From an uncultured Desulfovibrio sp. (GTDB lineage: Bacteria > Desulfobacterota > Desulfovibrionia > Desulfovibrionales > Desulfovibrionaceae): a stretch of 64,000 nucleotides of DNA. Numbering within the stretch: the stretch's first letter is position 1; each line of letters opens with the position of its first letter. The notes beneath the pieces were generated by a model that saw only the letters and a list, made by a program, of their open reading frames with translations, was not told where the DNA came from and did not search any database. Made by a program: the position numbers and the translations under genes. Positions 1 through 64,000 of this stretch are shown piece after piece. The stretch covers positions 496,001-560,000 of the forward strand of contig CAJXYU010000001.1 of the NCBI GenBank assembly GCA_913063155.1, given 5' to 3'.

Positions 1-630
1 GTCGGCGACGGCGTCCTCCAGCACGTCCATGCCGCCAAGGACTCCCGCGCCGTGGATGGTGCGTCCCCGTTTGGACAAATCGTCATCCACCAGCCCCACC
101 GGAGTATAGTTCAAGCGGGGGTTGTCATGCATTTCCCTGATGATCTTCTCTCCGTCATCTCCAGCCCCTATGACCAGGATTTTTTTTCTGTCGGCAACGG
201 AGACCGCGCTGGCAAAAGAATGGGCATAGAAAACCCGAATCGCGAGACGCAGCCCCGCAGTCAGGGCCAGGGCCAGCCCCCAGTCGAGAATAAACACGCT
301 GCGAGGAAAACCTTCGGCGTTGAAAACGAAAAGCAGAAGGGACAACAGAGCGGCCGACTGCAGAAAGGAAAGCCGAAGCAGCTTCCAGAGATCGCCCAGG
401 CTGGTATATCTCCACATGCCACGGTACATGCCGAAGAAGAGAAACACGCCAAGCTTCACCGCCACGGCATAGGGCAACAGGTTGAGAAACTGGCCCACAT
501 ATTGGGAAGGCATGCGAAAATCAAAACGAAAAAGATAGGCGAACCACAGGGCAATGGCGAAAAGGCAGGCGTCCAACAGCAGCATGACGTAAAAATTCAT
601 GTTGCGAAGATTGGGCAGATAGTGCCTCAT
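1..630 (-). CDS. CapD/FlaA1-type NDP-sugar dehydratase, N-terminal part (cut by left edge)
   Basis: This is a partial gene. The start and about 210 codons are in the window and the rest lies beyond the left edge. The translated N-terminus has four hydrophobic segments (about residues 13-33, 46-66, 84-102 and 113-131). They are followed by a Rossmann fold start, KKILVIGAGDDGEKI (about residue 150). This is the architecture of the membrane-anchored WbpM/PglF/CapD family, which converts UDP-GlcNAc to a 4-keto-6-deoxy sugar for surface glycans. The ATG overlaps the stop of the upstream aminotransferase (ATGA), so translation is probably coupled. The aminotransferase next door would use the keto sugar. 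The catalytic residues of the SDR domain are not in view, so dehydratase versus epimerase activity is inferred. Confidence 0.85.
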   Translation of the reverse strand, partial: MRHYLPNLRNMNFYVMLLLDACLFAIALWFAYLFRFDFRMPSQYVGQFLNLLPYAVAVKLGVFLFFGMYRGMWRYTSLGDLWKLLRLSFLQSAALLSLLLFVFNAEGFPRSVFILDWGLALALTAGLRLAIRVFYAHSFASAVSVADRKKILVIGAGDDGEKIIREMHDNPRLNYTPVGLVDDDLSKRGRTIHGAGVLGGMDVLEDAVAD

Positions 631-1760
631 GCCAAACATCTCCGTATGATAGTGGCCACCCGCTCAAGATCCGCTTCGGTCATGGCCGTGCCCGAAGGCA
701 GGCACAGCCCGCGTGCGAAAAGTTCTTCGGAAACCGCGCCACCAACCACGGGCGCATTCCGAAAAACCGGCTGCAGGTGCATGGGCTTCCACACCGGACG
801 GGATTCGATGTTCGCGGCCTCCAAAGCCAGTCGAACCGCCTCCGGCGTGACACTGCAGACAGCCTCGTCAAACAGGATCACAGTAAGCCAACGGTTGTGC
901 ACCCCATAGGCTGCCTCAGGAGCAAAGGATACTCCCGGCAGGCCGCCCAGCGTCCGTTCATACCAGGTGAAAATCTCTCTTCTGCGAGCCACCCGCTGCT
1001 CCAGCACCTCCAACTGCCCCAGACCTATGGAAGCCGCCACATTGCTCATACGGTAATTGTAGCCGATAGTGGAATGCTCGTAATGAGGCGCATCGTCACG
1101 GGCCTGCTGTGAAAGCCAACGGGCTTGGTCGGCAAGCTCCTTGTCGTCCGTCCCCAATATGCCGCCACCCGAAGTGGTGATAATCTTGTTGCCGTTGAAG
1201 GAATAGACGGCCGCGCGCCCTCCCCGGCCCGCCGGACGATCCTTGTAGGTTGCGCCTACGGATTCGGCGGCGTCCACCACCATGGGGATGGAATGGCGGT
1301 CGCATATTTCCCGAATGCGGTCGTAATCGGCGCATTGTCCGTAAAGGTCCGTGGGAATGACCGCCGCAACGTGTTTGCCTTGGGAAAGGACCTGATCGAC
1401 GGCCCGCTCCAGCAGTTCGGGATCCATATTCCAGGAAGTACGGTCCGCGTCCACAAAAAGGAGCTCGGCCCCCAAGAAGGCGACCGAGGAAACCGAACCG
1501 ATGAACGTCAGAGTGGAGGCGATGACCACGTCGCCCTCGCCCACGCCGAGATGGCGCAAAGCCAGATGCATGGCTGCCGTGCCGCAGGTGACGGCCACGC
1601 AATGGGCAAAGCCGGTCAGCTCGCAAAAGCGGCGCTCGAACTCGGCCAATTGCGGACCTATCGGGGCGATGTAGTTGGCTTCGAAGGCGTCCTGGACATA
1701 TTCGAGTTCACGACCGCCCATGTGAGGCGGAGAAAGAAATATCCGATCTGGTTTGTTCAC
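627..1760 (-). CDS. DegT/DnrJ/EryC1 family PLP aminotransferase, EpsN-like
   Basis: The 377-residue protein is a fold-type I sugar aminotransferase. It starts IFLSPPHMGGRELEYVQ and contains NGNKIITTSGGG with the PLP lysine at K192 and VVDAAESVG with the cofactor aspartate at D163. Both stretches closely resemble EpsN of Bacillus subtilis and other enzymes that aminate UDP-4-keto-6-deoxy sugars. The start is GTG at 1760 with GGAA upstream. It lies 4 bases after the preceding HAD gene and overlaps the CapD-type gene by 4 bases. The pairing fits a dehydratase-aminotransferase route to an amino-deoxy sugar. The substrate is inferred. Confidence 0.9.
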   Translation of the reverse strand: MNKPDRIFLSPPHMGGRELEYVQDAFEANYIAPIGPQLAEFERRFCELTGFAHCVAVTCGTAAMHLALRHLGVGEGDVVIASTLTFIGSVSSVAFLGAELLFVDADRTSWNMDPELLERAVDQVLSQGKHVAAVIPTDLYGQCADYDRIREICDRHSIPMVVDAAESVGATYKDRPAGRGGRAAVYSFNGNKIITTSGGGILGTDDKELADQARWLSQQARDDAPHYEHSTIGYNYRMSNVAASIGLGQLEVLEQRVARRREIFTWYERTLGGLPGVSFAPEAAYGVHNRWLTVILFDEAVCSVTPEAVRLALEAANIESRPVWKPMHLQPVFRNAPVVGGAVSEELFARGLCLPSGTAMTEADLERVATIIRRCLA

Positions 1761-1764
1761 GGTT

Positions 1765-2472
1765 CTATTCCGGGGCTGTGGTCATACGCAAAAGGAGTTC
1801 ACGCAGTTGGTCCATGCCACCCACGGTGTGAGTGGGCTCGACCAAAGCCTGTCCCTCCTTGTCCCGAAGCTGGCCAGGCTGCTCCAGCAAAATGGAAGTC
1901 CAACCGAGCTTATGGGCTCCAAGAAAATCTTTTACTGGATTATCGCCCACATAGACAAGAGATTCATTCAAGAGATTCATATTGTGGGCCACTATGTCCA
2001 GAGACAGGGAAGAAAGTTTCCACGGCTCCCGATCGAAATGATGGGTCAGAAGCACGCCGTCAAAAAGCTCATCTGCCCCCAGGGCCATGGCTTTACGCTC
2101 CTGAACTTCGGTGTCCCCATCAGCCACCAGACCGCATCTGATCCCCCTGCCCTGCAGCTCCTCCAGCAAGGCGCGCATCCGAGGCAGCACCTCTATGGAG
2201 GGTTTATGCGTCCGGTAGATTGCCGCCAAGTCCTCGGCGGTCCTACCACCGCCCAGTTCAGGTTTCTCGTTCAGCAGACGGCTAAACGGATCCTGTTCGC
2301 CTGCCTGGCCCAGCATGGTCCACAGCAGATCGAAAAGACCTTCGACCATTCCCCCGTCTTTCTCATCGGCCAGAGAACGGGCCACGGCCATAAGGCCACT
2401 GCGCACATAGTCGCGCTCCAGATAAATCACGTCGTCCATGTCAAAGACGACACCCTTGACTCCCTCGGTCAT
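1765..2472 (-). CDS. HAD-family hydrolase, second of a tandem pair
   Basis: The 235-residue HAD protein has motif I as FDMDDVIYLERDY, a cap region, and motif IV as YVGDNPVKDFLGA. Motif II reads GLVADGDTE, so the usual Ser/Thr before the DG pair is alanine; the neighbouring copy keeps LSDG. A lysine in REPWKLSS could serve motif III. ATG 2472 is chosen because GGTGA lies 7 bases upstream. ATG 2487, overlapping the previous stop, is an alternative that adds 5 residues. The gene arose by duplication with its upstream neighbour (same ERDYV..G opening). A sugar phosphate or sugar nucleotide substrate is suggested only by context. Confidence 0.8.
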   Translation of the reverse strand: MTEGVKGVVFDMDDVIYLERDYVRSGLMAVARSLADEKDGGMVEGLFDLLWTMLGQAGEQDPFSRLLNEKPELGGGRTAEDLAAIYRTHKPSIEVLPRMRALLEELQGRGIRCGLVADGDTEVQERKAMALGADELFDGVLLTHHFDREPWKLSSLSLDIVAHNMNLLNESLVYVGDNPVKDFLGAHKLGWTSILLEQPGQLRDKEGQALVEPTHTVGGMDQLRELLLRMTTAPE

Positions 2473-2479
2473 CCCTTGT

Positions 2480-3172
2480 TCACCCATTTATCATTGCGTC
2501 GAACAGCGCCGACAATTCTTCCACAGACCGCACTTCATGGGCGGGACTCGCCGCCTCGTCGGCGGGCTCCATGCCACAGCGCAACTGCTCCTCCACCCGC
2601 AACCGGATAGTCGCCCACCCCAGCCGGTTTGGAGCAATGAAATCCTTTTCCACGTTGTCGCCCACATAAACCAAAGCATCCGAGCCCAGGCCCAATTCCG
2701 CCTCCAACCTCCGAAACCCTTCGGGCGAAGGTTTCCAAAACTCGCGGCCAAGGCTGTCGGTGAGCATAACCGCATCCGCAATCTGGTAGACCCCCAAGGC
2801 AATGGCCTTGGCCTGCTGCGACGAAAGCGGACCGTCGGACAGCACTCCTATCTTGATATTTCGGCTCCGTAAAGTCGTGAGCAGCCCCCCCATTCCCGGG
2901 AGAAAGGCGATGGTGGGCGTATGGTTGCGGTAGACGCCGACCAAAGCGGGAACGCCGAATGCCTGCCCCACCTCGGGGAACCGGCCCACCAGACGGTTGA
3001 AGGTGTCCCCGCGGACACCTTCCTTGAACATGGCCCACATGGCCCTGAAAACTTCCCCGGCATCGGCCACATCCCGCACGTGATGCGCCACGGCCCGAAA
3101 GCCGCTCTTCACATAGTCACGCTCCAGACAGAGCGTGTCATCCATATCGAAGACGACGCCTCTTACAGCCAC
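2480..3172 (-). CDS. HAD-family hydrolase, first of a tandem pair
   Basis: The 230-residue HAD phosphatase has complete motifs: FDMDDTLCLERDY (nucleophile and acid aspartates), GVLSDGPLSS (motif II serine), FWKPSPEGF (motif III lysine) and YVGDNVEKDFIAP (motif IV). GTG 3172 is taken as the start because CCGAGGAG sits just upstream and the gene then overlaps the ATP-grasp stop by 10 bases. A longer in-frame extension to ATG 3283 would lie entirely inside the ATP-grasp gene and has no supporting motif. It probably dephosphorylates a sugar or sugar-like intermediate of the glycan operon; the substrate cannot be read from the sequence. Confidence 0.85.
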   Translation of the reverse strand: MAVRGVVFDMDDTLCLERDYVKSGFRAVAHHVRDVADAGEVFRAMWAMFKEGVRGDTFNRLVGRFPEVGQAFGVPALVGVYRNHTPTIAFLPGMGGLLTTLRSRNIKIGVLSDGPLSSQQAKAIALGVYQIADAVMLTDSLGREFWKPSPEGFRRLEAELGLGSDALVYVGDNVEKDFIAPNRLGWATIRLRVEEQLRCGMEPADEAASPAHEVRSVEELSALFDAMING

Positions 3173-4137
3173 TTGGGCTCCTCGGTAAACACTTCGCAGT
3201 AGTAACGGGTCATGGACAGGCCTACCTTGTAGTCGCCCAATCGAGGCTGAACCTTCTCGCCCCGCAACAGGTTCACCAGCCACTCGGGATAGGCACCGCC
3301 AGCCGCACGGCCCAAAGGATAGCCGCCGCCGAAACGGGGATTGATCTCAAAAAGCACGAATCCTTCGTCCGTAAGAAAAGCCTGCATGCACATGGGACCG
3401 ACGCCGCCCATGCGGCCGATGATCTCCAAAAGGCCCTCTAACCAGACGCCCAGACCGGACTCGGAAATGGTCACGCCCTGCACGGACTCGCCGCCCACGG
3501 TCTTGATGCGGACGCGCGGCACGTAGTGGATGGGTTTGCCGTCAAAATCCAAAAAGGCGTCGATGGTGATCTCGCGGCCGTCAATGCGCTCCTGCACGAT
3601 GGCGTTGGGCACACGGGCCATGATGCCCTTCAAGCCTTCCCTGTTGGTTCCGTAGGTATTAATGCTGGCGCTTCCATCACGCGGCTTCACGAACAGGTTG
3701 TCCGGCAGCCCGGCGATGGTAGCGTCGTCCAGTTCCTCTGGCAGCCAGGACTTGGGAGTCCGAACGCCCAGTCGGTCGAAGAAGGTGAAGGTATTCCATT
3801 TATCGCGGCAGGCGCTGATAAGCTCAGGTTCGGAGATGAGCAGCTTGCAACCACGAGAAGCAAAACGCTCCGCATTTTCGGCAAAAACCATGAGTTCGGT
3901 GTCGATGGTGGGCACCACGAGTTTGATGCCCTGCTCGGTGACATAGTCCAGGAGGAACGGGACGTACTCGCTGGAAAGCACCGGAGGCAGCTTCACGGAC
4001 TCGTCAGCCAGGTACAGGGACGGGGCCAACCCGTCCATGTCGCCCGCAAAGACCTTGCAGCCGCCGGGGTTGGATACTTCCTTGAAGGCCTTTACCAGAG
4101 AGGTGCGGCGTCCCGCGGATGTGATGAGTACATGCAT
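3163..4137 (-). CDS. ATP-grasp family ligase of a surface-glycan cluster
   Basis: The 324-residue protein has a preATP-grasp domain (MHVLITSAGRRTSLV...) and an ATP-grasp fold. LFVKPRDGSAS holds the ATP-binding lysine (about residue 170), NAIVQERIDGREITIDAF the acidic substrate loop, and FVLFEINPRFGGGYPLG the Mg2+-binding Glu and Asn. It resembles carbamoyl-phosphate-synthase-like ATP-grasp enzymes found in polysaccharide loci. Such enzymes join a carboxylate to an amine through an acyl phosphate. Its place between an aminotransferase and two phosphatases suggests acylation of a sugar amine, which is inference. SD GGAG lies 10 bases upstream, and the gene begins 1 base after the aminotransferase stop. 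Confidence 0.85.
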   Translation of the reverse strand: MHVLITSAGRRTSLVKAFKEVSNPGGCKVFAGDMDGLAPSLYLADESVKLPPVLSSEYVPFLLDYVTEQGIKLVVPTIDTELMVFAENAERFASRGCKLLISEPELISACRDKWNTFTFFDRLGVRTPKSWLPEELDDATIAGLPDNLFVKPRDGSASINTYGTNREGLKGIMARVPNAIVQERIDGREITIDAFLDFDGKPIHYVPRVRIKTVGGESVQGVTISESGLGVWLEGLLEIIGRMGGVGPMCMQAFLTDEGFVLFEINPRFGGGYPLGRAAGGAYPEWLVNLLRGEKVQPRLGDYKVGLSMTRYYCEVFTEEPKWL

Positions 4138-4138
4138 G

Positions 4139-5305
4139 TTACTTTGCTCCGAGAGAGATGTTCACTGCTTCTATGACATCGGCCACATCGCCGTCCGTAA
4201 GCTTGGCCGAAAGAGGCAGGCTCAGGGTCTGGCGGCCGATGCGCATGGATTCCGGAGTGTCTTCCGGCTTCCAACCGTAATTCTGCTGATAATACGGGTG
4301 CTCGGGCACGCTGAGATAATGCACGCCGACTCCGATGTTTTCCCTGGTCATGCGATCCAGGAAACGGTCGCGAGAAACGCCGCAGACTTCCTCGTCCACC
4401 AGGATGGTGTACAGATGGCGGGCGTGACGGGTGTCCGGCTCCTCGGGCGCTGGAAGACCGATGGGCAGATCCGCAAAGCCCTCGTCGTACATCTTCCAGA
4501 TTTCCTGACGACGAACCAGGCATTCCTCCACCCTTTTGAGCTGGTGGATACCGATGGCGGCCTGAATGTCCATCATGTTGTACTTGAATCCGGCTTCAAC
4601 CACCATGTAATGCTTGTAGCCCTCGTCGCTGAACCGCTTCCAGGCGTCGGCGCTCATGCCGTGCAGCCCCATCACCTTGATGCGCTTGATGTCCTCTTCA
4701 CTGCGTGTGATGACCAGGCCGCCTTCGCCCGTGACCACGTTCTTGGTCACATAAAAGCTGAAGCAGCCGAAATCGCCGAACGTTCCCGCATGTCTCCCCT
4801 TGTAGCGGGTTTCGATGGCATGGGCGCAGTCCTCAACCACGCGAAGACCGTATTCCTGCGCCAGGGCCATGATGGCGTCCATGTCGCAGGCGCGTCCCGC
4901 AAAGTGTACCGGTAGAATGGCCTTGGTGCGACTCGTGATCTTCTCACGAATGCGCTCCGGGTCGATGTTGCCTGTAGTCGGGTCCACATCGGCCATGACC
5001 GGAGTGGCACCGGCATGTATGATGGCATTGATGGATGCACAGAAAGTCAGCGGCGTGGTGATAACCTCGTCGCCGGGCTTGAGATTCAGGGCCACCAAGC
5101 TCAGATGCAAGGCCGCAGTGCAGGAATTGAAGGCCGCAGCATGGGTTGCGCCTGTGTAGGCGGCGAAATGGCTTTCGAAACGGGCCACTTTGGGGCCGGT
5201 TCCCAGCCATCCGCTCTTCAAGCTGTCCACGACTTCGTCTATCTCCTCCTGACCGATGAGAGGGGAACCGAAAACAAGAAATTTATCTTTAGATCGAACA
5301 GGCAT
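4139..5305 (-). CDS. DegT/DnrJ/EryC1/StrS family PLP aminotransferase
   Basis: The 388-residue sugar aminotransferase has the PLP lysine K188 in SFYVTKNVVTGEGG, D159 in VVEDCAHAIE, and the family opening SGWLGTGPKVARFE. It resembles ArnB/PseC-type enzymes that transfer an amino group from glutamate to a 4-keto sugar nucleotide. It is a different subfamily from the EpsN-like enzyme in the same operon, so the glycan may carry two amino sugars. AAGGAG precedes the ATG. It is the first gene of the six-gene minus-strand operon and lies 63 bases downstream of selD, so it could be read through from selD or have its own promoter. Confidence 0.9.
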   Translation of the reverse strand: MPVRSKDKFLVFGSPLIGQEEIDEVVDSLKSGWLGTGPKVARFESHFAAYTGATHAAAFNSCTAALHLSLVALNLKPGDEVITTPLTFCASINAIIHAGATPVMADVDPTTGNIDPERIREKITSRTKAILPVHFAGRACDMDAIMALAQEYGLRVVEDCAHAIETRYKGRHAGTFGDFGCFSFYVTKNVVTGEGGLVITRSEEDIKRIKVMGLHGMSADAWKRFSDEGYKHYMVVEAGFKYNMMDIQAAIGIHQLKRVEECLVRRQEIWKMYDEGFADLPIGLPAPEEPDTRHARHLYTILVDEEVCGVSRDRFLDRMTRENIGVGVHYLSVPEHPYYQQNYGWKPEDTPESMRIGRQTLSLPLSAKLTDGDVADVIEAVNISLGAK

Positions 5306-5368
5306 GTCCGTTACTCCTTAATATTTCAGACTGGGTACGAAGTACCAGAATCCGCTCCGCCCTGCCAG

Positions 5369-6415
5369 CTATACCATAATAAGCGGATTGCCGGGGCGGG
5401 GGGCAATCGCCGTTCCGATGTGCGCGGCAAGGTCTCCGGCCTGTTCAAGCATGCGCCTGGCCTCTTCCAGCCGCGCAGGAGGCACGGCCAGAATCAGTCC
5501 GCCCGAAGTCTGAGCGTCGAAAATCAGGTCGAAACGGATGGGATCGTACCGTGACGGCACGAGAGTCTTGGTCTTGTAAAAATTGCGGTTGCAGATGCTG
5601 CCCGCCGGGAGCATACCCATACCCGCCAGATCCACGGCCTCGGGAATGAACGGAACAGAGTCGAGCCGCAATTCGATGGACACGTTGCTGGCCTCGGCCA
5701 GTTCTATGGCATGGCCGCCCAGGCCGAAGCCGGTCACATCGGTGGCGCCTCTGAGTCCCAAGTCCCGAATGACCTGCCCCCCAGTCCTGTTCAGCCGCGA
5801 GGCCCACCGGTACAGAAGGTCTTCCAGTTCATCACAGCCGTCCCATTCCGCTTTGACGGCCGTCGCCAGCACCCCGGTCCCGACCGGTTTGGTCAGAAGC
5901 AATTCGTCGCCGGGCTGCACACCGCGATTGGATGCGAAGGCATCCGGGTCCACGAACCCGGAAACCGCAAGCCCATACTTGAGCTCCTCGTCCTCCACGC
6001 TGTGCCCGCCGGCCAGCACGGCTCCAGACTCGGTGATCTTGTCCAAGCCGCCTTTGAGCACTTGGGCGAGCACCTCGCCGGGCATGGATTTGATGGGAAA
6101 GCAGACAATATTCATGGCCGACCAGGGCTCGCCGCCCATGGCATAGACGTCGGACAAGGCATTGGCTGCGGCCACCTGTCCGAAGCGGTAGGGATCATTG
6201 ACGATGGGCGTGAAAAAGTCCACGGTCTGCACCAACGCCTTGCCTTGGGGAAAGCGCATGACGACCGCATCCTCATTATCGCCGCCCATACCGGCGATGA
6301 TCCGATCACCGTGAAGAGCTCCCAACCCGGAGAGCGCCTGCTCCAGTTCACCCGGAGCGATCTTGGCGGCTCAACCGGCGGCTTTCACAGTATTCACAAG
6401 CCGCAACTTGGCCAT
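5369..6415 (-). CDS. selD: Selenide, water dikinase with selenocysteine (UGA codon 15)
   Basis: SelD makes selenophosphate from selenide and ATP for selenocysteine synthesis. The true start is ATG 6415, behind a strong AAGGAGG. The frame reads MAKLRLVNTVKAAG, then an in-frame TGA at 6371-6373, then AAKIAPGELEQ. The TGA falls at the catalytic Cys/Sec position of the family motif (AG-C/U-xxK), and the essential lysine follows. Downstream are GGDNEDAVV, the metal-binding TVDFFTPIVNDPYRFGQVAAANALSDVYAMGG region, GGHS, and DVTGFGLGGH. Full length is 348 residues, normal for the family. Gene callers that treat TGA as stop would lose the first 30 residues, including the active site. The enzyme implies that the genome also has selA, selB and selC. 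Confidence 0.95.
6340..6358 (-). promoter_or_regulatory. Predicted bacterial SECIS hairpin of selD
   Basis: Starting 13 bases after the UGA, the mRNA can form a perfect 5-bp stem, GCUCC pairing with GGAGC, around a 9-base loop beginning GGGU. Bacterial SECIS elements need a short hairpin just downstream of the UGA with a G/U-bearing apical loop that SelB recognises, and this fits in distance and loop. The prediction is by eye. Confidence 0.65.
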
Positions 6416-6516
6416 GAAATCCTCCTTTCAAATAATGGGGCAGCCTAACAAAATGAATTCCCAGCCGTAAAGTTCTTATACGAATGACCGATATGGGACA
6501 GTAAGGAAGAACGACC

Positions 6517-7377
6517 ATGATCATCCAGGCAAACCATCTGAATTTCAATTACCAGCAGAAGGTGCAGGCGCAGCAGGACGGAAAGACGTCCGGCCTGTCC
6601 CTGGGTGGTGTCATGGGCAACGGCCTCAAGGTGGGCAACAAGCATGCGGCCGGACTCTCCCCGCAACTCACTCGCGTTTCCAAAACTACGGAAACCACCA
6701 CGAGCACATCCCAAATCCAGGACCGGGTGGACGTCTTCGGCGACCTCATGGGCCGCTATCTGAATGGGTTCCAAGACGAAAGCGGAGAAACCAAGGACTC
6801 CACAGGCCTGGTTTCCTCGCTCAAGAACACGGTCAGTTGGATTGAAAATCAGTACGGCAAGGACGCGGCCACCGCCTCCATGGGAATGATCGTGCAATCC
6901 GCCTCACAGGGCCAGTCCGAGGAAGCCATCGGCGAAGGACTGCTCAACGTGCTGCGCATGGTGGACCGCAACTTCGGCATCGCCGCAGGGGACACTGCCA
7001 TTGCCCAGTTCAACTCCGGGGTCAACCAGGAGCTGAACGATTTCTTCGACAATGGCTCCAACGAAATCTTCATGGCCTCAAGCCCTGCGGCCGCAGCAAC
7101 AGCAGGCAGTGAAACTGCCGCCCTGAGCAGCCGGGTGCTGACACAGGTCCAGGCAACCTTGGACACCGTCGGCGATGACGACGGTGACGACGAAGAGATC
7201 AATCCCACCAAGGAACTGCTCAACGCCCTGCTGGCCGACATCGAGGAACAGGGCGGCATTGAGGCCGACAAGGACGAATTGGACAAAACCGCCAAGCAGC
7301 AAAGCAGACAACAGGCCCTTGCCGCCTACACCACGATGCCCGCACCCGACGCCCAACTCCTGAGCGCGTCCGTCTAG
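6517..7377 (+). CDS. Conserved-looking hypothetical protein, 286 residues
   Basis: I do not recognise a named domain. The protein is soluble, with no signal peptide or membrane segment. It has a low-complexity N-terminus, a Thr-rich linker (TTETTTSTSQ), a helical core around residues 70-190, and an acidic stretch DDDGDDEEI (about 222-230). The tail is rich in Gln and Ala. AAGGA precedes the ATG with a 9-base gap, and codon use matches the neighbours. It is divergent from selD across about 100 bases and convergent with lepB. The modular, glutamine-rich make-up recalls secreted or flagellum-associated accessory proteins, but that is only a resemblance. Confidence 0.7.
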   Translation: MIIQANHLNFNYQQKVQAQQDGKTSGLSLGGVMGNGLKVGNKHAAGLSPQLTRVSKTTETTTSTSQIQDRVDVFGDLMGRYLNGFQDESGETKDSTGLVSSLKNTVSWIENQYGKDAATASMGMIVQSASQGQSEEAIGEGLLNVLRMVDRNFGIAAGDTAIAQFNSGVNQELNDFFDNGSNEIFMASSPAAAATAGSETAALSSRVLTQVQATLDTVGDDDGDDEEINPTKELLNALLADIEEQGGIEADKDELDKTAKQQSRQQALAAYTTMPAPDAQLLSASV

Positions 7378-7420
7378 CGCAATCTTCAGTGCCTCTCCTG
7401 GCTATTTACCGACACCCTTC

Positions 7421-8095
7421 TCAGTGAACCATGGTACCTATTCTGCTCCAACGAATATCCGTGAGCGACGCCCAGGACCAGTAGATGAAGAGCGCCTTGC
7501 CGATGATGGCCGAACGGTCCACAAATCCCCAGAAACGGGAGTCATAGGACCCGTCGCGGTTGTCGCCCATGACGAAATACTTGCCCTCGGGGACCGTGAG
7601 TTTGGGCAGGTTGTCGCGTTTGGCCAGATTGTTGTTCCCGTTGAAATAGGCGGCGAACATGCCCGGCGTCAGGGCCTCGGGCATCCAGGACGAACGCTGG
7701 TAGACCGAGGGGTCCTTGTACATGGTATAGGAGCCCTTCTGCGGCTCCCCGTTGACGTAAAGTTCTTTATCACGGATCTCGACGGTGTCGCCCGGAACGG
7801 CGATCAGACGCTTGATGTAGTCCACATCCGGGTTTTCCGGGTACTTGAAGACGATGACATCACCACGCTCCGGATCGGACACCGGGACGAGAGTCTTGTC
7901 CGTGAACGGCAGCTTCACGCCGTAAAGAAACTTGCTGACCATCAGATGATCACCGATCTGCAGGGTCTCCAGCATGGAACCGGACGGAATCTTGAACGCC
8001 TGGACCACGAAGGTGCGGATGAAAAGGGCCAGAATAAGGGCCACGATGAGAATTTCGAAAGTATCGCGAACGGACTTGCCCACATCTTTACGCAT
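7421..8095 (-). CDS. lepB: Signal peptidase I, second tandem copy
   Basis: The 224-residue type I signal peptidase has one N-terminal membrane anchor (about residues 12-32). Box B, IPSGSMLETLQIGD, holds the catalytic serine. Box D, DYIKRLIAVPGD, holds the general-base lysine. Box E is MGDNRDGSYDSRFWGFV. It cleaves Sec and Tat signal peptides on the periplasmic side. ATG 8095 is chosen because GAGGAA lies just upstream and the protein then equals the other copy in length; an in-frame extension to 8236 crosses spacer DNA. It differs from the upstream copy at about 37 of 224 positions by eye, mostly in the middle region 115-160, while both ends are almost identical. Confidence 0.95.
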   Translation of the reverse strand: MRKDVGKSVRDTFEILIVALILALFIRTFVVQAFKIPSGSMLETLQIGDHLMVSKFLYGVKLPFTDKTLVPVSDPERGDVIVFKYPENPDVDYIKRLIAVPGDTVEIRDKELYVNGEPQKGSYTMYKDPSVYQRSSWMPEALTPGMFAAYFNGNNNLAKRDNLPKLTVPEGKYFVMGDNRDGSYDSRFWGFVDRSAIIGKALFIYWSWASLTDIRWSRIGTMVH

Positions 8096-8220
8096 GGTTT
8101 TTCCTCGCATGTTTTTCCCGCGGCAGGCTGCTGAAAAACGTTCGATTGCCAGAGCGCTTCGCCACTCGGACCTTTTTGAACAACCTGCATGCAGTTTCTG
8201 GGAAGAGTCAATCAAGCAAT

Positions 8221-8244
8221 ACGGGGGAGCTTGCACTCCCCCGT
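8221..8244 (-). terminator. Hairpin terminator after the first lepB copy
   Basis: A perfect 9-bp stem, ACGGGGGAG pairing with CTCCCCCGT, has a 6-base loop 60 bases past the stop of the first lepB. On the minus strand it is followed by a mixed AT stretch, not a clean T run, so termination may be partial. Confidence 0.5.
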
Positions 8245-8304
8245 CCTATCTTCTTTCAAACCGACAAAATCATCACGCCATACCGGCGGCTTCTCTTTCC
8301 TGCA

Positions 8305-8979
8305 TCAATGAACAATGGTGCCGATGCGGCTCCAACGAATATCCGTGAACGACGCCCAGGACCAGTGAATGAAAAGCGCTTTGCCGATGATCGCCGAACG
8401 GTCCACAAAACCCCAAAAACGTGAGTCGTGTGAGCCGTCGCGGTTGTCACCCATGACGAAATACTTGCCCTCGGGAACCGTGAGCTTGGGCAGGTTGTCG
8501 CGTTTGGCTCGGTTGTTGGTCCCGTTGAAATAGGCGTCAAACATGTCCGGGGTCAGGCTGGCCGGAATCTGGGGCACGGGCGCATAAATGTTGGGGTCCT
8601 TGTATACGGTGTAGGGCTCTTTTTGGAGTTCGCCGTTGACGTAAAGCCTTTTCTCATGGATTTCGACGGTGTCCCCCGGCCCGGCGATGACCCGTTTGAT
8701 GAAGTCCACATCCGGGTTTTCCGGGTACTTGAAGACGATGACATCACCGCGCTTCGGATCGGACACCGGGATGAGAATCTTGTCCGTGAACGGCAACTTC
8801 ACGCCGTAAAGGAACTTGCTCACCATCAGATGATCGCCTATCTGCAGGGTTTCCAGCATGGAGCCCGAAGGAATCTTGAACGCCTGGACCACGAAGGTGC
8901 GGATGAAAAGGGCCAGAATAAGGGCCACGATGAGAATTTCGAAGGTATCGCGAACGGATTTGACCAGGTCTTTACTCAT
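8305..8979 (-). CDS. lepB: Signal peptidase I, first tandem copy
   Basis: The 224-residue protein has the same architecture as the neighbouring copy: anchor, catalytic serine in IPSGSMLETLQIGD, lysine in DFIKRVIAGPGD, and MGDNRDGSHDSRFWGF near the end. AGGA lies upstream of the ATG. It follows lepA on the same strand, the lepA-lepB order known from many proteobacteria. The region around residues 115-150, part of the domain II insertion near the substrate groove in this family, differs most between the copies. They may therefore prefer different substrates, or be recent duplicates kept alike at their ends by gene conversion. Confidence 0.95.
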   Translation of the reverse strand: MSKDLVKSVRDTFEILIVALILALFIRTFVVQAFKIPSGSMLETLQIGDHLMVSKFLYGVKLPFTDKILIPVSDPKRGDVIVFKYPENPDVDFIKRVIAGPGDTVEIHEKRLYVNGELQKEPYTVYKDPNIYAPVPQIPASLTPDMFDAYFNGTNNRAKRDNLPKLTVPEGKYFVMGDNRDGSHDSRFWGFVDRSAIIGKALFIHWSWASFTDIRWSRIGTIVH

Positions 8980-9132
8980 TATTACTCGTTCCTAGGTTGA
9001 AGAAGAACCTTTGTTCTTCGGTGCTCTTAACGTAGCCACTGTACATCAAATAATTGAACGACCGACGCCAGTGAAAGAAGATTCGACGCTCTCGCAGCAG
9101 TGGGGGCGGACAAACCCAAGCCCTCAAGCCAT

Positions 9133-10935
9133 TTAGTCGTCGCCCGCCTTCAGGACGGATAAAAAAGCTTCCTGGGGTATTTCCACGTTACCCATGCGGC
9201 GCATGCGCTTTTTCCCTTCCTTCTGCTTTTCCAGAAGCTTGCGTTTACGAGATATGTCCCCGCCATAACACTTGGCGGTTACATCCTTCCGGAACGGTGC
9301 GTTGCGTTCCTTGGCGATGATCTTGCTGCCGATGGCGGCCTGGATGACCACCTCGAACAGCTGGCGCGGAATGGAACGCTTGAGACGCAGGGCTATGGCG
9401 CGTCCCTGACGGGCCGAGTTCTCGCGGTGCACGATGCAGGAGAAGGCGTCCACAGGATCACCGTTGATGAGGATGTCCAGCTTGACCATGTCGGCCTCAC
9501 GGTAGTCGATGATCTCGTAGTCCAGGGAAGCGTAGCCCTTGGTGCTGGACTTAAGCTTGTCGAAGAAATCGTACATGACCTCGGAGAACGGAATCTCGTA
9601 GGTGATCATCACACGGGTTGGCGTAATATAGCCCATGTTCTTCTGGATGCCGCGCTTTTCCTCACACAGGGCCAGCACCGGCCCCACAAATTCGTTGGGC
9701 ACGTGAATGTCCATGCGGACAAACGGCTCGTAGATGGTCTGGATCTTGGTGGGGTCGGGCAGCTTGCTGGGGCTGTCGATTTCCAGGTGTTTCCCGTCGA
9801 CGGTATCCACCTTGTAGACCACGGACGGGGCCGTGGTAATGAGCTTGGCGCCGAATTCGCGCTCCAGGCGCTCCTGAATGATCTCGATGTGCAGCAATCC
9901 CAAAAACCCGCAGCGAAACCCAAAACCGAGCGCCTGGGAAACTTCAGGTTCAAAGGTGAAGGCCGCATCGTTGAGCTGGAGCTTTTCCAAAGCAGCCTTG
10001 AGAGTTTCATACTCGGCGGGCTCAATGGGGTACAGACCGGCAAAGACCATTGGCTTGACCGGCTTGAATCCCGGGAAGGCATCCCGAGTGGGACGTTCGG
10101 CGAGGGTGATGGTGTCACCCACGGGCGCATCGCCCAGTTCCTTCATGCTCGCGCACAGGAACCCGACCTCGCCCGGCCCCATTTCCTTGATGTCCACCGG
10201 TTCGGGCATGAATGCACCGAGACGGGTGACGTCGAAGTCCTTGCCCGTGGAGAAGATACGGATATCGTCTCCCTTGCGAAGCTTGCCGTCCAAGATGCGG
10301 AAAAGGACCACCACCCCCTGGTAGGAGTCATACCAGGAGTCGAAGATGAGCGCCTTGAGGGGCGCATCCGGATCTCCTTCTGGGGCGGGCAGCTGTTCCA
10401 CCACGGCGTCGAGCACCTTTTCCACGTTGAGACCGGTCTTGGCTGAAACATGCAGGGTATCCGAACAATCCAGACCGATAACTTCCTCAATCTCCCGGGA
10501 AATGACCTCGGGATCGGCGCTGGGCAGGTCGATCTTGTTCAGCACCGGGATGACTTCCAGGTCGTTGTCCAGGGCCAGGTAAACGTTGGCCAGGGTCTGG
10601 GCCTCCACCCCCTGGGTGGCGTCCACCACCAGCAACGCGCCTTCGCAGGCGGCCAGGGAGCGGGACACCTCATAACTGAAGTCCACGTGCCCCGGGGTAT
10701 CGATAAGATTGAGCACGTACTCGGCGCCGTCGGCAGCCTTGTAGGGAATGCGTACGGTTTGGGCCTTGATGGTGATGCCCCGCTCGCGCTCAAGCTCCAT
10801 CTTGTCCAGGTACTGGTCCTTTTTCTCACGGTCGGAAACCATGCCCGTGATCTCGAGGATACGGTCGGCCAAGGTGGATTTCCCATGGTCGATATGGGCG
10901 ATTATGCTGAAATTTCGTATATTTTTTGTATTCAT
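9133..10935 (-). CDS. lepA: Elongation factor 4 (back-translocating GTPase)
   Basis: The 600-residue protein is full length for LepA/EF-4. It has G1 ([15 protein letters not shown]), switch II ([13 protein letters not shown]), G4 (NKIDLPSAD), the beta-barrel domain, and the LepA-specific C-terminus with [25 protein letters not shown]. It acts on ribosomes and is thought to help initiation and stalled elongation. No good Shine-Dalgarno is visible before ATG 10935. It precedes the two lepB copies in the same direction with a 153-base gap that contains a small GAAGAAC/GTTCTTC hairpin. Confidence 0.97.
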
Positions 10936-11082
10936 GTTGTTGTCTGGCTAAAGGCGATTCATTGTTTCATGGCCGGCATTAACCACAAACGCAAAAAAGC
11001 CATCGCGACGGTAATCCGCCGGTTGGTCAGGAATGGCTATGTACGGTATTTGCCCGTTGGAGTCCACTATAATGGGTACGGG

Positions 11083-11583
11083 TCACATGCTGTTGATCAG
11101 GATATTTCCGCCCTTGGTCTTCAGCCTGCCTCCGTGCATGGCGGCATAAGCCTTGAGATCCTTATTCATCTTCCGGGAAATATCCTGCACCAGCTTGCCC
11201 CAGGAAGTCCGGCGCACCGGCGATTCGAGCCGCGCGCCGCCCACAAGGATCATGTGAACCTCAAACAGCACCTGGGTGCCGGGCTTGAGTTCGGCATAGC
11301 TGTCGTCCTTGGAAACCATGATTTCCACCCGCTCCAGCACCTTTTCATATCTGTTTACGAAGGCGGAAAGCCGGTTGAGCTGATCTCGACTGAATTCCGT
11401 GCTTTTGACCTGCCCGACGAAATGCAGCTTGCTGGACATCTTCGGCCCGAACAGGCCCCCCTGATTCTTCTCGTCAAAAAGATCCAGAGAAAAAAAGAAA
11501 ACCACCGCGCCCAAGGCGATGATAATCAGGGCGACATTGCGGATCAGGGGCCCGACCCTGCTCTTGCCCGTTTCAATGTTCAT
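11083..11583 (-). CDS. Single-pass membrane protein of unknown function
   Basis: I do not recognise the family. The 166-residue protein has a short cytoplasmic N-terminus and one membrane span (about residues 14-34, VGPLIRNVALIIIALGAVVFFF). The rest is a soluble domain of mixed alpha/beta character that should face the periplasm. The C-terminal part, WGKLVQDISRKMNKDLKAYAAMHGG, is predicted helical. GAGAGGG precedes the ATG. It lies downstream of the MacAB-like efflux genes on the same strand with a 77-base gap, so it may be co-transcribed, but nothing ties it to transport. Confidence 0.75.
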   Translation of the reverse strand: MNIETGKSRVGPLIRNVALIIIALGAVVFFFSLDLFDEKNQGGLFGPKMSSKLHFVGQVKSTEFSRDQLNRLSAFVNRYEKVLERVEIMVSKDDSYAELKPGTQVLFEVHMILVGGARLESPVRRTSWGKLVQDISRKMNKDLKAYAAMHGGRLKTKGGNILINSM

Positions 11584-11660
11584 GCTTGTTCCCTCTCGTA
11601 GGCTTCTTTATTTATATACCACAAGGGACTGATATCGCCAAATGGCGACACACCCTCTGA

Positions 11661-12905
11661 TCAGCCTTCACCCTTGAGCGCTCTGATGGGATCCAGCCCG
11701 GCCGCATGGCGAGCCGGCTTGAGCCCGAACACCAAACCCACCGCCAAAGAACTGAACATAGCCATGCCAAAGACTTTCCAGGAAAACTGGATGGTCAGAA
11801 TATCCAGCCGCGACAGAAACTTCCCCAGCCCGTACCCCAGCGCCAACCCCAAAAAGCCGCCCAGCAGAGTCAACAAAGACGCCTCCATGAGGAACTGGAA
11901 CATAATGGCCGAGCGGTGCGCGCCCAGAGCGCGCTTCAGGCCGATCTCCTCGCAGCGTTCGCTGACGCTGATGGTGAACAGGTTGGCCAGCACGAACCCA
12001 CCCACGAGCATGGCGATGGTGGCGGTGACGCCCAAAAAAATGGTCAACCCGCCCTTGAACACGGACAGGAACTTGAGCACTTCGTCGGCCGTGAGAATGG
12101 TGAAGTCATCATCCTCCTCGGGTTTGAGCTTGTGCAGATGGCGCAGAAGCAAACGCAAATTCTCGATGTGGGCGTCCATGTATTCAGGCTCGTAGAATTT
12201 GACGCGCAACGCCCTGAAGTACTTGCGGTCCATGTTGAACCGCCTGGTGAGAGTGGACAGGGGGATGATGATGCGGTTGTTCGGGTCACCACCGCCGGCC
12301 CCTCCCCTGTGGGCCAGCCTGCCCACAACCTGGAAAGGAATATCCTTGATGAAGATGATCTTGCCCACCGGCGACTCCTCACCGAACAGTTCCCGAGCGG
12401 GCTTGTCGCCGACAAGTGCAACCCGCGCTCCCGCCTGCTCGTCCTCGGGGCGGATGTCCCGCCCCTCGACCAAAGGCCAGTTCCAAACCTGCCCATAATT
12501 CTCGGTGGCCCCGACGATGAACACGTCCTGATAGTTCTTGTTGCGATACTTCACGGTCCGGCCGACTTGGGCCCGCATGGGCACCACCAGATAGGCCCCG
12601 GGCAGGGACTGGCGGATACGCGTGGCGTCTTCGTGACTCAACGTCAGGGTACGCATGCCCGCCGCACGCTTCTTGAAGTTGCCACCCAGCACGAAGGCGG
12701 CATCCGGCCCGAACATCTCCACGATCTCCATGGCTTTGCGGTTGGCTCCGTCCACGGACATGATGATGAGCGTCAGGGAGGCGATGCCCAGAGCCACGCC
12801 CAGAACCACGAAAAACGACCTGAGCTTGTAGGCCCAAACCGCTTCGAAGGCCATGGAGTGGATGCTTGAAAACACGGTGAACATACTCTGATCCGGCGCC
12901 GACAC
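11661..12905 (-). CDS. MacB-type ABC transporter permease
   Basis: The 414-residue permease has the MacB/FtsX layout: one N-terminal membrane helix (about 28-50), a large periplasmic domain, and three C-terminal helices. The conserved cytoplasmic loop is SVSERCEEIGLKRALGAHRSAI. It ends with the typical GLKPARHAAGLDPIRALKGEG. This class does not carry substrates through the membrane but drives periplasmic mechanotransmission, often exporting via TolC with a MacA adaptor. The start is GTG 12905 preceded by AAAAGG; ATG 12884 is a possible alternative. The cognate ATPase and adaptor are the next two genes upstream, giving a complete tripartite inner-membrane unit. Confidence 0.9.
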   Translation of the reverse strand: MSAPDQSMFTVFSSIHSMAFEAVWAYKLRSFFVVLGVALGIASLTLIIMSVDGANRKAMEIVEMFGPDAAFVLGGNFKKRAAGMRTLTLSHEDATRIRQSLPGAYLVVPMRAQVGRTVKYRNKNYQDVFIVGATENYGQVWNWPLVEGRDIRPEDEQAGARVALVGDKPARELFGEESPVGKIIFIKDIPFQVVGRLAHRGGAGGGDPNNRIIIPLSTLTRRFNMDRKYFRALRVKFYEPEYMDAHIENLRLLLRHLHKLKPEEDDDFTILTADEVLKFLSVFKGGLTIFLGVTATIAMLVGGFVLANLFTISVSERCEEIGLKRALGAHRSAIMFQFLMEASLLTLLGGFLGLALGYGLGKFLSRLDILTIQFSWKVFGMAMFSSLAVGLVFGLKPARHAAGLDPIRALKGEG

Positions 12906-12973
12906 CTTTTCTAGACTTTATCTAAACATCGTACGCTCAAAAGAACGAACGCCTCCGATTTCCAGCGTCACTC

Positions 12974-13672
12974 TTAAACGATCTTTCCGTCGGCAAGATG
13001 AACGGTCCGCTGGGCCACCCGGGCAACTTCCTCATCGTGGGTTACGAGCACTATGGTCTTGCCGGATTCATTCACATCTTGGAACAGAGCCATGATCTCC
13101 CGGCTGGTGCGTGAGTCGAGCTGGCCGGTCGGCTCGTCCGCCAGGATGATGTCCGGCTCGTTGAGCAAAGCCCGGGCCATGGCCACTCGCTGCTGCTGCC
13201 CCCCCGAAAGGCCTGCCGGACGAAAATCCATGCGGTCGCCCAAGCCCACACGTTCCAGCAGCTCCGCCGCACGCCTTCGCAACTCGCTCCTGGGAGTATG
13301 CGAATAGAGGCCGGGCAGGACCACGTTCTCCAGAGCCGTGGCATAAGGGATAAGATAGAAACTTTGGAAAATGAACCCAAGGGCCTGGTTGCGCAGATCG
13401 GACTGGGCGTCGTCATCCAGCCCCTGGGCGTCATGACCCAAGAGCCTGTAACTGCCGCTGGTGGCCCGATCCAACAGCCCTATGATCTGCAGCAGCGTGG
13501 ACTTCCCGGAACCGGACGTCCCCTGCAGCGCCATGAACTCGCCCCGGGCGATCTCCAGGGAAATGCCCTTGAGCACATGGACGCCCCGACGTCCTTCACT
13601 GCTGTCGCCGTTCTTCCGCGGCTCCTGCCAGAACGTCTTGGTGATGTTTTCCAAGCTGATGGCCGACGTCAT
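12974..13672 (-). CDS. MacB/LolD-type ABC transporter ATP-binding protein
   Basis: The 232-residue ATPase has Walker A (LQGTSGSGKSTLL), Q-loop (GFIFQSFYLIPYATALENV), signature (LSGGQQQRVAMARAL), Walker B (DIILADEPTGQLDS) and H-loop (IVLVTHDEEVA). The insertion RKNGDSSEGRRGVHV near residue 20 lengthens the first strand region slightly. ATG 13672 is used: it overlaps the adaptor stop region and has AAGGG upstream. A longer frame to 13834 lies within the adaptor gene. It powers the permease just downstream. Confidence 0.95.
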   Translation of the reverse strand: MTSAISLENITKTFWQEPRKNGDSSEGRRGVHVLKGISLEIARGEFMALQGTSGSGKSTLLQIIGLLDRATSGSYRLLGHDAQGLDDDAQSDLRNQALGFIFQSFYLIPYATALENVVLPGLYSHTPRSELRRRAAELLERVGLGDRMDFRPAGLSGGQQQRVAMARALLNEPDIILADEPTGQLDSRTSREIMALFQDVNESGKTIVLVTHDEEVARVAQRTVHLADGKIV

Positions 13673-13673
13673 G

Positions 13674-14762
13674 CTAGATGCCCTTCTCACCGAGCTTGCT
13701 TCCGGGAATGACCAGTTGCGTGGCAACATGCTCCCCTTCCTTGAGCCCGGAAAGCACTTCACTGCGTTCCAACCCCTGCAGCCCCAGTTCGGGGTCGACC
13801 TCACGAGGGTCCCCGGCGTCCATCCCGCCCACATAGACCACCTGACGGCCAGCCACCCACTTGAGAGCAGCGTTGGGGATGGAAAGCACGTTGGTGCGGG
13901 TTTCCACTATGATCTTGCACTGGGTGGTCATTTCAGGACGCAGGAAACGGGCCTGCTCGCCGGAGACCGTGACCAAAGCACTGTAATAGACAATGTTGTC
14001 CCGGACTTCCGGCTCGGGATAAATACGCTCCACCACCCCTTTGAAGACCTTGTCCGCAAAGGAATCGACCGTAAATTCCACGGGCATTCCTTCGGTGACC
14101 CGGCCGATGTCGGTCTCATCCACGTATATCCACATTTCCAACATGTCTGGGGCAAGAATGGTCACCAGGTTGGAAACGTTGAGGCCGGAAACTATAGTCT
14201 CTCCTTCCTGTGCCGCCACCTGGCTGACCACGCCGTCGATGGGGCTGAAAATTCTGTAATAAGTCAACTGGATCTTCAGGGTCTTCAAGGTGGCGCGGGC
14301 AGCCTCCAGCTCAAAACGAGCAACCTTGGCGTCCTGCTCCGCCTGGTCCAGGGTGTCCTGGGGCTCCAATTTCTTCTCCACCAATCTTCGCTGGCGCGGC
14401 AAATTCTTGGATGCATAAACGTACTTGGCCAAAGCAAGATTGATGCGCGCCTCCGCCTCGGCGATTCCGGCCCGTATTTCGCGATCGTCCACCACGGCTA
14501 CAAGATCGCCCTTCTTCACGTGGTCGCCCACTTTGACCCGCACCTCCTCCAGGGCGCCGGTGGCCCGTGCACCTATTTTGATCATGGCGCCGACTTGGGC
14601 CTTGATGATCCCGGTGGCTTCCAGCACCTTGCGCACCGTGTCCCTCTTTACGACATCGGTCTTAATGATCTTGACCCTCTCCTTGCCGCCCGACAGAAGG
14701 AAATAACCTCCACCGCCGAACGCAATGACGACAGTCAGAAAAATGAGGAGGTATTTTTTCAT
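13674..14762 (-). CDS. MacA/HlyD-family periplasmic adaptor of the efflux system
   Basis: The 362-residue membrane fusion protein begins with an uncleaved-looking hydrophobic anchor (residues 4-24). A lipoyl half-domain (IKIGARATGALEEVRVKVGDHVKKGDLVAVVD) comes next, then a coiled-coil hairpin (about 95-165). The second lipoyl half is YYRIFSPIDGVVSQVAAQEGETIV, followed by beta-barrel and membrane-proximal domains. It bridges the MacB-type permease to an outer-membrane channel that is not encoded here. Its ATG overlaps the stop of the Cys-cluster gene by 4 bases, so both may be translated together. Confidence 0.92.
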   Translation of the reverse strand: MKKYLLIFLTVVIAFGGGGYFLLSGGKERVKIIKTDVVKRDTVRKVLEATGIIKAQVGAMIKIGARATGALEEVRVKVGDHVKKGDLVAVVDDREIRAGIAEAEARINLALAKYVYASKNLPRQRRLVEKKLEPQDTLDQAEQDAKVARFELEAARATLKTLKIQLTYYRIFSPIDGVVSQVAAQEGETIVSGLNVSNLVTILAPDMLEMWIYVDETDIGRVTEGMPVEFTVDSFADKVFKGVVERIYPEPEVRDNIVYYSALVTVSGEQARFLRPEMTTQCKIIVETRTNVLSIPNAALKWVAGRQVVYVGGMDAGDPREVDPELGLQGLERSEVLSGLKEGEHVATQLVIPGSKLGEKGI

Positions 14763-15247
14763 GTGCCCGATTCATCCTTTCGTTTCTGATCAATTTTGCC
14801 CTTGAGGACCTCTGCAAAGGGCGGCGAGACCTTGCCCCGGAGCTGCCACCACGCCCGACGAAAGGTCAGCGCCTTGAAGGAGTATCCGCAGTCAAGACGC
14901 AGGTCACAGCCTCGATAATAAATGCGCGGAGTCGGATACCGCCTGCAGATGGCCGGCCTGTTCTCGTGGTCTCTGCACAGCCCGTCGTCCCCTAGATGGA
15001 TGCAACAAAAACAGAGCGGTCCGGCATCGTCCTTTCCCGTGGGATAAAACCGGGCGTATTCCGGTTTTTCCTCCACCAATTTCCGGAAGGCCGCTTCGCT
15101 TCCGATCCAGGATCCGCCGTCCAGAATCATGATATCCCGGCAACATTCGCCGCACATCCGACAATGGCCTTCAACGACCACTTCGCTGCGCAGCAACTTG
15201 GCCCGCAGCCAGCGAAAGACTCCCTTCCAGGAAAAAACGACCGACAT
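14759..15247 (-). CDS. YkgJ-family cysteine-cluster protein
   Basis: The 162-residue protein has the Cys spacing of the YkgJ/UPF0153 family. It shows CRMCGECCRDI near residue 30, CFCCIHLGDDGLCRDHENRPAICRRYP around 80-105, and CDLRLDC near 115. These clusters are thought to bind zinc or iron-sulfur; the function is unknown. ATG 15247 overlaps the phosphomannomutase stop (TAATG). A 9-residue extension is possible. It sits between phosphomannomutase and the efflux adaptor in one tightly packed run. Confidence 0.85.
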   Translation of the reverse strand: MSVVFSWKGVFRWLRAKLLRSEVVVEGHCRMCGECCRDIMILDGGSWIGSEAAFRKLVEEKPEYARFYPTGKDDAGPLCFCCIHLGDDGLCRDHENRPAICRRYPTPRIYYRGCDLRLDCGYSFKALTFRRAWWQLRGKVSPPFAEVLKGKIDQKRKDESGT

Positions 15248-16617
15248 TATTTTCCGCTCAGCTCCCCGATCCACCGCATAAGAGGCCTTTCAATGACTTG
15301 CCTGATCTCCGCAAGCCTTTCCCCGGACTCGGCCTCGAAACGGAGCACGAGTACGGCCTGGGTATTGGAGGCCCGCAACAGGCCCCAGCCATCCGAAAAT
15401 ACCACCCTGACGCCGTCGATGTCGATCACTTCATGCTGTTTTGCAAAATATTCCTGTGCCCTGCGGACCACTTCGAATTTAATGTCCTCCGGGCATTCCA
15501 TACGGATTTCCGGTGTATTGAAGACCGTGGGCCAGTTGTCGAGGTATCGGGACAAGGGCAGAGGGCTGCGACTCAATATTTCCACCAAGCGCAGAGCCCC
15601 GAAGGTGGCGTCGTCAAACCCGTAGTAGTTGTGACCGAAGAACATGTGACCGCTCATCTCGCCGCCAAGGCCCGCTCCCGTCTCCTTCATGCGCGCCTTG
15701 ACCAGGGAATGCCCTGTGGCGCACATGACCGGGTTGCCGCCGTGTTCCGCAATGTCCCTGAACAACAAGTGGCTGCATTTCACGTCTCCCAGCACGGTAG
15801 CCCCCGGAGCTTCCGCGAGCAGTTCGCGGGCGTAGATGGCCAGGAGCTGGTCGCCGAAGAGCAGGCGCCCCCGCTCGTCCACGGCTCCGATGCGGTCGCC
15901 GTCACCGTCCAGACCGATGCCGACATCGGCCCCCACCTCCAGAACCTTGTCCTTGAGATCGCCGGCATATTCCTCAACCACCGGATCTGGATGGTGATTG
16001 GGGAAACTGCCGTCCGGCTCGCAGTAGAGGCAGGTCACCTCCGCCCCGGCCCGGCGCAGAATGTCGGCGGTAAGTTCCCCGCTGGTGCCGTTGCCGCCGT
16101 CCACCACCACCTTGACCTGCCGCTCCAGATGTACGCGGGAAAGCAGGTCCTCGGCATAGGACGGCCGGATGTCGTGCCAGGAAGTCAGGCCCGTGCCTCG
16201 GGCGAAGTCGCCGGAGATCATGAGGTCGTATACGGCGACGATATCCTGCCCATAGATGGTGGATTCGCCGCCCCAGATCTTGAACCCGTTCTGATCCGGC
16301 GGGTTGTGGCTGGCCGTGACCATGATGCCTGCCCGGAAGCCCAAATGTTTGGCCGCATAATAAAAAACAGGGGTGGAGACCAATCCCAGAACCACCACGT
16401 CCACACCGGTGTCATTAATCCCTTTGCACAACCGCTCCACATATTCCGGAGAGCTGGCCCTGCAGTCGCAGCCGATGAGCGCTCGGCTCCAGCCGTGCCG
16501 AACAAAAAAAGTTCCGCAGGCACGTCCCAGAGCCTCCACCCATTCGGAATCAAAGTCCCGGTCCACAACGCCGCGGATGTCATAAGCGCGGAAAATTTCT
16601 CTGCTGATCGGCCTCAT
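15247..16617 (-). CDS. Phosphomannomutase/phosphoglucomutase (AlgC/ManB type)
   Basis: The 456-residue alpha-D-phosphohexomutase interconverts mannose or glucose 6- and 1-phosphate for surface sugars. It shows the active-site phosphoserine loop MVTASHNPPDQNGFKIW, the metal loop GLDGDGDRIGAVDERGR, the sugar-binding GGEMSGHMFF, and the phosphate-binding VVFSDGWGLLRASNTQAVLVLRFEA. ATG 16617 is chosen with GGGGA six bases upstream; 16623 is too close to it. The gene is divergent from hflK across 95 bases. It could supply the glycan operon at the left end of the window. Confidence 0.93.
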   Translation of the reverse strand: MRPISREIFRAYDIRGVVDRDFDSEWVEALGRACGTFFVRHGWSRALIGCDCRASSPEYVERLCKGINDTGVDVVVLGLVSTPVFYYAAKHLGFRAGIMVTASHNPPDQNGFKIWGGESTIYGQDIVAVYDLMISGDFARGTGLTSWHDIRPSYAEDLLSRVHLERQVKVVVDGGNGTSGELTADILRRAGAEVTCLYCEPDGSFPNHHPDPVVEEYAGDLKDKVLEVGADVGIGLDGDGDRIGAVDERGRLLFGDQLLAIYARELLAEAPGATVLGDVKCSHLLFRDIAEHGGNPVMCATGHSLVKARMKETGAGLGGEMSGHMFFGHNYYGFDDATFGALRLVEILSRSPLPLSRYLDNWPTVFNTPEIRMECPEDIKFEVVRRAQEYFAKQHEVIDIDGVRVVFSDGWGLLRASNTQAVLVLRFEAESGERLAEIRQVIERPLMRWIGELSGK

Positions 16618-16712
16618 GCTCATTCCCCATGATGAAAAATATCTCTTCCAATGGTTATTATTTACGGGGTTTTCTTGACCAATCCCGCGCAAATGCCTAT
16701 TTCTGCCCTATT

Positions 16713-17789
16713 ATGAACTGGGACTGGGACAAACTCCAAAAGCAACGGCAAGGGCACTCCGGCGGCGGCACGCCCCCCGGATTCGACGATTTCAACGAGC
16801 AGTTCAAGAGGTTCAAGAACTTCAAACTGCCCGGCGGGAAGCTAGTATTCCTTGCCCTGGGCCTGCTCTGGCTGCTCTCCGGCATCTACATTGTAGAACC
16901 GGATGAAGTGGGCGTCGTCAAGCGTTTCGGCGCATTTTCACGGATTACCACCCCTGGGCCGCACTACCACATTCCATATCCGGTGGAAAGCGTGCTCACC
17001 CCCAAGGTGACCCAGATCCGACGCATCGAGATCGGCTTCAGATCCATGACTCGCAGCCGTTCCGTACCGTTCCGGCAGGGCCAGGAGCGCGGCGTGCCCG
17101 ATGAATCCCTCATGCTCACCGGCGACGAGAACATCGTCAGCCTGCAGTTCATTGTGCAGTACCAGATCAAGGACGCGCAGGAATATCTTTTCAACGTCAT
17201 GGACGTGGAAGGCACCATCAAGAACGCCGCCAGCGCGGCCATGCGCGAAGTCATCGGCAAGAGCAAGATCGACGACGCCCTGACCACCGGCAAGCAGGAA
17301 ATCCAGGCCAACACCCGTGAACTCATGCAGGGCATCCTGGACTCCTACAAAAGCGGCATCAGCATTGTCGCGGTGCAGCTCCAAAACGTGCATCCGCCGG
17401 ACCAGGTGGTGGACGCGTTCAAGGACGTAGCCTCCGCCCGCGAGGACAAAAGCCGCCTGATCAACGAAGCCGAGGCCTATGAGAACGACATTCTGCCCAA
17501 GGCGCGCGGCCAGGCAGCCCGCATAGTCAACGCGGCTGAAGCATACGAGGAAGCCAAGGTCCGCCAGGCGAAAGGCGACTCCTCGCAATTCCTCGCCGTG
17601 CTCAAGGAATATGAAAAGGCCAAGGACATCACCAAAAAGCGTCTTTACCTGGAGACAATGGAAAATATTCTTTCCAACCCCGAGGCCGAAAAGCTGATCC
17701 TTTCCGACGACGCGCTCAAGAAATCCGTGCCCTACCTGCCGCTGGACCGTATCCAACGCGGCAAGGGCGGAAACAATTCCAAGCAGTAG
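16713..17789 (+). CDS. hflK: HflK, FtsH-modulating membrane protease subunit
   Basis: The 358-residue SPFH/band-7 protein has a Gly-rich N-terminus (QGHSGGGTPPGFDDF), one membrane anchor (about residues 43-62), the band-7 domain (VEPDEVGVVKRFGAF...), and a long coiled-coil tail. With HflC it forms a periplasmic cage that restrains the FtsH protease. ATG 16713 begins MNWDWDKLQ, as in HflK homologues. No Shine-Dalgarno is visible. A TTGACC at 16675 with a weak TATTTC 17 bases later would place the transcript start almost on the ATG. hflC follows after 18 bases. Confidence 0.95.
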   Translation: MNWDWDKLQKQRQGHSGGGTPPGFDDFNEQFKRFKNFKLPGGKLVFLALGLLWLLSGIYIVEPDEVGVVKRFGAFSRITTPGPHYHIPYPVESVLTPKVTQIRRIEIGFRSMTRSRSVPFRQGQERGVPDESLMLTGDENIVSLQFIVQYQIKDAQEYLFNVMDVEGTIKNAASAAMREVIGKSKIDDALTTGKQEIQANTRELMQGILDSYKSGISIVAVQLQNVHPPDQVVDAFKDVASAREDKSRLINEAEAYENDILPKARGQAARIVNAAEAYEEAKVRQAKGDSSQFLAVLKEYEKAKDITKKRLYLETMENILSNPEAEKLILSDDALKKSVPYLPLDRIQRGKGGNNSKQ

Positions 17790-17807
17790 GGCACGGAGGC
17801 AATCACC

Positions 17808-18659
17808 ATGAAAAAGAAAACTATCATATCCATAGCCGCCATCCTGATCGGGGCGATCATCCTGACCCAGAGCATGTTCACCGTGGACCAGACAGAACAG
17901 GCCATCGTACTGCAACTGGGTAAGCCGGTTCATCCGGACCCCCTCGGACCGGGGCTGCACTTCAAGCTGCCCGTGATCCAGGACGTGGTCTACTTTGATT
18001 CGCGCATACTCGACTACGACGCCAAGCCCGAAGAGATCACCACTGAAGACAAAAAATACATGAACATCGATTCGTACGCCAAGTGGCGCATCTCCAACCC
18101 GTTGCTCTTCTACCAGAAGGTACGCACGATTCCGGGTGCCCAAGCGCGACTGGACGACATCATCCGCTCCCAGCTCCGCGTCAGCTTCGGTCGTTTTACC
18201 CTCATCGAAGTCGTTTCCCACAAACGCAGCGAAATCATGGCCAACGTGACCGAGCGCACCCAGAAACAGCTTCTGCCTTATGGCATCGAAGTGGAGGACG
18301 TACGAATCAAACGCACCGACCTCCCCCCCGAGAACGCCAGCGCCATCTTCGGCCGCATGAAGGCCGAGCGCGAACGGCAGGCCAAGCAGTATCGCTCCGA
18401 AGGCGAAGAGGCCTCGGCACGCATCAAGGCCAGGGCGGACAAGGCACGCACCATCATCCTGGCCGAAGCGAACAAGGAAGCTACGGTCATCCGGGGCCAG
18501 GGAGACGCGAAAGCCACCAAAATCTACGCGGAGTCCCTGGGTAAATCGCCGGAGTTCTATGCCTTCAAGCGCAGCCTGGACGTCTATCGAAGCAGCTTCA
18601 AGAAAAACTCCCGATTCATTTTCACGCCGGAAAGCCCATTTCTGAGGTACTTCCAATAA
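17808..18659 (+). CDS. hflC: HflC, partner of HflK
   Basis: The 283-residue SPFH protein has an N-terminal signal anchor (residues 5-22). The band-7 domain starts VDQTEQAIVLQLGKPVHPD and contains GPGLHFKLPVIQDVVYFDSRILDYDA. The coiled coil ends in the conserved AYAxxLGKSPEFYAFKRSLDVY-like region (here KIYAESLGKSPEFYAF). GGAGG lies 8 bases before the ATG. It is the last gene of hflKC, followed by a strong terminator. Confidence 0.96.
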   Translation: MKKKTIISIAAILIGAIILTQSMFTVDQTEQAIVLQLGKPVHPDPLGPGLHFKLPVIQDVVYFDSRILDYDAKPEEITTEDKKYMNIDSYAKWRISNPLLFYQKVRTIPGAQARLDDIIRSQLRVSFGRFTLIEVVSHKRSEIMANVTERTQKQLLPYGIEVEDVRIKRTDLPPENASAIFGRMKAERERQAKQYRSEGEEASARIKARADKARTIILAEANKEATVIRGQGDAKATKIYAESLGKSPEFYAFKRSLDVYRSSFKKNSRFIFTPESPFLRYFQ

Positions 18660-18968
18660 TTTTTATAAAACATCCATACACGGTATAAATTCCAAGAATT
18701 ACAGGGCCATCATATATGATGGCCCTTTTCTCGTTCGCCTTTCCGATCAATAATACCTATCATTACCTTGACAAAACCGGGAGAATCCCCCAATTTATCT
18801 AGGGAAAGCCCCCGAGCGCATTCGGACAAACGCTATCTCCGGTAGATTCAGGCGAATTTAGTCCGCTTTATTATATAGATAATCGAAAATTCGCATCACG
18901 TAACCTTTATCCGAATACGGGGGACTCTACACTGGAGAGAATGAAACCAATTAACAGGAGTGCCCAAC
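18660..18968 (+). other. Intergenic region: hflC terminator and promoter of the CI-type regulator
   Basis: This 309-base gap carries the hflC terminator at its left. TTGACA at 18768 is a candidate -35 box, but no convincing -10 follows at 17 bases; TTATCT at 21 bases is the nearest. The stretch 18850-18900 is AT-rich (TTATTATATAGATAAT) and could hold the regulator's own promoter and operator. No reading frame with a ribosome binding site was seen. Confidence 0.4.
18703..18729 (+). terminator. Terminator of hflKC
   Basis: A perfect inverted repeat, AGGGCCATCAT with ATGATGGCCCT, has only 2 bases between arms and is followed by TTTTC. It lies 44 bases after hflC. Confidence 0.8.
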
Positions 18969-19688
18969 ATGCCTAAACTGAGAAAAAAATGCGATGAAGC
19001 GCAGCACAAGTGGTTCGAGGAAGCCCTTGAGCGTATCAAGAAAGCCACAGGGGCTCGCACACAAGTCCAACTGGCTGAAGTGCTCGACGTTCGCCAGTCC
19101 AGCATATCCGACGCCAAACGACGTTGCTCCATTCCAGCCGAATGGTTCCTGAAACTCTACCGCAGCCACGGCCTGGACCCGGATTGGCTGGCCGATGGCG
19201 TTGAGCCGGTCTACCTCAACGCCAGCAAGGCCAAGATCCCGGCAGATACCATCCTGCGCGAGGCTCCGACCCCATATGGCCGCATGAACTCCCGTGGCCG
19301 AGTCGTGTCCGTTTCCTCCATGGCCGGAGCTTCCTCCAACGGAACCTGGGAACCCCAGCCCGTGGAAGAGCTGTCCATCCCGGAATCCTACGCCCGTCCG
19401 AACCTGCAGGTGGTCAGGGTCGATACCGCCAGCATGGAACCGGTCATCAACCGGGGAGCCTTCGTCGGCATTGATCAAAACCAAAAACAACATCCGGACG
19501 GCGATCTCGTGGCCGTGCACTTCCCGCACCAAGGCCTCCTGATTCGCCGTGCCTACCTGAAAAACGACGAGTTTGTGCTCAAAGCCGATAACGACCAGCA
19601 CGCCGACCTGACCATCCCGGCAAACGAGATGGCCAAACGTACGGTGGGCCGCGTCATCTGGGTTCTCCAGAACTTCGGTGCCATGTAG
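18969..19688 (+). CDS. CI-type HTH regulator with S24-like C-terminal domain
   Basis: The 239-residue protein has an N-terminal phage-CI-like helix-turn-helix (TQVQLAEVLDVRQSSISDAKRRCSIP, about 30-58). A linker follows, then a LexA/CI-type S24 fold with the catalytic-serine box VVRVDTASMEPVINRGAFVGID. The position of the catalytic lysine in LexA (VKR) reads IRRAYLKND here, so the dyad lysine appears to be arginine. Dimerisation without self-cleavage is therefore likely. AGGAG sits 8 bases before ATG 18969; a GTG at 18960 would overlap it. No phage genes surround it, so it looks like a domesticated regulator. Its target is unknown. Confidence 0.85.
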   Translation: MPKLRKKCDEAQHKWFEEALERIKKATGARTQVQLAEVLDVRQSSISDAKRRCSIPAEWFLKLYRSHGLDPDWLADGVEPVYLNASKAKIPADTILREAPTPYGRMNSRGRVVSVSSMAGASSNGTWEPQPVEELSIPESYARPNLQVVRVDTASMEPVINRGAFVGIDQNQKQHPDGDLVAVHFPHQGLLIRRAYLKNDEFVLKADNDQHADLTIPANEMAKRTVGRVIWVLQNFGAM

Positions 19689-19706
19689 ACGCATCACAGG
19701 GGAAGC

Positions 19707-19742
19707 AAAAAAAAACCGCCGCCTTCGGGCGGCGGTTTTTTT
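19707..19742 (+). terminator. Bidirectional-looking terminator after the CI-type regulator
   Basis: CCGCCGCC-TTCG-GGCGGCGG is an 8-bp stem with a UUCG tetraloop. Nine A precede it and seven T follow it, so it could act on both strands. Confidence 0.92.
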
Positions 19743-19836
19743 CTGCCCGCGCCCGGCATTGCTCTTTGCCACGCGCAACACATTGGTTTATGAAATTCTT
19801 CGAAGGAAACGCCTCGTCGACCAAAGGAGAAACGCC

Positions 19837-20745
19837 ATGAGCAAAGACACCAACACGGCCCAACCTTACGGGGGCGAAGCCAAATCCCGTGCAAGGACCG
19901 TCACGGTCCCCGAGATCCTGTCCATGAAAGGCGGGGACACAAAGATCGCCTGTCTTACCGCCTATGATTACGCCACGGGCGTCACTGCTGACGAAAGCGG
20001 GGCCGACCTCATTCTGGTGGGAGATTCTCTGGCCATGGTGGTCCTGGGCCATGAAGACACCCTGTCGGTGACCATGGACGAGATGATCCACCACACCCGC
20101 GCGGCCGGCCGTGGCGTGAAGCGGGCCCTGCTCGTGGCGGACATGCCCTTCATGTCCTACCACGTCAGCCTGGAGCAGGCCGTGTCCAATGCCGGACGCT
20201 TGGTGCAGGAAGGTCGAACCAAGGCAGTAAAGCTGGAAGGAGGACGACTGATGGCCGATCGTGTCAGAGCGATCGTGGACGCAGGCATCCCGGTTATGGG
20301 ACATCTCGGACTCACGCCGCAGAGCATCAACACCTTTGGCGGCTTCAAGGCTCAGGCCAAGACGACGGACGCGGTCAAATCCCTGCTGGAAGACGCTCAG
20401 GCCCTGGTGGAAGCAGGAGTGTTCTCCCTGGTACTTGAAGCCATACCCGTGGAGGCGGCGGAAATCGTCACCAACCACATTCCCGTACCCACCATCGGCA
20501 TCGGTGCAGGCAACGTCACGGACGGACAGATCCTGGTCTGGCACGATGTGCTCGGCATGTTCGACCGATTCACGCCAAAATTCGTACGCCGCTACGCCGA
20601 CCTGGGCAAGGAGGCCACCGTAGCTCTCTCCCGCTATTGCGAAGACGTGCACCATGGCCGGTTTCCGGCCGAAAAAAACACCCTCCACATGAGCGACGAA
20701 GAGCTCCCCGGCCTGAGAAAGGTCAAGCCACGCAAAAGGAAATAA
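19837..20745 (+). CDS. panB: 3-methyl-2-oxobutanoate hydroxymethyltransferase
   Basis: The 302-residue enzyme makes ketopantoate from alpha-ketoisovalerate and methylene-tetrahydrofolate, the first step of pantothenate synthesis. It shows ACLTAYDYATGVTADE, the metal-binding LVGDSLAMVVLGHEDT, VKLEGG, GHLGLTPQSINTFGGFKAQ, and GIGAGNVTDGQILVWHDVLG. ATG 19837 has AAAGGAG just upstream; a frame reaching 19678 crosses the terminator and is not used. No panC or panD is adjacent. The downstream membrane gene starts 6 bases later. Confidence 0.96.
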   Translation: MSKDTNTAQPYGGEAKSRARTVTVPEILSMKGGDTKIACLTAYDYATGVTADESGADLILVGDSLAMVVLGHEDTLSVTMDEMIHHTRAAGRGVKRALLVADMPFMSYHVSLEQAVSNAGRLVQEGRTKAVKLEGGRLMADRVRAIVDAGIPVMGHLGLTPQSINTFGGFKAQAKTTDAVKSLLEDAQALVEAGVFSLVLEAIPVEAAEIVTNHIPVPTIGIGAGNVTDGQILVWHDVLGMFDRFTPKFVRRYADLGKEATVALSRYCEDVHHGRFPAEKNTLHMSDEELPGLRKVKPRKRK

Positions 20746-20751
20746 ATCTGA

Positions 20752-21735
20752 ATGGAACCACTCACCTGGCCCGAAATCCAACACGGGCTGATCTGGCCGC
20801 TTTTGCGGCTGATCTTTTTCATCAGCATCGGCCTGTTTGTCGGCATTCTCATCGAAGCACTGAACTGGACCCAGCGCGTGGCTGTCTTGGCCGCCCCGCT
20901 GGCCCGGCTCGGACGGCTCAAGGATATCGCCGCCGCCAGCTTCTCCATGGCCTTTTTCTCCGGCTTCACTGCCAATAACATGCTGGCCGAGGCCTACGAC
21001 AAAAAACAGATCAATGATCGTGAACTCGTCTTCTCCAACCTCTTTAACAGCTTTCCGACCTACTGCCTGCACCTGCCCAGTCTCTACGGCATGATTCTGG
21101 GCTATTTCAGCGGCTCGCCAGGCACCGGGTGGGCTTACGTGGGCCTGACCGCCTTCGCCGCACTGATGCGGACCACAAGCATCATCTTTGTCGGGCACTT
21201 CGTACTTCCACCACTGCCCGAGGGATGCATTCCCTGCCGCCTGGACGAGGCCGACACCCGCCGCAAATTGGAGCATCCCCTGATCAGAAGCTGGAAGCGG
21301 TTCAGGAAAAGACTGCCAAAAATCGCCTACATAACCATACCCATCTTCACACTTGTCTTTTTTGCCAAACACTGGGGCCTCTTCCAATGGATGCAAAAGT
21401 CCGTGGGCGAAAACATGGGCTTTTTCGATTTCCTGCCGCCCGAAGCCATCAGCATTATCGCAATCTATCTGCTGGGCGAAATCCACGGGGGGCTAAGCAC
21501 TGCCGCCGCCCTGCTCTCAGCCGGCGCGCTTATGCCGCATCAGGTTGTGCTCGCCTTGCTCATTGCCAACTTCTTCTCTTCACCCATGCGCGTCTTCAGA
21601 CACCAGTTCCCCTATTATGCAGGCATATTCAAGCCGCGCATGGCCATCAAGCTCATTGCCTACAACCAGAGCTTGCGGGCCCTGAGCATCGCCCTGGTGG
21701 CTTTCGGCTACTACCTGTTTATAGCTTCACGTTAA
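20752..21735 (+). CDS. Multi-spanning membrane protein, nucleoside-recognition (Gate)-like
   Basis: The 327-residue integral membrane protein has about seven to eight hydrophobic spans. AAASFSMAFFSGFTANNMLAE and LLGEIHGGLSTAAALLSAG resemble Gate/nucleoside-recognition domain proteins, some of which are linked to spore maturation protein A/B. Function is not established. It is 6 bases downstream of panB and probably co-transcribed, but no role in pantothenate handling can be shown. The sequence around VLPPLPEGCIPCR carries two cysteines in a loop. Confidence 0.75.
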   Translation: MEPLTWPEIQHGLIWPLLRLIFFISIGLFVGILIEALNWTQRVAVLAAPLARLGRLKDIAAASFSMAFFSGFTANNMLAEAYDKKQINDRELVFSNLFNSFPTYCLHLPSLYGMILGYFSGSPGTGWAYVGLTAFAALMRTTSIIFVGHFVLPPLPEGCIPCRLDEADTRRKLEHPLIRSWKRFRKRLPKIAYITIPIFTLVFFAKHWGLFQWMQKSVGENMGFFDFLPPEAISIIAIYLLGEIHGGLSTAAALLSAGALMPHQVVLALLIANFFSSPMRVFRHQFPYYAGIFKPRMAIKLIAYNQSLRALSIALVAFGYYLFIASR

Positions 21736-21742
21736 CCACTTG

Positions 21743-21811
21743 TGTGCAAAAGGATATTTTCTGTGCAATCCGTCTGCACCAACGTGTGCAAGATTGTGCA
21801 GCAATTGCACA
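21743..21811 (+). promoter_or_regulatory. Array of TGTGCA boxes upstream of a sigma-54 promoter
   Basis: Four direct TGTGCA hexamers start at 21743, 21762, 21785 and 21795, and one inverted TGCACA ends at 21811. The last pair forms TGTGC-N7-GCACA. They lie 56-124 bases before the -24 element, the usual place for enhancer-binding activator sites. The activator is unknown. Confidence 0.6.
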
Positions 21812-21866
21812 GGTCGGTTGATCGCCAAATCAATTCAACCGGCTGTTTTTGCTGATCTTCCATGTT

Positions 21867-21882
21867 TGGCACACCCTATGCT
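21867..21882 (+). promoter_or_regulatory. Sigma-54 (-24/-12) promoter
   Basis: TGGCACACCCTATGCT matches the consensus TGGCAC-N5-TTGCW with GG and GC exactly 10 bases apart and only one mismatch in the -12 half. Transcription should start near 21893. Confidence 0.75.
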
Positions 21883-21910
21883 TTAAGCAAAACAACAAGA
21901 GCAAAACAGC

Positions 21911-22177
21911 ATGAAGACCTTCACTCTCACCACTCTGACACAAGCAGCTAGAAGGCTGCTGGACCTTCTCAAAAGCCGGAGTCCACTGCGGCTCCGGCCG
22001 AGGAGGAGGGTGAAAAAGCTGAAATTTGTTACGGGGACCTGTCGCTTCGTCACCTTTACGGATGGCGCTTTCAGCCCCCTCGCCAGGGTGTATGTCCGGA
22101 CCTCTCCCCACCCCCTCGAACCGGACTACTCCCCACCCCGCACTCTGGCACTGCGCCGCAGGATCGGCGAACGATAG
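21911..22177 (+). CDS. Possible small basic protein (88 residues) from the sigma-54 transcript
   Basis: The frame opens at ATG 21911, about 18 bases after the predicted sigma-54 start, with only a weak AAGAG upstream. The product is very Arg-rich (LRLRPRRRVKKLK in the middle), with no recognisable domain. A much stronger AGGAGGAGG sits inside it just before an in-frame GTG at 22010, which would give a 55-residue protein starting VKKLKFVTGTCRF. The region also forms several GC hairpins, so the transcript could act as RNA instead. I cannot decide between a small protein and a regulatory RNA. Confidence 0.35.
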   Translation: MKTFTLTTLTQAARRLLDLLKSRSPLRLRPRRRVKKLKFVTGTCRFVTFTDGAFSPLARVYVRTSPHPLEPDYSPPRTLALRRRIGER

Positions 22178-22308
22178 GTCATTACCATACAGCCCGCATC
22201 CGTGGCGGCCCGGTTTCCGAACCAACCGGGCCGCCCAAGCGGACACCCCCACAAGGCCGACTCAAAGCCGGCCATAAAAATACAAGAAACATCCTCCACT
22301 TGATTCAG

Positions 22309-22336
22309 GGAAAGGACCGGAAATTCGGTCCTTTCC
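22309..22336 (+). terminator. Terminator of the sigma-54 transcript
   Basis: A perfect 11-bp stem, GGAAAGGACCG with CGGTCCTTTCC and a 6-base loop, is followed by TTCCTC. The T tract is weak. Confidence 0.55.
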
Positions 22337-22351
22337 TTCCTCATAAGGCAT

Positions 22352-22379
22352 AAAAAAAGGCGGCCCCACGGCCGCCTTT
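22352..22379 (-). terminator. Terminator of the bactofilin/small-protein operon
   Basis: AAAGGCGGCC pairs with GGCCGCCTTT around a CCAC loop. On the minus strand the stem runs into seven T. It lies 23 bases past the stop of the 51-residue gene. Confidence 0.85.
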
Positions 22380-22401
22380 GCTCTTCCGCTTGCCTGGAAG
22401 A

Positions 22402-22557
22402 CTACTTTTTCTTGTCGTCCTTGACTTCACGCACTTCCGCAACGCCTTCGGACAGGGAACGGACGTGACGCTGACGCTGCAATTCAACGTCAAGCATGTT
22501 CTCGGACTTGAATACGGAACGTTCTTTATCGCCAGTGGTGATCACGAGTTCAAACAT
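22402..22557 (-). CDS. Small charged protein, 51 residues, downstream of bactofilin
   Basis: The frame begins MFELVITTGDKERSVFKSEN and ends EVREVKDDKKK. A textbook GAGGAGG lies 7 bases before the ATG, and a terminator follows the stop, so it is very likely expressed. The product is soluble and highly charged with no known domain. It follows the bactofilin gene by 27 bases on the same strand, suggesting one transcript. A partner or regulator role for bactofilin is only a guess. Confidence 0.75.
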   Translation of the reverse strand: MFELVITTGDKERSVFKSENMLDVELQRQRHVRSLSEGVAEVREVKDDKKK

Positions 22558-22584
22558 GTCGAATCCTCCTCAACGGCCTGCGGG

Positions 22585-23076
22585 TTAGCTGGCGCTCCCC
22601 GCCACTTCGGCCTGATGTTCTTCGTTTTCCTCGGGAAACTCCTCTGCGAACTCGGCGGCAGGAGCGAATTCGGCGCGAACCACGTTGTCCGCGGGCGCCT
22701 GCGTACTCTGCACGGAGCCACCGCTCATGGACAGGCTTCCCTGAAGCACTGCTCCCTGTTCCACAACGAGCTTGTCCGCCACAAGACTGCCCTCCAAGAC
22801 CGCAGTCTTCTGGAGCACAGCTTTACCTTGCACAGTCACCTCGCCCAAAATGGCGCCGCAGGAGCTGAGTTCCCCGACACGAACAATTCCCTTGATGGAG
22901 GCTTCACGCCCCAACACAAGGGTACCGTCGGTTGAAATTTCTCCTTCGAAGGAGCCGTCTATACGCACCGTGCCGACGAAGTCAAGCTTACCCCTATACT
23001 CAGTACCCACGCCCAAAAAGGCGTTCAGTTCACCCGGGTTGCCTTCAACGTCGTTCTTTTTATTGAAGAGAGCCAT
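22585..23076 (-). CDS. Bactofilin family cytoskeletal protein
   Basis: The 163-residue protein has the DUF583 right-handed beta-helix, seen as short repeating strands (FLGVGTEYRGKLDFVGTVRIDGSFEGEISTDG... in the core about 18-125). Unstructured tails flank it, the C-terminal one acidic (EEFPEENEEHQ). Bactofilins self-assemble into filaments without nucleotide and position cell-wall or motility machinery. AGAGGA precedes the ATG. It is divergent from the cyclic-nucleotide/FliG-like-motAB operon across 314 bases. Confidence 0.92.
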   Translation of the reverse strand: MALFNKKNDVEGNPGELNAFLGVGTEYRGKLDFVGTVRIDGSFEGEISTDGTLVLGREASIKGIVRVGELSSCGAILGEVTVQGKAVLQKTAVLEGSLVADKLVVEQGAVLQGSLSMSGGSVQSTQAPADNVVRAEFAPAAEFAEEFPEENEEHQAEVAGSAS

Positions 23077-23390
23077 TGGTATCCTCTTGTTATTTTACAG
23101 GCATTCAGCCTTGTTGGCCGGTTCTTCTATATCGACCATTCCCCTAAAAGGCCATAGCTTTGTGAAGCATGAGGTTATAACCGGGGCATGCATTTGTCCA
23201 CAAGAGACTTGAATATTTCTCTACCAAACTACGAAATTCGCACAGCCACATATCCCATGAAAAAAAATATTCCCCAGCCCCAAAAGAAAACACGGCTGTT
23301 GTTGTATATTCGGGAAATACTGGCTAAAAAAAAAGAAATTTCCTATGGTTCGGAAGAATACTCAATCTTATGGGAGCATGAAGGGGTATC
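23077..23390 (+). other. Divergent intergenic region between bactofilin and the motility operon
   Basis: The 314-base AT-rich spacer should hold both promoters. TATATT at 23305 is a fair -10 hexamer for the plus strand without a good -35. A 68-codon frame (23188-23394, or 45 codons from ATG 23257) overlaps the next start as ATGA but has no ribosome binding site and Lys-rich low-complexity content. I do not count it as a gene. A short AAGGGG before 23391 serves the next gene. Confidence 0.4.
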
Positions 23391-24566
23391 ATGACAACCA
23401 AGAAGAACGTCCAGAATATCAAAACCTTCTATAAAGATCAGATCATTTTCAAGGAAGGACAGCAGGCCAGCTACGCCTACATGGTCAAGAAAGGCACGGT
23501 GACATTATATCGTACCGTGGACAACAAAAAGATTATCCTCGACCAAGTGGGCAAAGGCGAAATTTTCGGCGAAATGGGAGCGCTTACGGGCTCGCCCCGG
23601 TCCACCTCGGCCGAGGCCTCGGAATACTGTGAAATCATGGTTCTCACCGAAAACGTCATTCAGGCTTTGCTGGACAAGTGCCCCAAGACCATTCAGCATC
23701 TCACCCGCCTGCTCATCGAGAAGCTCAGAAAAAAAACACGTCTCAGCGCGGCCCAGGCCAGCGGCAGCACCTTCCTGAGTATCTGCCGCATTCTGGAAAT
23801 GGCTTGGAAGACTCACGTCAACCTGCCGCCAACAGAGAGAAAGCGCCATCCCAATCACAAGGCGGGCATGAGTCTCTCCGAGCTCTCCAGGCAGATCAAG
23901 GACATTCTGCTCACCCCCCAAAGCGAGATAAAATCCACAATCGATCAGCTTCAACGCCTCAAGATCATTGAGGTAACCAAAGGCAAGGGAGCCAAAGCCT
24001 TTGACGACCTGTTCATCAGCATCAAGGACGCCGAAAATTTTTTCCAGGTGGCCTCCAACCTGTACAAGGAATTGAACAAGAGCGGTTCCCTCAACCCGGA
24101 ACTGGAACTGGTGGACATCTTCGACCTGGCAAAGGAGCTGGGGGCCGACCCGCAGATCCTGTACAAAAAGATGGCCAACAGCGAGGTGCCCGAAAGCCTG
24201 TTCTTTTTCCACAAGAAGAACGCCCTGACCTGGGCCGGGGAACAGCCCGAGGACTACTTCAAAAGGGTCAAGCGGAAGAAAAAGAAGATCGAGGACCTGG
24301 AGGACGTCAACGACATCATCTTCGTGGACAACGCCACCCTCAAACAGGTCTTTGCCGAGTTGGGCTACTATAAACTCGGTGTGCTCATGTCCCTGGCCGA
24401 CGGCGACGCCATCAAGAAGATTCAGAACAACCTGGCCAAAAAAATCGCCCGTGTGGTGATGGAAGAAGCGGAAAACCGTGGGCCCGTGGACGACATGGAA
24501 GCGGAAGATATCCAGGATGAACTCATTGCGCGGATCAAGAGCGTCAAGGGGGTCAAAGAGTCGTGA
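23391..24566 (+). CDS. Cyclic-nucleotide-binding protein with FliG-like C-terminal domain
   Basis: This 391-residue protein appears to be a three-part fusion. Residues 10-115 are a CAP-type cNMP domain with the phosphate-binding cassette FGEMGALTGSPRSTSAEA, keeping E61 and R70. Residues about 158-198 look like a Crp-type winged helix (SLSELSRQIKDILLTPQ). Residues 299-385 resemble the FliG torque domain: DLEDVNDIIFVDNATLKQVF, then NNLAKKIARVVMEEAENRGPV. Aligned to E. coli FliG by eye, R281 becomes K351, D288 and D289 become E358 and E359, and NRGPV is identical, so torque-helix charges are kept. K264 and R297 are not kept. It overlaps motA (TCGTGA). I infer a nucleotide-controlled rotor-like partner of the stator genes. 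Confidence 0.85.
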   Translation: MTTKKNVQNIKTFYKDQIIFKEGQQASYAYMVKKGTVTLYRTVDNKKIILDQVGKGEIFGEMGALTGSPRSTSAEASEYCEIMVLTENVIQALLDKCPKTIQHLTRLLIEKLRKKTRLSAAQASGSTFLSICRILEMAWKTHVNLPPTERKRHPNHKAGMSLSELSRQIKDILLTPQSEIKSTIDQLQRLKIIEVTKGKGAKAFDDLFISIKDAENFFQVASNLYKELNKSGSLNPELELVDIFDLAKELGADPQILYKKMANSEVPESLFFFHKKNALTWAGEQPEDYFKRVKRKKKKIEDLEDVNDIIFVDNATLKQVFAELGYYKLGVLMSLADGDAIKKIQNNLAKKIARVVMEEAENRGPVDDMEAEDIQDELIARIKSVKGVKES

Positions 24567-25336
24567 ACATAGCCACCATCTTCGGAATAATCGCCGGCAT
24601 AGCCGTTCTCTGTACGGCCACCTTTTTCGCCACCGACTCGGTAGCCGTATTCATCAACCTGCCGGGGCTGGCCATCGTGCTGGGCGGCACCATCGCAGCC
24701 ACTTTCATCTGTTATCCGCTCAAGGAGGTCATGCGTGTTTTCGCCCTGTTCATGACCGCTTTCACGGCCGAAGAACTGCCCATCGCCAACTACATCAAAG
24801 TTTTGGTGGGAATCTCCAAGGATGTGGCGGGCAAAGGGGAAGAATACCTGGAAAAATCCCTGAAAAAGATCGACAACGAATTTTTGCGCGACGGACTCCA
24901 GATGCTCGTGGACGGATATGACAAGAAGGAGCTGCGTGAAATCCTGGATAACCGCATCCAGCAGTATCACGACCAGGAGCTTTACGCCACGGGCATCTAC
25001 CGGACCATGGCCGCGCTTTCCCCGGCTTTCGGCATCATCGGCACACTCATCGGACTCATCGCCATGATGCAGGGCATGGGCGACGACATCACGCGCATCG
25101 GCCCTGGCATGGCCACGGCGTTGACCACGACGCTCTACGGCGTACTTTTCGCCAATCTGCTCTACCTGCCCATCGCCACCAAGGTGGAACGCAGGGTGGA
25201 GGAACGCACCATCCTCATGTGCGTGTTCCGCGACGGTATCCTGCACATCAAGGACAAAACCCCGGCGGCCATCATCCAGGACAAACTCAGGGGCTACCTG
25301 CCGCCGCGCAGTTGGTCGGCCATCTCGGCCCGCTAG
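24563..25336 (+). CDS. motA: MotA/PomA-type stator protein
   Basis: The 257-residue protein has four membrane spans: two near the N-terminus (about 3-24 and 29-50) and two near 155-175 and 185-210. The last pair contains LSPAFGIIGTLIGLIAMMQG with the conserved proline, and PGMATALTTTLYGVLFANLLYLPIA. The cytoplasmic loop EFLRDGLQMLVDGYDKKELREIL carries the charged residues that in this family contact FliG. GTG 24563 is the start, overlapping the FliG-like gene by 4 bases. With MotB it forms an ion-driven 5:2 stator. Confidence 0.95.
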   Translation: MNIATIFGIIAGIAVLCTATFFATDSVAVFINLPGLAIVLGGTIAATFICYPLKEVMRVFALFMTAFTAEELPIANYIKVLVGISKDVAGKGEEYLEKSLKKIDNEFLRDGLQMLVDGYDKKELREILDNRIQQYHDQELYATGIYRTMAALSPAFGIIGTLIGLIAMMQGMGDDITRIGPGMATALTTTLYGVLFANLLYLPIATKVERRVEERTILMCVFRDGILHIKDKTPAAIIQDKLRGYLPPRSWSAISAR

Positions 25337-25346
25337 GAACTCTGCC

Positions 25347-26060
25347 ATGCTTGAGCACAAGCCCCCCTTCCCCAAACGCCATTCCCGGCGGCACGAGCAA
25401 GGCAACTGGACCTTGTCCTTCGCCGACATGATGACTCTGCTGCTCTGCTTTTTCGTGCTCATGCTCGCCGTCTCCAAAGTGGACAAGACCCGCTATGCGG
25501 CCATGTCGTCCATCATGGCCGAGGCCATGAAAGGCAAGGCCGCCCCATCCAACACCGACAAAGATGCTCCGCTCCCCCCCGGGAAAAAGGAAAAAAATCT
25601 CTTCGAACTGCAGCTTGAACTCAGCCGGACCATCGGCAGGGACAAGGAGGCTCTCTCCCTCAAGCTGCGCCCCGACGCAGTAGCCATCAACCTCAAAGGC
25701 GCGGTCTTCTTCAAACTGGGAGACGCCACCCTGACCAATCGGGCCAAGGACATCCTGAATCGCATCGTGGGCCCGCTCACCGAGCAGCGTTACGACCTGA
25801 TCATCGAAGGTCACTCGGACAACATTCCCATCCATTCGGACCGGTACCCATCCAACTGGGAGTTGTCTTCGGCCCGCGCCTCCTCGGTGGCCCGGTTCTT
25901 CATTGCCCGAGGCTTCCCCAAGGACGACATCAAGGTCATGGGCCTGGCCGACACCCAGCCCCTCGCCCCCAACGTGGATGACAAGGGAATTCCGCTTCCT
26001 CTGAACCAAAGCAAAAACCGGCGTGTGATCATCCTGGTCAAACCGGGCAAGGCGTCATAA
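25347..26060 (+). CDS. motB: MotB-type stator protein with OmpA domain
   Basis: The 237-residue protein has one membrane span with the ion-binding aspartate D27 in NWTLSFADMMTLLLCFFVLML. A linker rich in Lys and Pro follows. The C-terminal OmpA-like peptidoglycan domain reads YDLIIEGHSDNIPIHSDRYPSNWELSSARASSVARFF...NRRVIILVKP. AGGAA precedes the ATG, 10 bases after motA. Both stator parts are complete, and their coupling to the upstream FliG-like sensor is the notable feature. Confidence 0.95.
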   Translation: MLEHKPPFPKRHSRRHEQGNWTLSFADMMTLLLCFFVLMLAVSKVDKTRYAAMSSIMAEAMKGKAAPSNTDKDAPLPPGKKEKNLFELQLELSRTIGRDKEALSLKLRPDAVAINLKGAVFFKLGDATLTNRAKDILNRIVGPLTEQRYDLIIEGHSDNIPIHSDRYPSNWELSSARASSVARFFIARGFPKDDIKVMGLADTQPLAPNVDDKGIPLPLNQSKNRRVIILVKPGKAS

Positions 26061-26108
26061 CAACCAAGCCGCACTTGTCCTACGCCGAGATTATGCTATT
26101 GAGGCCCC

Positions 26109-27176
26109 ATGGACACCATCATCACCTGGAAAAACCTGACCGGAACTTTTCTGAAGTCCGAGCTCACTGACGTACTCACGGCCCTGGCCGTGCTGCTGCC
26201 CGCTCTTGGCGCGGCCGCACTGCTGCGCCGCATGGCCGGAAACCGACTCACCCGCTGGGCCGAACAGGGCGGTTCCAGCCTCGACCCACAGCACGCCAAA
26301 AGACTGCTGGGGTCGCTGTACTGGTTCTTGAACCTGGGGGCGGTCTACGCCTTTTTCGAATCCCTGGAAATGGAACAAGGCGCCCAGGCCCTCATGGGGC
26401 ACCTGTTCCTGATCCTGTTCACCCTCACAACCATCTCCCTGATCTTCAATGCGCTGCGCTTTTTCCTGGACATCTACCTGCGCAAACAGGGGTCGTCATT
26501 GGCCGGGACCAGGGGCAAGGTGGTGCTCCCCGTCGTCAAGGGCGTTGTCTGGGTGTTGGCTCTGGCCTTCATTCTGGACAACTTCGGAGTCAAGGTGGGT
26601 ACCCTGCTTGCAGGCCTCGGCGTGGCGGGCGTTGCCGTGGGCTTCGCAGCCCAGGCCATCCTGGGAGACCTGTTCAGCTACTTCGCCATCCTCTTCGACC
26701 GCCCCTTCGCCATCGGTGACTTCATCATCGTGGGTGACCTCATGGGCACGGTTGAACATATCGGGCTCAAGACTTCACGCATCCGCAGCCTGGCGGGCGA
26801 ACAGATCATCATAGCCAACTCGGACCTGACCGGAGCCCGGGTCAAGAATTACCAACGCATGTCCCGCCGCCGCGTGGTCTTTTCCTTCGGCGTTCTCTAT
26901 TCCACTCCCTCGGTTAAACTGGAGGCCGTACCCGGGTTCGTCAAATCCATCATCGAAAAGACTCCGAAAACCACATTCGACCGGGCCCATTTCTTCCGCT
27001 TCGGCGACAGCAGCCTGGACTTCGAAGTGGTCTACTATGTGGAATCCCCGGACTTTAACGAGTACATGGATACCCAAGAATGCATCAATCTGGCCATTTT
27101 CCGCAAGTTTGAGGAGGAAGGAGTCGGCTTCGCCTTCCCCACCCGCACCATCTACATGCGGCAGCCAGAGGGGTAG
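26109..27176 (+). CDS. MscS-family mechanosensitive channel
   Basis: The 355-residue channel has four or five N-terminal spans. The pore helix TM3 reads LLAGLGVAGVAVGFAAQAILGDLFSYFAILFDRPFAIGDFI, with the Gly/Ala pattern that lines the MscS pore. A beta domain follows (SLAGEQIIIANSDLTGARVKNY) and then a C-terminal alpha/beta cage. It releases solutes on osmotic downshock. GAGG lies just before the ATG. It follows motB on the same strand after 48 bases, so it may be on the motility transcript or have its own promoter. Confidence 0.92.
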   Translation: MDTIITWKNLTGTFLKSELTDVLTALAVLLPALGAAALLRRMAGNRLTRWAEQGGSSLDPQHAKRLLGSLYWFLNLGAVYAFFESLEMEQGAQALMGHLFLILFTLTTISLIFNALRFFLDIYLRKQGSSLAGTRGKVVLPVVKGVVWVLALAFILDNFGVKVGTLLAGLGVAGVAVGFAAQAILGDLFSYFAILFDRPFAIGDFIIVGDLMGTVEHIGLKTSRIRSLAGEQIIIANSDLTGARVKNYQRMSRRRVVFSFGVLYSTPSVKLEAVPGFVKSIIEKTPKTTFDRAHFFRFGDSSLDFEVVYYVESPDFNEYMDTQECINLAIFRKFEEEGVGFAFPTRTIYMRQPEG

Positions 27177-27298
27177 CTCATGTCCAGACTCCTCATCCGC
27201 AAACGCTGATCGCAAACCGGTCAGAAAACCTTTGAAAGCGGAGAGAATTCCCCTTACGTTTTGCTATCGATCAACACGCAACGAAGCGGAGGGCCGCA

Positions 27299-27961
27299 AT
27301 GTACTGGATTGCGTTCGGCGACATACACGAGTCCACCAGCGTCCTGGCTGAAATCTCCGACCTGGCGGAGGCAGAAGGGGTCATCATCACCGGGGACCTG
27401 ACCAACCACGGCACCAGCTATGCGGTCAAGGGCGTCATCGGCGCCGTGGAAACCTACAACAAGTCCATCCTGGCCCAGCCCGGCAACATGGACACGAACT
27501 CGGTCATCGAATATCTTGATGATCAGGGCATCAACCTGCACCATCAGGTCAAAGAGCTGGCTCCGGGCCTCGGCGTCATAGGCATCGGCTTTTCCACGCC
27601 CACGCCTTTCGGCACGCCCAGCGAGGTGCCGGAATCCACTTTGGAGCAATGGCTGGAGGAATGTTTCGAAATGGCGGAAGCCATGAACTTCGACAAGCTC
27701 ATCCTGGTCATCCACGAGCCCCCCGCCGACTCCAAGGTGGACATGATCGGCAATGGCCAGCACGTGGGCAGCCGGGCGGTGCGCCGCATCATCGAGGAAC
27801 GGCAGCCCGATCTGGTGCTCACCGGTCACATCCACGAATCCAAGGCCGTGGACACCATCGGCAGGAGCACGGTCATCAACCCGGGCATGCTGGCAGGCGG
27901 CGGCTATGTGCGCGTGGACTATTCGAACGGCAACCTCAGCGCGGAACTCAAGAACGTTTAG
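27299..27961 (+). CDS. Calcineurin-like metallophosphoesterase
   Basis: The 220-residue phosphoesterase shows GDIHES (metal site, residues about 8-13), ITGDLTNHG, a PGNMD stretch in place of GNHD, IHEPPAD, and the C-terminal TGHIHESKAVDTIG. The GNMD for GNHD change is known in some archaeal and bacterial YfcE-like branches. GGAGG lies 6 bases before the ATG. It is 3 bases upstream of rlmH. The substrate is unknown. Confidence 0.88.
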   Translation: MYWIAFGDIHESTSVLAEISDLAEAEGVIITGDLTNHGTSYAVKGVIGAVETYNKSILAQPGNMDTNSVIEYLDDQGINLHHQVKELAPGLGVIGIGFSTPTPFGTPSEVPESTLEQWLEECFEMAEAMNFDKLILVIHEPPADSKVDMIGNGQHVGSRAVRRIIEERQPDLVLTGHIHESKAVDTIGRSTVINPGMLAGGGYVRVDYSNGNLSAELKNV

Positions 27962-27963
27962 AC

Positions 27964-28434
27964 ATGAGCAAGGTCGGATTCATCTGGGTGGGCAAACCCA
28001 AGGAAAAATTCTACCGCGAAGGATGCGAGCACTACTGGAAAAAACTTTCTCGATTCTTCAAGCTGGAGGAAAGCACGGTCAAAGACGGACCGGGCAAGCT
28101 CCCGGCGGCGGCCCGCAATAAAAAGGAAGGAGAAGGCATCCTGGCCAAGGCCAAGCCTTCGGACATGCTCATCATCATGGACGAGTTCGGAGACCGAACC
28201 ACCTCCAAGAAACTGGCGAAAGACCTACGCAAGTGGATCGAGGACCCGAACCTCCGTCCCACCTTCGTCATCGGCGGGCCTTTCGGCCTCTCCGACGATG
28301 TCAAGGCCGCGGCACGTGTCAAACTGCGCCTGAGCGACATGACCCTGCCCCACGAGCTGGCCCGGCTCGTGCTCCTGGAACAACTCTACCGCGCGGGCAC
28401 TATCCTGCGCGGCATGCCATATCACCACGAATAA
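27964..28434 (+). CDS. rlmH: 23S rRNA pseudouridine1915 N3-methyltransferase
   Basis: The 156-residue SPOUT enzyme methylates pseudouridine 1915 in helix 69 of 23S rRNA. The trefoil-knot SAM site is seen as PTFVIGGPFGLSDDV and KLRLSDMTLPHELARLVLLEQLYRAGTILRGMPYHHE; the last stretch is the family signature ending. ATG 27964 directly follows the phosphoesterase stop. The length is typical for the family. Confidence 0.96.
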   Translation: MSKVGFIWVGKPKEKFYREGCEHYWKKLSRFFKLEESTVKDGPGKLPAAARNKKEGEGILAKAKPSDMLIIMDEFGDRTTSKKLAKDLRKWIEDPNLRPTFVIGGPFGLSDDVKAAARVKLRLSDMTLPHELARLVLLEQLYRAGTILRGMPYHHE

Positions 28435-28445
28435 CGGAGACCATC

Positions 28446-28658
28446 ATGTTGGACATGGACTATCTCAACAGGTTGGAAGAATATTTCAACAACGGGGACT
28501 GCAAATTCGAGTTCGACAACGGAGACGAGACGAAGCGCCACGAAATTCTCGACTTCCTGGAAAAACTCATGGACCTGAGCGAAATCGCAGACGAACTGGC
28601 CACCAAACTGATCTTCAAGGACGGCCTGAACGCCATGCTGGGCGCTCGGGAGCACTAG
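28446..28658 (+). CDS. Small acidic protein of unknown function, 70 residues
   Basis: The frame MLDMDYLNRLEEYFNNGDCK... is preceded by CGGAG 7 bases before the ATG, and it fits between rlmH and the HAD gene with gaps of 11 and 2 bases. That supports a real operon member. The protein is predicted helical and acidic, with no membrane segment and one cysteine. I do not recognise a family. Confidence 0.75.
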   Translation: MLDMDYLNRLEEYFNNGDCKFEFDNGDETKRHEILDFLEKLMDLSEIADELATKLIFKDGLNAMLGAREH

Positions 28659-28660
28659 TC

Positions 28661-29131
28661 ATGCTCAAAGTGGAGGTCCATGGAATCGGTACTCTGGAAC
28701 TGGAGTACCTGGTGCTGGACTATAACGGAACCCTTGCCCATGACGGGGAACTGCTGCCCGGCGTTGCGCAACGCATCAAGATACTGGCCGAGCACATGGA
28801 AATCACGGTGATCACAGCCGATACCCACGGCACCTGCGAGGTCCGGTTGGCAGACCTGCCCTGTGCCGTGCACGTCATCGGCGAAGGGCACGAAGGCAAG
28901 GCCAAACGCGACTTTGTCCGCGCCTTGGGCGTGGATGCCTGCGCCTCCATCGGCAACGGCCGCAACGACTGCCTCATGCTCAACGAATGCACCATCGGCA
29001 TCGCCGTGATCCAGGGGGAGTGCGCTTCGGCCCGCGCTGTGGCTTCGGCGGACCTCATCGCCCCGGACATCCTTGCCGCCCTGGACCTCTTGCTGCATCC
29101 GGCGCGACTCAACGCAGGCCTACGCTTCTAA
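28661..29131 (+). CDS. HAD-family protein, soluble P-type-ATPase-like
   Basis: The 156-residue HAD protein has motif I LVLDYNGTLAHDG, where Asn replaces the second Asp as in P-type ATPases (DKTGT/DYNGT type). VITADTHGTCE serves as motif II and SIGNGRNDCLML as motif IV (GDGxND-like). This matches the soluble P-type-ATPase-like group of short HAD proteins whose substrate is unknown. It is the last gene of the run from 27299 and ends in a terminator. Confidence 0.85.
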   Translation: MLKVEVHGIGTLELEYLVLDYNGTLAHDGELLPGVAQRIKILAEHMEITVITADTHGTCEVRLADLPCAVHVIGEGHEGKAKRDFVRALGVDACASIGNGRNDCLMLNECTIGIAVIQGECASARAVASADLIAPDILAALDLLLHPARLNAGLRF

Positions 29132-29166
29132 AAAAAAGCCCTCGCCTCACAGGAGGCGGGGGCTTT
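29131..29166 (+). terminator. Bidirectional terminator between HAD gene and chemoreceptor
   Basis: AAAGCCCTCGCCTC pairs with GAGGCGGGGGCTTT (one T-G wobble) around a 4-base loop. A long A run precedes it and TTTC follows, so it can serve both convergent genes. Confidence 0.85.
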
Positions 29167-29188
29167 CATTACGTCACGTGAATCGGAT

Positions 29189-31609
29189 TCAATCCTTCTG
29201 CATATGCTGGATGAGCTCCTTGAGTTGTAGCGCCAATTGAGAAAGGTCTTCGATGGCACGCTGGGATTCCTGCATGGCAGTCGCAGTTTCCGAGGAGATG
29301 ACATTGATCTCCTCCGTGGCCCGGTTCACTTCCTCGCTGGTGGCCGACTGCTGTTCGGCGGCGGTGGCGATATTGCGCACCTGATCCGCAGACTGTTCCA
29401 CCAGACCCTGAATTTCCTCCATGGCCTCACCGGATTGGTTGGCGAGCCGGGTGCTCGTCTTTACGGACTCACGAGCCACTTCCGTGGCCTCCACATTTCT
29501 CTTTGCCCCTTCCTGGATGTCGGCAATGGATTGGCCGACCTGTTTGGTGGCGTCCATGGTCTTTTCGGCCAGCTTGCGGACTTCATCGGCAACCACGGCG
29601 AAACCTCGGCCCGCTTCACCGGCGCGAGCAGCCTCGATGGCCGCGTTGAGCGCCAGCAGATTGGTCTGGTCGGCGATGTCCTCGATGACCTGCATAATGG
29701 CCCCGATACTGTCGGTTTGCCGTCCCAGAGCGTCCATGCTCTCCTTAAGCTCCGAGGAACGGGCATCCACCTGGGCGATGGCCTCCACCACCTTGTCCAC
29801 CAGTTGTCCGCCTTCGCCGGCCTTGATCTTGGCCTCGTCCGCATTGGCGGACGCATCCGAGGCATTGCGGGCCACCTCCAACACGGTGGCGTTCATCTCT
29901 TCCATGGCTGTGGCAGTCTCTGCCGCGCGTTCGCGCTGAACCCTGGTGCCCTTGGCGGACTGCTCCACCTGGGCGGAAAGCTGCCCGGCGGCTGCGGAAA
30001 GCTGCTCGGCAATGGTGTCGGCCTCATGTGCGGTCGCCACGATACGTTCGCGCTGCTCGTTGGCACGGCGCTCGTTGGCTTTCAAGGCCGTGGTTTCCGT
30101 AAGAATGGTGAACGCACCGATGACCTTCCCGTCCAGGTCCTTGAGCACGGCCATATCCACAAGCACATCGTACTCTCGGCCTTTCTCGCCCGTGCCGTGG
30201 CTCTCCTGCCCCTCCATGGAGCAATTGTCCCGCAGGCACTGCCCCAGCAAGGTGTCGCGAGCCGGATCGCCATATATGAATTCAGCCAGCTTCAGGCCGG
30301 TATAATCCTCGGGCTTGCCGTCCCGTTGCAACAGATCCAGCTCCTGCTGGTTGAGAAAAGTGATCCTCTCCTCGGTGTCCACCACCACGCAAGGATAGGT
30401 CAGGCTGCGCAGGATCCCTTCGGAGAATCCGAGCTTGTTTTTGAGTTCCATAATCATCTCGCGCACCGCAACAATGGTGTCACCGATAGCATCCTCGGCG
30501 GCATAGGAAATATCGGCGTCAAAGTTGCCCTCGGCCACCTTGCCGGTGAACACGGACAGTTCGCGCAGAGGTTTGGTGACCACCCTGACAAGCAACAGGA
30601 GCACCACGACCACGGCGACCAGGGAGAATACAGCCACGGCCACGTTGGACAGCAACAGTTTCCGGTCCACGCCGTTGAATATCTCGTTGCCGGTCATGGC
30701 ATAAACATAAGTCCACCCCCAAGGTTCGAAGGTCTTCACAAAGGCCTGCTTGGGTTCGCCGTTGTAGACATAGGTAATAAAATCGGTCTTGGCGTTCTTG
30801 AAGTTGTCCCAGATCGGAAAAGTGTTCATGAACTTGCCTTCAATGGCTGGGTGCAACACCAGTTGGGAATCGCGGTTATAGATGAAACCGTAGCCCTTGC
30901 CCCCGATCTTCGGCTCACCGACGGCCTTGCGGAAATCCGGCGTCAGGATCTGGCGCCCCACGCAAATAGCTCCCAGTGCCTCACCGAAGATGTCCTTGAG
31001 GGGTTTGTAGGCCGCCAGATACCACTCCCCGGCCATGGACACGATGCCCATGTAGGTCTCGCCAGCGTTGATGGCCTTGAAAATGGGACTGCTCTCGGGG
31101 ATCAGGGAACCAACCAGGCGCCGACCATCCTTGCTCTTCACGCTGGAGGAAATGTCCACCAAACCGCCCGGGCCGAACAGGAATACCGCAATCTCGGTCC
31201 CGTAATCCTTTTTCATGCGGTCCACGTAAATGTGGTTGTCGTTGACCACGTACCCACCGAACTGCAACGTGGGCACGGTGGCGTCTCTTTTGTCTCCAGT
31301 CCCGGGATCGATGATGGTGATGGGAACCTTGTTATCCGCGTAGAGGAAGGGGTTGCCCAACTTGAAAGCGGCCTTTTCCACGATCTCCAGATCGCCCTTG
31401 AGCTTGTCGGACAGCAAAGCGTGCTTCATTTCCAAAAGACTGTACATGCTTTCGCCAAAGGATTGCATGGATGTGTCGCCCATCTGACGCAGAGAATTTT
31501 TCACCTGTACCTGCGTAACCACGGCCATGGCGATAATGGCGATGGCCACGATGCCTATGGTGCCCACAAGAAGTTTTGTCTGGAAGGCCAATCTGGAAAC
31601 TCGAGACAT
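29189..31609 (-). CDS. Methyl-accepting chemotaxis protein with Cache, HAMP and PAS domains
   Basis: The 806-residue chemoreceptor has a first span at 13-34 and a periplasmic Cache-type ligand domain (about 40-330, with [20 protein letters not shown] and [14 protein letters not shown]). A second span lies at about 335-362. HAMP, a cytoplasmic PAS domain (about 410-530, [18 protein letters not shown]), and a signalling helix hairpin follow. The tip is [40 protein letters not shown], which contacts CheA and CheW. No CheR-binding pentapeptide ends the protein. The ligand cannot be read. The PAS domain could add a redox or intracellular signal. Confidence 0.95.
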
Positions 31610-31780
31610 ATTTCCTCACTTGTTCTGTTGGACCACAAGAAAAGTGTTTCAGCATCCCCCGGAAGCCAGCCCTCGGCACAGGGGATTTCCCTCATGATGA
31701 ACAGTACCCATAGGCATGTACAGTGTCAAACGCTTAAAAACATGAGAAAAAACAAGACCAGCATCAAGACGGCGGACGAA

Positions 31781-32938
31781 TCATCCCCCCAGAAACACGG
31801 CCAGTACACCACCGGCGCAGACCACCCAAAGGATGTCCACACGCAGACGCAAGGCCACCAAAGCAGCCACGGCGATCCCAGCCGAGACAATATCCCAATG
31901 GGTGGTGAACATGAAACGGACCGCGACCGCGGCAATGAGGCCGACCAGAGAGATGAGGCTGCCTTTGAGCACTCGTCGGGAAATGGCCGAGGAGGAAAGC
32001 CGCTCGTAAAAAGGCGTGGTTCCCAGCAGGATGAGCAGGGAAGGGGAGAACACGGCCACCGTGGCAATGGCCGCTCCGGGAAGTCCTTTGACGGCATATC
32101 CCACAAAAGTGGCCGTCATGACGATGGGACCCGGTGTGATCTGGCCCAGGGCGATGCCGTCCATGAACTGGGGTTCGGTGAGCCAGCCCCGCGCCTCCAC
32201 CACCTCATGCAGCATGAGAGGAACGGACACGTACCCGCCGCCAAAAGCAAACAGGTCAATTTTGGCCATAAGCGCAGCCAGATCGAACAGGGCGTGGTTC
32301 AGCCAAAAAAGCATGCCGAGTCCGACGGCCATGAACAGAACCATTCCGAAGGCCGCGCGCCGATGATCGCAATGCAGGCCGCCGTCCCGAACAGGGCCGG
32401 ACGCATTCCGTTCCTGTCGAAATACGAATACGGAAAGGATGCAGACGACCGCCAGGGCCAGGATGGGATTGCCTTTGAACCCGAGCCAGACACCCGCCAG
32501 CGCGGCCAGGACTACAGCAGCGACGCTATTCAGGTAACGACGGCCCAGATTGATGGCCGCATTGGCGACAAGGGCCACGACCACGGCCTGAAGGCCCCGG
32601 AAAAGCAAGCCCACCCACGTTATGTCCCGAGCCGAAAAATAAAGCGCCGAAAGCCCCAGCATGAGCAGGAAGGCAGGCAGGCTGAAACCGAGATAGGCCA
32701 CCACCGCGCCCCAGGCCCCTCGCGCCCGGAGCCCCGTATAAGCGGCCATCTGCATTGCGGTCGCGCCGGGAATCATCTGGGTGACGGACATGCCGAACCG
32801 GAACGACTCGTCCGAAAGCCAGCCATGCCGGTCCACGGCCTGACGGCGGATATAGGGAATCATGGCCGGGCCCCCGAACGCGGTCAGCCCAAGCCTGAGA
32901 AAAATGAAAAAGATACGCAGCAGTCCCGGTCGATTCAT
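31781..32938 (-). CDS. chrA: Chromate transporter family protein, two-domain ChrA type
   Basis: The 385-residue membrane protein has two homologous CHR halves. The first carries LTAFGGPAMIPYIRR and MSVTQMIPGATAMQMAAYTG. The second carries FAFGGGYVSVPLMLHEVV and GIALGQITPGPIVMTATFVGYAVKGLPGA. Long-chain ChrA proteins export chromate, but many homologues have no proven substrate. ATG 32938 is used with GGAGAGG just upstream; GTG 32944 falls inside that site. It is divergent from the AI-2E family permease. Confidence 0.88.
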   Translation of the reverse strand: MNRPGLLRIFFIFLRLGLTAFGGPAMIPYIRRQAVDRHGWLSDESFRFGMSVTQMIPGATAMQMAAYTGLRARGAWGAVVAYLGFSLPAFLLMLGLSALYFSARDITWVGLLFRGLQAVVVALVANAAINLGRRYLNSVAAVVLAALAGVWLGFKGNPILALAVVCILSVFVFRQERNASGPVRDGGLHCDHRRAAFGMVLFMAVGLGMLFWLNHALFDLAALMAKIDLFAFGGGYVSVPLMLHEVVEARGWLTEPQFMDGIALGQITPGPIVMTATFVGYAVKGLPGAAIATVAVFSPSLLILLGTTPFYERLSSSAISRRVLKGSLISLVGLIAAVAVRFMFTTHWDIVSAGIAVAALVALRLRVDILWVVCAGGVLAVFLGG

Positions 32939-33035
32939 TCCCACCTCTCCAGGATTGGTGCCACGGACGGAAGCCTATTGCAACCCGCTGGAGCGGTTGA
33001 GTAATCATGCTCGTCCTGATACCAAGGAAAGCAAT

Positions 33036-33059
33036 ATGACAACTCCAACCTGGTGGTGA
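33036..33059 (+). CDS. Possible 7-residue leader ORF before the AI-2E family gene
   Basis: AAGGA is followed at 6 bases by ATG and the frame MTTPTWW, whose TGA lies 2 bases before the next ATG. The well-placed ribosome site and close stop suggest translational coupling. The paired Trp codons might allow pausing. It could be chance. Confidence 0.3.
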   Translation: MTTPTWW

Positions 33060-33061
33060 CC

Positions 33062-34225
33062 ATGTTCGACGCCGACCGACCGTACACCTTCGACCGCGTG
33101 GTGCGTATCGCCCTGGGCGTCGGCCTGCTCTGGGCCGGCGTAAACCTGGCGGGCTACCTGAGCGAGGCGCTCCTACCCTTTGCGGCTGCGCTGGTGCTGG
33201 CCTACATGGTCAACCCTCTGGTGGAGCTGCTGCAAAGGGTGGTCAAGTCACGCACCGTGGCGGTACTGCTGACCCTGCTTCTGGTCACGGCCCTGTTCAC
33301 GGGTCTCGTCTGGATGCTGGCGCCGGTGATCATCAAGGAGTTGACTCACATGGGCTCCACGCTTTCCCAACTGGTCAACAACTCCGCCCTGGCCCAAAAA
33401 GCGGCGGACCGACTGCCGCCTGATCTATGGAAAGCAGTTCGCGAATTCGCGCAACGCGAAGACGTGCGTCAGTTCTTCAGCGAATCCGGCCTTTCCAGCA
33501 TGCTTCAGGCAACAGCCAAGAAGGCCCTGCCCGGCGTTTGGAAAATCATCAGCGGTACGGCCAATATTCTACTGGCCCTCACGGGCTTGGTAGTCATCGG
33601 CCTGTACCTGACCTTTATCCTGCTGGACTTCGGCAAATTCCGCGACAACTGGCAGAACTACATTCCCGGCAAATACCGGAACGCGGTGGTGGACTTCTTC
33701 GACGAGTTCACCTCGGCCATGAACCGTTACTTCCGCACCCAGGCGCTCATCGCCCTGATCATGGGAGTGCTCTTCTCCATAGGATTTTCCGTCATCCATC
33801 TGCCTCTGGCCGTGGTGCTGGGTATGCTCACTGGACTGCTGAACCTGGTGCCCTATCTCCAGATCGTCGGGCTCATCCCGGCCTTTATCCTGGCGGGGCT
33901 GGACGCAATCATTCACGGACACAGCCTGTGGTACGGATTCGCTTTGGTGGGCGGCGTCTTCGGGGTGGCTCAACTCGCACAGGACATGGTGATCGTCCCC
34001 CGTCTGCAAGGCAAGGCCATGGGCCTCTCCCCCTGGCTCATCCTGCTCTCCCTGTCGGTCTGGGGACAACTGCTCGGCTTCCTGGGCCTGATCATCGCCC
34101 TGCCCATGACTGTATTGTGCCTGGCCTACTATCAGCGCTACCTCAGGCAGCATGATCAGGCAGGGCATTTGGATGGGAGTTCGGGAGCCGGTTTTCCTTC
34201 CAACTCGAAAGGAAGAATGAAGTAG
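33062..34225 (+). CDS. AI-2E family (PerM-like) transporter
   Basis: The 387-residue integral membrane protein has the paired N-terminal helices, a long cytoplasmic loop (about 85-150), and the C-terminal helix bundle. The bundle has family motifs LYLTFILLDFGKFRDNW, LIALIMGVLFSIGFSVIHLPLAVVLGMLTGLLNLVPYLQIVG and GLSPWLILLSLSVWGQLLGFLGLIIALPM. Family members have been linked to autoinducer-2 export or ion antiport. The substrate here is unknown. ATG 33062 is preferred to GTG 33053. The last 70 bases overlap the end of the opposing sensor kinase gene. Confidence 0.9.
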   Translation: MFDADRPYTFDRVVRIALGVGLLWAGVNLAGYLSEALLPFAAALVLAYMVNPLVELLQRVVKSRTVAVLLTLLLVTALFTGLVWMLAPVIIKELTHMGSTLSQLVNNSALAQKAADRLPPDLWKAVREFAQREDVRQFFSESGLSSMLQATAKKALPGVWKIISGTANILLALTGLVVIGLYLTFILLDFGKFRDNWQNYIPGKYRNAVVDFFDEFTSAMNRYFRTQALIALIMGVLFSIGFSVIHLPLAVVLGMLTGLLNLVPYLQIVGLIPAFILAGLDAIIHGHSLWYGFALVGGVFGVAQLAQDMVIVPRLQGKAMGLSPWLILLSLSVWGQLLGFLGLIIALPMTVLCLAYYQRYLRQHDQAGHLDGSSGAGFPSNSKGRMK

Positions 34226-35610
34226 AACTCATTGCCGTACGAGTAGGGAACGTACCCAACTTCACCTCGGTGCAGCTCCACCACCTGACGCACAAAATAA
34301 AGCCCGTGGCCCGTACCACTTTCGGACGGCACGTTCATAGCCCGGAAGCCGGGATCGAATACCTCCATGGGATCGACGAGCCGCAGGGGCTCACCCGTCG
34401 AAAAAACGTACATTCGGATGCCGTCCACACCCGTGGTGAAATGATCTTTGAGGATCTTCCAGCCGTAGGACAGGAAACGCCCTTTCCGACCGTCGGGCAG
34501 AGTAGCCTCGCGGGTGTACTTGACCGCATTGGAAAAAAAATTGGCGAAAACCTGGGAGATGAGGCCCACGTCCATCATCATTCGGAGAGTCTGGTCCGGC
34601 GGGGCTCCACCAATAGTCAGATCAATCTGGATGTTGCGATCCTCCAGGCGGTCACGGTAGCGTTCGAGTTGCGGCTCGATGACCTGGGTGAGTGGGTTGC
34701 ACGGCTTCTTCTCCAGCACATAGCGACCTTCCTCGAAATGACGACGGCGCAGCAGTGTCTCCAAAAACATGCTGGTCTGCACGTAATGCCGGTATATCTG
34801 GTCGAACTGCTCCTTCATCCGCCCATGGAGACCGATCAATTTGGCCGCGCAATTCTCGCAGGCGCCGTTTTCGCCCTCCCCCAAGGCATCCATGTTCTCC
34901 CCAACATCTTCCAGCTCGGTGATCATACGGCGCAACTGATTGAAATACAGTTTGAAGTAGATATTGGGCACAATGACGTTATGCCCGATATCCTCCACAA
35001 GATTGCGGATGAAATTGAGGTGCTCACGGTTGCGGGCCCGCAAGATACGATTATGCAACTGGTACCCCACCCTGTTGACGTATTTTTCCAGAAAAAGCTT
35101 CATCTCCGGAAACAGAACCCGGCTCTTCTGAACCACGAAATTACCGATGATGTTTTCCGGAGGAACAAACGGAAGCAGGTCGTTGTATTCCGGGTTGCAG
35201 CGGATGGGATAATGAAGATGAGTATCCGTTTCCACAGTTTCCACCGCGAACTCGCCATCCCAGTTGCGGACCTTGTCCTGTGCCCGTTCGTACCCTTCCG
35301 AACAGGCCCCCAGGGCAAAGGTCTCCTCGTCCTCCAGAACATAGATGCAACTCTCCAGCCCGAACATGATACGCAGGATGTTCAGGCTGGTGCCATAAAA
35401 CATCTCTCGGGTGCGGAATTCCTGACTCAGGTCGAAAAAAATATTCAGGGCTCGTACCTGGCGGGGAGAGAAGTCGTACTCATCGTAGTCGACCAACTTC
35501 TCACGGATACGGCGAGAAACGTAATTTGAACGCTCGGCGCTTGAAATGAAACAGAACTCCCCCTCGGCAATGAGTCCATTGCTGTGACCATTGGGATTGT
35601 CCGACTTCAT
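34156..35610 (-). CDS. Soluble sensor kinase with HATPase domain and atypical H-box
   Basis: The 484-residue cytoplasmic protein has no membrane span. An N-terminal region (about 50-200) looks GAF-like. A helical section holds NLVEDIGHNVIVPNIYFK near residue 215 as a possible H-box, and a spacer with CENCAAK follows. A HATPase_c domain comes last: N-box QVFANFFSNAVKYTRE, G2-type box SGTGHGLYFVRQVVELHRGEVGY. The H-box departs from the usual HEL/HDL pattern, so the phosphorylated histidine is uncertain. GGAGG precedes the ATG. No response regulator is adjacent. Confidence 0.8.
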   Translation of the reverse strand: MKSDNPNGHSNGLIAEGEFCFISSAERSNYVSRRIREKLVDYDEYDFSPRQVRALNIFFDLSQEFRTREMFYGTSLNILRIMFGLESCIYVLEDEETFALGACSEGYERAQDKVRNWDGEFAVETVETDTHLHYPIRCNPEYNDLLPFVPPENIIGNFVVQKSRVLFPEMKLFLEKYVNRVGYQLHNRILRARNREHLNFIRNLVEDIGHNVIVPNIYFKLYFNQLRRMITELEDVGENMDALGEGENGACENCAAKLIGLHGRMKEQFDQIYRHYVQTSMFLETLLRRRHFEEGRYVLEKKPCNPLTQVIEPQLERYRDRLEDRNIQIDLTIGGAPPDQTLRMMMDVGLISQVFANFFSNAVKYTREATLPDGRKGRFLSYGWKILKDHFTTGVDGIRMYVFSTGEPLRLVDPMEVFDPGFRAMNVPSESGTGHGLYFVRQVVELHRGEVGYVPYSYGNEFYFILPFELEGKPAPELPSKCPA

Positions 35611-35724
35611 GCATCCTCCATGCTGGCGCCCAAGATAACAGATTTACTTCTGTATATATTGCCGCCGGTTTTATGACAAGGTGGATGCGAATTCTATTTG
35701 ATTATTATCACAAAACTCTTCGAT

Positions 35725-36072
35725 TCATCCCCCGAGTAGCTGGTCCAGGGCTTTTGAGGCAAAGACGTTGGCCGGAAAGTCCGGCACGGGAACGAGGACG
35801 GCGTCTCCCGGCCCGAGTTTCAAACCTTGAGCTACGGCGTTAAGGCCCATTGAAGTTTTGCCCACAAAGGCGATCTCTCCGCTATCGGCCCCGATAAGAT
35901 CGGCTGCCGTGCACCGGGCTTCCTCGGCCTGGTTCATGTAGTGCGGCAGACAACCCGGGCCTTTGTGCGCCCAATCGTCGAAAAAACGCATCACGGCCTC
36001 CACCTGCAGGGTGGAGGCCGGAGTTGCCGCGGGATTACTCAAATAAGCGGTATGGCAGGATTCGATATCCAT
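35725..36072 (-). pseudogene. Truncated class-V aminotransferase (N-terminal fragment)
   Basis: The 115-residue frame begins AYLSNPAATPASTLQVEAV and contains IAFVGKTSMGLNAVAQGLKLGPGD, like the N-terminal third of cysteine-desulfurase or class-V aminotransferases. It stops after DFPANVFASKALDQLLGG. Full enzymes are about 380 residues and carry the PLP lysine far downstream; nothing like it follows. It starts 3 bases after the permease stop, so it is still in the arsR operon. A deletion probably removed the rest; a functional short protein is less likely. Confidence 0.7.
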
Positions 36073-36075
36073 GGC

Positions 36076-37167
36076 CTAGAGTACCAAGTTGAACAGGTAT
36101 CCCACAATCAGAATGCCGCAGCCCACCACAGCCACAAAGGTAAGGATGAGCCGCATCTTGAGCACTTTCTTGAGAATAAGCATTTCCGGCAGGGAAAGGG
36201 CGATGACCGACATCATGAAGGCCAGGGCGGAACCAAGCGCGGCCCCCTTTCCGATGAGAGCGTGAATGATAGGCACAACACCCGCTGCATTGGTATACAT
36301 GGGAATGCCGATGAGCACGGCCAAAGGCACGGACCACCACGCTTCCTTGCCCATGATGGAAGCCATGAAATCCTGGGGCACGTAGCCGTGGATGCCCGCG
36401 CCCACGGCTATGCCGAGCACCACGTAGATCCAGACCTTGCCCACGATGTCGCGCACGGCCTCCACACCGGCACGGGCACGATCCGACAGAGTCAGTTGAT
36501 TGCGTACCGGGTCCCCGCCCATGGAAAGCTGATTGCGCACCCAATCCTGCAGATGACTTTCCATGCGCAACCTGCCGATGACCCATCCGGCGACCATGGC
36601 GATCCCCAGGCCGGTTCCCAGATACAGAACGGCCACCTTCCAGCCGAACATGCCGTACAGCAGGATAAGGGCCACCTCATTGACCATGGGCGCGGCGATG
36701 AGGAAGGAAAAGGTGACACCCAGGGGAACCCCCGCGGACACGAAGCCCACGAAGAGCGGCACTGCCGAACAGGAACAGAACGGAGTGAGTACGCCCAGGC
36801 AGGCGGCCATGCCGTTGCCCACCACCTCCCGTTTCCCGGCCAGCATGGCCCGGGTGGTCTCGGGCGTGAACCAGGAACGGATCACGCCTATGAAAAAAAC
36901 TATGAGAGCCAGAAGCATGAGCACTTTGGGGGTGTCATAGACAAAAAACTCCACAGCCTGGCCCAGGTGCGAGGTCATATCCAGCCCCAACAGCGTTCCC
37001 GTGAACCAGGAGGCAAAGGGGCTGAGCCGGTAATAGACCGCCGCCCAGGCCGCCAGCAGTATACCTCCCACCAGCAGGATGCGCGGCAAGGTCCACTGAT
37101 CCTTTTTCGCTGCTCCTCCGCCCATACAGGCGCAGGGCTGTTGCGGTGCCATTTTCAATTCTTGCAT
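36076..37167 (-). CDS. Permease of the ArsP/DUF318 type
   Basis: The 363-residue membrane protein has about eight to ten spans and the DUF318 signature GVLTPFCSCSAVPLFVGFVSAGVPLGVTFSFLIAAPMVNEVALILLYGMFG, where the CSCS cysteines can bind soft metals. A second hallmark is IPMYTNAAGVVPIIHALIGKG. A cytoplasmic N-terminus holds CACMGGG. Relatives export organoarsenicals (ArsP) or other thiol-reactive metals. ATG 37167 has AAAGGA upstream; in-frame extension to 37227 overlaps arsR. It lies in an operon behind an ArsR with a CVC motif, which supports arsenic or antimony resistance. Confidence 0.88.
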   Translation of the reverse strand: MQELKMAPQQPCACMGGGAAKKDQWTLPRILLVGGILLAAWAAVYYRLSPFASWFTGTLLGLDMTSHLGQAVEFFVYDTPKVLMLLALIVFFIGVIRSWFTPETTRAMLAGKREVVGNGMAACLGVLTPFCSCSAVPLFVGFVSAGVPLGVTFSFLIAAPMVNEVALILLYGMFGWKVAVLYLGTGLGIAMVAGWVIGRLRMESHLQDWVRNQLSMGGDPVRNQLTLSDRARAGVEAVRDIVGKVWIYVVLGIAVGAGIHGYVPQDFMASIMGKEAWWSVPLAVLIGIPMYTNAAGVVPIIHALIGKGAALGSALAFMMSVIALSLPEMLILKKVLKMRLILTFVAVVGCGILIVGYLFNLVL

Positions 37168-37180
37168 GCCGATCTTTCCT

Positions 37181-37477
37181 TTATTCGGAGAGTGTCCGTT
37201 CAATGCACGTGAGGAACCTGCCGACACATTCCAGCTCCAGGCGGTAGTAGGCCCAGTTCCCCTCTTTGCGTGACGATACGACTCCGGCGTGTTTGAGCAC
37301 GGAAAGGTGCTTGGACACGGTGGACATATCCAGGCCCACCAACTTCTGCAGCTCGCAGACGCACTGCTCGCCGCTTCCCAGAGCCGCCAACATCCTGAGG
37401 CGGGCAGGATGCCCCATGGCCTTGAAGACGTCGGCGGACCGTTCGTAATTCTTGTTTACTTCTATTTCCTGCAGCAT
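37181..37477 (-). CDS. arsR: ArsR-family metalloregulator with CVC arsenic site
   Basis: The 98-residue winged-helix repressor carries GEQCVCELQKLVGLDMSTVSKHLSVLKHAGVV. The CVC pair at the start of the recognition helix region is the classic As(III)/Sb(III) sensor of ArsR. Binding of metalloid releases the operator. ATG 37477 has GGAGGAG just upstream. A 14-bp inverted repeat lies 12 bases before the start, almost certainly its operator. It heads the operon with the permease and the truncated aminotransferase, and is divergent from serB. Confidence 0.93.
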   Translation of the reverse strand: MLQEIEVNKNYERSADVFKAMGHPARLRMLAALGSGEQCVCELQKLVGLDMSTVSKHLSVLKHAGVVSSRKEGNWAYYRLELECVGRFLTCIERTLSE

Positions 37478-37488
37478 GAACTCCTCCA

Positions 37489-37520
37489 GCGCTTGGCTAT
37501 TTGGCAAAATAGCCAAGCGC
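37489..37520 (-). promoter_or_regulatory. ArsR operator: perfect 14-bp inverted repeat
   Basis: GCGCTTGGCTATTT and AAATAGCCAAGCGC flank GGCA. The position just upstream of the arsR start fits autorepression. It also sits in the divergent spacer towards serB, so serB might be affected. Confidence 0.85.
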
Positions 37521-37605
37521 CTTGTGCAGGTCAACCCTTTATGTACGATTTACTGCCGCACAAAATTATGCGAAGGTCCCCGGGAATTTCACGAGAGGAG
37601 CCGAC

Positions 37606-38820
37606 ATGCCCAACGAACAGATCATCCTCATTCACATCACCGGCCAAGACCGCCCCGGCCTGACCGCCAACCTGACTGCGGTTCTTGCCGACTATGCCGT
37701 GGACATCCTGGACATCGGCCAGTCCGTCATTCACGATTTCCTGACCCTCGGCATTCTGGTCCGCCTGCCCACCAATTCCAAGCCGGTGCTCAAAGACATG
37801 CTTTTCAGGGCCCACGAACTGGGTGTGACCATGAAACTCCACCCGCTGGAAAAGGCAAAATACGAAAGCTGGGTGGGAGCGGCCAACCGCCAGCGTCACA
37901 TCGTCACCCTGCTGGCCCGGCATATTTCCTCAAAGCAAATTTCGAGCATCACCTCCACCATGAGCGACAGCGGCCTGAACATCGACACCATACATCGACT
38001 GTCCGGCCGCATGCCCCTGGACAGCGACCTTTCCCTGTCCCGCGCCTGCGTAGAGTTCACGGTGCGCGGCACGCCCGACGACATGCCCGCCCTGCGTGCC
38101 AAACTGCTGGATCTTTCCGCGGAGCTGCAAGTGGACATCGCCTTCCAGGAAGACAACATCTTTCGCCGCAACCGCAGGCTGGTGGCGTTCGACATGGACT
38201 CCACCTTGATCCAGGCAGAAGTCATCGACGAACTGGCCAAAGAGGCCGGTGCGGGAGACAAGGTGGCCGCCATTACCGAGCAGGCCATGCGCGGCGAGCT
38301 TGACTTCACCCAGAGCCTGACCAAACGGCTGGCCCTGCTGGAGGGGCTCGATGAGTCCGTGCTGGAAACGGTCTATGACCGCCTGCCTCTTACCGAGGGA
38401 GCCGAACGCCTGATTCGGGTGCTCAAATCTGTGGGATACACCGTGGCCATTCTCTCGGGCGGGTTCACTTATTTCGGCAACCGCCTCAAGGAACGCCTGG
38501 GCCTCGACTACGTTTACGCCAACCAACTGGAAATCGAGGGCGGCAAGCTCACCGGGAAAGCCTTGGGATACATTGTGGACGCGAACAAGAAGGCCGAACT
38601 GCTCAAGCACATAGCGGACAAGGAAGGTATCAGCCTCCAGCAATGCATCGCCGTGGGCGACGGGGCCAACGACCTGCCCATGCTCAATTTGGCGGGACTT
38701 GGCATCGCCTTCCACGCCAAGCCGAAGGTCAAACAGGGAGCGCGCCAGTCCATCTCCACCCTGGGGCTGGATTCCATCCTTTACCTCATCGGCGTGCGCG
38801 ATCGCGAAACCATGCAATAA
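37606..38820 (+). CDS. serB: Phosphoserine phosphatase with N-terminal ACT domains
   Basis: The 404-residue enzyme makes serine from phosphoserine. The N-terminal half has two ACT-like domains (IILIHITGQDRPGLTANL at 5 and RHIVTLLARHISSKQISSI near 96) that usually bind amino acids for feedback. The C-terminal HAD domain has FDMDSTLIQAEVIDELA (nucleophile), AILSGGFTYF, and AVGDGANDLPML. ATG 37606 has GAGAGGAG 6 bases upstream. It ends in a strong terminator, so it is a single-gene unit. Confidence 0.95.
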   Translation: MPNEQIILIHITGQDRPGLTANLTAVLADYAVDILDIGQSVIHDFLTLGILVRLPTNSKPVLKDMLFRAHELGVTMKLHPLEKAKYESWVGAANRQRHIVTLLARHISSKQISSITSTMSDSGLNIDTIHRLSGRMPLDSDLSLSRACVEFTVRGTPDDMPALRAKLLDLSAELQVDIAFQEDNIFRRNRRLVAFDMDSTLIQAEVIDELAKEAGAGDKVAAITEQAMRGELDFTQSLTKRLALLEGLDESVLETVYDRLPLTEGAERLIRVLKSVGYTVAILSGGFTYFGNRLKERLGLDYVYANQLEIEGGKLTGKALGYIVDANKKAELLKHIADKEGISLQQCIAVGDGANDLPMLNLAGLGIAFHAKPKVKQGARQSISTLGLDSILYLIGVRDRETMQ

Positions 38821-38843
38821 CCCCTTTCCACACTTGCACCTTT

Positions 38844-38882
38844 AACAGGCCCGTATCGGATGCATCGATACGGGCCTGTTTT
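38844..38882 (+). terminator. Terminator of serB
   Basis: A perfect stem of 15 bp, AACAGGCCCGTATCG with its complement, has a 7-base loop and is followed by TTTT (part of which pairs with the flanking A residues). Confidence 0.9.
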
Positions 38883-38992
38883 CGCTTCCCCTGTTCACAA
38901 TGTGCGCGCGCCTGCGCAAAAAGGGTGCTCCCCGCCTGCCCGGCCACCCTGACCATGATTATTAACTCAATAAATTCAACATATTATACTTT

Positions 38993-39008
38993 TGGCACAT
39001 CCAATGCT
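38993..39008 (+). promoter_or_regulatory. Sigma-54 (-24/-12) promoter of the glycine-zipper lipoprotein gene
   Basis: TGGCACATCCAATGCT has GG and GC 10 bases apart, and the same TGGCACA...ATGCTT pattern as the promoter at 21867. A candidate activator site, TGTGCGCGCGCCTGCGCA (TGTGC-N8-GCGCA), lies about 90 bases upstream at 38901. Confidence 0.75.
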
Positions 39009-39034
39009 TATGGTTGAACAAGGAGACGACAACC

Positions 39035-39472
39035 ATGAGACAATTGATCCTGCTTCTGATCCTGGCCGTTGCGGCCACAGGCTGCGCCAACAGAGCCCAA
39101 TCCGGCGCAGGACTCGGCGCGCTGACCGGGGCCACCATAGGCGCGCTGACCAGCAAGAACAAAATTTCCGGAGCTGCCATAGGAGCCGGTATAGGCATGG
39201 CGGCCGGTTACATCATCGGCAATGAAATGGACAAGAACGACCGGCAACATATTTCGAGCACCTTGGAACACACGCCGTCCGGCGAGGTAACCGAGTGGCG
39301 CAACCCGGACACGGGCGTTCAGTACCACGCCCGGCCAAAGCCCCCCCGCAGGCGTGAAGGGCGCATCTACCGCGAAGTGGAATTGAAGGCGGACATGCCC
39401 AACGGCAAAACCGAGACCGTCTATGCCGATGCCTATCGCGGCCCGGACGGGCGCTGGCATCTGGTGCAATGA
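39035..39472 (+). CDS. Glycine-zipper outer-membrane lipoprotein
   Basis: The 145-residue protein has a lipoprotein signal MRQLILLLILAVAATGC, with the acylated Cys at 17. Next comes a glycine-zipper membrane segment GAGLGALTGATIGALTSKNK...GAAIGAGIGMAAGYIIG (about 24-62), like the rickettsial 17-kDa antigen and SlyB. The C-terminal domain has DAYRGPDGRWHLVQ. AAGGAG lies 9 bases before ATG 39035. These proteins sit in the outer membrane and respond to envelope stress. The sigma-54 promoter just upstream means an activator switches it on. Confidence 0.88.
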   Translation: MRQLILLLILAVAATGCANRAQSGAGLGALTGATIGALTSKNKISGAAIGAGIGMAAGYIIGNEMDKNDRQHISSTLEHTPSGEVTEWRNPDTGVQYHARPKPPRRREGRIYREVELKADMPNGKTETVYADAYRGPDGRWHLVQ

Positions 39473-39557
39473 ATCTCATCCACCCCAACCCCGCCGCATA
39501 GCGGCGAAAACCTCCCCTGTCCCGGTTCTCTCTCCACCGGGGCAGCAGACAGACCAT

Positions 39558-39594
39558 GGGGACCTGCCGTTGTGGCGGGTCCCCCTCGATTTTC
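39558..39594 (+). terminator. Probable terminator of the lipoprotein gene
   Basis: GGGGACCTGCC pairs with GGCGGGTCCCC (one G-T wobble) around GTTGT, followed by CCTCGATTTT. It lies 86 bases past the stop. Confidence 0.55.
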
Positions 39595-39717
39595 TGGCTT
39601 GGGCAAAACTCTTCGACCAGAGTCTCCGAATGTCTGTTTCGCGGCGCATGCGCAACCGAAGCAGCAGTAAGCGTTGGACTTATACAGCCCAAGACTTCAA
39701 CCGCTTGGCGGGACTGA

Positions 39718-41664
39718 TCATTCCTGTTCGATGGGCAAAGTGAAGATGAAGGAACTGCCCTTACCAAGCTCGGACTGCACCCAGATGCGGCCGCCGTAAT
39801 GCTCGATGATCTCGCGGCAGATGGTCAGGCCGAGACCGGTGCCCTGGGGTTTGTCCTTGATGGTGTTGATGCTCGACTGGTGGAATTTCTCGAAGATGGT
39901 CAGCCGGTCTTCCGGGGCGATGCCCATGCCCGTGTCGTTGACTTCCACACGGATGTAACTGTTGTCACGATGGGCCTTGACCGTAACGTTACCGTCCTCG
40001 GTGAACTTCGCCGAGTTGTTGAGCAGGTTCATGAGAACCTGCTGAATACGGTCCGGGTCGGCCACGATTTCAGGCAACCCGTCCTGTACCTCGTGCTTCA
40101 GGCGTACATTGGGTTTCTGGGCGAACAGGCCTTTGACCGACTGAATGGACTTGTCCACGATGTCGCTTATGCGGACCACCTCGTCACGCCATCCCATACG
40201 GCCGGATTCGATCTTGTTCAGATCCAGCACATCGTTGATGAGCCGCGTCAGGCGTTCCCCCTCCTCGGTGATGATCGAAAGATTCTCCTGGATACGCTTG
40301 CCCCGCTTTTCCAACAAAGAATCACCGTCGGCCTTGGGCAGGAAGGAACGCACGAAGTCCTTGGTCAACAACTTGGCGAATCCGAGAATGGAGGTAAGCG
40401 GCGTGCGCAGCTCATGAGAAACCGAGGACAAAAACGCGGACTTCATCTCATCCAGTTCTCGCAGCCGCTTGTTGGCCTGCTCCAATTCATGGGCCTTGCG
40501 CACCAAATCCTCGGTTCGGGCGCGTACCAGTTGCTCCAGGTGACGGTTCAGGTCGGCAAGATCCTGCTCGGCCTTTTTGCGTTCGGTGATATCTTCAAGA
40601 ATACCTTCGATGGAGTGGAACTCGCCGTTGTCGCCATGAACGGCGCGGGCGTTCAAGGACCCCCAGAACTTCCGACCGTCCTTGCGTTTGTATTCGGCTT
40701 CCAGGCGCAGAACCTTGCCGCCTTGCTGAATATCCTCCAGAAAGGCGCGGGCTTGGTCCGGGTCCACAAAGAGCCTGCTGCGCATCATGCGCACATCCTT
40801 GAGAAACTCATCCACGGTTTCGTAACCGAAGAAACGGGCCAGCGCCGGGTTTGCGTTGGTCATTTCCCCTTCCGGCGTCATTTGGAAAATACCTTCCACC
40901 GCATTTTCGAAAATGCCGCGGTATTTTTCCTCCGCTTCCTGCAGGGTGCGGTTCATGGCCTGCAGCTTACGTTCGCGAGCCTCGATCTCCGCGCTCATGA
41001 TCCGAAAACGGCGGGCGATATCCAAGAGTTCCGCATGGTGAATCTCGCCGAAGTCATAGGAGAAATCACCCTTTGCCACCCGGGCGATGCCATGCTGGAG
41101 AATGGAAAGGGGCTTGCCCAGAAACACGCGTAACAGAATGCCGGTCACCGCCAGAATGACCACGACGGAAACCATGATAAGCATAACCGAGACGAGCATC
41201 TGCCCTTCCAGGCGCTCCTTCTCCCCGCGCAGGGTGAAGTCGATCTCGGCTCGGCCGATATTGCGCCCTTCGAAAACAATCTTGCGTACCCGTTTCACAT
41301 CCGGCTTGGACCCGATGAACTTTTCGTGGGCGTAGATGACCTCGTTGCGGGAGCCATAGATGCGGAAGCCCTGCACCATGTCGTTCTGAGCGTAGACCGA
41401 ACCTATGAGCCGGGCATTTTCATAATCGAGGTTCCAAATGGGCACGGCCAGAATTTCGGCCACGCGCTCCACGGTTTCGTCTGCCTTGGCCCGGGCCGAG
41501 GCCATCATGTCCTCGGACTGGCGCCAGTACGTGTAAGCGGACATGGCCGTGGCCACCATGACAACAATGACGACCAAGCTGGCAGTCAGATCCCTGGACA
41601 GGGACCGCCCCCTGGCTGGGAAAAAAGGCCTTCTCGCCCCGTTTTCTCTCTGCTCTTCGCTCAT
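39718..41664 (-). CDS. Membrane-bound PAS sensor histidine kinase
   Basis: The 648-residue kinase has a first span at about 26-48, a periplasmic domain of about 110 residues (VPIWNLDYENARLIGSVYAQNDMVQGFRIYG), and a second span at about 155-178. HAMP follows, then a coiled coil and a PAS domain (KYRGIFENAVEGIFQMTPEGEMTNANPALARFFGY with PAC end). HisKA has FLSSVSHELRTPLTSILGFAKLL, and HATPase_c has NLLNNSAKF, DTGMGIAPEDR and GTGLGLTICREIIEHYGG. The phosphorylated histidine is clear. ATG 41664 has GAGG upstream. No receiver gene is nearby, so the partner is encoded elsewhere. Confidence 0.94.
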   Translation of the reverse strand: MSEEQRENGARRPFFPARGRSLSRDLTASLVVIVVMVATAMSAYTYWRQSEDMMASARAKADETVERVAEILAVPIWNLDYENARLIGSVYAQNDMVQGFRIYGSRNEVIYAHEKFIGSKPDVKRVRKIVFEGRNIGRAEIDFTLRGEKERLEGQMLVSVMLIMVSVVVILAVTGILLRVFLGKPLSILQHGIARVAKGDFSYDFGEIHHAELLDIARRFRIMSAEIEARERKLQAMNRTLQEAEEKYRGIFENAVEGIFQMTPEGEMTNANPALARFFGYETVDEFLKDVRMMRSRLFVDPDQARAFLEDIQQGGKVLRLEAEYKRKDGRKFWGSLNARAVHGDNGEFHSIEGILEDITERKKAEQDLADLNRHLEQLVRARTEDLVRKAHELEQANKRLRELDEMKSAFLSSVSHELRTPLTSILGFAKLLTKDFVRSFLPKADGDSLLEKRGKRIQENLSIITEEGERLTRLINDVLDLNKIESGRMGWRDEVVRISDIVDKSIQSVKGLFAQKPNVRLKHEVQDGLPEIVADPDRIQQVLMNLLNNSAKFTEDGNVTVKAHRDNSYIRVEVNDTGMGIAPEDRLTIFEKFHQSSINTIKDKPQGTGLGLTICREIIEHYGGRIWVQSELGKGSSFIFTLPIEQE

Positions 41665-42134
41665 CGTAGCCTCGGTGCTTTGCAAATTCCGCCGCAGCGT
41701 TGCACTAACCTAGCAACGGTTGCCTCTTTGTGCAATGAGTCCAGTACTTTTATAAAACGGATGGGACATTCAATATATGGAAATACCAAGCAGGGACGCT
41801 TCTCCTGCACAATGAAAAACACGGTTGGCAAACATACCATCCAGGGGCATCAGGCAAAACAACCAATTCAGCTCAAAACAAACCGGAGCCATTTTCCAGC
41901 CTTTCCTCGACGGACCAGGCAAGGCAAGACCCACGGGATACAGACTATATCTGAAACTAAACAGCCAAGTAAAAATCAAAGATCTCAAAAACATCACTTC
42001 TGAAAAGGCTTGACGGAAAACAGCCGCCCTTGGATTCAAACACTGACAGACCGCAATCTTCGCCCGAAGGTGCGTGTGCAATGGGCCACCCGCATCTTGC
42101 CCGACCACACGGATGCGGGTACACACAGCACATC
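41665..42134 (+). other. Divergent intergenic region before the DUF1007-NicO gene
   Basis: This 470-base gap is AT-richer than its surroundings in 41740-42000. It holds an inverted repeat GTTGC/GCAAC near the kinase start, a few TATA-like hexamers, and the structured leader at its right end. Short frames here have neither a ribosome binding site nor domain similarity. Confidence 0.4.
42072..42125 (+). promoter_or_regulatory. Stable hairpin in the leader of the DUF1007-NicO gene
   Basis: ACCCGCATC (42088-42096) pairs perfectly with GATGCGGGT (42112-42120), and an outer GTGTG/CACAC can extend the stem. The hairpin ends about 10 bases before the ATG and would hide the ribosome-binding region. 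I see no known metal or cobalamin riboswitch core. Confidence 0.4.
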
Positions 42135-43607
42135 ATGAAGCAGATTCTGAAAAAATATATCCTCGCAACAACCGTGTTCATGCTGTTTTTCGTGTCCGTG
42201 GCCCGGGCCCACCCACACGTATTCATCGACGCCTCGCCGGTCATCGTCATCGATGAACAGGGGGTTGCGGGCATCCGCCAGCACTGGGTCTTCGACGACA
42301 TGTTCACCAGCGCCATCCTGAGCGACATCGGTGTGGCCCCGGACGACATCGGCACCACAGCCGGCCAGACAGCCATACGCGACGGTGCGTTCTCCTACCT
42401 GAAAAACTTCGACTACTTCACGGCCGTGCATTTGGACGCCGAACAGTTGCCCATCAAGGAAGCCATGGATTTCCGCGCCTCCACCACGGAAGACAACCGG
42501 TTGGTATACGATTTCTATCTGCCCCTGAACATACCGGTGGAAAAACAGCATACTCTGCGCATCGCCATCTACGACAAGGAGTACTACTCGGACATTCTGT
42601 TGAAAGAGGACGAGATTTCGTTCGAGATCAACGGGGCAATTTCCGTAAGCCACACGGTGTCCCCGGCCAAGGACCTGGCTTACTGGGGAGGTTACAATAT
42701 ACCGCAGGGCATCACACTGCACCTGGCCCCGGCCGGCGTGGGCACAGGCAAGACCCCTTCCGCTGCAGTCGCTCCCAGGACAGCGCCCGCTGCCGACGAA
42801 GACGCTTCCCCAACCATGCGTCAAACCATCATGAAACAGGTAACCATGCTCCAGAAAGTCATCAAGCAACGGATGACCGGCTTGGGTAACGACATCCGGA
42901 AAAATCCGCTGGGCTCGGCCTTCTGGATGTTCCTGTTGCTTTCCTTTCTGTACGGCGGAGTGCACGCCATCGGCCCCGGCCACGGCAAGACCGTTGTCTG
43001 TTCTTACTTCCTGGCCCGCCCAGGCTCCTTGTGGCTGGGCGCAGTCATGGGCAATACGATCACCTTCGTGCATGTGGGGTCCGCCGTGCTGGTGGTCGCC
43101 GTCGCCTATATTCTGCTGGGACAGGGCATGGGTGGTTTCCACGAAGCCAACAAATACATCCAGCCCGCAAGCTTCGGCCTGCTGGCCTTGGTGGGTGTAG
43201 GATTGGCGGTCAAAATCGCCATGGATCTGCGCAAGGGAGGCCTGCTCCAGGGGCCGGCCTGCCCCGTTGATTCCAAGGATGTGATCCGCTCGGGCAACAC
43301 GAAAAGCGTACTGCTGGTTTCCTTCATAACCGGCGTGGTGCCCTGTCCGGGGGCAGCCGTGATTCTGGCCTTCGCCATCGGCCTGAACATCCTGGGAGCG
43401 GGGCTTGCGGCCATGCTGGCCCTGGCCCTTGGCATGGGCCTGACCACCACTTTGTTTGCCTGGACGGCGGTAAGTGCCCGGGGCCTGACTTTGAAGCTGT
43501 CCAGTCGCAACCGAACCTTCTTCAATTGGTTTTACGCCATTATTTCCATCTGTTCCGCCCTGAGCATCGCGCTGTTCGGCGCGGCCATGTTCGTGGGCGG
43601 CTTCTAG
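42135..43607 (+). CDS. DUF1007 domain fused to NicO/RcnA-type nickel-cobalt exporter
   Basis: The 490-residue protein has a signal sequence ending SVARA-HPHVF. A DUF1007 periplasmic domain follows (about 27-215, HPHVFIDASPVIVIDEQGVAGIRQHWVFDDMF...). A Pro/Ala linker leads to a six-span NicO transporter with GGVHAIGPGHGKTVVCSYFLARPGS and FITGVVPCPGAAVILAFAIGLNI. In relatives DUF1007 and NicO are usually separate neighbouring genes, so this looks like a fusion. It likely exports Ni2+ or Co2+. No Shine-Dalgarno is clear before ATG 42135. It ends directly against the convergent transglycosylase gene. Confidence 0.88.
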   Translation: MKQILKKYILATTVFMLFFVSVARAHPHVFIDASPVIVIDEQGVAGIRQHWVFDDMFTSAILSDIGVAPDDIGTTAGQTAIRDGAFSYLKNFDYFTAVHLDAEQLPIKEAMDFRASTTEDNRLVYDFYLPLNIPVEKQHTLRIAIYDKEYYSDILLKEDEISFEINGAISVSHTVSPAKDLAYWGGYNIPQGITLHLAPAGVGTGKTPSAAVAPRTAPAADEDASPTMRQTIMKQVTMLQKVIKQRMTGLGNDIRKNPLGSAFWMFLLLSFLYGGVHAIGPGHGKTVVCSYFLARPGSLWLGAVMGNTITFVHVGSAVLVVAVAYILLGQGMGGFHEANKYIQPASFGLLALVGVGLAVKIAMDLRKGGLLQGPACPVDSKDVIRSGNTKSVLLVSFITGVVPCPGAAVILAFAIGLNILGAGLAAMLALALGMGLTTTLFAWTAVSARGLTLKLSSRNRTFFNWFYAIISICSALSIALFGAAMFVGGF

Positions 43608-44699
43608 TTATCTTTCGATGATCAACACCTGCCCCGGATGGATGGTGCTGCTCGTTTTCAGATTGTTGAGCCGCAGCAACTGCCTCAGGGATATACGGTA
43701 TTTCTGTGCGATACGCAGGAGAGATTCGCCTTTGCTGACCTTGTGCACCCGCCCCCGAACCTCTGCCCGGTACTTGGTGATGAGCGGCTCGTACTTTTCA
43801 GCGAAGGCTTCCGCCGCCCCCTTGGGCAGGAAGACCAGGTGAGTTCCAAGGGGCAGCTTGTCCCGCCGGATCTGCGGATTCAGATCCCGAATATTCTTAT
43901 AGGTGGTGCCTGCGGCCTTGGCCACCAGCATGACCGGCGTGTACCTGCGGCAGCGAAGCCGGATCCGGTCATATTCCACAGGTTGGTAATAGTCCTCGGG
44001 CAAAAGCCGGAAGCCGTACTTTCCGGGATCGGACATGATCATCTTGGCCACGATGGCCCGGATCACGTAACGCTGGGTCTCCTCGGGCAGATGTAGAGAA
44101 TAGTAATTGCCGGTCTCCTGGTTCTTCACAGCCTTTTTCAGCCCGGACTCGCCCATGTTGTAGGCAGCGGCTGAAAGCGTCCAGGAACCGAACATGGCGT
44201 GCAGGTCCTTGAGATAGTTGACGGCCGCCTTGGTGGAAAAAATGAAATTGCGCCGCTCATCAATGTACCGGTCCACGCGAAGCCCATACTTCTTACCCGT
44301 GGAGGAAATGAATTGCCAGATGCCCCGTGCCCCGGCATGAGAACCCACGGTGGGGCGCAGAGCGCTTTCGATGACCGGCAGATACTTGAGATCGTCCGGC
44401 ATATGGTTGAGCCGGAGCATGCGCTCGATATGCGGGAAATAGCGCCCGGTACGCTTCATCCACAAAATCATCTGGGCCCGGTCCCACTGGATGAGCAGAA
44501 TTTCCTTTTCCAGACGTTCTCGCACCTCGGGATTGTCCAGGGGGACAGGCTCGCCGCAGAAATCCAGCGGCCCTTTGATGCGCATGACGGATTCCAAAGA
44601 CGGAAATCGGGACGGAGCAAGCTCCTCTGCTGGACAAACGCCGGTGGACATAAAAAGCATGCACAAAACCAGCGAGGCCAGACGCGGCAACCTGAACAT
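43608..44699 (-). CDS. MltD-like lytic transglycosylase with LysM domain
   Basis: The 363-residue protein has a signal peptide (MFRLPRLASLVLCMLFMSTGVCPA), an SLT domain (about 85-215), and one C-terminal LysM. In the SLT domain the catalytic Glu is in YLPVIESALRPTVGSHAGARGIWQFISSTGKKYGL and is followed by AAYNMGESGLKKA. The LysM reads HKVSKGESLLRIAQKYRISLRQLLRLNNL. It cleaves peptidoglycan glycan strands with 1,6-anhydro ends. The stop abuts the stop of the NicO gene. GAGAGG lies upstream of the ATG. Confidence 0.93.
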   Translation of the reverse strand: MFRLPRLASLVLCMLFMSTGVCPAEELAPSRFPSLESVMRIKGPLDFCGEPVPLDNPEVRERLEKEILLIQWDRAQMILWMKRTGRYFPHIERMLRLNHMPDDLKYLPVIESALRPTVGSHAGARGIWQFISSTGKKYGLRVDRYIDERRNFIFSTKAAVNYLKDLHAMFGSWTLSAAAYNMGESGLKKAVKNQETGNYYSLHLPEETQRYVIRAIVAKMIMSDPGKYGFRLLPEDYYQPVEYDRIRLRCRRYTPVMLVAKAAGTTYKNIRDLNPQIRRDKLPLGTHLVFLPKGAAEAFAEKYEPLITKYRAEVRGRVHKVSKGESLLRIAQKYRISLRQLLRLNNLKTSSTIHPGQVLIIER

Positions 44700-44744
44700 A
44701 GGGAATATTCCTCTCTTCTCCGGCTGCCGCGCCGGCCGCCGGAT

Positions 44745-45935
44745 CTACAGTTTCGATTTCAGCACGATGTCCGTGATGGGACCGCGAGAACGGTCGCCCT
44801 TCAGGACCATGTGCGCATAATTCCTGTACCCCCGAAGCTTCTTCACGGTCCAGTTCAGTCCGTTATTTGATTCGTTGAGGTACGGATTGTCCACCTGCCG
44901 GGTATCGCCCAGGCAAATGCACTTGACGTTTTCGCTCATGCGAGTCAGCAGGGCCCGGGTTTCACTCCGGGACAGGTTCTGCATTTCGTCCACGATGACC
45001 ACCGCGTTTTCGATGTTCATGCCCCGAATGAAAGCCACGGGCTGAATCTCGAATTTCTTGGGATTAAGCTTCAGGTTGTCGGCCGCCGGGTCCACAAAGA
45101 TGCGGTTGGCCGGACGGGAGTCGTGGAGCTTGATGAGCAGGTCCTGCACGTACTTCACGTACGGCAACATTTTTTCCTCAATGTCACCGGGAAGATAGCC
45201 CATTTTCGCGCCAATCTCCACCACGGGCTTCACCAGGTAGATTTTCCTGAAGTTGTTGTCCTTGCGTTCCAAGACCAGATAGAGCGCCGCGGCCAAAGCC
45301 AGAAAGGTCTTCCCGTACCCGGCCTCGGACTGGATGGACATGAGGTCGATGTCCGCATTGAGCATGAGCTCAAGCGCCAGGTTCTGGTATACGCTGCGCG
45401 GCTTCACCCCCCAGACTTCGTGCTGGTAGGATATGGCCTTGGGGCCATCCGGGCCGTGAAAAACAGGCACGCCGTTTTCCCACTGGAAGCAGTTGGGTTC
45501 AGGCTCCTCACCTTCCTCCACGAAACCGGTGAATTGCTGGCTTTCGGACTTGAACGGGTCCGAATCCCGGTATTCTTCGCAGGGAATGCCGTAAACCTTG
45601 GCCTTGATCTGCAGAATGCGGTCGTTGGTTATCAGGATGGCATCCTCGGGAGCCATATGCAGGATTTCCTTGAGGATGCGGTCGTCCATCCACTCGTCGT
45701 CCAGGGTAATGGCGAAATCAGGCGGAAAGACGTTGACGTCGTCGTCGCAGAGAATGGCTCGGACCGCCTGCGAGACGATGTGTCCGATTCTCGAATCTTT
45801 TTTGAGTTTATCGAGTTCCGAAAGGACCGTGTAAGGAATGTGGATGATGTTTTCCTGCCCGTTTCGAAGGGCAGCGATGCTTTTGGGATTTTCCAGCAGG
45901 ACGTTGGTATCGAGGACAAAATTCTTCTGGGCCAT
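44745..45935 (-). CDS. PhoH-like ATPase with N-terminal PIN domain
   Basis: The 396-residue protein joins a PIN nuclease domain (FVLDTNVLLENPKSI, SELDKLKKDS, ILITNDRILQIKAKVYG, about 5-130) to a PhoH ATPase domain. The ATPase has Walker A SEAGYGKTFLALAAA and the DExx stretch VVIVDEMQNLSRSETRALLTR. The PhoH2 type is thought to act as an RNA helicase-nuclease. ATG 45935 has GGGGGA upstream. It precedes the transglycosylase gene by 45 bases on the same strand. Confidence 0.93.
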   Translation of the reverse strand: MAQKNFVLDTNVLLENPKSIAALRNGQENIIHIPYTVLSELDKLKKDSRIGHIVSQAVRAILCDDDVNVFPPDFAITLDDEWMDDRILKEILHMAPEDAILITNDRILQIKAKVYGIPCEEYRDSDPFKSESQQFTGFVEEGEEPEPNCFQWENGVPVFHGPDGPKAISYQHEVWGVKPRSVYQNLALELMLNADIDLMSIQSEAGYGKTFLALAAALYLVLERKDNNFRKIYLVKPVVEIGAKMGYLPGDIEEKMLPYVKYVQDLLIKLHDSRPANRIFVDPAADNLKLNPKKFEIQPVAFIRGMNIENAVVIVDEMQNLSRSETRALLTRMSENVKCICLGDTRQVDNPYLNESNNGLNWTVKKLRGYRNYAHMVLKGDRSRGPITDIVLKSKL

Positions 45936-46224
45936 TAATCCCCCGTCCAAAGTACTAATGTTACTTTTTGGTGGCTACGGATAAACGCGACTTGATCACG
46001 AGTATTGCTCGCCGGGTTCCATCAAGACCTCCTTTTGTTCCTATGGAACCAATGTGCTGGGTTTTCGTGAGAAAGTCTAGAGTGAAATTACGCCATGGAA
46101 GGAAACATGAACATGTCGGGCACGTGACGAATTGGTCATAACAGCCTGTCCTGCTGCGAACCGTTTGGATTTGCGATTCAGGGGTTCGAAGGGTATAGCC
46201 ATCCCACAATAAGGAGATCACATC

Positions 46225-46620
46225 ATGAAATATATCGCCCTGCTTGACGAAGAGAAAAAAGGCTACGGCGTCACCTTCCCGGATTTTCCGGAATGCGTCA
46301 CCTTCGGCGCGGACGTGGACGAGGCCGTGGACATGGCCCACGAATCACTGTCCATGTTTGTGGAACTGCTGCGGGAAAACGGCGAGTCCCTGCCCGAACC
46401 CAGCACGCCATCGTCGGCCAAGTCCCAGGCCGCCGGCCGCAAACTGATCACCGTGGAAATATCCGAAGACGACGACGATTTCGAAGAGGTCGAGGTCACC
46501 ATGCACAAATTCCTGCTGGAACGCATCATCAAGTACTCCGACAAGTACGGCGTCTCTCCGGCCGACTTTCTGGCAGTGGCGGCCCGCGAAGCCATCCGGA
46601 GGGACGTGTTCAAGGATTAA
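46225..46620 (+). CDS. HicB-family protein without an adjacent HicA
   Basis: The 131-residue protein starts MKYIALLDEEKKGYGVTFPDFPECVTFGADVDEAVDMAHESL, the HicB antitoxin RNase-H-like fold. It ends with a helix-rich DNA-binding-like tail. AAGGAG lies 6 bases before the ATG. No 60-residue HicA mRNA interferase was found on either side (about 290 bases upstream are empty and a tautomerase gene follows). It may therefore be an orphan regulator, not part of a toxin-antitoxin pair. Confidence 0.85.
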   Translation: MKYIALLDEEKKGYGVTFPDFPECVTFGADVDEAVDMAHESLSMFVELLRENGESLPEPSTPSSAKSQAAGRKLITVEISEDDDDFEEVEVTMHKFLLERIIKYSDKYGVSPADFLAVAAREAIRRDVFKD

Positions 46621-46640
46621 CCACACAGGAGGCTCCCGAC

Positions 46641-47030
46641 ATGCCCATCGTTACCATCACGGCCTTTGCGGGGCGCAGCGCAAAGGAAAAGAAGGCACTT
46701 TTCGACGCCGTGCACAACGCTCTGCGTCACGCCTTCAAAATTCCCGAGAACGACCGCACCCAGCGGCTCATTGAGCTGCCGAAAGAAAATTTCGAAATCC
46801 AGGAAGGCCGTACGGAAAAATTCGTATTCGTGGAGATCGAGGCTTTTGCCGGGCGCAGCGTGGGAGCCAAACGAATCCTGTACAAAGCCGTGGCCGATGA
46901 ATTCGTTGCCTTGGGCATGAGCGACAACGATTTCATGGTCCTGCTCAAGGACCATCCCTTGGAGAACTGGGGCATTCGCGGCGGCCAAGCCGCCTGCGAC
47001 GTGGATTTGGGGTTCACGGTAAATGTATAA
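46641..47030 (+). CDS. Tautomerase-superfamily protein
   Basis: The 129-residue protein begins MPIVTITAFAGRSAKEKKALFDAVHNAL, with Pro-1 as the likely catalytic base after Met removal. A second half (EIEAFAGRSVGAKRILYKAVADEFVALG) resembles the first, so it is a double-length 4-OT/MIF-type tautomerase. AGGAGG lies 8 bases before ATG 46641. It follows the HicB gene by 20 bases and is closed by a terminator. The substrate is unknown. Confidence 0.88.
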   Translation: MPIVTITAFAGRSAKEKKALFDAVHNALRHAFKIPENDRTQRLIELPKENFEIQEGRTEKFVFVEIEAFAGRSVGAKRILYKAVADEFVALGMSDNDFMVLLKDHPLENWGIRGGQAACDVDLGFTVNV

Positions 47031-47035
47031 TTAAG

Positions 47036-47063
47036 AAAGGCAATGCATAAACACCGCCTTTTT
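47036..47063 (+). terminator. Terminator after the tautomerase gene
   Basis: AAAGGC pairs with GCCTTT around a 13-14 base loop and is followed by more T. The stem is short. Confidence 0.55.
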
Positions 47064-47812
47064 CAATTCGAGCCCAATCTTCTCCCATACACGGCGGGAA
47101 ATCCTCTGTCTTTGATCCGTTTTACCGTTCTTTCGATGTCATAGGGCACAAAGCACACCTCAAGCCTACGGGTGTGCGGCTCGTAAATGACGTACTTTGC
47201 ATTGGGGTTGCCGTCGCGGGGCTGACCCACGGCCCCCACGTTGATAATGTGCCTGGTCTCCGGGTCCAAAGTCACGACCCTGTCCAGCGCCTGTCGTGTG
47301 CCTTCTGCACCGTCGAACTCGTAGTGCCACAGCTCGTGGGTATGCCCCACAAAGCAGACCGACTCGGCAAAGGAGGCAAAGACCTCACCCAGCCTGGCAT
47401 GGCAACTGTAGATGTAGGTACGCACGTCCGAGGGCGGACAGCCGTGCACGAACCGGCAACCACAACGTTCCATGCTTTTGGGCCTGGATGTGAGCCAGCG
47501 AAGGGAATCGTCGGAAAGCAGGGCGCGGGTCTTAAGCAGCATGTCTCTGGCCTGAGGATTGAACCAGGACAGGTAATAATCCCCCAGAAGCCCCTGTTCA
47601 TGGTTGCCCAGGACCATCTCGATACCGCGTTCGCGTACCAGCCGGGTACACTCCTCGGGCTCCGGACCATAGCCCACCACGTCTCCCAGGCTGTAGACTT
47701 CATCCACCCCCAGCCTGTCCAAGTCCGACAAGACGCTCTCAAGCGCGGCCAAATTGCCGTGAACATCGGAGAAAACTGCTATTCGTCGTGCACAATCGCT
47801 CATGTTTTTCAT
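47063..47812 (-). CDS. Metallophosphoesterase of the YfcE/ApaH-like group
   Basis: The 249-residue phosphoesterase shows the full metal-site set: FSDVHGNLAAL, SLGDVVGYGPEPEECT, MVLGNHEQGLLGDY, VHGCPPSDVR, CFVGHTHELWH, and INVGAVGQPRDGNPNAKYVIY. ATG 47812 has AGGAG 5 bases upstream and is preferred to 47803 or the long frame from 47854. Substrates in this group include phosphodiesters and diadenosine compounds; none is indicated here. It is divergent from the MASE-type kinase. Confidence 0.9.
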   Translation of the reverse strand: MKNMSDCARRIAVFSDVHGNLAALESVLSDLDRLGVDEVYSLGDVVGYGPEPEECTRLVRERGIEMVLGNHEQGLLGDYYLSWFNPQARDMLLKTRALLSDDSLRWLTSRPKSMERCGCRFVHGCPPSDVRTYIYSCHARLGEVFASFAESVCFVGHTHELWHYEFDGAEGTRQALDRVVTLDPETRHIINVGAVGQPRDGNPNAKYVIYEPHTRRLEVCFVPYDIERTVKRIKDRGFPAVYGRRLGSN

Positions 47813-47916
47813 ACTATCTCCTGCCTGCCGCCAGGGCAACCACCACCCTTGCACAGAATTGCCTCAGCTTCATTCCTCTGCTACAGAGAGCTTGCGGGAG
47901 TGGGTAGTAGTTTATT

Positions 47917-49746
47917 ATGTCTATACGAACAATTGTGACCACAATCCTCGGCCTGCTCGCACTCACCAGCCTCTATGCGGTGAGCCGCTACAACTATCTG
48001 CTGTTCCATTCCCTCGCCGAAACCATCAGTATCGCCGTGGCCTGGGCCGTTTTCGTCGTTGCCTGGAATTCTCGCCGCGTTGTGGAAAACAACTATGTGC
48101 TGCTCATCGGCATCGGCTTCCTGTTCTCGGGTCTCATCGACTTTCTGCACACCCTGGCATACGGCGGCATGGGCGTTTTCCCGAATTACGGTCCCAACCT
48201 GGGCACTTCCCTCTGGCTTGCCGCACGCATAATCCAGACCGGCGCCCTGCTCCTGGCTCCCCTGTTCGTGCGCAAGGGCTTCAACGCCTACGTAGCTTTT
48301 TCCGCCTTTGCCCTGACTACGGGCGTCCTCATCGCCTCCATTTTCGCGGGGATCTTTCCGCTCTGTTATGTGGAAGGTTCGGGCCCGACCCTGTTCAAGC
48401 TCTTCAGCGAATACACCGTCTGCCTGGGAATGGCCGCCGCTGCCTTCAAGCTCTTCCGGGAGAAAAAATTCTTCAGTGACCCGGTCTTCCGCATGCTCAT
48501 GGCCTACATCATATTTTCCATGCTCCAGGAACTCAGTTTCGTCACCTACACAAGCATGGGCGGCGGCAGCAGTCTTGTAGGCCATATGCTCAAAATCTTC
48601 GCCGTGTACTGCCTGTACAAAGCCATGGTGGTCACCAGCATTACCACCCCCCAGGAACTGCTCTACTGGAGGCTCAAAAAGAATGAGCAGGAATTGCGCA
48701 GCAGCAGGGAACGCTTCAAAACCGTGGCCGACTTCACCTATGACTGGGAATTCTGGCTGGACGAAAACGGCAAGTGCGTCTGGGTTTCGCCCTCGGCCAA
48801 ACGAACCACCGGCTACGATGCTCAGGACTTTTACAACGATCCCGACCTGTTCCGAAAAATCGTCCACCCCAATGACGCGGCCGCCTACATGGCCTGCGGC
48901 TCCAGGCACTGCGGCGAGGAGCCTCCGCGAACCGCCCAATTCCGAATCATCCGCAAGGACGGCCAGACGCGCTGGATAGGCCATGTCTGCCAGCCGGTCT
49001 ACGACTTTGAGGGCAACTGGCGCGGCCGGCGCGGCAGCAACCGCGACATCACTGAAATCAAGAAGGCCGAAGCCCTACAGCACGACGTGGAACGAATTGC
49101 CCGCCACGACCTCAAGTCGCCCATCAGCGGCCTCATCAGCGCGGCCGCCGCTCTCAAGGATATGAACAACCTCACCCCCCGGCAACGAACCCTGCTGGAA
49201 CAAATGGAACAGACCTCGAGACAGACCCTGAACATGGTGGACCTGTCTCTGACCCTGCTCAAGATAGAGGAACACAAGTACGAAATGCAGCCCGAGCCGC
49301 TCAACGCGGCCAACATGGTGGAAAAAGCGATGCTGGACGTGGAAAACATCCTGCGCGCCAAACGCATCAAGGCCGAAACCGTATTCGATTCCGATCGGAA
49401 AAACGCCCCCAGCGTCCTCATGGGTGAAGAACTGCTGACCAGGTCCATGCTCGGCAACCTGATCAAAAACGCGGCCGAGGCCTGCCCGGAAAACGAATCC
49501 ATATCCATCCGTGTGGTGCGCCGCAACGAAAACTGCTTCATCACCATCGAAAACCCGGGCGAGGTTCCACGCTCCATGCGGGACCGTTTCTTCGAAAAGT
49601 ACGCCACCCACGGCAAACGCGCGGGCATGGGCCTGGGGACCTATTCGGCCCGCCTCATGGCCCAGGTACAAAAAGGAACGGTGGTCCTCGACACCTCCGT
49701 AAAAGGAAGGACCACCGTCACCATCACCATGCCTGCGGCCGGCTGA
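47917..49746 (+). CDS. Sensor histidine kinase with MASE3-like membrane domain and PAS
   Basis: The 609-residue kinase has seven or eight N-terminal spans with GFLFSGLIDFLHTLAYGGMGVF and ANYGPNLGTSLWLAAR-like text (here FPNYGPNLGTSLWLAARIIQ), the MASE3 type. A PAS domain (about 265-385, with DWEFWLDENGKCVWVSPSAKRTTGYD) follows, then a HisKA-like segment VERIARHDLKSPISGLI with H and D, and HATPase_c (NLIKNAAEACPE, GMGLGTYSARLMA). The H-box reads RHDLKSP as in the HWE/HisKA variants. It should sense a membrane-associated signal. No response regulator is adjacent. Confidence 0.92.
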   Translation: MSIRTIVTTILGLLALTSLYAVSRYNYLLFHSLAETISIAVAWAVFVVAWNSRRVVENNYVLLIGIGFLFSGLIDFLHTLAYGGMGVFPNYGPNLGTSLWLAARIIQTGALLLAPLFVRKGFNAYVAFSAFALTTGVLIASIFAGIFPLCYVEGSGPTLFKLFSEYTVCLGMAAAAFKLFREKKFFSDPVFRMLMAYIIFSMLQELSFVTYTSMGGGSSLVGHMLKIFAVYCLYKAMVVTSITTPQELLYWRLKKNEQELRSSRERFKTVADFTYDWEFWLDENGKCVWVSPSAKRTTGYDAQDFYNDPDLFRKIVHPNDAAAYMACGSRHCGEEPPRTAQFRIIRKDGQTRWIGHVCQPVYDFEGNWRGRRGSNRDITEIKKAEALQHDVERIARHDLKSPISGLISAAAALKDMNNLTPRQRTLLEQMEQTSRQTLNMVDLSLTLLKIEEHKYEMQPEPLNAANMVEKAMLDVENILRAKRIKAETVFDSDRKNAPSVLMGEELLTRSMLGNLIKNAAEACPENESISIRVVRRNENCFITIENPGEVPRSMRDRFFEKYATHGKRAGMGLGTYSARLMAQVQKGTVVLDTSVKGRTTVTITMPAAG

Positions 49747-49758
49747 CCGCAAAACACA

Positions 49759-52038
49759 CTATCTTTTCAATTCATTTCGAACCATGGCCGCGGCTTCCAC
49801 CATATTGGCCAGGGCCGCCATGGTTTCGGTCCATGCCCGAGTCTTGAGGCCGCAATCCGGGTTGACCCAGAGGCGCTCGGCGGGCACCACCCGGCAGGCC
49901 CGACGGATGAGCTCGGCCATCTCGTCCACATCCGGCACGCGCGGGCTGTGGATGTCATAGACGCCCGGCCCTACTTCGTTGGGATATTCGAAACGCCCAA
50001 AGGCCTCCAACAGTTCCATATTGCTGCGGCTGGCCTCGATGCTGATGACGTCCGCATCCATGGCCGCGATCCATTCGATGATGTCGTTGAACTCGGCGTA
50101 GCACATATGAGTGTGGATCTGCGTTTCGTCCCGCACGGACGAGGCGGAAAGCCGGAAGCACTCGACACCCCACTCCAGGTATTCCTTCCAGTCCCTCCTG
50201 CGCGGGGGCAGCCCTTCGCGCAAGGCGGGCTCGTCGATTTGGATAATGGATACACCGCCCGCTTCCAGGTCAAGCACCTCGTCCCGAACTGCCAAGGCGA
50301 TCTGGCGACAGGTCTGTACCCTTGGCTGATCATCGCGTACGAAGCTCCATTGCAGGATGGTCACCGGGCCGGTGAGCATTCCCTTGACCGGTTTGTCCGT
50401 AATCGACCGGGCATGGCCGATCCACTCCACGGTCATGGGCGCGGGCCGGGAAACGTCCCCGAAGATGATGGGCGGTTTGACACAACGGCTGCCGTAGCTC
50501 TGAACCCAGCCGTTGGACGTGAAGCAATAACCGTCCAACTGCTGACCGAAATATTCCACCATGTCGTTGCGCTCGGCTTCACCATGGACCAGAACGTCCA
50601 ACCCCAGCTCCTCCTGGCGTTTGACGGCATCGGCAATAAAGCCGTGCATGGCCTCTACATAGACCTTGGCGTCGATCTCTCCGCGCTTGCCGGCCAGCCG
50701 GGCCTTGCGAATCTCCGCTGTTTGGGGAAAGGAGCCGATGGTGGTCGTGGGCAACAAGGGCAGACCCAACTTTTCGCGCTGTACCTCGGCCCGTGTCTCA
50801 TACGGGCTGGTCCGCCTGGTCATGTCCGGGGTCACGACAGCCAACCGTTTTTCCACGGCAGGATCATGGATGAGCGGGCTGTGGCGGCGCTCCTGCCAGG
50901 CGCGCCTATTCTGCCGCATCGGTTCCACGGCGTTCAGGTCTTGGGCGGCCATGCTCAACACATGCAATTCCGTGCACTTCTGCACGGCAAAGGCCATCCA
51001 GTTTTTGATACGTCCATCCAGTTCGGATTCCCTCTCCAGATCCAACGGGCTGTGCAGCAACGAACAACTCGGGGCAACCATGATCCGGTCATTGCCCAAC
51101 ACGTCCGCCGCCTTGCGGATCAACTTCAGGACGCGGTCCATCTCCACCTTCCAGACATTTCTGCCATCCACCACCCCCAGGGACAGAGCCATGACCTCGG
51201 GCAGGGATTCCAGGAATACGTCCAACTGTCCTGGTGCGCGCACCAGGTCCAGATGCACCCCGGCCACGGGCAGCTCGCGGATAATATCCATATGATGGTC
51301 CACACCGCCGAAGTAGGTGGCCAGCAGCAATTTGGACGGTGCGGCGGCCTGAGCCAGGCGCTCATAGACGGGCTTGAAGCGGTCGAGCACTTCCGGCTCC
51401 AGATCCTGAGCCAGAATGGGCTCGTCCACCTGGATCCACTCGCACTGCTGCCCGAGCAAAGCCAGGATATCCCCGTAGGCGGCCACCACAGCATCCAGAT
51501 GATCCCACTTGTCAAACCCGCTGCTCACGGATTTTCCCAAGCCGATGAAGGTGAACGGCCCCGGCAACACGGGCTTGATTTTGTACCCGGCATCCAAAGC
51601 TTCACGCACCTCATCGAAAATTTTCGTAGAAGAAATGAAAAACTTCTGGCCCCGATGGAACTCGGGCACGATGTAATGATAATTTGTGTCAAACCACTTG
51701 GTCATTTCCATGGCCGTGGTTCCTCCGGTCCCAGAATCGCCTCGCGCCATGCGGAAATAGGTGGAAACGTCCACATATCGTCCTGTCCAGCCGTACCGTT
51801 CGGGCACCGCGCCCAACAGGGCCGCCATATCCAACATGTGGTCGTAAAATGAAAAATCGCCCACAGGCACAAGATCAACGCCCCGCTTGCGCTGCAGTTC
51901 CCAATGACGCAGCCGCAATTCACGGCCGGTTTCGGCCAGTTCGGCCTCGTCCTTATCTCCTTTCCAAAATGCTTCAGTAACCTTTTTCAATTCCCGGTCG
52001 ATACCGATACGCGGAAATCCAAGATTGTGCGTCAACAT
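49759..52038 (-). CDS. metE: Cobalamin-independent methionine synthase
   Basis: The 759-residue enzyme transfers methyl from methyl-tetrahydrofolate polyglutamate to homocysteine. It starts LTHNLGFPRIGIDRELKKV, typical for MetE. The C-terminal barrel holds zinc ligands in IHTHMCYAEFND (His, Cys) and NPDCGLKTR (Cys), and the folate site region GEAERNDMVEYFGQQLDGY. GAGGAG lies 8 bases before the ATG. metF is immediately upstream, so this is a metF-metE operon. A Met-rich short frame lies between them. Confidence 0.97.
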   Translation of the reverse strand: MLTHNLGFPRIGIDRELKKVTEAFWKGDKDEAELAETGRELRLRHWELQRKRGVDLVPVGDFSFYDHMLDMAALLGAVPERYGWTGRYVDVSTYFRMARGDSGTGGTTAMEMTKWFDTNYHYIVPEFHRGQKFFISSTKIFDEVREALDAGYKIKPVLPGPFTFIGLGKSVSSGFDKWDHLDAVVAAYGDILALLGQQCEWIQVDEPILAQDLEPEVLDRFKPVYERLAQAAAPSKLLLATYFGGVDHHMDIIRELPVAGVHLDLVRAPGQLDVFLESLPEVMALSLGVVDGRNVWKVEMDRVLKLIRKAADVLGNDRIMVAPSCSLLHSPLDLERESELDGRIKNWMAFAVQKCTELHVLSMAAQDLNAVEPMRQNRRAWQERRHSPLIHDPAVEKRLAVVTPDMTRRTSPYETRAEVQREKLGLPLLPTTTIGSFPQTAEIRKARLAGKRGEIDAKVYVEAMHGFIADAVKRQEELGLDVLVHGEAERNDMVEYFGQQLDGYCFTSNGWVQSYGSRCVKPPIIFGDVSRPAPMTVEWIGHARSITDKPVKGMLTGPVTILQWSFVRDDQPRVQTCRQIALAVRDEVLDLEAGGVSIIQIDEPALREGLPPRRRDWKEYLEWGVECFRLSASSVRDETQIHTHMCYAEFNDIIEWIAAMDADVISIEASRSNMELLEAFGRFEYPNEVGPGVYDIHSPRVPDVDEMAELIRRACRVVPAERLWVNPDCGLKTRAWTETMAALANMVEAAAMVRNELKR

Positions 52039-52048
52039 TGCATGCTCC

Positions 52049-52099
52049 TCATGAAACCATTGATCCCTCGATCATGGGAATGACTAAAAAAATGGACAT
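52049..52099 (-). CDS. Possible Met-rich leader peptide before metE
   Basis: GGAGG is followed at 5 bases by ATG and the frame MSIFLVIPMIEGSMVS, whose TGA overlaps the metE ribosome site (TGAGGAG). An in-frame ATG directly before it would add one more Met. Three of 16 residues are Met, and the stop is 10 bases before metE. It may couple translation or sense Met-tRNA. Confidence 0.4.
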   Translation of the reverse strand: MSIFLVIPMIEGSMVS

Positions 52100-52118
52100 C
52101 ATTTCCTCCAAAAAAATA

Positions 52119-52988
52119 TCAGGGCATCAACCCGGCCCGCTCCACCACCTCCAGGCACAGTCCCGCGCGGTTGAACGGATACAGGTGGACACCCGGCGCA
52201 CCCAGATTCACCAAGTTGCGTAGCTGATCGGCGGCAAAATCCGCCCCCACCTCCCGTACGGCCTTGTCCCCGCCTTTTGCATCGGCCTCCTCAAGGGCGG
52301 CCAGCAATTTTCCCGGAATGGGCGTACTGCATATCCCCATGAGACGGCGCACCTGGCCCAGACTGCGGATAGGCAGCACACTGGGAATGACCAGACTGGT
52401 GCAGCCCTTCCGAGCCAGGCGATCCACCAGGTCGAAATATCTGCGGTTATCGAAGAAGAGCTGGGTCACGGCAAAGGACGCTCCCATATCGAACTTGCGC
52501 AGCAGGCAATCGATATCATCTTTGAGGCTCGCCGATTCGGGGTGCGCGTCCGGGTAGGCGGCCACACCCACATTGAGTTCCGAGTCCGCCTCGTGGATAC
52601 GGCGCACCAGATCCGAGGCGTACCGCAACCCTTCGGGGGCGGCGTCTTGCCCTTCCGGGAAATCCCCGCGTACGGCGAGCACATTTTGAAACCCGCACTC
52701 TCGGATCTCCTTCACCAGCGCTCTCACGGATTCCACGGAATTACGCACGCAGGTCACATGCGGCATGGCCGTAAGTCCGTACTTTTCCCTCAGGCCGTAG
52801 GCAGTCTTCATGGTATTGGTGGTTCCGCCGCCTCCGGCCCCGCAAGTCACGGCGGCAAACAAGGGATTAAGGCGCATGAGCCGCTCCACAGTCTCATGAA
52901 AGGCCGGTATGGCCTTGGCGGTACGCGGCGGAAAAAACTCCAGTGAAATGAACGGATGGTTGGCTTTAATCCTATCGGGGATACCCAT
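52119..52988 (-). CDS. metF: 5,10-methylenetetrahydrofolate reductase
   Basis: The 289-residue flavoenzyme reduces methylene- to methyl-tetrahydrofolate for methionine synthesis. It shows ISLEFFPPRTAK with the catalytic Glu, AVTCGAGGG, PHVTCVRN, VLAVRGDFPEG (FAD site), and ASFAVTQLFFDNRRYFD. ATG 52988 is chosen with GAGAGGA upstream; 53006 would sit inside that site. It is the first gene of the operon with metE, 80 bases before it, and it has a promoter with a long dyad. Confidence 0.95.
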   Translation of the reverse strand: MGIPDRIKANHPFISLEFFPPRTAKAIPAFHETVERLMRLNPLFAAVTCGAGGGGTTNTMKTAYGLREKYGLTAMPHVTCVRNSVESVRALVKEIRECGFQNVLAVRGDFPEGQDAAPEGLRYASDLVRRIHEADSELNVGVAAYPDAHPESASLKDDIDCLLRKFDMGASFAVTQLFFDNRRYFDLVDRLARKGCTSLVIPSVLPIRSLGQVRRLMGICSTPIPGKLLAALEEADAKGGDKAVREVGADFAADQLRNLVNLGAPGVHLYPFNRAGLCLEVVERAGLMP

Positions 52989-53010
52989 ATGATTCCTCTC
53001 TCTCAACTTA

Positions 53011-53075
53011 AATCAATATATCTGGATATTCTTATATCTTGATTAATTGATATAGAGCGGATAAAATAAAGTCAA
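53011..53075 (-). promoter_or_regulatory. metF promoter and 34-bp dyad
   Basis: On the minus strand TTGACT (53070-53075) and TATCAA (53047-53052) are 17 bases apart. Just downstream, 53011-53044 is an imperfect dyad with AATCAA and TTGATT ends and repeated ATAT blocks. A repressor bound there would block transcription. SahR-type regulators of methionine genes in this group use ATCAA/TTGAT dyads, so SahR is a candidate. Confidence 0.55.
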
Positions 53076-53100
53076 GCCCGTTTTTAAAAACGGACTTGAC
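53071..53100 (-). terminator. Terminator of the MFS gene
   Basis: GTCAAG/CTTGAC and CCGTTTTT/AAAAACGG form a two-part stem with one mismatch, followed on the minus strand by TTTATTTT. It overlaps the metF -35 box. Confidence 0.75.
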
Positions 53101-53145
53101 CTTTATGAATTATGCGGGGAAATACCTCGGCCTGATCGCCAAAGA

Positions 53146-54330
53146 CTAGGAAAGGTTGCTGGTATCCAGGATGCGCAACATGCCCGACCAGGAACACAGC
53201 ACAAGAAGACCGGTGACGAGCCCCAGCAGGCCGGTGACGGTCTGGTACCCAATGAGCCCCGTGGTTGTCGCTGCCATGAACACGGCCCCGAGCAGGAACT
53301 GGATGAACGTCATGAACGAAGCTGCAGCCCCGATGTTCGTCTTGACTTGCTCCAGCACGATGTTGTTGCTGATGGGGCGACTCATGCCGCAACAGAACGA
53401 TATGAGCATCATGGGAAGTGCAAACCCGAGCGGCGAGCCGTATCCGAGCAAAAGAATCAACGCTCCTCCCAAAGCCACGCCGGCAAACCCGACTCCGTTC
53501 AGACGCAGGACGGAAATACGCTTGGAAAGTTTGGCGCACATGAAGGCCCCGGCCATCATGCCGAAGGCATTGAGTGCAAAGAAGTTGCTGAATGTCTGTC
53601 TGGAAAGCCCGAAATATTCCATATAGATGTAGGGGGAAGTCGCAATGTGCGCATAAAAAGGCCCCAGAATAAGGTTCATGACCAGTGCCGGGAGCAGATA
53701 TCTGCGGTTGCGCAACAACCCGGAATAACGCGTCACGAACATCACTGTCTTGACCCGATTTTCGGGAGCAAGCGTCTCCTCCATGCACAGGACCAACACG
53801 AGCGCCACCAGTCCGTATGCTCCCTGCACCCAGAATATCCACTCCCAGGAGAGATGGTTCAGGAGCATGCTTCCCAAGGAAGGCGCAACCATGGGAGCCA
53901 CCGCAATGATCACGCTGATGTAGGCCAAGACCTTCTGCCGGATATGCCCTTCAAAGGCGTCCCTGCAGATGGCCATGACCATGGAGGCGCAGGCGGCGCC
54001 GCCCACCCCCTGGAGAAGACGCGCAAGCACCATGACCTCTATGCTCGAAGCCATTGCGCACAGCATGCAGGCTACAAAAAAAACGCTCAACCCGATGGTG
54101 AGAATGGCTTTTCTGCCGAGCCGGTCGGAAAGTGGACCGTACACGAGAATGCTGACGCTGAAGCTCAGAAACCACAGGGTCAGGGTCAGGTTGGCCACGG
54201 ATTCCTCCACCCCCCACAGGCCCGTCAGATGGGGCAGTGCAGGGAGATACATGTCAATTGACAATGGTGCGACGGCGGCCAAAAAAGCGAGGCACAGGGT
54301 CAGAACGCCCTGTCGTTTAGCTGTAATCAT
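53146..54330 (-). CDS. MFS multidrug transporter, Bcr/CflA type
   Basis: The 394-residue protein has 12 spans and the DHA1 Bcr/CflA hallmarks: FLAAVAPLSIDMYLPALP, LTLTLWFLSFSVSILVYGPLSDRLGRKAIL (motif A), LLQGVGGAACASMVMAICRD, and VAPMVAPSLGSMLL (motif C region). It exports drugs or small metabolites by proton antiport. ATG 54330 is preferred to GTG 54339. It lies 48 bases downstream of a MarR gene on the same strand, with a dyad in the gap, so MarR probably controls it. Confidence 0.92.
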   Translation of the reverse strand: MITAKRQGVLTLCLAFLAAVAPLSIDMYLPALPHLTGLWGVEESVANLTLTLWFLSFSVSILVYGPLSDRLGRKAILTIGLSVFFVACMLCAMASSIEVMVLARLLQGVGGAACASMVMAICRDAFEGHIRQKVLAYISVIIAVAPMVAPSLGSMLLNHLSWEWIFWVQGAYGLVALVLVLCMEETLAPENRVKTVMFVTRYSGLLRNRRYLLPALVMNLILGPFYAHIATSPYIYMEYFGLSRQTFSNFFALNAFGMMAGAFMCAKLSKRISVLRLNGVGFAGVALGGALILLLGYGSPLGFALPMMLISFCCGMSRPISNNIVLEQVKTNIGAAASFMTFIQFLLGAVFMAATTTGLIGYQTVTGLLGLVTGLLVLCSWSGMLRILDTSNLS

Positions 54331-54350
54331 TGGGCACACTCTTCCCTAAA

Positions 54351-54364
54351 GTTAATACATTAAC
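54351..54364 (-). promoter_or_regulatory. Putative MarR operator between marR and the MFS gene
   Basis: GTTAATACATTAAC is a 6-bp inverted repeat around AC. A similar dyad precedes the MarR gene. Confidence 0.5.
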
Positions 54365-54378
54365 TAATTAGGCATAAA

Positions 54379-54825
54379 TTAAGGTTTTATGTTCGTTATG
54401 ATCTGCCGAGCCACGGTCCGGAAGGTATCCAGGTCATCCGGATCTATGCCCTGCTCGGCCTGTTGCAAATTCTGTTTGGCCAGGTCCACCATTTGCCGGT
54501 GCAGTTCATATCCGGCATCAGTGAGGAAGACCCGATTCCCACGCCGATCCGCTTCAGAGCGCTCCCGGTAAACAAGACCACGCTTTTCAAGGGGGGCGAG
54601 CAGCTTGGAAATCGACACCTTGTTCATGAAACACCGGTCGGCCAATTCCCGCTGACTAAGGCCCTCGGAGTTCCATATGACCATCATCACCCGCCACTGC
54701 TCTGGCGAAACATCCAACCCGGCTTCGGAAAATCGTCTGCTCAGATGCAAACGCATCGACTGGGAAGCCACGGAAAGCAACACACCGATGGATTTGTCAT
54801 AGTCATATTCAATCTTCTTGGACAT
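54379..54825 (-). CDS. MarR-family repressor of the adjacent MFS pump
   Basis: The 148-residue winged-helix regulator has SQRELADRCFMNKVSISKLLAPLEKRGLVYRERSEADRRGNRVFLTDAGYEL, the MarR recognition helix and wing (DRRGNR). N- and C-terminal helices would dimerise. ATG 54825 is used, with GGGGTGA just upstream; GTG 54831 is an alternative. Matching TTAA-type dyads lie before this gene and before the MFS gene, suggesting control of both. Confidence 0.9.
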   Translation of the reverse strand: MSKKIEYDYDKSIGVLLSVASQSMRLHLSRRFSEAGLDVSPEQWRVMMVIWNSEGLSQRELADRCFMNKVSISKLLAPLEKRGLVYRERSEADRRGNRVFLTDAGYELHRQMVDLAKQNLQQAEQGIDPDDLDTFRTVARQIITNIKP

Positions 54826-54842
54826 TTTCACCCCATGAATTT

Positions 54843-54858
54843 GGTTAACGGTTTAACC
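54843..54858 (-). promoter_or_regulatory. Putative MarR operator upstream of the MarR gene
   Basis: GGTTAACGGTTTAACC has arms GGTTAA and TTAACC around CGGT, centred about 25 bases before the start. It shares the GTTAA/TTAAC half-site with the site at 54351. Confidence 0.5.
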
Positions 54859-54978
54859 TTTATCTTTCAGGAGTCAAGGACAATTTGAGTCAAAACTTGC
54901 GAACGGCCGTAATACAAGGTAGGAGTCGCATAGTGGGTATAGTAGCCATTTTGTAAGCAATCAGCCGGTGTTGCGCCC

Positions 54979-55848
54979 ATGCCGAAACTCAAGACTCTGC
55001 TCATCCATCCCGACCCGCAGACACGGGTCGAGCTCCGTAAGGAACTGGACGGCGTTCCGTTCATCCAGTTGCTTGGTGAAGCCGTGTCCGCCTTTGAGGC
55101 CCTGGAGATGTTGGAGTCAATCCCTTATGGCGTCTTTTTCCTGGGCGTCGACCTCCCGGGCGGAGCGTCGGGCATTGAGATGGCCCAAATGCTGGCCGGT
55201 CGCAAAAACAAGCCGGCCCTGGTATTCCTTTCCGACTCGGAATCCCATGCCTATGCAGCCTTCGAACTGGGGGCCACGGACTACCTGCTCTGGCCGCCCG
55301 CGCCGGGCAGGCTGGCCCGGACCATGGAACGCCTCAGCGATTTCAAGGCCCGGTTCAAGGAGGTTCCCGTGCCGGACGAACCCTGGCAGGACCCCGAAGC
55401 GGATGAGCCCAGCGACGAGCGCACCGTGCAGTTACCTCTTGAGGAACATGAGGAAGACAGCTTCCTGGCCGCCCTGCGCCAGGCATGGGACCTGACTCGC
55501 ACCCGTACGCCAGAAATCGAAAAACTGGCCGTGAACCAGGACGGCCGCATGTACCTCATCCCTTACGACCAGATCATCTTTGTGGAGGCTTACGAGGATT
55601 ACTCTTATGTACACACCGCCCAGCAGAAGTTTCTGACCTCCTATCGGCTCAAGAACCTGGAGGACCGTCTCAAGCCGCACCGTTTCTTCCGGGTGCACAG
55701 AAAATATCTGGTCAATCTGGATATGGTTACTGAAATAGCGAGCATGCCGGGCAGCAACTTCATGCTCAGAACCGCGGGCAAAACCCGCATCGAGCTGCCC
55801 ATCAGTCGCAGAAGGATCGCCGAGCTCAAGCAGATACTCGGCCTCTGA
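54979..55848 (+). CDS. LytTR-type response regulator upstream of acs
   Basis: The 289-residue protein has a receiver-like N-terminus (about 1-120) with a candidate phosphoacceptor Asp in FFLGVDLPGGASGIEMA. Its acid pocket reads LIHPDPQT, keeping one Asp where most receivers have two, so phosphorylation may be weak. An acidic linker follows. A LytTR DNA-binding domain (about 185-285) comes last: YLIPYDQIIFVEAYEDYSYVHT, FFRVHRKYLVNLDMV and RIELPISRRRIAELK. It lies about 100 bases before acs on the same strand and may regulate it. The ATG has a poor ribosome site. Confidence 0.88.
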   Translation: MPKLKTLLIHPDPQTRVELRKELDGVPFIQLLGEAVSAFEALEMLESIPYGVFFLGVDLPGGASGIEMAQMLAGRKNKPALVFLSDSESHAYAAFELGATDYLLWPPAPGRLARTMERLSDFKARFKEVPVPDEPWQDPEADEPSDERTVQLPLEEHEEDSFLAALRQAWDLTRTRTPEIEKLAVNQDGRMYLIPYDQIIFVEAYEDYSYVHTAQQKFLTSYRLKNLEDRLKPHRFFRVHRKYLVNLDMVTEIASMPGSNFMLRTAGKTRIELPISRRRIAELKQILGL

Positions 55849-55955
55849 CCGTTCGCCCGTGCTCTGAAGCCGCTGACCGAATAGCTGGTGGCATTGGCGC
55901 GTGGTTGTGTTTTGAATAAAACTCGCAGCCTTGAACTATGCGCGAGGAGGAATAT

Positions 55956-57875
55956 ATGGACCAGTTCGGAGCACTGGACAACCTTCTTCAGGAAGAACGG
56001 GTTTTCCGTCCCCTTCCCCAGTTGGTTATCGAGGCCAACGTCAACCCCCAGGAGCTGGAGGCGGCTCGCCGTTTCGCCATGCACGACCCCATGGGTTACT
56101 GGGAAGAGGCCGCAGACGAACTGGACTGGTTCAAAAAATGGGACCAGGTCCTGGACGAGTCCGACGCCCCTTTCTACCGCTGGTTTCCGGGAGCACGCTG
56201 CAACATCGTCTACAACTGCCTGGATCGGCACATCGAGACCTACAACAAGAACAAACTCGCCCTCATCTGGGAAGGCGAGCCCGGCGATTCGCGCAAATAC
56301 ACCTATTTCGAACTTTACCGCGAAGTGAACCGTTTCGCCAATGCTCTGCGTTCCCTGGGCATCAAGAAGGGCGACCGCGTGGTGATCTACATGCCGCCCC
56401 TGCCCGAAACGGTCATCGCCATGCTGGCCACGGTCAAAATCGGCGCCATCCATTCCGTGGTCTTTGCGGGATTCTCGGCCAAAGCCCTGCGCCAGCGCAT
56501 CAACGACGCCCAAGCCAAGCTGGTGGTCACCGCAGACGGATTCTACCGCAACGGCCAGATCATGCCTCTCAAGGAAACCGTGGACGAGGCCCTTGTCGGC
56601 GCCTGCGCCGACTGCGTGGAGTCCGTGGTTGTGGTGCGCCGCTGCAAGGTAGGCGTCGACATGGTCGACGGCCGGGATTTCTGGTACGAGGACCTGATCC
56701 GCAACGAACGCAATACCGCCACCACCGAGGTCATGGATTCGGACGAGCCTCTTTTCCTCATGTACACCTCGGGAACCACGGGCAAACCCAAGGGCATCGT
56801 GCATTCCCACGGTGGCTACATGGTGGGCGTGTACCGCACCCTGAACCACGTCTTCGACATCAAGCCCACAGATATTTTCTGGTGCACAGCCGACCTCGGA
56901 TGGGTCACGGGGCACAGCGCGGTGGTCTACGGCCCGCTCATGGCCGGGACAACCACGGTCATTTACGAAGGCCATCCCAACTACCCCCAGGCCGACCGGC
57001 TTTGGAACATCGTGGGCAAATATGGAGTGACCATCTTCTACACTGCGCCAACCATGATCCGCATGCTCATGCGTTTCGGCATCCAGTACACCAAGCAACA
57101 CGACCTCACGAGCCTGCGCCTGCTCGGGTCCGTGGGCGAACCCATCAGCCCCGAGGCCTGGATCTGGCTTTACAAGCACATCGGCCGCAACGAATGCCCG
57201 GTACTCGACACCTGGTGGCAGACCGAGACCGGTATGTTCATGATCAGCCCACTGCCCATTTCGCTCCTCAAGCCCGGTTCTGTGACCAAACCGTTGCCCG
57301 GCGTGGAGGCGGACGTGGTGGACAAAGACGGCAATCCGGTTCCTCCCGGCAAAGGAGGCCTGCTCGTCATCAAGAAGCCATGGCCGTCCATGATGACCGG
57401 CCTATGGAACGACCCGGACCGTTACCGCGAATATTGGGACAAGATTCCGGGCATGTATCTGGCGGGCGATGTGGCCCGCAGGGACGAGGATGGCTACATC
57501 TGGATTCAAGGCCGAGCCGACGATGTGCTCAACATAGCCGGACACCGCATCGGCACCGCCGAAATGGAAGCGGCCTTCGGTGCGCATCGAACCGTGCATG
57601 AGTGCGGCGTCATCGGCGTGCCCGACAAGATCAAGGGCGAGGCGGCCAAGGCCTTCATCGTCACCCACCCCGACGTGGAGGAAGGCGACGAGCTCATCAA
57701 GGCCCTCAAGAAACATATCCGCAACGAGCTCGGCCCGGTGGCGGTCATCAAGTCCATCGAATTCCGCGACAAGCTGCCCAAGACCCGCTCCGGCAAGATC
57801 ATGCGCCGAGTCTTGAAAGCAGAAGAGTTGGGCCAGGAGATCGGTGATTTGACCGGTTTGGAAGATGATAGTTAA
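55956..57875 (+). CDS. acs: Acetyl-CoA synthetase (AMP-forming)
   Basis: The 639-residue enzyme activates acetate to acetyl-CoA through acetyl-AMP. It shows the P-loop [41 protein letters not shown] (adenine site), [20 protein letters not shown] (hinge), and [14 protein letters not shown] with the lysine that in this family is controlled by acetylation. ATG 55956 has GGAGGA 4 bases upstream; ATG 55938 is inside that region. The enzyme fits an acetate-handling anaerobe. The LytTR gene just upstream may be its regulator. Confidence 0.97.
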
Positions 57876-57880
57876 TATTT

Positions 57881-57913
57881 TTTGAGGGGACCTCTAAAAA
57901 AGGCCCCCTCAAA
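57881..57913 (+). terminator. Hairpin after acs
   Basis: TTTGAGGGG pairs with CCCCTCAAA around a 15-base loop that can pair further inside. No T tract follows. Confidence 0.45.
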
Positions 57914-57986
57914 CTCCCCCTCCAAAGCATTTTGGTGATCGGCCGGAAGGATTGCACCTTCTCAGTGCGGTTAATTTTTCATTTCA

Positions 57987-58011
57987 TTTATATTGACTTT
58001 ATCAATATAAA
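57987..58011 (+). promoter_or_regulatory. Operator-like inverted repeat before the MarR-GNAT gene
   Basis: TTTATATTGA and TCAATATAAA are perfect 10-bp arms around CTTTA, 17 bases before the ATG. TATAAA in the right arm may be the -10 box, so binding would block the promoter. Autoregulation is likely. Confidence 0.7.
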
Positions 58012-58028
58012 CTCGTAATTCTAAAACC

Positions 58029-58937
58029 ATGAAGGAAATAGCCGCTATCAGACAATTCAACCGCCTCTATACCCGCATGCTCGGCCTGTTCCGGCCCAAG
58101 CTCATGGGCAGCGGGCAAACCCTGGTGGAAGCGCGTATCCTTTACGAGGTCTGGCGGCAGCCCGGCATTTCCTCGGCAGACATCACCCGACTGCTGGACA
58201 TGGATCGCGGCCAGCTCAGCCGAGTCATCGGCAAGTTGGGCAAACTGGGCTTGCTGCTCAAGAAGGAAAAGCATGCCGGTCGCAGGGGCATCCCGCTCAC
58301 GCTGACGCCCGAAGGCACTCGGCTGGCTGAACAACTCAATTCCATGTCCGAGCAACAGATAACCGAGTTGATCCAGCCCCTGGAGCCCGCAGTGCGCCAT
58401 CGGCTCGTGTCGGCCATGCAGGACATCACCGCCGCCCTGTCCGGCGGCACGCAACTTCGCCCGGAAGTCATTATCCGCCCAGCCCGCTCCGGAGACATGG
58501 GCTGGGTCATCCAGCGCCATTGCGACTTGTACGGCGCATCCCACGGATTCGACGAAGCTTTTGAAAAATACGTGCTTCTCGGGCTGGCTGAATTCGTGCA
58601 AAAGGACAATAACCGCAGTCGACTATGGATCGCGGAGCAAAACGGTAACCGACTGGGATGCATCGCCGTGGTCGAGCAGAACAACAACCAGGCGCAACTT
58701 CGCTGGCTGCTGGTGGAGCCGCTGACCCGGGGGCTCGGCGTGGGCCGCAAGCTGGTGGAGACGCTCGTTACCTTCTGCCGAGAGCAGAACTACGAATCCA
58801 TCTTTCTCTGGACCATCGACTCCCTGGAACCGGCCCGCAAACTTTACCAGTCCTTCGGCTTCAAGCTGACCGAATCCATAGACGGCACCATGGGCGGCAA
58901 ACCTTCCACCGAACAACGATGGGAGTTAATCTTCTGA
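58029..58937 (+). CDS. MarR-GNAT bifunctional regulator/acetyltransferase
   Basis: The 302-residue protein fuses a MarR winged helix (about 1-140; GISSADITRLLDMDRGQLSRVIGKLGKLGLLLKKEKHAGRRGIPLTLTPEG) to a GNAT acetyltransferase (about 147-300). The GNAT half has IRPARSGDMGWVIQRH, LVEPLTRGLGVGRKLVETL as the acetyl-CoA loop, and SLEPARKLYQSFGFKLTE. The fusion is a recognised family, but its acetyl acceptor is usually unknown. No Shine-Dalgarno is visible before ATG 58029, and the likely transcript leader is very short. A perfect dyad precedes it. Confidence 0.92.
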   Translation: MKEIAAIRQFNRLYTRMLGLFRPKLMGSGQTLVEARILYEVWRQPGISSADITRLLDMDRGQLSRVIGKLGKLGLLLKKEKHAGRRGIPLTLTPEGTRLAEQLNSMSEQQITELIQPLEPAVRHRLVSAMQDITAALSGGTQLRPEVIIRPARSGDMGWVIQRHCDLYGASHGFDEAFEKYVLLGLAEFVQKDNNRSRLWIAEQNGNRLGCIAVVEQNNNQAQLRWLLVEPLTRGLGVGRKLVETLVTFCREQNYESIFLWTIDSLEPARKLYQSFGFKLTESIDGTMGGKPSTEQRWELIF

Positions 58938-58989
58938 AATAAATAACCATCATGCAAAGCGCGATGAACACAAATTTCTGAAAGAGGCT

Positions 58990-59031
58990 GGGGGAAGGGG
59001 AAACCGCTTGCAAGCGGTTTCCCCTTCCCCC
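58990..59031 (+). terminator. 21-bp perfect inverted repeat between two genes
   Basis: The two arms are fully complementary with no spacer: G5-AA-G4-AAACCGCTTG and its reverse complement. No T run follows, so it may be a transcription end or an RNA-stabilising structure. Confidence 0.55.
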
Positions 59032-59117
59032 CGAAAGCAATAAACCTACACCTCTTTAATTCCGGATCGTTTTACCGTATCGTGCCCGGATACCGACACA
59101 AAGAGGAGTCTTGAGAT

Positions 59118-60311
59118 ATGCAGCTTATTTCCAAGCAGATAGAAGGATACATGGAAAGCAGTTCCTGGATCCGCAAGATGTTCGAAGCGGGCATTGCCAT
59201 GAAAAAGGAGTTCGGGGAGGACGCGGTGTGCGATTTCAGTCTCGGCAACCCGGACCTGCCGCCGCCCACAGCTCTGAAACAGGCCATGAAAGACATCGCT
59301 GAAGAGGCCGACAAGCCGTTCTTCCTCGGCTACATGCCCAACTTCGGCTACCCGGACGTCCGTGTCGCCCTGGCCGAACAGGTCGGCAAGGAACAGGGAG
59401 TGGAAGTTCCGGCCGACAGCCTGGTCATCACCTGCGGGGCCGCCGGAGCGCTGAACGCCTTTTTCCGCGCCGTGCTCGAACCGGGCGACGAGGTGCTCAC
59501 CCCGGCCCCCTACTTTGTGGAATACGGATTCTACTGCCAGAACCACGGCGGCACGCTCGTTCCCGTCCCCAGCAAGCCCCTGACGTTCGAACTGGACTTG
59601 GACGGCATAGACGCGGCCATCACCGACAAGACCCGCGTGCTGCTGCTCAACTCGCCCAACAACCCTTCCGGTGCGGTCTATTCCCGAGACGAACTCACCG
59701 CCCTGGTCAAGATTCTCGAAAAGCACAATGAGGGACGCGAACGTCCCATTTTCATTCTTGCGGACGAGCCGTACCGTTTCCTGGCTTTCGACGGCGTGGA
59801 AGTACCCAGCCTGCTGGAACTCTACCCCTATTCCGTGGTCTGCTCCTCGTTCTCCAAGAACCTGAGCATGGCGGGCGAGCGCATCGGCTACGCCTGCATC
59901 AACCCGGACATGCCGAACAAGGCCCAACTTGTAGGCGCGATCATCCTGACCAACCGTATTCTCGGTTTCGTCAATGCCCCGGCCCTGGCCCAGAAGCTCA
60001 TGACGCGCTGCCTGGGCAGCCAGGTGGACACCTCCATCTACGAGACGCGGCGCAACGCCATGGCCGAGGTGTTGGACAATGGCGGCTACAACTACACCAT
60101 GCCCAAGGGCACCTTCTATTTCTTCCCGGAAGCGCCCGGCGGCGATGACGTGGCCTTCTGCGAGCTGCTGCAGGAGGAAAAGATCCTGGCCGTACCCGGA
60201 CGCGGTTTCGGCTATCCCGGCTACTTCAGGCTGACCTTCTGCATCGGCGAAGATGTCATCCGCCGCTCCAGGGACGGCTTCAAGCGGGCCATGAAAAAGG
60301 CCAAGGTCTAG
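59118..60311 (+). CDS. Class I/II PLP aminotransferase (aspartate/aromatic type)
   Basis: The 397-residue fold-type I aminotransferase has CDFSLGNPDLPPP near the N-terminus, ITCGAAGALNAFFRAVLEPGDEVLTPAPYFVEY, LLNSPNNPSGAVYS, ILADEPYRFLAFDG with the PLP-binding Asp, SSFSKNLSMAGERIGY with the catalytic Lys, and FRLTFCIGED with the substrate-carboxylate Arg. Substrate specificity is not clear; aspartate or aromatic amino acids are typical. AGAGGAG lies 9 bases before the ATG. It is a single-gene unit between two palindromes. Confidence 0.93.
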   Translation: MQLISKQIEGYMESSSWIRKMFEAGIAMKKEFGEDAVCDFSLGNPDLPPPTALKQAMKDIAEEADKPFFLGYMPNFGYPDVRVALAEQVGKEQGVEVPADSLVITCGAAGALNAFFRAVLEPGDEVLTPAPYFVEYGFYCQNHGGTLVPVPSKPLTFELDLDGIDAAITDKTRVLLLNSPNNPSGAVYSRDELTALVKILEKHNEGRERPIFILADEPYRFLAFDGVEVPSLLELYPYSVVCSSFSKNLSMAGERIGYACINPDMPNKAQLVGAIILTNRILGFVNAPALAQKLMTRCLGSQVDTSIYETRRNAMAEVLDNGGYNYTMPKGTFYFFPEAPGGDDVAFCELLQEEKILAVPGRGFGYPGYFRLTFCIGEDVIRRSRDGFKRAMKKAKV

Positions 60312-60331
60312 TTTAAATCAGAAGACGAAAT

Positions 60332-60369
60332 GCAAGAGGGGGACCCTTTGAAAAGGGTCCCCCTCTTGC
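60332..60369 (+). terminator. 18-bp perfect hairpin after the aminotransferase gene
   Basis: GCAAGAGGGGGACCCTTT pairs fully with its complement across only GA. No T tract follows. It is similar in style to the repeat at 58990. Confidence 0.6.
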
Positions 60370-60394
60370 GCGCTTTCCTTCCAAATTTTCTTGC

Positions 60395-60500
60395 AAAAGG
60401 CCGGAAGCGACGATTTCGTGCGCGGTCAACGTTTCGCCCGGCAGCAGAAAACCGGCGCCAGCAGCGAAAACAGAGCCACCACGTTGGACAAATACTCGTT
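60395..60500 (-). pseudogene. Decayed fragment of an EamA transporter gene
   Basis: The DNA is clearly similar to 61460-61580 inside the intact EamA gene: GCGACGATTTCGTG against GCGGCGATTTCATG, GTCAACGTTTC shared, GCCACCACGTTGG shared. A deletion of about 20 bases breaks the frame. Translated on the minus strand it reads EYLSNVVALFSLLAPVF, then a frame shift to the GETLT part. It is a leftover of a second copy. Confidence 0.8.
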
Positions 60501-60501
60501 A

Positions 60502-61347
60502 TTAACCATCTGCTTCACCCATATACCGAGCTTCCCCAGCGACTCTTATGCTTGCTCCCGAGTCGGATGTGAACTCCACAAACAAACGTGACGGGCAGCC
60601 CATGTCTTCTCCCTGTACAATCTCGAAACTTCTGCTTCCCTGCCAGCCAACATCCCGCAAATAACCAGCCAAAGCCGCAGCTGCCGCTCCTGTAGCCGGA
60701 TCTTCATAGACGCCGCCGGGAGCAAAGGCGTTACGGGCATGAAAGAGCCCATGGGACTCCTGCCAAAGCAGACTGATTGTGGCCACATCCTCTTTCAACA
60801 TCAGAACCCTGGTTCGCTCGAAGTCATACTTCATTTCTGCAAGGGTCTTGCGCTCTTTCAGAAAAATGATGAGATGTTTTGCACCCGCAAAAGCGAAGTG
60901 AATCGGGAACTTCGAATCAATGTCAGTCGCTGTAAATTGAAATTGTTGAATAATATCTTCAACATACTTTCGAGGCGCCGCTTTCGACCATGTTCCTGGA
61001 GACTGCAGCGCTGCTACAAATCCGCCATTCCCGGATTTCGTGACGTCAATACTTATTTCATCAGTGTTCAGAAAAAGCTTATACACTCCCTCGCCATAAC
61101 GGTCGCCCAAAGCGGCTCCACAGGCAATCGTCGCATGCCCGCAAAAGGGAACTTCCATTTCCGGTGAAAAATAACGAATTCGCCAACCGTCCTGAAAGGA
61201 CTTCAAAAAGGCTGTTTCGGAATAGCCCAGCTGCTTTGCAAGATTCAACATTGTCTTTTCATCTGGCATTTCATTACAAAAGACGACTCCGGCAGGGTTG
61301 CCGCCTTTATCACCATCCGCAAATGCTGCTATTTTAAGTATGTTCAT
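60502..61347 (-). CDS. PhzF-family isomerase/epimerase
   Basis: The 281-residue protein has the PhzF double diaminopimelate-epimerase-like fold: GNPAGVVFC, LGYSETAFL with the catalytic Glu, RYFSPEMEVPFCGHATIACG, and NAFAPGGVYEDPATGAAAAALAGYL. PhzF itself isomerises a phenazine precursor, but most homologues have unknown substrates. GGAGG precedes the ATG. Its base composition looks more AT-rich than its neighbours, and an EamA relic flanks it at the far side, so it was probably inserted or brought by a duplication. Confidence 0.9.
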   Translation of the reverse strand: MNILKIAAFADGDKGGNPAGVVFCNEMPDEKTMLNLAKQLGYSETAFLKSFQDGWRIRYFSPEMEVPFCGHATIACGAALGDRYGEGVYKLFLNTDEISIDVTKSGNGGFVAALQSPGTWSKAAPRKYVEDIIQQFQFTATDIDSKFPIHFAFAGAKHLIIFLKERKTLAEMKYDFERTRVLMLKEDVATISLLWQESHGLFHARNAFAPGGVYEDPATGAAAAALAGYLRDVGWQGSRSFEIVQGEDMGCPSRLFVEFTSDSGASIRVAGEARYMGEADG

Positions 61348-61364
61348 AGGACCTCCAAAAATAT

Positions 61365-62267
61365 TTACCCCCCTTGCCGGGGCTCCGTAACAGCGCCGCG
61401 AAAAATACGCTTCACAGGCAGACGGCTTCCAAACACCACCAGGAATACTCCCCCCAACAGGAGACAGGAAGCGGCGATTTCATGTACAGTCAACGTTTCT
61501 CCCAGCAGCAGGGAACCGGACCAGATGCCGAACGCCGGCACCAGCAACGAGAATGGGGCCACCACGTTGGGCGAGTATTCGCGGAACAGGTAGGCCCATG
61601 CGCCAAAGCCGAAAACCGTGCCCACTATGGCGATATAAAAAACAGCCCCGAATCCGGCCCAGGTCATGTCCGTGATAGCCTGCCACTGCCCCGTTTCCGC
61701 AAGCAATGAAGCACCGAGCATGGGCAGAGGCGGGATGAGGCTCATCCAAACGATAAGTGCCAACATGTCCACTTTACCGGCCTTTTTCATAAGAATATTG
61801 GAAATGCTCCAGAAGAACCCGGCGGCAATGACCATAAGCAACCCGAGAAAGCTGGGGCTGGTCGACATGTCGACCACGAGCAGTACCATGCCCCCGAATG
61901 CCACCAACACGCCTGTCCACTGCCAGAAAGTGGGCATATCCTTGAGGAAGGCCGAAGCCAGGATCAGGGTAAAAATCGCCTGGCACTGGAGTACAAGCGA
62001 GGAAAGTCCGGCGGGCATCCCCAAATCCATACCCACGAACAACAGGCTGAATGTCATGACACCGAGCGCCCCCCCGATGGCTATGATATACTTCCACGGG
62101 ATATTGCCTCGTTTGATGAAAAAAACGGCAGGGAAGGCGGCCAAGGCAAATCGCAGGGCAACGAACAGAAAAGGCGGAAACGAACCGAGCCCCACTTTGA
62201 TGACAACGAAAGTAGTGCCCCAAATGAAGGCGACAAGAGTAGCCAAGACAATATCACGAGATTTCAT
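61365..62267 (-). CDS. EamA/DMT-family transporter
   Basis: The 300-residue transporter has ten spans made of two EamA repeats: LATLVAFIWGTTFVVIKVG...LRFALAAFPAVFF and ILMKKAGKVDMLALIVWMS...VAPFSLLVPAFGIWSGSLLLGETLTVHEI. DMT exporters move amino acids or small metabolites. ATG 62267 has AAAGGA upstream; frames to 62324 have none. It is preceded by a 49-residue membrane protein gene and faces a divergent LysR regulator, a common arrangement for an inducible exporter. Confidence 0.93.
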   Translation of the reverse strand: MKSRDIVLATLVAFIWGTTFVVIKVGLGSFPPFLFVALRFALAAFPAVFFIKRGNIPWKYIIAIGGALGVMTFSLLFVGMDLGMPAGLSSLVLQCQAIFTLILASAFLKDMPTFWQWTGVLVAFGGMVLLVVDMSTSPSFLGLLMVIAAGFFWSISNILMKKAGKVDMLALIVWMSLIPPLPMLGASLLAETGQWQAITDMTWAGFGAVFYIAIVGTVFGFGAWAYLFREYSPNVVAPFSLLVPAFGIWSGSLLLGETLTVHEIAASCLLLGGVFLVVFGSRLPVKRIFRGAVTEPRQGG

Positions 62268-62277
62268 GTGGATCCTT

Positions 62278-62427
62278 TCAATGAAGTTGGCCGATTGCCA
62301 GGGAGAGCAAAACAGCCACCACAAACCAGAACAGGGTTTTCAGGGCGCCGTAAGCGCGTTCCGTACGCTTCTGGCTCGTGGTGTCTTCCATCTCCAACAG
62401 TGTTTCGATAATTCTGAACACGGTCAT
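62278..62427 (-). CDS. Small single-pass membrane protein, 49 residues
   Basis: The frame starts MTVFRIIETLLEME and ends with the span TLFWFVVAVLLSLAIGQLH (about 31-49). GGGAGGTG lies 4 bases before ATG 62427, and the stop is 10 bases before the EamA start, so both are probably translated from one mRNA. It may help or stabilise the exporter. No family is recognised. Confidence 0.65.
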   Translation of the reverse strand: MTVFRIIETLLEMEDTTSQKRTERAYGALKTLFWFVVAVLLSLAIGQLH

Positions 62428-62566
62428 ACGCACCTCCCGGCAATTGTTTTCCGAGCATGCCCCTCCTTTTAGGGCAAGGCTTCCTGCACAGTCCAATCGC
62501 AATACCCTAATCCAGGGTTCACCTATCTTGATTGCACAGAATTGCGGTCTGGGATAGAGGACAGAA

Positions 62567-63472
62567 ATGGAACTGTATCAACTCAAGACATTCGTGGTGG
62601 TGGCGGATGAAGGCAACCTGACCCGCGCTGCAACGCGGTTGCACGCCAGCCAGCCTGCGGTGAGCGGACACATCAAGTCCCTGGAAGAGGAATTGGACCT
62701 AACCCTGTTCATCCGTACCTCCCGCGGCATGGAACTCACGCCCGCAGGTGAAAAGCTGCGCCGCAAGGCCCTGGCCGTGCTGAACGCGGCGGAGGATCTG
62801 GAAAACAGCGCCCGGGACATGCGTGACGAACTGGAAGGCGAACTGCACATCGGGCTGAACACGGACCCGGACTTCCTGCGCGTGACCGAGCTTGTGGCCG
62901 AGATGTCCGAACACCATCCCAGGCTCAAACTGCATCTTTCCCAAAGCAGCTCAGGCGCCATCCTGGACGACGTGAAAAACCGCACCTTGGATGCGGGTTT
63001 CGTCTTCTACGAAAACCCCTATGCCGAAGTGGTCACCACCCCGATCCACCGGACCCGACTTTGCGTGGTCGCCCCCAAGGCGATGGCCGAACATGCCTGT
63101 AATTGTACGCTTTCAGAGCTGGCCGAACTGCCATGGGTCTGGCCGGCAGGCCGCTGCTTCTACCGCAAGGTGCTGGAAGCGGAATTCACGGCCTTGGGCA
63201 AACGGCCAACGGACGTGATCCAGGCGGACGGCGAAGAGGTCATCCGCAAGTTGGTAAGCATGGGCAAGGGCATGTCGCTCATGCGCATTGACGAAGCCAT
63301 CAAGGAAGCCGCCTGCGGTGTTCTGGTCATCTGCGATTTGGCTCTCGACCTGTATGTGGACCTCTTCTTTGCGCACGCGAAAAGCCGGGCCAAGGACCCG
63401 GCATTGAAAGCGCTCTCCGAAGCGGTGAAAAGATTGTGGGAAGTGGAAATAACGAACCGCCATGCAGCCTAG
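62567..63472 (+). CDS. LysR-family regulator divergent from the exporter
   Basis: The 301-residue regulator has an N-terminal winged helix (LKTFVVVADEGNLTRAATRLHASQPAVSGHIKSLEEELDLTLFIRTSRGMELTPAGEKL) and a periplasmic-binding-like effector domain (about 90-295). GAGGA precedes the ATG. The 139-base spacer to the small protein and EamA genes should hold its binding site. It likely activates the exporter when the effector is present. The last 4 bases overlap the next gene on the opposite strand. Confidence 0.92.
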   Translation: MELYQLKTFVVVADEGNLTRAATRLHASQPAVSGHIKSLEEELDLTLFIRTSRGMELTPAGEKLRRKALAVLNAAEDLENSARDMRDELEGELHIGLNTDPDFLRVTELVAEMSEHHPRLKLHLSQSSSGAILDDVKNRTLDAGFVFYENPYAEVVTTPIHRTRLCVVAPKAMAEHACNCTLSELAELPWVWPAGRCFYRKVLEAEFTALGKRPTDVIQADGEEVIRKLVSMGKGMSLMRIDEAIKEAACGVLVICDLALDLYVDLFFAHAKSRAKDPALKALSEAVKRLWEVEITNRHAA

Positions 63473-64000
63473 TAAACAAACGTCAAAGGCAACTCCGGCT
63501 CAAAGCTGTGCCGTTTTCCCGATTTGCCCTCATCAAAGGCGATGGTCGCCAAAGCCGAATTCCCTGAAACGAAAAACACCTCACCGCACTGTTCCAGACT
63601 GCGCGACACTGACGAGGGCCGTTCATTGCCGGGGTTGGCTATCTCCACGCGGGTGACGCGCTTCACCCCTGCGGGATGCTCGAAATCCGTCTTGTGCTCC
63701 GCATAGGATTCCGCCCCCCAAAACGGCAGAAAGAACGTCATGGGTTCATTGATGTTTTCCGAGTTCTCGCCGACCTTGATGGACAAATTTTCGGGCAGAT
63801 AGCCGGGCTTGTAATCCCAACTCGGGAACGGACACACCGCCCTGCCGGTATCCAGCGGCCGCATGCAAATCCCGAAGGGAGAACGCTCAGCACGTTTAGT
63901 CCAGCGGTCCCAAAGTCTTGTCTTGCCGGGGACCGGACTCTGCGCCGCCTCGGAATCCTCCACCCAAAGCAGCTCAAGCATGGCGTTTTCGAAAAAGAAA
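63469..64000 (-). CDS. Glyoxalase-like (VOC) protein, cut by the right edge
   Basis: The frame is open through the right edge. The visible 177 codons include FFENAMLELLWVED, a pattern of VOC-type glyoxalase-like domains where the Glu residues bind metal or substrate. GICMRPL and GYLPENLSIKVGENSENINEPMTFFLPFWG follow. The start codon lies outside the window; ATG 63981 is internal. It is convergent with the LysR gene and overlaps its stop by 3-4 bases. Function is unknown. Confidence 0.7.
   Translation of the reverse strand, partial: FFFENAMLELLWVEDSEAAQSPVPGKTRLWDRWTKRAERSPFGICMRPLDTGRAVCPFPSWDYKPGYLPENLSIKVGENSENINEPMTFFLPFWGAESYAEHKTDFEHPAGVKRVTRVEIANPGNERPSSVSRSLEQCGEVFFVSGNSALATIAFDEGKSGKRHSFEPELPLTFVY

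Follow-up and report, generated by a model that had tools for sequence, protein, structure and literature searches.

A gene directly upstream of motA and motB in an uncultured Desulfovibrio encodes a 391-residue protein in which a cyclic-nucleotide-binding (CNB) domain is joined, through a winged helix and a second small helical domain, to the torque subdomain of the flagellar rotor protein FliG. The best-supported reading is a rotor-like partner that senses a cyclic mononucleotide (cNMP) and acts on MotAB; we give a probability of about 0.5 to a private MotAB stator that has this protein as its clutch, brake or docking adaptor under cNMP control. The protein architecture and the gene neighborhood are observed, and from these we infer that the protein binds a nucleotide and contacts MotA, which way the effect goes and what the load is. 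A first-pass annotation of this DNA had proposed the fusion, the fold, the torque-helix charges and the linkage to motAB from a single locus, and all four are confirmed here across a family of proteins.

The stretch analysed, called the window below, spans 64,000 nucleotides (contig CAJXYU010000001.1, positions 496,001 to 560,000). Its relevant features, in window coordinates, are as follows.

23391-24566, + strand: protein with CNB, winged-helix, small helical and FliG torque domains, 391 aa (ORF; Pfam; AlphaFold)
23421-23678, + strand: CNB domain, residues 11-96, E61 and R70 intact (PF00027, E 2.3e-21)
23763-24080, + strand: winged-helix domain, about residues 125-230 (secondary structure of the model; VIA matches to CRP-type, SarX, PadR and Bd2879 structures)
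24096-24290, + strand: second small helical (HTH-like) domain and basic linker VKRKKKK, about residues 236-300 (AlphaFold model)
24294-24557, + strand: FliG C-terminal torque subdomain, residues 302-389 (PF01706; VIA; Foldseek)
24438-24476, + strand: torque-helix equivalent, residues 350-362, with K351, E358 and E359 (model helix; alignment register; conservation)
24563-25336, + strand: motA of the operon type, GTG start (PF01618, E 4.6e-29)
25347-26060, + strand: motB, with plug/transmembrane segment and OmpA peptidoglycan-binding domain (PF13677, PF00691)
26109-27176, + strand: MscS-type channel gene, 3' of motB (Pfam)

The sensor gene and motA share four bases (24563-24566). An ORF check reproduced the coordinates, frames and overlap of the first-pass annotation, and the Pfam plug and OmpA domains bear out its placement of motB after motA. 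The MscS-type channel gene is probably outside the system; a match to it adjoins the operon in three of 47 loci, the window included. A bactofilin gene lies just upstream of the operon on the minus strand (22585-23076; Pfam). Consensus scans for promoters, terminators and sigma-54 or sigma-28 sites returned nothing above shuffled expectation. The AlphaFold model of the sensor protein, built with a 52-row alignment, has a mean pLDDT of 83.7 and reaches 85-94 per block over residues 301-390; its pTM of 0.40 means that the packing of the domains relative to each other is not predicted.

Residues 302-389 are a true FliG torque subdomain. Pfam model PF01706 (FliG_C) matches residues 303-384 with E 1.6e-7 and 31.9 bits against a cut-off of 23.3. 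In its genome this gene is the second-best FliG_C match, behind the real fliG, located elsewhere. Neither FliG_N (PF14842) nor FliG_M (PF14841) has a Pfam match in the protein at E<=1, so it is not a FliG. A comparison of the family profile with the FliG of the same genome places K351 on R281 and E358/E359 on D288/D289 (hhalign E 2.3e-4, at a probability of only 44%). A PDB sequence search with residues 101-391 returned FliG for its four best matches, with E from 7.6e-4 and in the identical register, and the ranges aligned by structure are consistent with it. The residue equivalences put forward in the first-pass annotation thus stand, residue by residue, against the genome's own FliG and solved FliG sequences alike. 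The same annotation had cited an NRGPV motif identical to FliG; we dropped it as evidence, since the motif is unconserved across the family and missing from the FliG of this very genome.

Structure prediction, which the annotation had suggested as a check on its FliG_C alignment, finds the fold where the Pfam match lies. VIA-align superposes residues 302-389 of the AlphaFold model on FliG structures 8wiw_3 (Z 13.9), 4fhr_B (13.6) and 1lkv (13.2), with an rmsd of 1.7-1.9 A across 86-87 residues. When the model of residues 122-391 is searched by Foldseek, ranks 1-9 are all FliG chains, at E-values (8.5e-4 to 0.02) that are weak, and 8ucs_H, a FliG bound to a MotAB stator, follows at rank 11 with a TMt of 0.81. 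VIA with the same model lists FliG in all of rows 1-13 (Z 10.8-13.7, a range in which helical folds can reach about 13 by common arrangement) and then falls to 9.2. We accept the FliG fold on the strength of these unbroken runs of FliG, the drop that follows and the sequence match. With the whole model as query, CNB chains fill the first 50 rows of Foldseek, with no FliG among these, and FliG appears in VIA. Chance similarity to FliG_C was considered and rejected: a family profile free of FliG and CNB sequences finds matches at E<=0.001 in 176 of 395 genomes of the phylum. Outside the family, almost all of the matches listed cover the FliG_C part only, and most of these fall in open frames about as long as a FliG.

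The search for relatives found 73 full-length members, with the window's own among them, in 199 genomes of the order, all within a single taxonomic family (f1), with 30-85% identity to the window protein in the 52-row alignment. For every one of the 47 non-tandem members, again counting the window, motA lies directly downstream, and all but one of these loci (L060) have a motB match. The spacing from sensor gene to motA, taken from longest-ORF starts, is -4 in 32 loci, -1 in 11 and +3 in one; three loci with overlong motA ORFs were skipped. The linkage also holds in the opposite direction. A MotA-based search of 79 f1 genomes yielded six newly seen genomes, chosen by a listed MotA score in the operon-type range, and all six carry the sensor gene upstream. 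A full sensor gene was found at none of 44 fetched loci of other MotA types, over 1.5-2 kb upstream. FliG_N is present in 169 of 199 f1 genomes, in all 46 operon genomes drawn from the 47, by comparison of lists by eye, and in all six further operon genomes. Several genomes of the window's own genus have FliG and lack the operon, which makes the operon an accessory of flagellated genomes. Alignments A1 and A3 hold 38 of the 47 motAB-linked members, A2 holds those 38 plus 14 of 26 tandem paralogs, and A4 has 21 rows; residue counts within the family took in all 73 members.

The remaining 26 members are tandem paralogs that make up 13 pairs; the 13 genomes that carry them belong to genus g13, and each has a motAB-linked copy as well.

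About 6980-9390 in each of loci L041, L043, L044, L048, L049, L052, L053, L055, L059, L061, L064, L065 and L067: tandem pair

The stretches of about 7 kb that flank these pairs on each side contain no match to MotA or MotB at E<=1e-5. FliG_C scores for one pair are 17.6 and 27.0 bits, so that one copy falls under the 23.3 cut-off. By eye, the pairs in L052, L041 and L064 lie with genes for a biotin-ligase-like protein and a TVP38-like membrane protein. An 82-row tree has an arbitrary root and long branches that meet, and does not settle the ancestry of the motAB linkage.

The MotA encoded next to the sensor is, as judged from its sequence, a separate type. Any two operon MotAs share at least 59% identity, and their identity to four other MotAs of the window's own genome does not exceed 38%. 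The recognised MotA-FliG contacts are R90 with D288-D289 and E98 with R281, according to the available part of PMC12505986. The position of E. coli Arg90 is basic in none of 53 operon-type MotAs (Ser in 35, Ala in 13, Thr in one, a gap in four) and in all 48 other MotAs (47 distinct). Two residues further on, 49 of the 53 have Lys or Arg, versus Glu in 43 of the 48. The E98 position is Glu in 53/53 and 46/48, respectively. The window MotA has A89 and K91 where other MotAs carry a basic and an acidic residue, and it keeps E97. The comparison set of 48 comprises the 44 fetched loci and four paralogs from the same genome, with one duplicate (own L104 = L151), and overlong MotA ORFs were trimmed to their last 262 residues before alignment. 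Altogether, the window's genome (G000) has five MotA-like genes besides those resembling TolQ/ExbB. Several loci of two other MotA types have two motB-like genes after motA.

On the partner's side, the K351 position is basic, position 358 acidic and position 359 Glu in 45 of 47 motAB-linked sensors each. The FliG residues K264 and R297, which we take to be charges of the torque face, are not kept. The K264 equivalent (334) is uncharged in 47/47 (Ser, Ala, Thr or Gly), and the R297 equivalent (367), which is Lys in the genome's own FliG, is acidic in 45/47 and Asp in 44/47. In the six held-out proteins K351 and E359 are kept in all, and 358 and 367 are acidic in five each. All 26 tandem copies likewise keep K351 and an acid at 359, so conservation of these two positions alone is no argument for contact with MotA. 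At position 358 the same copies have an acid in four cases and a basic residue in 14, so that most have lost the acid corresponding to D288; position 367 carries an acid in 15. With the Arg90 region of MotA altered and an acid at the partner's R297 position, both partners have changed. We read this as a putative co-adapted, private interface between sensor and MotA, from a comparison between groups of related sequences.

The pocket residues of the N-terminal domain are well conserved. The CAP-type CNB domain with intact E61 and R70 that had been recognised at first pass was recovered by Pfam over residues 11-96, as tabulated above; E61 is kept in 47/47 motAB-linked members and R70 in 44/47, the other three having Phe. 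The closest solved CNB domain is that of Bd1971 (to residues about 8-114). In our own alignment, the position matching the base-capping Arg of Bd1971, a role described in the accessible part of PMC12750041, is Arg or Lys in 43/47 and Lys in the window protein. The same genome has two Guanylate_cyc (class III cyclase) domain matches. Among the ligands named at first pass, cAMP, cGMP and a cyclic dinucleotide, the last would be the weakest candidate, because the fold is that of CAP-type cNMP domains and the E/R pair is present. The predicted winged-helix part was likewise found by model and VIA, and the CNB domain and winged helix together align with CRP structure 4ev0_D (VIA Z 15.2, 191 aligned residues) at an rmsd of 8.3, with the domains shifted. 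Helix 176-190, at the presumed recognition position, has a mean net charge of -1.0 over 47 members (range -3 to 0).

We therefore picture, as a working model, a soluble cyclic-mononucleotide sensor whose C-terminus derives from the rotor's FliG torque domain. It would dock on the cytoplasmic face of the dedicated MotA from the next gene, using the charged helix by which FliG itself docks. When the N-terminal domain takes up or loses cAMP or cGMP, the FliG-like end would shift, and the shift would permit or block engagement of the private MotAB stator and probably proton flow as well. The load is most likely the flagellum, because every operon-bearing genome examined also has FliG. As it lacks FliG_N and FliG_M matches, the sensor protein should not join the C-ring in the manner of FliG. 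Among second messengers, c-di-GMP is known to control flagellar stators by way of PilZ proteins; the present sensor has the rotor's own torque domain, a mononucleotide-type pocket and a stator of its own. The system may show, as a natural experiment, whether the charge contact between MotA and FliG is open to rewiring as a distinct pair, and it may give a direct experimental handle on stator engagement and release.

No description of a CNB-FliG fusion beside stator genes was found in the open-access full-text literature. Compared with FliG, the protein shares the fold of the torque (C1-6) subdomain and the R281/D288/D289 charges, and differs in having no N-terminal or middle-domain match at E<=1, its unkept K264 and R297 equivalents and its fused cNMP sensor. 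The PilZ stator effectors YcgR and MotI/DgrA resemble it as soluble second-messenger proteins with an expected action at the MotA-FliG contact: the excerpt of PMC12713396 describes YcgR as a brake acting, under c-di-GMP, on those residues of MotA with which the torque helix makes contact, and MotI as a clutch that binds MotA, also under c-di-GMP. The sensor differs from both in having a CNB domain with a true FliG domain, and its own stator in the operon; no PilZ domain was matched in it by Pfam at E<=1. Bdellovibrio supplies two further likenesses. Bd1971, the source of the nearest solved CNB domain, is an EAL enzyme (PMC12750041, in part), and Bd2879 shares a CNB domain and winged helix and has an HTH2 and a C-terminal zinc-finger region, with no FliG part named in the portion of PMC12750041 available. 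Regulators of the CRP/FNR group also place a CNB domain before a winged helix; the sensor departs from them in its extra FliG domain, its net-acidic presumed recognition helix and its linkage to motAB.

Other explanations differ in the load or the target. Tentatively, the operon may encode an orthogonal rotary machine. Its private MotAB, with the charges at the interface altered, would drive, or be restrained by, a rotor mimic that the same operon encodes and a cNMP switches; if true, the cell would have a second motor with a nucleotide clutch, alongside the ordinary one of the flagellum. A private rotary machine in which the protein is a rotor-side adaptor turned by a dedicated 5:2 MotAB against a non-flagellar load with the nucleotide as clutch, seems doubtful. 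It would fit a distinct MotA type without a basic residue at the Arg90 position and a partner without matches to the FliG domains that bind FliF and FliM; against it, FliG_N occurs in all 46 operon genomes examined, no ring-forming part is seen and MotB retains an ordinary peptidoglycan-binding domain. Competition with FliG in the ordinary motor, an option raised at first pass, ranks below a dedicated pair, given an operon MotA without Arg90 and with a changed charge beside that position. A flagellar brake of this kind, a nucleotide-bound FliG mimic that competes for ordinary stators or caps rotor subunits of the main motor, is unlikely. The retained R281 and D288/D289 charges would suit it, and YcgR, in the excerpt available, works at the same site, but the linkage is to one special MotA type, with the full gene at 0/44 other-MotA loci, and the altered charges should make for a weaker contact with an ordinary MotA.

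Two alternatives remain. Quite improbable is a role as a CRP-like, cNMP-sensing regulator of the operon's transcription, with a FliG domain that does no more than sense free MotA. The 191-residue alignment with CRP, despite the shifted domains, and the alignment with Bd2879, a "putative transcription factor" according to the part of its depositors' account available, speak for such a role, and the winged helix leaves room for DNA binding; yet the presumed recognition helix is on average net-acidic over the 47 members, and this role would not explain the obligate special MotA type or why it is mainly the linked copies that keep an acid at 358. Still less credible is a part in stator synthesis, as a factor that binds MotA for assembly or quality control and has a signal-insensitive or degenerate CNB domain: a likely translational coupling (overlap of -4 or -1 in 43/44) agrees with it, but the pocket is well conserved, as the E61 and R70 counts attest. 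A sensor acting on its own MotAB stator remains the preferred reading.

Homologs outside f1 place the fusion in a second motility-related setting. The CNB-free profile A3, searched against 395 genomes of the phylum, had among the matches listed middle-part matches (E 2.4e-6 and 4.1e-6) in a 404-aa protein of genus g48, family f11, and those in genomes G203 and G239 led to remote homologs of full architecture, found in all three g48 genomes.

L140:3725-4939: remote full-architecture homolog
L141:4891-6105: remote full-architecture homolog
L142:1440-2690: remote full-architecture homolog

The L141 copy scores 65.5 bits for CNB and 46.3 bits for FliG_C in Pfam and adjoins genes of GGDEF-response-regulator, CheB and CheA type; the L140 copy lies about 7 kb from fliG. 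A hint of HTH_17 for the second small helical domain (E 0.014, under its cut-off) comes from the remote homolog only. Inspection of the ORF lists by eye showed no motAB near these genes, in g48 genomes that are 62-79% complete, and the class of G203 consists of three genomes only. The fusion thus occurs outside motAB operons too, and both settings are motility-related. As to the question raised at first pass, the domain pair does not always sit next to motAB: it does in all 47 non-tandem members, and it does not in the 26 tandem paralogs of 13 genomes or, by eye, in the three remote homologs. No other lineage has a full-length match to profile A4 among the matches listed; A4 includes the three remote homologs, whose own E-values against it are by construction. 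A plasmid search with residues 200-391 gave no match, and short peptide patterns of the window protein, sought in contigs of many phyla, gave one match in the CNB region (L007), which is uninformative. Two further arrangements were seen. One f1 genome encodes, at L145:5575-6618, a protein that by eye has a CNB domain and one winged helix and no FliG domain, possibly an ancestor-like or trimmed relative. At L199:1325-1849, in one of the 44 loci of other MotA types, a 174-aa CNB-only ORF precedes by about 150 bases a motA of a different, canonical type; a CNB domain may have been paired with a stator independently here.
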